Source: Amoebophrya sp. AT5.2
Taxonomy: Eukaryota; Sar; Dinophyceae; Syndiniales; Amoebophryaceae
Direction of reading: 5' to 3'
Length of the DNA stretch: 13,243 nt
NCBI GenBank assembly: GCA_005223375.1
Contig: RXOD01005611.1
Span: forward strand, 1-13,243
Translations under genes and position numbers: made by a program
Shown here: positions 1 to 13,243 of the stretch, piece by piece
Layout of the letters: each line of letters starts with the position of its first letter
Numbering within the stretch: position 1 is the first letter of the stretch
The notes under the pieces: generated by a model
What the model was told of the DNA's origin: nothing
Databases searched by the model: none
The model's input: the letters and a program-made list of their open reading frames with translations, nothing else

Positions 1-1
1 G

Positions 2-3000
2 GCCGCCGCCGTCGTCGAAAACTTCGCTGCGTTACGAGACGGAAGCGCGACGACGTCGTCCTCATCAAACAGTGGGGGGATGGCAAATGAAAATGTTCTG
101 CCCAGTCTAACGGCCAGCCCATGGCGCACGACTGCACCGAAATCGAAAGCGGCAGGCGATGGGAGTGGCGTGGCGATCAAGGCGACTGACGCGGGCTACG
201 TTCGGAGCTCGAAGAACGGCGCAGGGGCGTACTACGTGGTGGCTGTCTTTCCGCCTGGCACGACAACGAGCACGAGAACGACTCTTCGGTCGTTATCACC
301 CCCCGCCCGCACACTTGCCGCGACCCCTGCTTCTCCGACGATGTCCGAGGCCAGGACATCGTCCGATGCCGATGAAAGGGAAAACAGTAACGATAACGAA
401 AATAACGATCACAGAATCAGAAACGACCCGCGACGAGTACTAGCCGACGGAACGACTTCCGGAGAGGTCCGTGGCTATCGCTACGCCCTGCAGATTCGTT
501 CTCTGCAGGAGACGGTTTTCAACGAGCTGCTCGCCGGGCAGCCGGCCGTGCGTGGCTCCGCGGGCAAGGGCGACGTCGTCAAGTACGCTATCCGCATCGG
601 CCCGCCGACGGATAAGAACCAAAAGCACAGACGGCACATCGTGGTCTCCCTGGTCGTGTTCAGCGGCGACGCGGATCTCTACGCCGGGTTCTCGAAGTCC
701 GTCTCGAAGGCGAGCCACTCCTTTTCCAGCTCGCGCTACGGGTCGGACGCCATCTTCATCACGGGGTTCTCCGAGAAAAACAGGTGCGCGGACGTGTTCG
801 CGCGGGGGGAGGACTGCGTGGTTAGGGCGGTTTGTTCTACTTCACTTGACTGAGACAGAGTATCTATCCTATTGCTATTCCTAGAAGCTACCCAGCTGCT
901 GCATGATCTTCCGCCGGGCGTCCTCTTCAGAGCTTATTTCTATCTACGTCTACCCGATAGAAAGTAGTAGTTCCAAGTGAAGTGGAATGAATCGCCATAG
1001 TGGTGTACCTGGTCGTGTATGGGTACAACTCGGAAACAACCTACGCGCTGTCCGCCTACGTAGTGGACGGGAAGCCGGTCGAACTGGTGAAGACGCTGGA
1101 GGGAAACCTGGAAAGAGGCCTGCGCCAGTTTTACTGGAGCCGGTTCGATTTGGAGGCACCACAGCTCGGAGGGAAGAACGGCGGGAATAGTAAAGCCGAA
1201 AAGAACTACTTCTTCGGCCGCATCACGATCGTGCCGCACAAGGGGGACCCGGATCTGTACTGCACTTTGACGGACGTGGGCACCGCGAAGAGCCCGCCGG
1301 CGTCGTTCGCGGACCTGAAGCACCTGAAGGCCACCACGGGATACAAAAAGTTCGCCTCCTACAAAGCGAGCGGAACGGAACTCGTGCGCGTCGCGCACTC
1401 CAACTGCAAGGAGAAGGAAGTTGGGGGCCGCGGGGGCTCGAGCAGTGCCACAACTTCTTCACCTCGCCGCTACATGGACATGCTCCGGGAGAAGGTGTCC
1501 GCGCTGCTGCCGCAGGTACTATCCGCCTCCGCGACGAAAAAATTACTGCCAGCGCCATCTTCAGCTGGAATAGCTGCAGAAGATCGGAGTCTCAAAACTG
1601 CTTCAGCTTCTTCAGCCACCGCGGCGGATTCCGAGGATTCGTGCGCGATTTTTTGTGCGGTATACGCGTTCTCGAACACCACGTACGAGATCACGTATTC
1701 GACCGAGGAAGACGACGCCAGCGCCTCATCATCTTCGTCCAGTGGCGGAGGCACCAGCAGCTCTTCTTCAGCTTCTTCCAGCGCTTCCTCATCGTCGGTG
1801 TTCTCCTCCTCCGGCGGCCCTGTCACTGTCACGGCCACCTCCCCCGCCATCGGCATGCTGCTGAAACAGGCCCACGAGACCGAGTCTTTCGCGTTTCGCG
1901 CCACGGAGAGCAACGCCCTAGTCCGAGTGACGCCGTACATGGACTGCCACCTGGTCACGACCGTGAAGGGCGCCGAGTACACGAAGTACCAGATATATGA
2001 CAGGACCAGATGGTAAGTGCGTACCTGGTAGGTGCTATGAAAAGACTGCTTAGGTACCTGGTAAGTGCTAGGTGATGGGTCCCCACTTGGGTGGCGAGCT
2101 TCGGAGATGCTCCATTGTGAGGGGCAGAGGAGGCGGGCCAAACGCTGAAGATAGCCGACGAGGAGGAGATGGAAGTGGTAGGGGAAAGCCAGGCACAGAG
2201 AAATGGTGATAGGACGACCGGAAAGCAGGGCAAAAGAGGGCGCCAAGGTTAGCGATTGGTTGTCAGCCTCAGCACAGCTATAGGCTGCAAAAGTGCCAAA
2301 GCCAATTTTGCCAAGAACCGCGAAATAAAGCCCATTGTGCTCCTCCTGCAGCCATCTACTTAGGACCACCAAACAAAGGGGATCCCAAAAAGCCCCCAAA
2401 AAGTTTCACTTGCCACTTAGTTAGGCACTTACCACCTGGTGCTTGTCCCGCCATAAGATACCCGTCACGGGGCTCTCCGTGGGGGAGGAAGTGCTGGTCA
2501 AAGTAAAGATGGCGCCGAGCTACGCCAGCGAAGTCGTCTGCATGTACGAGGTGGGGGTTTCGTTTGGAGCGCCGACGGGGGCGGGGGGATCATCCACCGG
2601 CACAAGTGGTGGAACTACAAGTTCAGGTTCTTCTTCGGCAGCGTCATCTTCTGGAAGTGGAAGCGGGTCTCAGACATCTTCACCCGGCGAGAGCAAGTCG
2701 AGCAAGCAGCTGTTTCCGACCATTATGGCGAGACCAGATGGTAAGTGGCTAAGTGGTTAGCGGTTTTTTAGGGGGGCTTTTTCGGTTCCCTTTGGTCTTG
2801 CTCTTGTTGTTCCGAAAAAAGTGCAATACTAGGAACAAGCGCGGCCATCCGCCCCAGCCTGGCAACCTTGCACCACCACACAACAAAGGCCAAGAAGAAA
2901 GGTCCACTCTAGGCGCCCCCTTTTGCCCTGCCACTGTCTGTATACAACTGCACTAGCACTGTTGATCTTGATTCCAGCAGCTGCTACTGGGTCTCGATGG

Positions 3001-6000
3001 CTTTCCTTTCCTTCCCACTGGTTCACTGACCTGACGCCCCTCCTACAACTAATGGGGCATCTCTGAAACCGCCCGGCGCTTCGCGCCGGGCGGTTCAGAA
3101 CGCATTAACGCACTCGCCACCCGAGGGAACCCATTACCCAGTGCTATACCAGTTCCCCACTTACCATCTGGTCTCTTCATAACCATTTACACGGAGAACA
3201 ACACGTACAAAAAAGCGAAACTGAGCCGCTTGACGAACGGGATTCCCTTCATCGGGTCCACCGCGGAGGGGCGGGGCTTCGAGGAGCAGCGCTTCGTCTA
3301 CTCGCCGGAGGACTGCGACGCAACCGAAGTAAGGATCACGCCCTTTAGCGGCGACATGCTCGTCTTCCGAAAAAAACCCGGCTCCTTCAACGAGGCCGCG
3401 GATACGGAGGTAGTCTAGACAAAATGTTTTCGGGAGATTTTGAAGAAACTGACATCGATCGAGATGATCGATTCCTAAAAATTAAAATTTCAGTGATAAT
3501 GTATACTGCAGCTGCACCGACATCGACACTCATGCATTTTTCAGGTTTGGTACAGCGTGCAGCGCGGCGTGATCGACGACGGCACCCGCGAGCACGCCCG
3601 CACGTCTGGCGACGGAAGCTCAAGTGCTTCTTCTAAGCGCGGAGGAGGTTCGGGTAGTACTGCTTCCGTGAACGACGAGATTGCTTCCTCCAAGAGCAGC
3701 CTTCTGGAGTCTTTTATTCTGAAGCCTGGGCGAAACGGCGACAACGTGTGCGAGGACATGAAGTTTCTCGTGCGGCGCATCCACGGCGTGATGGCCTCCG
3801 ACTACAGCGTGACCGCGTTTGAGGACGGCAAGGGCCGCCCCCGGTTCCAGACGCTGCCCACGGACGTGCCGACCTACCTGCAGTTTCCGGGCAAGACGCA
3901 GCGGTTCTCGCTGTTCGTGAATTCCGCGGTGACGAAGCAAACGTTGCGGCTGCAGTGCCGGCCCAGCTGCGCCGGCATGGAGCTCTCCGCGAGCATGGCC
4001 CCCGACGACGACGCGGAACGCATATGGAAGCTGACCGCGGCGGAAAGTACAAGTAGCGGGACAAGCAAAGCAGGAGACAAAGGAGCTCCCGAGCTGGTGG
4101 AGCTGGCGTTGAAGGACCGGTCGTCGTCCCGCAACTACGGCTTCTACCCGCGCGTGGTGTACGCCTGGGTGACCCAGAACACGCAGGACTCGCACGGCGT
4201 GCTCGTCCACGCGTCGCTGGTCGCGACGTCGGACTCAGACTTTGGGCTGCTCCTCGACGGAGCGGAGGCCCAGATCGCCGTGGTGCGGAAAAACAGCCCG
4301 GCCTACTTCGCCTTCGACAGCCGAAGGTCCAGTCCGTTGCTCACCGTCATCGCGAAACTTCCCTACGACGAAATTATGAAGCGAGACCACGACCAGAGCC
4401 AGGTGGTAAGGCGGTGCGACAGCTAATGTTGGGGGGAGAGGGAACAGCAAGAGGTCATGGATATCGCAAGCCAGTGGCTAGTACTAGAATGGTGGAACAG
4501 CGGCTGCAAGTCGGGCAAAAGAGGGAACCCAGACTGCGCCGTCTGTACTGTCAGTGTCAGCTGTAGGGTCTGACAACGGCGCCAGTGGTTTGCCAACCGC
4601 AGAAAGTAGAAGCCGTCCTTGCTTCTAGTACTTCTGCGGCCTTCTTCTTAGGAGGACCTAGCCAAAGCCAAACAACACAGCGAAGAGCTGCCCCCCCAAC
4701 ATCTCACTCACCACTATACGTCACTTACCACTTGGTCCCGACATAGAGAAGAACGACCTGTACAACGTGCGGACGCGGCTGTGGGTCCAAAACTGCCTCA
4801 ACTACGACCAGCACAGCGACCCGGAGCGACCCATGCCCTCCGCGGAAAGCCACGACGCGGCGGGAAAGCTGAACTCGCGGAACCAGCTGATCGCTTTTGT
4901 GGATAACAGCCACGAGGTGGCGGTGGCTACGGAAAAGGCGACGGAAAAGAAAAAACAGCAGAAGCACTGCATCTACCGCATCGGTATTGAGACGGAAAGG
5001 CCGGAGCCGGTGCGCGTGGCAATCCGGGGAGGCAGCACGAGAAAAAACGCGCCGCTGCGAGTGAACGGACCAAGCCAAATCGGGATCCTGAGGGAGGGAT
5101 TCCCAGAAAGCTACATTTTGGTACTCTACTGGAGCTGGCGGTACTAGTGAATGTGGAAAAGGACAAGTAGTTCCGATCTCATTTAATGGCTTTTCTTGTA
5201 AAACGAAAACGATGTGATGTTTGTTGTAAGCACAGCAAGAAATAATTGCATCTCTTCGGTCCTCAGTCCAACCACGTGTCCTACGCCGAGCTGGAGCAGA
5301 AGGTGTTGGTGCACTTCGAGCCGTGCCTCGGCACGCTGAAGCCTGCCCGACCGCCCATCCACGAGATGCCGGGCTCGTCGGACACGCCGATCGAGGTTCG
5401 CTGCGAGGGCAAGGACTGTCACGGCCGCTTCCTGCTCCGCGCCACTTCCATGGACAACAGCTGGGAGTACCGCCCGGGCAAACTGGAAACGCCCACCAAG
5501 GGCTGGCGACACGGCACGTACTCAGTGTCGTGGACGCCGCCGAGAAAAAGACACTACCAATCCGACGAGCACAAGGAGGAAGCCTTTGCAACGCTCACGG
5601 GAAAAGACGTGTGGTACCTGTTCCACTTCTCAGTTCATCTTTATGTTTAAATTTGGCTTTTCGTTTTTCTGCCAGTTGCGGGCACTGATTCAGGTACAGA
5701 CAGGAGCTCGCTCCCGTCTGCGCGCTCCGTTTCACCAATCTGTAACTTTTATTATGTAAGTACTACAACTACGCGGAACGAAAATATTAAGTATACTGGT
5801 AGAGCAAAGTATATCCCACCCGTAAAACGGGACTACTAGATCATTTAAGCTTCCCCTACAGCATCTGGCTCATGACACTCGTCCAGGATCATCGCATGCG
5901 TCTTAGTTCATCGGTCTAAAGTAGATGCAAGTGCGCACCTTAACTGTAAGCCAGGGCAAGGTTAGTACCGAGCCACACAATCGTCAACAGTATACTGGTA

Positions 6001-6733
6001 GAGCAAAGTATATCGATATTGTTTTGTTTATCCGATCGCGATCCCGAATCTGCATCACAGGTACGAGCTTTTCATCGTCCCTGTCTCCGCCGAAGCTCCG
6101 GTCTTCGACCTCTTCCACCCCACCCCCTGCGGCCTCTACAACATGATTGGCACGGTCGCTGGTGTCCAACGCAAGATGTTCACGCAGGACGACTTAACAG
6201 TTTCGTCTGACGACAAGGATGCCCCTCCGACGATTTCCGCCACGGTGACGGCGCACTACGCGCCGACGAGTGGGGAGCACTTCGAGTTCGTTTTGCTGGC
6301 GCGTGACGGCGAGACCGACGAGAAGTTCGCGTACGCAAAGGTGAGCCTATCCGAGGACGTCAGCGAGGGCAAGGGGGACTTCAAAGGCGACCCGTCGCTC
6401 GCGATGGACGGGACAGTTGGCGCGTTGGGGGGGCTTTTGGGCGGCAAGGCGCAGCAGTACGGCTTCTTCGCGCGATTGAGCTGGGTTCTCTTCGTCGGGT
6501 TCGTGATCGTCACAGGACTGCTCGTGGTGGTGAAATACGGAAAGAGCTTCTTCTCAGCGGGAGGATCGGGTTTGGGGACGCTGGGGCTGGGCGGGAGGAG
6601 TCACAGGACATACCAACGAGGGCAGACCTCGTTCGAGATGCACCCCGCAGCGGGGAGCGGGCTGGAGGCGGCTCAACACGGGGGCGGATACTACGAACCG
6701 CCAAATGCAATAGGGTACAACAGGATCGAGTGA
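2..6733 (+). CDS. Large modular extracellular type I membrane protein, 8 exons, 5' end outside window
   Basis: Proposed exons are 2-822, 1005-1995, 2461-2723, 3187-3409, 3545-4374, 4751-5120, 5267-5613 and 6061-6733. They sum to 4518 nt with every junction in frame, giving 1505 residues and a TGA stop. The frame is open back to the window edge, so the true start and any signal peptide lie upstream; the ATG at 80 follows a Ser/Gly linker and is probably internal. The product repeats beta-rich modules, with starts such as VVYLVVYGYNSETTY, IFCAVYAFSNTTYEITY and PTIYTENNTYKKAK. GDADLY (residues about 222-227) and GDPDLY (about 354-359) resemble the core of PPC-type (bacterial pre-peptidase C-terminal) domains. 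Modules are separated by Ser/Gly/Thr linkers. A hydrophobic span (residues about 1421-1439, nt 6476-6532) followed by Lys/Tyr and a tail of about 65 residues suggests type I topology. I do not recognise the family; a surface or secretory-pathway role is inferred. Confidence 0.8.
823..999. mobile_element. Introner-like element, family B (177 bp), acting as an intron
   Basis: The element lies between two copies of the 5-bp duplication GTGGT (818-822 and 1000-1004). Its ends form an imperfect inverted repeat: 5' TAGGGCGGTTTG then TTCTACTTCACTTG, against 3' CAAGTGAAGTGGAA then TGAATCGCCATA, with 10 bp (ACTTCACTTG) perfect. Removing the element plus one GTGGT joins GAC TGC GTG GT to G TAC CTG and restores the frame (phase 2). 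The element carries in-frame stops and no coding capacity, so it must be spliced out or the gene is broken. Its TIR differs from the family A elements, so I treat it as a separate MITE-like family. Sliding the cut within the duplication never gives GT at one end and AG at the other. Confidence 0.8.
1996..2455 (-). mobile_element. Introner element, family A copy 1 (460 bp), reverse orientation
   Basis: The element is flanked by the 5-bp duplication AGATA (1991-1995 and 2456-2460). It begins TATG and ends CATA. The TIRs read TATGACAGGAC ... CAGATGGTAAGTGC at the left and, reverse-complemented, TATGGCGGGAC ... CAGGTGGTAAGTGC at the right; the right copy carries about 6 extra bases. Excision of element plus one AGATA gives TAC CAG ATA CCC GTC (Y-Q-I-P-V) in phase 0. 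Internal blocks read on the minus strand (GGGGGCTTTTTGG near 2387-2399, CTCTTTTGCCCTGC near 2226-2239) match the plus strand of copies 2 and 4, so this copy is inverted relative to them. The left end also holds a near-duplicate of GTACCTGGTAAGTGCT (2021-2036 and 2054-2069). Confidence 0.9.
2724..3181 (+). mobile_element. Introner element, family A copy 2 (458 bp)
   Basis: The element is flanked by the duplication ACCAT (2719-2723 and 3182-3186). Its TIRs are the longest here: a terminal TATG, two unmatched bases, then a perfectly inverted 19-bp block (GAGACCAGATG followed by GTAAGTGG). Excision with one ACCAT joins CCG ACC AT to T TAC ACG GAG, restoring F-P-T-I-Y-T-E-N-N-T-Y, which resembles module starts elsewhere in the protein. 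Internal blocks GGGGGGCTTTTT (2771-2782), ACTAGGAACAAGCGCGGCC (about 2828-2846), CAGCCTGGCAACCTTGCAC and CTTTTGCCCTGCC recur in the same order in copy 4. No transposase ORF is visible. A strong 12-bp hairpin sits inside it at 3068-3094. Confidence 0.93.
3068..3094. repeat. Perfect 12-bp-stem GC hairpin inside introner copy 2
   Basis: ACCGCCCGGCGC (3068-3079) and GCGCCGGGCGGT (3083-3094) pair perfectly around the loop TTC. Flanking CTGA/TCAG extends the stem past one bulged base. Compared with copy 1 (reverse complement), which runs from GCATCTCCGAA straight into GCTCGCCACCC, copy 2 has about 45 extra bases here, so the hairpin looks like a later insertion. Confidence 0.85.
3410..3544 (+). other. 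Canonical GT-AG intron (135 bp)
   Basis: The donor is GAG|GTAGTC at 3409/3410 and the acceptor is TTTTTCAG|GTT at 3544/3545. The join is phase 0 and gives A-D-T-E-V-W-Y-S-V-Q. The interior is AT-rich with stops in frame (TAG at 3416-3418). V-W-Y at this junction recurs at the 5613/6061 junction. No TIRs or target-site duplication are visible, unlike the introner elements of the same gene. Confidence 0.8.
4375..4745 (-). mobile_element. Introner element, family A copy 3 (371 bp), reverse orientation, decayed
   Basis: The element starts TATG and ends CATA with TIR cores CCAGGTGGTAAG (left, about 4400-4411) and CTTACCACTTGG (right, about 4725-4736). The left arm has roughly 12 extra bases. The expected duplication is imperfect: GAAAT (4370-4374) against GAGAA (4746-4750), 3 of 5 matching. 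Removal of the element plus five bases still joins GAC GAA AT to G AAC GAC in frame (phase 2). Minus-strand blocks AGTACTAGAAGCAAGG, GTTGGCAA and CCTCTTTTGCCC match copies 2 and 4 in order, so this copy is inverted relative to them. It is shorter and more diverged, consistent with an older insertion. Confidence 0.8.
5121..5266 (+). other. Canonical GT-AG intron (146 bp)
   Basis: The donor is ATTTTG|GTACTC and the acceptor is GGTCCTCAG|TCC. The join is phase 0 and gives E-S-Y-I-L-S-N-H-V-S-Y-A-E-L, which aligns with other module starts containing an Asn-Xaa-Xaa-Tyr-like segment. The frame upstream would otherwise stop at the TAG at 5145-5147. The donor choice rests on phase and module similarity. 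A GT at 5131 was rejected because it breaks phase. Confidence 0.65.
5790..5815 (+). repeat. 26-bp direct repeat, copy 1 (intronic)
   Basis: The 26 bases starting AGTATACTGG and ending AAAGTATATC are identical to 5989-6014. Within the unit, TATACT and AGTATA are inverted around a 10-base spacer (GGTAGAGCAA), so each copy can form a small stem-loop. Confidence 0.9.
5989..6014 (+). repeat. 26-bp direct repeat, copy 2 (intronic)
   Basis: This is an exact second copy of 5790-5815, 199 bp downstream in the same intron. The flanking sequence differs, so the shared unit is sharply bounded. Confidence 0.9.
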
Positions 6734-7350
6734 TGAGAGGAGAGCAGGTTCTGGTAAATCTAAATCCGCGAGGCTAATGATGAAGACGTACACCACGCGA
6801 CACACCTTCACAGAACCAGAAGAGGAACTGGCCCACAGATGAAGATGACAAATTGTGTAGCTTAATAGAAAATTGGCTGATGGTTCGTCCGTTTTGCGCT
6901 GTCTAATTTACTTCATCTCGTGACACGCCGGCGCCTCTTCTCCTGATCGTGATCGCAAGGCGTCGGCGTCGTGATCAGCATCAAAGATGAACGTAGTTGG
7001 ACCGATGGATCATAAGTGCGTACTTCTTCGTCAATTTTTACTGCAAGTGAAGTTTTTCATTTTCTTGTCCATCGATCTTCCGACGTGTCCATGCTCATAC
7101 ATAGTGTGCGGTTCCGGTAGCGCTTTATCGTCGTCGTCCATTGTATACTAGGGTAGGAGAAGTATTTCATCTATTGTTACGACTTGTAGTTTCGAGTTCG
7201 ACCACTGCGACCGCCCGCTCTGAATTACTGTACTAGGCAGAGAAGGAAGTCGCTGTCCGTTGTTGAGTATTTATATTTTTATAGCCTCATTTCTTCCTTG
7301 GGAAGCCGTTCTCTCCGTCGCACGACCATCAGACCGTCTGCTGCAGCACC
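6734..7350. other. Intergenic region between the membrane-protein gene and the secreted-protein gene
   Basis: I see no convincing ORF or RNA gene here. It must hold the 3' end of the upstream gene and the 5' region of the next one. The only promoter-like sequence is the AT-rich stretch at 7268-7284. CTGATC and GATCAG (about 6942 and 6974) form a short inverted pair of doubtful meaning. Confidence 0.6.
7268..7284 (+). promoter_or_regulatory. AT-rich TATA-like stretch upstream of the secreted-protein gene
   Basis: TATTTATATTTTTATAG lies about 67 bp before the ATG at 7351 in an otherwise mixed-composition region. It could serve as a TATA- or T-run core promoter. Position and composition are the only evidence. 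Confidence 0.3.
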
Positions 7351-8197
7351 ATGTCCCGCAGGCAAGCATTCAGGCGCAGGAGGCTCGAAACCTCCACGCT
7401 TCTGCAATTGGCCGCGCTGTTTTTCCTCTATCAGTCCACGACCCCGTTCGTCGGCGGCGACCCCTCCCCCGAGGAGTGGGAGGAGTGCAAGCGGTGCACG
7501 CGGAAGGAGTACGTCTTCTGCTACACGACGATGAAGTGCATGCCCAGCTTGCATATGGTGGGACCAGGTGGAAAGTAGGCAAGTTGTGGTACGTGAGTTT
7601 TGATTTTTTGGGGGGCTTTTTGTGTTTGCTGGGTATTCTTTTGTTGTTCCTAAAAAGCGGTCGGCAGTACTAGGAGCAAGCGCGGCCTGGGCCTTCCGTG
7701 CCAGCCTGGCAACCTTGCACGACCAGGACCACCACACAACTATCTAAGGCGAACAAGAAAGCACCACGTCCACTCCAGGTGTCTCCTTTTGCCCTGCCTT
7801 CATGTTCATATTACTGCTCTATCACGGTTGATTCTAGCTACTGTGTTTCCATGGGCATGGCCTTTCTTTTCTTCCCCCACCTAGGGCAATCCGCCACCTA
7901 AAGCAATCCGCCACCTAAAGCAATCCGCCACACAAGTCGGGACCCATCGGATGAAGTTGTACTTACCATTTCTTTGCCCACGTTCCACCTGGCCCCTTCA
8001 TATTGCACATCGACACGCCGACACCGCGGATCTTCGCGAAGTGCCCGAATCCACTGATGATCCCCGAGTCCTGCCGTTCCAAGGGCATCCACCCCCCCAC
8101 CGCCGAACAAAAGAAGCAGTACGCAAGGGAGCACGCCTACGAGGAAGAACTGCGGGCGGCACGAGGTGCTGGGGACCATGTTGACGGAGAACTGTGA
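7351..8197 (+). CDS. Small secreted cysteine-rich protein, 2 exons (7351-7553, 8008-8197)
   Basis: The exons total 393 nt, giving 130 residues plus TGA. The ATG at 7351 sits in a CACCATG context. The N-terminus has a basic head (SRRQAFRRRR) then a hydrophobic stretch LLQLAALFFLY (residues about 17-27), as in a signal peptide or anchor. Next comes a compact cysteine module: C46-x2-C49-x7-C57-x5-C63, then C80 and C90, with W43 just upstream. The spacing recalls PSI/plexin-type cysteine knots, a family resemblance only. The C-terminal 35 residues are charged and probably helical, ending DGEL; this resembles ER-retrieval tetrapeptides but is not a standard one. Removing the introner at the TTGCA duplication gives S-L-H-I-D-T in phase 2. 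The function is unknown; an extracellular or secretory-pathway location is inferred. Confidence 0.75.
7554..8002 (+). mobile_element. Introner element, family A copy 4 (449 bp)
   Basis: The element is flanked by the duplication TTGCA (7549-7553 and 8003-8007). Ends TATGGTGGGACCAGGTGG and, reverse-complemented from the right, TATGAAGGGGCCAGGTGG are near-identical TIRs. The usual GGTAAGT in the TIR is changed here to GGAAAGT at the left and GGAACGT at the right. Interior blocks GGGGGGCTTTTTG (about 7610-7622), AGTACTAGGAGCAAGCGCGG (about 7667-7686), CCAGCCTGGCAACCTTGCAC (7701-7720) and CCTTTTGCCCTGCC match copy 2 in order and orientation. Excision with one TTGCA restores the small gene's frame. 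No transposase ORF is present. Confidence 0.92.
7886..7932 (+). repeat. 17-bp tandem repeat, nearly 3 units, inside introner copy 4
   Basis: GCAATCCGCCACCTAAA occurs at 7886-7902 and 7903-7919, with a partial third unit (GCAATCCGCCACA) from 7920. It is absent from the other three family A copies and so arose in this one. Confidence 0.9.
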
Positions 8198-9042
8198 GCG
8201 CCGGTCATGCGATCACCTCGTCCTGTTAGTTTTAGATTTGCTATTGTGCGGTAGCGGTACCGGTACGTACAGTTGCGTTCGCGTTCTTATTTTTGAACGC
8301 GAATCTACTTCAAGAATGGAGACAGGGACGGCAAGGACGTGTATGAAAAGAAACTCCAGACTCAAAAAGAACAGCGCTTGCCTCCGCGAAGAAATAAAGA
8401 CCGCGTGGGCGGGCACACCGAATGACCATCAAACAACACGCACTCGTCACATTGGATTACGTGACTGAGACTGAGTGACTTAGCCGCGGCGTAAAAAAAA
8501 TTGACGGTGAAGATTGATGGTGTTCACGTGTTTCCAGGAGCACACACTCCTTTTTAAAATGTCCACGCGAACTTTTCTTCCTGTAGTTGTAAAGTGTAGG
8601 ATCAGGATGTTCATGGGAATCTTCTACTTCAATGCGCGAAGGCGAACACTAATATTCATATCGAAATTCATTTGAAATCTTTTAATAAAATGCTATAATG
8701 CTCAGCAGTTTAGCGTCGCAAGATTAACATGCATTATGTTGATTAAGTATCATGATCATGGTCTTGGTCTGTTAGCTGTAGCTCGGACACGAAATCGAAA
8801 TCAAGCACCAGCCCTGCACGCGAATCGTCTGAGAGTAATCTACGTGTACGTTATTTAACGTTTCGCGAATAATAAATTAGTGAGTTCTGGTTCTCGAGAA
8901 GCTGCCGCTGCGTGATGTCTCAAACGAATGAATCCTAGTTTCTCATCTGCTACCCCTTCGTGAACCCGTGCCGATCCATCTCGATTACTGATTGATTGAT
9001 TGACTGATCCATCTCGATTCATCTTCTATCTCTGCTAAGTTT
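8198..9042. other. Non-coding region upstream of the tRNA-like duplication
   Basis: I find no supportable gene. Contents include a 3'-flank hairpin (8277-8304), an AT-rich zone (about 8640-8900) with AATAAA-like motifs (for example near 8684 and 8868), and a direct repeat of GATCCATCTCGATT (8973-8986 and 9006-9019) flanking a short GATT run. Confidence 0.6.
8277..8304. repeat. 9-bp hairpin 80 bp after the secreted-protein stop codon
   Basis: TTCGCGTTC (8278-8286) pairs perfectly with GAACGCGAA (8295-8303) around a T-rich 8-base loop, with an extra G-T pair outside. It could be a 3'-UTR or 3'-end processing structure; the role is inferred from position only. Confidence 0.7.
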
Positions 9043-9212
9043 GCGTGAACGCATCGCAGATCTTGCTGCAATTTCGTGACGACTCACTTGTTGTAGTACT
9101 TGTTCTCCGAATCGCCAAGAACCAACATCAGCGGTGGTCTTCGTTACCTCAAATAGAGTTTCGCAGTCTTATTCCATGGAGTGCCGCGTGCGCGCTCCTC
9201 TACTTTACAGAA

Positions 9213-9433
9213 GCCCGCGTGGTGTAGTGGTAGCATCCCTGGCGGTTCAGCTATCGCGTGTAACGCACTGCACAATGCTACATTGTGCCTGCAGAATGTA
9301 GCATTGTGCAGCGCGTTGCACGTGGCAAGCAGATGTCTGCTGGCCTAGCTGCGGCCAAGATGGCTGCTGATATCGAATCAGCTCTCCACCAGGGGAGTGC
9401 CGGGGGGGGCGGGTTCGAATCCCGTGGCGGGCA
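9213..9433 (+). tRNA. tRNA-like gene 1 with ~150-nt structured intervening sequence; anticodon unassigned
   Basis: The acceptor strands are 9213-9219 (GCCCGCG) and 9426-9432, giving six pairs, with A73 at 9433. The D arm is GTGTAGTGGTAGCAT (9222-9236). The anticodon-stem strands are CCTGG (9238-9242) and CCGGG (9400-9404). The variable loop is 4 nt, and the T arm is GCGGG-TTCGAAT-CCCGT (9409-9425). The A box is TGGTGTAGTGG and the B box is GGTTCGAATCC. TTTT (9434-9437) directly follows, as a Pol III terminator would. Between the anticodon-stem strands lie 157 nt instead of 7. The D arm is most like glycine tRNAs, but no simple splice leaves U33 correctly placed, so the identity is open. A tRNA-derived SINE head or pseudo-tRNA is an alternative. 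Confidence 0.6.
9257..9322. repeat. 28-bp stem hairpin inside the tRNA-like intervening sequence
   Basis: The stem strands are 9257-9284 and 9295-9322 with a 10-nt loop (GTGCCTGCAG). The inner 17 bp (CTGCACAATGCTACATT against its complement) are perfect. The whole stem has one A-C mismatch and one G-U pair, and wobble pairs can extend it slightly. The size resembles a pre-miRNA hairpin, though an inverted-repeat insertion is equally possible. Confidence 0.9.
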
Positions 9434-9546
9434 TTTTGCGACCTAGTGCAGTACATCGCCACGCGTCGGACGACCACGACGCTACTGGTGGCGCAACTAA
9501 CTTGCTACAGTCGCGGGCGCCGCACTATCTAAAAAAACCCAACCGC

Positions 9547-9764
9547 GCGAGCATCAGGCACTCCCTTCGGTTGCGTGATCGCTCGATCCATCGCGCGACC
9601 ACGCCAGTGCCAGTAGTTCCCACGCTGCTGCGGCCGATCTCCCTGCGGCAGACTTCTCCATAACTCCTCCTGTTTCCTTTCCCTTAGCCACCTGGCCGGT
9701 CTTGCATTTGTTCCTGAATCAATTCATCTACTTCATCTACTTAATCTACTTCTACGAGAAGATC
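9547..9764. other. Spacer between the two duplication copies
   Basis: No gene is seen. Near its end is a short tandem repeat of TTCATCTAC-type units (9723-9755, about 3.5 units, one variant TTAATCTAC). Confidence 0.6.
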
Positions 9765-9840
9765 GCGTGAACGAATCGCAGATCTTGCTCCAATTCCATG
9801 ACGTCGAGTCACTTGCTGTAGCATTTCTTTGTGTAGCCAA

Positions 9841-9861
9841 GAGAGAGAGAGAGAGAGAGAG
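9841..9861 (+). repeat. (GA)n microsatellite
   Basis: Ten GA units plus a G, flanked on both sides by TAGCCAAGA. It is present only in duplication copy 2, so it expanded after the duplication. Confidence 0.95.
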
Positions 9862-9975
9862 TAGCCAAGAATTAATCTCAGCCGTGGTTTTAGTTTTTGT
9901 AGTTACCTCAAATATAGTCTCGCAGTCTATCTTATTCCAGGGAGTGCCTCGCGCGCGCTCTTGTTCGGTACAGAA

Positions 9976-10194
9976 GCTCGCGTGGTGTAGCGGTAGCATT
10001 CCTGGCGGTTCTGCTTGAAGTGTGGGCACGTCCCAGCCGGAGTGGCCGACCCTAAGCAGGATCGCTCCGGCTGACTGAAAGCAGGTGCGTTCTGCGATCC
10101 TGACCCGCCAGTGTGGTCTGCGACCCGTACGCATCGACTCAACTCTCCGCCTGGGGAGTGCCGGGAGGGGCGGGTTCGAATCCCGTGGCGAGCA
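9976..10194 (+). tRNA. tRNA-like gene 2 with ~148-nt structured intervening sequence; anticodon unassigned
   Basis: Arm for arm this matches tRNA-like gene 1. The acceptor strands GCTCGC and GCGAGC carry a compensatory T-A pair where gene 1 has C-G at position 3, which supports selection on structure. The anticodon-stem strands are CCTGG (10001-10005) and CCGGG (10161-10165). The variable loop is AGGG. A and B boxes are intact, and TTTT (10195-10198) follows. The intervening 155 nt match gene 1 in length (157) but not in sequence, apart from short edges (CGGTTC(A/T)GCT and CTCTCC(A/G)CC(A/T)GGGGAGTG). The CTCTCC/GGGGAG stem next to the 3' arm is shared by both genes. The anticodon cannot be read confidently. 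Confidence 0.6.
10034..10102. repeat. Interleaved 9-bp stems (possible pseudoknot) in tRNA-like gene 2 insert
   Basis: CAGCCGGAG (10034-10042) pairs with CTCCGGCTG (10065-10073). CAGGATCGC (10057-10065) pairs with GCGATCCTG (10094-10102). The stems interleave and share only base 10065, so they form either a pseudoknot or two alternative folds. Confidence 0.8.
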
Positions 10195-10311
10195 TTTTGC
10201 GACCTAGCTAGTGCAGTACATCGCCACGCGTCGGACGACCACCACGCTACTGGTGGTGCAACTAACTTACTACAGTCGCGGGCACCACACTATCTAAAAA
10301 AATCCAACCGC

Positions 10312-10617
10312 TTTAGGTAGCGCCACTATTTTTAAAGAAACTATGCCATAAATGGAAATCGAAATGTTGTAAAAATAGACTCACACTCACAGGAGACAAG
10401 AACAACATCATAGCACCCAGGTTTGCCGCAGCAATTACAACGTATTGACTCCGAGATCGACGGAGCAAGTAGAAGTACAGAATAAATAACGAAATCAACA
10501 CTGATTCTACTTCTTGCTCTTTGCAGTCATTCATGACGCTTTCCCTCGTTTTCAGCCACTGAAGGGGGCAAAAAAAAAGTGAGCAGCGACAATATAGATA
10601 CTCAAGCAGGAAGATCG
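10312..10617. other. Region upstream of the 869-aa ORF
   Basis: About 300 bases with no supportable gene. CTCGTTTTCAG at 10545-10555 would be a good splice acceptor for a 5' leader or upstream exon; the frame of the downstream ORF is open from there (last upstream stop TGA at 10534-10536). An A9 run lies at 10570-10578. Confidence 0.5.
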
Positions 10618-13227
10618 ATGGCGGCCTCCAGCAGCTCCACCCACGCCCGTCGTTGTGGAAGCCACGGCAATCACGATACCCAGTCCACGCTGCACGACGA
10701 GGCCCCCCTACCCATCATGCTGCGCGAGGTGCCGGGCGAGTTTTTGCCAGCGTTGGGGGAGTATGAAGCAGTCGGCGACATTCGCCGAAAGCTTGCCGAG
10801 ATGCTCAAGACAGGAAGAGCGCAGGCCCACGCCGATGGCAATCATGAGCATGCGGCGGAAAATGCATATTCCGGATCCGGGATTCTTGGAAAGGAAAGGC
10901 GATCGACCAAAGGACGACCTTGGCGGAAGCTGGCGGAAGATGATTCTTGCCCGCCCGTCGTGCAACTGTTCATGGATCGGTGTATCCGAAGTAGCTGCCA
11001 CCGAGCGCAACAGCCTGGGCCTGGCCCGGCACCCTCTCTGCCGTCTTCAGGCGTCGCGGAGGAGGTTCCCCCGGCCTCAAGTTCTTTCAGCAACTCCAGC
11101 GGCTCGGCATCGGCTTTAGGCCCGAGCCCCGCAGGACCGTCTCGTCCGGCAGCTGTTGCGAAACTCGAGTTGGAGGCGATGGACGACAGCTGGCTGTTTT
11201 GCAGGACGTCGGCGCCGGACGAGGCCTTTTTGTTCTCGCGCTCGAGCGAGCGGATCGGCCGCGGTGGAGGAGGACGAGAAACGACTACGAACAGAGCGGC
11301 CACGAGCTGCGGCCCCACCAGGACAAGATCGATTCCGGACCGGCGAAGCTACCGGGATCCACTGAGCAGACGCAGAAAGGAAAACGCAGATAATTCGTGT
11401 TCGTTGGGGGAAAACTACAAGCGGTCTTCATCAGCTGGCGGTGAACAAGTCCACCGACAGCGAGCATCTGCGTTGGCCGCCAGAGAGCTCCAGAGCGTCG
11501 TCGTTGGCGCGCCGACGCTGTGGATGCGCGAGTGCTTGCCCCCCTACAGACTTCTGATGGAAGGCCGCACACTGCCATGCAGTGAGTTAGCGTCCTCGGT
11601 CGCCTACTTGAGCGATCTGTGCGACGAATATCCGGAAGCGTTCTTTCCTCGCCTCGTCACGGTGGCCGAGACCTTCCGGCTAATGGGAGACGTGCTGAAG
11701 TGGTCACGCTCAGACCGCCGCGCCGCATCAGCATCACGTAGGGGTCTGCGCGGCGGCGCGACGCCAAAAATCGATAAACTGCTCGACAATTTCCCTGCCG
11801 AACGCGTCGCAGAGTGTTGCGCCTTTGTCTGGCCAAGACTAAAAAAGCAACTAGACTTGCAGAATCCGCGCGAGAAGGCGCACAAAGCGGCGAGGAAAGG
11901 GGCACGCCGAGCGCAATCTGAACAAGACGTGCCTGCCGGTGTTGGGGACGAGCAGCACCTGGAGAAATCACAGCAGCAGCAGCGGCACGACCACGAGGAC
12001 GCTGGCAGCCAGAACTTCTCCGGGAATCAGCGCCGCAATAGGCTGGCGTACGATATTGGTGAGCTCGTACGCTATTGCCGGAGCGGTAGCGGCGAGCCCC
12101 TGAGCCCCCTCTTCCTCTCTACTGATACAGGTAATAAAGGGAGTGAGAAATTCCCGCGCTCCGGGGAGGTATTGACGGACCGCGAATGCGTCGCGTTCTA
12201 CATTCTGAGCCAAAGCTGGACCGGCGGCACGCAGCAGGGCCCCCCTGACTGCAATAAGGAGAAAGATAGCTGCACCAGCCGCTTTCCACCGTCGCCCTTC
12301 ATTTACTTTTCCCAACGCGAGAACACACTGGCAAGTAGAACGCTCTACTTCCTAAAAAAAACGAACGCGAAGTGGAGGGCGGAGGTAGGTGGTGCTGCTG
12401 GCTCTTTACCCCTGAACGCCCTCTGCAGCGGCCCATTGGACTACTGGCGGCGGTTCTTGGCGGTAATTTGGCGTACAGAACTCGTGGCCCACTGCTATCG
12501 TGATCTGCTGAGGGGGACGAACGATCGGGAAGCCGAAGCGATTGCAGCGGACGATAGCTTGCGCTGCGAAAAGATCTTCGCGTACTTCTGGAGCCTGCTG
12601 GATGCGACGATGTTGAGGCTGGGCTCGGAGTTTGGCAATTTCCTGATCGGCGTTTTGCTGCGGTGTATGGTGCCAGATACTTCGGAGCACTTTCATGCGG
12701 AGACGGCCACCAGAATGCTGCGCTTGCGGAACGGCGTTGCGGGTGTGGATATTGACGAGGATGCAGATGGCGAGCTTGGTGGGCCGTCTTTGTCGAAAGA
12801 GGTGGGGGCGGCCTCCACTACTCCTTCCGACCGCGGCCTGCCCCTGCCGCACAAGAAAAGAAAGGGGCCGCGCATGAAAGAAGTACTTCCGGCCGGAAGT
12901 CGCTTAACAGGAATATGGGGGCCAGCCCACCGCGACGACATCCTCCACAGGCGAGGAATATTGATGCGGCCCACGCCGTGGCTTCCCGGGGGCTCCAAAG
13001 CCGATTACGCGGCCGAAAAGAAGGCGCGAAAGCGGTGCGGCGATCTAAGTGGAGGCAGGCACATCCTGCAGGTGACGCGCCGAGTATCCAAAAAAGGCTC
13101 CGGAAGTCCCTCCGCAAGTCTTGCCACCGAGAATGGCATCAAAATTGAGCACAGTTTCGAATTGCGCATGAGCGATCTGCATTTCCCTCTGCTTTTGTTG
13201 CCGGCGTACCGCGAGGCCTTTCTTTAA
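10618..13227 (+). CDS. Unrecognised 869-aa protein, intronless ORF, probably nuclear
   Basis: The ATG at 10618 (GATCGATGG) is the first ATG after the last in-frame stop; the ORF ends TAA at 13225-13227. The frame is open to 10537, so an upstream exon joined at a TTTTCAG acceptor near 10555 is possible. I do not recognise the family. The N-terminal 300 residues are Ser/Pro/Gly-rich and probably disordered (for example PGPGPAPSLPSS). More ordered, Trp/Cys/Leu-rich segments include LWMRECLPPYRLLMEG, PLDYWRRFLAVIWRTELV and FAYFWSLLDATMLRLGSEF. Basic clusters KAARKGARR, HKKRKGPRMK and EKKARKRC resemble nuclear localisation signals, so a nuclear or nucleolar role is an inference. There is no signal peptide or membrane span. 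Unlike the other two genes it carries no introner. Confidence 0.75.
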   Translation: MAASSSSTHARRCGSHGNHDTQSTLHDEAPLPIMLREVPGEFLPALGEYEAVGDIRRKLAEMLKTGRAQAHADGNHEHAAENAYSGSGILGKERRSTKGRPWRKLAEDDSCPPVVQLFMDRCIRSSCHRAQQPGPGPAPSLPSSGVAEEVPPASSSFSNSSGSASALGPSPAGPSRPAAVAKLELEAMDDSWLFCRTSAPDEAFLFSRSSERIGRGGGGRETTTNRAATSCGPTRTRSIPDRRSYRDPLSRRRKENADNSCSLGENYKRSSSAGGEQVHRQRASALAARELQSVVVGAPTLWMRECLPPYRLLMEGRTLPCSELASSVAYLSDLCDEYPEAFFPRLVTVAETFRLMGDVLKWSRSDRRAASASRRGLRGGATPKIDKLLDNFPAERVAECCAFVWPRLKKQLDLQNPREKAHKAARKGARRAQSEQDVPAGVGDEQHLEKSQQQQRHDHEDAGSQNFSGNQRRNRLAYDIGELVRYCRSGSGEPLSPLFLSTDTGNKGSEKFPRSGEVLTDRECVAFYILSQSWTGGTQQGPPDCNKEKDSCTSRFPPSPFIYFSQRENTLASRTLYFLKKTNAKWRAEVGGAAGSLPLNALCSGPLDYWRRFLAVIWRTELVAHCYRDLLRGTNDREAEAIAADDSLRCEKIFAYFWSLLDATMLRLGSEFGNFLIGVLLRCMVPDTSEHFHAETATRMLRLRNGVAGVDIDEDADGELGGPSLSKEVGAASTTPSDRGLPLPHKKRKGPRMKEVLPAGSRLTGIWGPAHRDDILHRRGILMRPTPWLPGGSKADYAAEKKARKRCGDLSGGRHILQVTRRVSKKGSGSPSASLATENGIKIEHSFELRMSDLHFPLLLLPAYREAFL

Positions 13228-13243
13228 GTGGATCAGCTCCCAA

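Follow-up and report, generated by a model that had tools for sequence, protein, structure and literature searches.

We analysed a 13,243-nt stretch of DNA (the window) in which two genes on the plus strand are interrupted by intron-like insertions. Gene 1 (positions 2-6733, plus strand), whose 5' end lies beyond the window, reads as a single frame of 1505 amino acids after removal of four introners and three GT-AG introns, which leaves exons at 2-822, 1005-1995, 2461-2723, 3187-3409, 3545-4374, 4751-5120, 5267-5613, and 6061-6733. The GT-AG introns are located at 3410-3544, 5121-5266, and 5614-6060 on the plus strand; their borders were read by eye and are supported by the reading frame and by the matching junction in a protein of Amoebophrya sp. 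A120. Gene 2 (7351-8197, plus strand) encodes 130 amino acids with a hydrophobic N-terminus once one element and one copy of its target-site duplication (TSD) are taken out. The two frames agree with the preliminary description of this DNA, which had stated that excision of each of its four elements together with one duplication restores the frame.

Re-reading of the sequence and inverted-repeat detection placed all four of these elements, which interrupt the two genes, at the positions first reported. E1 (460 nt, 1996-2455, plus) is bounded by the TSD AGATA at 1991-1995 and 2456-2460, and its junction is gapless against A120. E2 (458 nt, 2724-3181, minus) is bounded by ACCAT at 2719-2723 and 3182-3186. 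E3 (371 nt, 4375-4745, plus) has a degenerate left end and the TSD-like pair GAAAT (4370-4374) and GAGAA (4746-4750). E4 (449 nt, 7554-8002, minus), the element in gene 2, is bounded by TTGCA at 7549-7553 and 8003-8007. Three perfect 5-bp duplications and one degenerate pair are therefore present, as claimed. The strand labels are arbitrary, and only shared versus opposite orientation is meaningful: comparison of internal sequence puts E1 and E3 in one orientation and E2 and E4 in the other. Accordingly, the ordered internal blocks of the preliminary description emerge once two of the four elements are reversed, but not when all are read on one strand. Each element begins with TATG and finishes with CATA, in an inverted repeat of the type TATGRNGGGACCAGRTGGTAAGTG, as first described; 6 additional bases lie within the right end of E1, and about 14 within the left end of E3.

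The view that a single family is involved holds for E1 to E4 (family 1), but a second family (F2) is additionally present at 823-999, beyond the coordinates first considered. This F2 element (177 nt, plus) interrupts gene 1, the same gene as E1 to E3, and has the ends TAGGGCGG...CGCCATA, an inverted repeat, the TSD GTGGT at 818-822 and 1000-1004, and a gapless junction against A120. The F2 terminal inverted repeat (TIR), with ends of the type TATGGCGATTYATTCYACTTCACTTG, had 11 matches in the genome versus 0 for the control. Both ends could be seen in five F2 elements, and an exact 5-bp TSD flanks four of these (823-999, L078, L081, and L082) but not the fifth (L084). Common to both families are the TATG...CATA termini and the 5-bp length of the repeat.

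The preliminary description had called for a genome search with the TIR core, and further copies of family 1 proved abundant. The end core gave 1582 matches (813 + 769) at up to two mismatches in the 50.7-Mb host genome, versus 393 (177 + 216) for a reversed control. Since each element has two ends, the surplus of about 1190 matches suggests some hundreds of elements, an underestimate if many copies are more diverged. A 24-mer of the end had 96 exact genome matches versus 0 for the control, and 0 matches in viral contigs. Copies were sampled from the first 100 listed end-core places and the 96 24-mer places; a good end motif was required, and most places close to the end of a contig were passed over. 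We fetched 100 loci; a fixed rule recovered 68 elements from 65 of them and none from the other 35. Together with the four hand-placed window elements, this gave a family-1 set of 72; E2 and E4 were also found by rule in a separate analysis of 40 end pairs.

All five TSD bases matched in 48 of the 72 family-1 copies, where shuffled right flanks give 0.75, and at least four of five matched in 62 (shuffled, 2.3); because only copies with good end motifs were sampled and the rule yielded no element at 35 of the 100 loci, these TSD rates, and likewise the rates of end pairing, are upper estimates. Across the 40 end pairs, one of them false (the left end of E1 joined to the right end of E2), the flanks agreed in 33-35 pairs at five positions, precisely the length of the TSD; agreement fell to 5-10 pairs over the three neighbouring positions on each side and was at most 17 pairs farther away. 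Internal sequence placed 71 of the 72 copies in one cluster with no sign conflicts, and within the TIR a median of 21 of 26 end positions matched (range 15-25, 70 copies). The TSDs fix the element ends to the base, and the likeness between copies, which lie in unrelated genes, reaches the intron borders. The family represented by E1 to E4 is a real and abundant set of what appear to be transposon-made introns. The earlier reading, intron gain by a non-autonomous TIR element with a 5-bp TSD, is supported by these copies and duplications, and by the frame test and orthologue comparison below.

A search of the host genome with the transposase profiles PF13359, PF10551, and PF12762 gave no match while the control matched; the PF05699 profile also had no match there, but its control was equally silent, which makes that profile uninformative. 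Within the spans fetched, all of limited length, there was no long copy enclosing a gene. Of 26 loci with one unmatched end that were compared by internal sequence, 19 show similarity over at least 300 nt, like ordinary copies, and the similarity is shorter at the other seven (L033, L034, L063, L065, L066, L073, and L105).

We scored the reading frame across insertions with codon scores derived from the genes of the window, each flank being scored separately. Flanks were long enough in 71 copies. The best coding strand agreed between the two flanks in 52 of them, and removal of the element plus one TSD kept the frame in 49 of these 52, or in 43 of 44 at a score margin above 2. The count leaves out the 19 copies (13 of 57 at a margin above 2) with discordant flank strands, for which short flanks, gene ends, or other introns may be the cause. 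Insertions into coding sequence occur in all three codon phases, with boundaries that are exact with respect to frame. An earlier, cruder frame score on 42 elements, in which the fifth element was misplaced, had favoured shift 0 in 21, shift 1 in 5, and shift 2 in 4, with 12 ties. The kept frame bears on the possibility that these are plain miniature inverted-repeat elements (MITEs) whose insertion disrupts a gene or pseudogene for good. They do look like MITEs, with a TIR, a TSD, and an interior in which no coding gene was seen. On the other hand, the frame is kept across the insertion in 49 of 52 copies and in core genes such as RPC2, Pol epsilon, and dynein, and gene 1 maintains one 1505-amino-acid frame through four introners. 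We consider permanent disruption very unlikely, and the least likely of the explanations weighed here.

Comparison with other proteins gave the same picture at the junctions. The sole relative of gene 1 among 7984 candidates scored was an Amoebophrya sp. A120 protein of 2328 amino acids with 61% identity, and the alignment is gapless at all seven junctions (four introners and three GT-AG introns); the gap closest to the E2 junction is 13 columns away. A search with the E3 segment of gene 1 gave no protein match; the A120 protein is longer than the size range of that search. The joined gene 2 protein has two relatives, one from A120 (65%) and one a JGI metagenome protein (53%), and the E4 junction is gapless in both. 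If the JGI protein was called straight from contig DNA, the E4 site in its source would be empty at the DNA level. Both A120 orthologues are on contigs of 16,501,155 bp, probably one and the same contig. Six genes that looked conserved were chosen by eye out of the 72 joined peptides (RPC2, cystathionine beta-lyase, TTLL6, axonemal dynein, DNA polymerase epsilon, and a GH2 glycosidase), and in all six the best alignment with a PDB sequence ran through the junction without a gap.

The orthologue comparison proposed in the preliminary description is thus borne out at the protein level, in that A120 matches the window introner junctions without gaps. The A120 sequences are those of finished proteins and are compatible with A120 DNA either with or without introns at these places; the case for gain rests on the TSDs together with the kept frame. 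The claim of direct evidence for intron gain accordingly divides in two: insertion is directly evident, and the splicing part we infer. The kept frame and the orthologues, together with the analogy to A120 introners whose removal has RNA-seq support, argue that the elements would be removed at the RNA level.

With regard to gene direction, 16 copies are in sense and 19 in antisense orientation among the 35 with a confident coding strand (p 0.74); an earlier, looser, and overlapping count was 16:12. Since both orientations are used nearly equally, the removal signal would be the same in both and is most likely the inverted ends, rather than a strand-specific GT...AG. A cut at GT-AG or GC-AG yields the junction in one of 29 copies (28 of family 1 and one of F2), and none fits in the other 28, which therefore do not have the borders of U2-type GT-AG spliceosomal introns. 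On the coding strand, the TSD has G at position 1 in 14 of 35 copies versus C at position 5 in 5 of 35 (p 0.03), a bias we dropped as an argument because it is too weak.

An explanation that retains conventional splicing is that these are ordinary spliceosomal introners, in which GTAAGT in the left end serves as the 5' site and the 3' site is an AG close to the right end, so that the mRNA retains a few codons of the element. GGTAAG is indeed strongly conserved in the element ends. Where the TSD begins with G (14 of 36 copies) a GTAAGT...CATAG cut exists and is in frame in 13 of the 14, in most cases with a gain of 21 nt; for that minority, GT-AG splicing that leaves extra codons is therefore possible. 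An AG also falls within the duplication in 9 of 36. However, only 2 of 36 copies have an AG in the last 24 nt, the 14 copies with a CATA/G site do not include E1, E2, or E4, and the other AGs near the right end are distributed over the three frames as 29, 25, and 25, which is no real in-frame excess. GTAAGT is absent from the F2 end motif. Moreover, a GT-AG choice leaves unexplained why loss of exactly one TSD keeps the frame. On balance, we regard splicing at such sites as unlikely for these elements.

Placement of the cut can be examined in three copies with differing TSDs, at one residue apiece. In E3, the K of the A120 segment ...PYDEKNDLYN... needs the right TSD copy at position 5, and the whole of GAAAT would give M. 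In the dynein copy (L097), the L of the best PDB relative corresponds to the right TSD copy at position 5, and in the TTLL copy (L055) the V of the best PDB relative corresponds to the left TSD copy at position 1. With a cut after base 1 in one copy and before base 5 in the other two, a single rule would place the cut inside the 5-mer.

These observations lead us to a tentative model of a strand-blind intron, to which we give somewhat less than an even chance. The palindromic transposon ends and the 5-bp repeat would set the borders, the intron would work in either orientation and any phase, and the cut would fall inside the 5-mer. Removal would then follow a second route, guided by a hairpin or by the repeats, in genes that also contain introns spliced at GT-AG.

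Precise, TSD-bounded removal in both orientations would equally be expected if the elements were excised from DNA rather than RNA, either by programmed elimination like that of internal eliminated sequences (IESs) in ciliates or by precise cut-and-paste transposition. Many copies are kept in the genome assembly, however, and dinoflagellates are not known to have a somatic nucleus that undergoes programmed elimination. In addition, the analogous elements of A120 are present in its genome, and their removal has RNA-seq support (Farhat 2021, PMC7789003). Excision from DNA therefore appears very improbable to us.

We consider it highly probable that E1 to E4 and the element at 823-999 are introners, that is, non-autonomous TIR elements that transposed into coding sequence with a 5-bp TSD each and are removed from RNA as non-canonical introns. 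A short TIR element would insert into coding sequence and duplicate a 5-bp target, mobilised by a transposase supplied in trans. In the RNA, the inverted ends TATG...CATA would pair and bring the two duplications together. A cut, probably inside the duplicated 5-mer, would then remove the element and exactly one TSD copy, and the protein would be unchanged as a result.

Evidence on the pairing step is mixed. In predicted RNA folds the two ends of E2 are paired, and the fold is more stable than shuffles (z -8.6); the ends of E4 are also paired, with a stability no better than shuffles (z -1.1). Column 15 of the TIR co-varies (42 matches versus 31.3 shuffled). At conserved end columns, a compensatory change on the opposite side was found for only 1 of 78 deviant cells, which gives little sign of selection on pairing. 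On this evidence, removal may plausibly require pairing.

The preliminary description, made from the letters alone, had guessed at a syndinian dinoflagellate, and this fits two features of the host. First, the dinoflagellate spliced leader motif has 18 exact matches in the host genome and 50 when as many as two mismatches are allowed (control, 0). Second, the only named orthologues are from Amoebophrya sp. A120. The host is therefore, in all likelihood, a syndinian related to A120, and judging from protein identities of 61-65% the two are clearly separate species. Two U6 snRNAs were found in the genome. U1 and U2 snRNA gave no match and their controls were silent; because U2 was missed as well as U1, the missing U1 carries no evidence.

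Introner elements with inverted repeats, direct repeats of 3-5 nt, non-canonical borders, and RNA-seq support are described in Amoebophrya A25 and A120 (Farhat 2021, PMC7789003). In the parts of that paper considered here, the origin of the elements is left open, general mobilisation by a transposase is argued against, and putative transposases are reported from A25 only (PMC7789003). A paper on a further Amoebophrya genome states that Kv, like AT5, splices mainly at GT/AG, and suggests that only a subset of the genus has unusual introns such as those in A120 and A25 (PMC12005148). Our elements share with the A120 and A25 introners, as described there, the inverted repeats at the ends, the direct repeats at the borders, the non-canonical sites, the presence of many families per genome, and a predicted hairpin, and the A120 families start with TAT, as family 1 does (PMC7789003). 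They differ in that the family-1 duplication is a constant 5 bp directly outside the ends, whereas 3-5 nt is given for A120 and A25, and in that the inverted repeat described for A120 consists of TAT followed by seven variable bases and three or more A residues, whereas the family-1 end is TATGRNGGGACCAGRTGGTAAGTG (PMC7789003). Element orientation relative to the gene, scored here, is not discussed in the portions of Farhat 2021 that we drew on (PMC7789003).

By its non-canonical borders (28 of 29 copies), inverted repeat, and 5-nt direct repeat, family 1 is an introner of the known Amoebophrya kind. The family itself appears to be new: its ends differ from the inverted-repeat pattern described for A120, in which 252 families are counted (1954 in A25). 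None of the titles and abstracts listed on introners of Syndiniales or dinoflagellates, or on introners in both orientations, describes it. The introners of Gozashti 2022, for example those of Symbiodinium microadriaticum with a 4-bp TSD, are likewise TIR and TSD elements that make introns in coding sequence, and the pipeline as outlined there allows for copies in opposite orientation (PMC9860276). The examples described there carry splice sites or recruit them from the element, the TSD, or the exon (PMC9860276), whereas 28 of 29 copies here are without GT-AG or GC-AG at the junction. That survey took in Tara Oceans genomes, so the host genome may be among those it covered (PMC9860276). The nonconventional introns of euglenids and diplonemids, in another lineage, share variable non-canonical borders and a secondary structure joining the ends.

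Taken together, the same insertions unite the footprint of transposition, preservation of the reading frame, and an orthologue that has no additional residues, in a lineage for which the published account had left open how such introns arose. The near-equal use of both orientations further narrows the mechanism, as the machinery that would remove these introns must read a symmetric signal.

The conserved 24-nt end of family 1, an introner family with TATG...CATA inverted ends and a 5-bp target-site duplication, has 96 exact matches in the 50.7-Mb assembly that contains the window. Ten of these 96 lie fewer than 300 bases from a contig start (for example C7:93, C698:111, C888:56 and C2245:43), and further matches reach into contig ends, as in contig C13. 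The assembly is therefore probably broken at family-1 repeats, and our copy counts for this genome are probably too low. Three copies, at positions 528-954, 498-943 and 642-967 of fetched loci L041, L049 and L053, respectively, have unmatched flanks, with zero or one of the five duplication bases in agreement; in L041, the coding strand on one flank is opposite to that on the other. These mismatched flanks may reflect recombination between copies or assembly chimeras. Within E4, the family-1 introner at 7554-8002, a tandem repeat with a period of 17 nt (repeat family D7) runs through three units at 7873-7931.

The protein encoded by gene 1 (2-6733, forward strand) is long and has a hydrophobic segment close to its C-terminus. 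Its orthologue in Amoebophrya sp. A120 is 2328 aa long, with zero Pfam domains among the precomputed annotations. The GT-AG intron at 5614-6060 carries two identical copies (5792-5815 and 5991-6014) of a palindrome-like 24-mer, TATACTGGTAGAGCAAAGTATATC.

A tandem pair of tRNA-like stretches lies at about 9210-9434 and 9973-10195, spaced by about 763 bp. Their halves are 86-92% alike, but the central portion of each, some 118 nt close to the anticodon loop, seems unrelated to that of the other. ARAGORN, run with the bacterial code, made a single call across the two, tRNA-Arg at 9338-9434. Both are possibly tRNA genes, each with a long intron unrelated to the other's. The insert of the first stretch includes an inverted repeat with 32-bp arms and a 2-nt loop (9257-9322). 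Because its match to Rfam mir-2013 occurs on both strands and scores below the Rfam cut-off, this repeat is probably a mere hairpin.

Finally, the dinoflagellate spliced-leader motif has 18 exact copies in the same assembly; Farhat 2021 (PMC7789003) gives one complete SL-like sequence per genome for its two Amoebophrya genomes.
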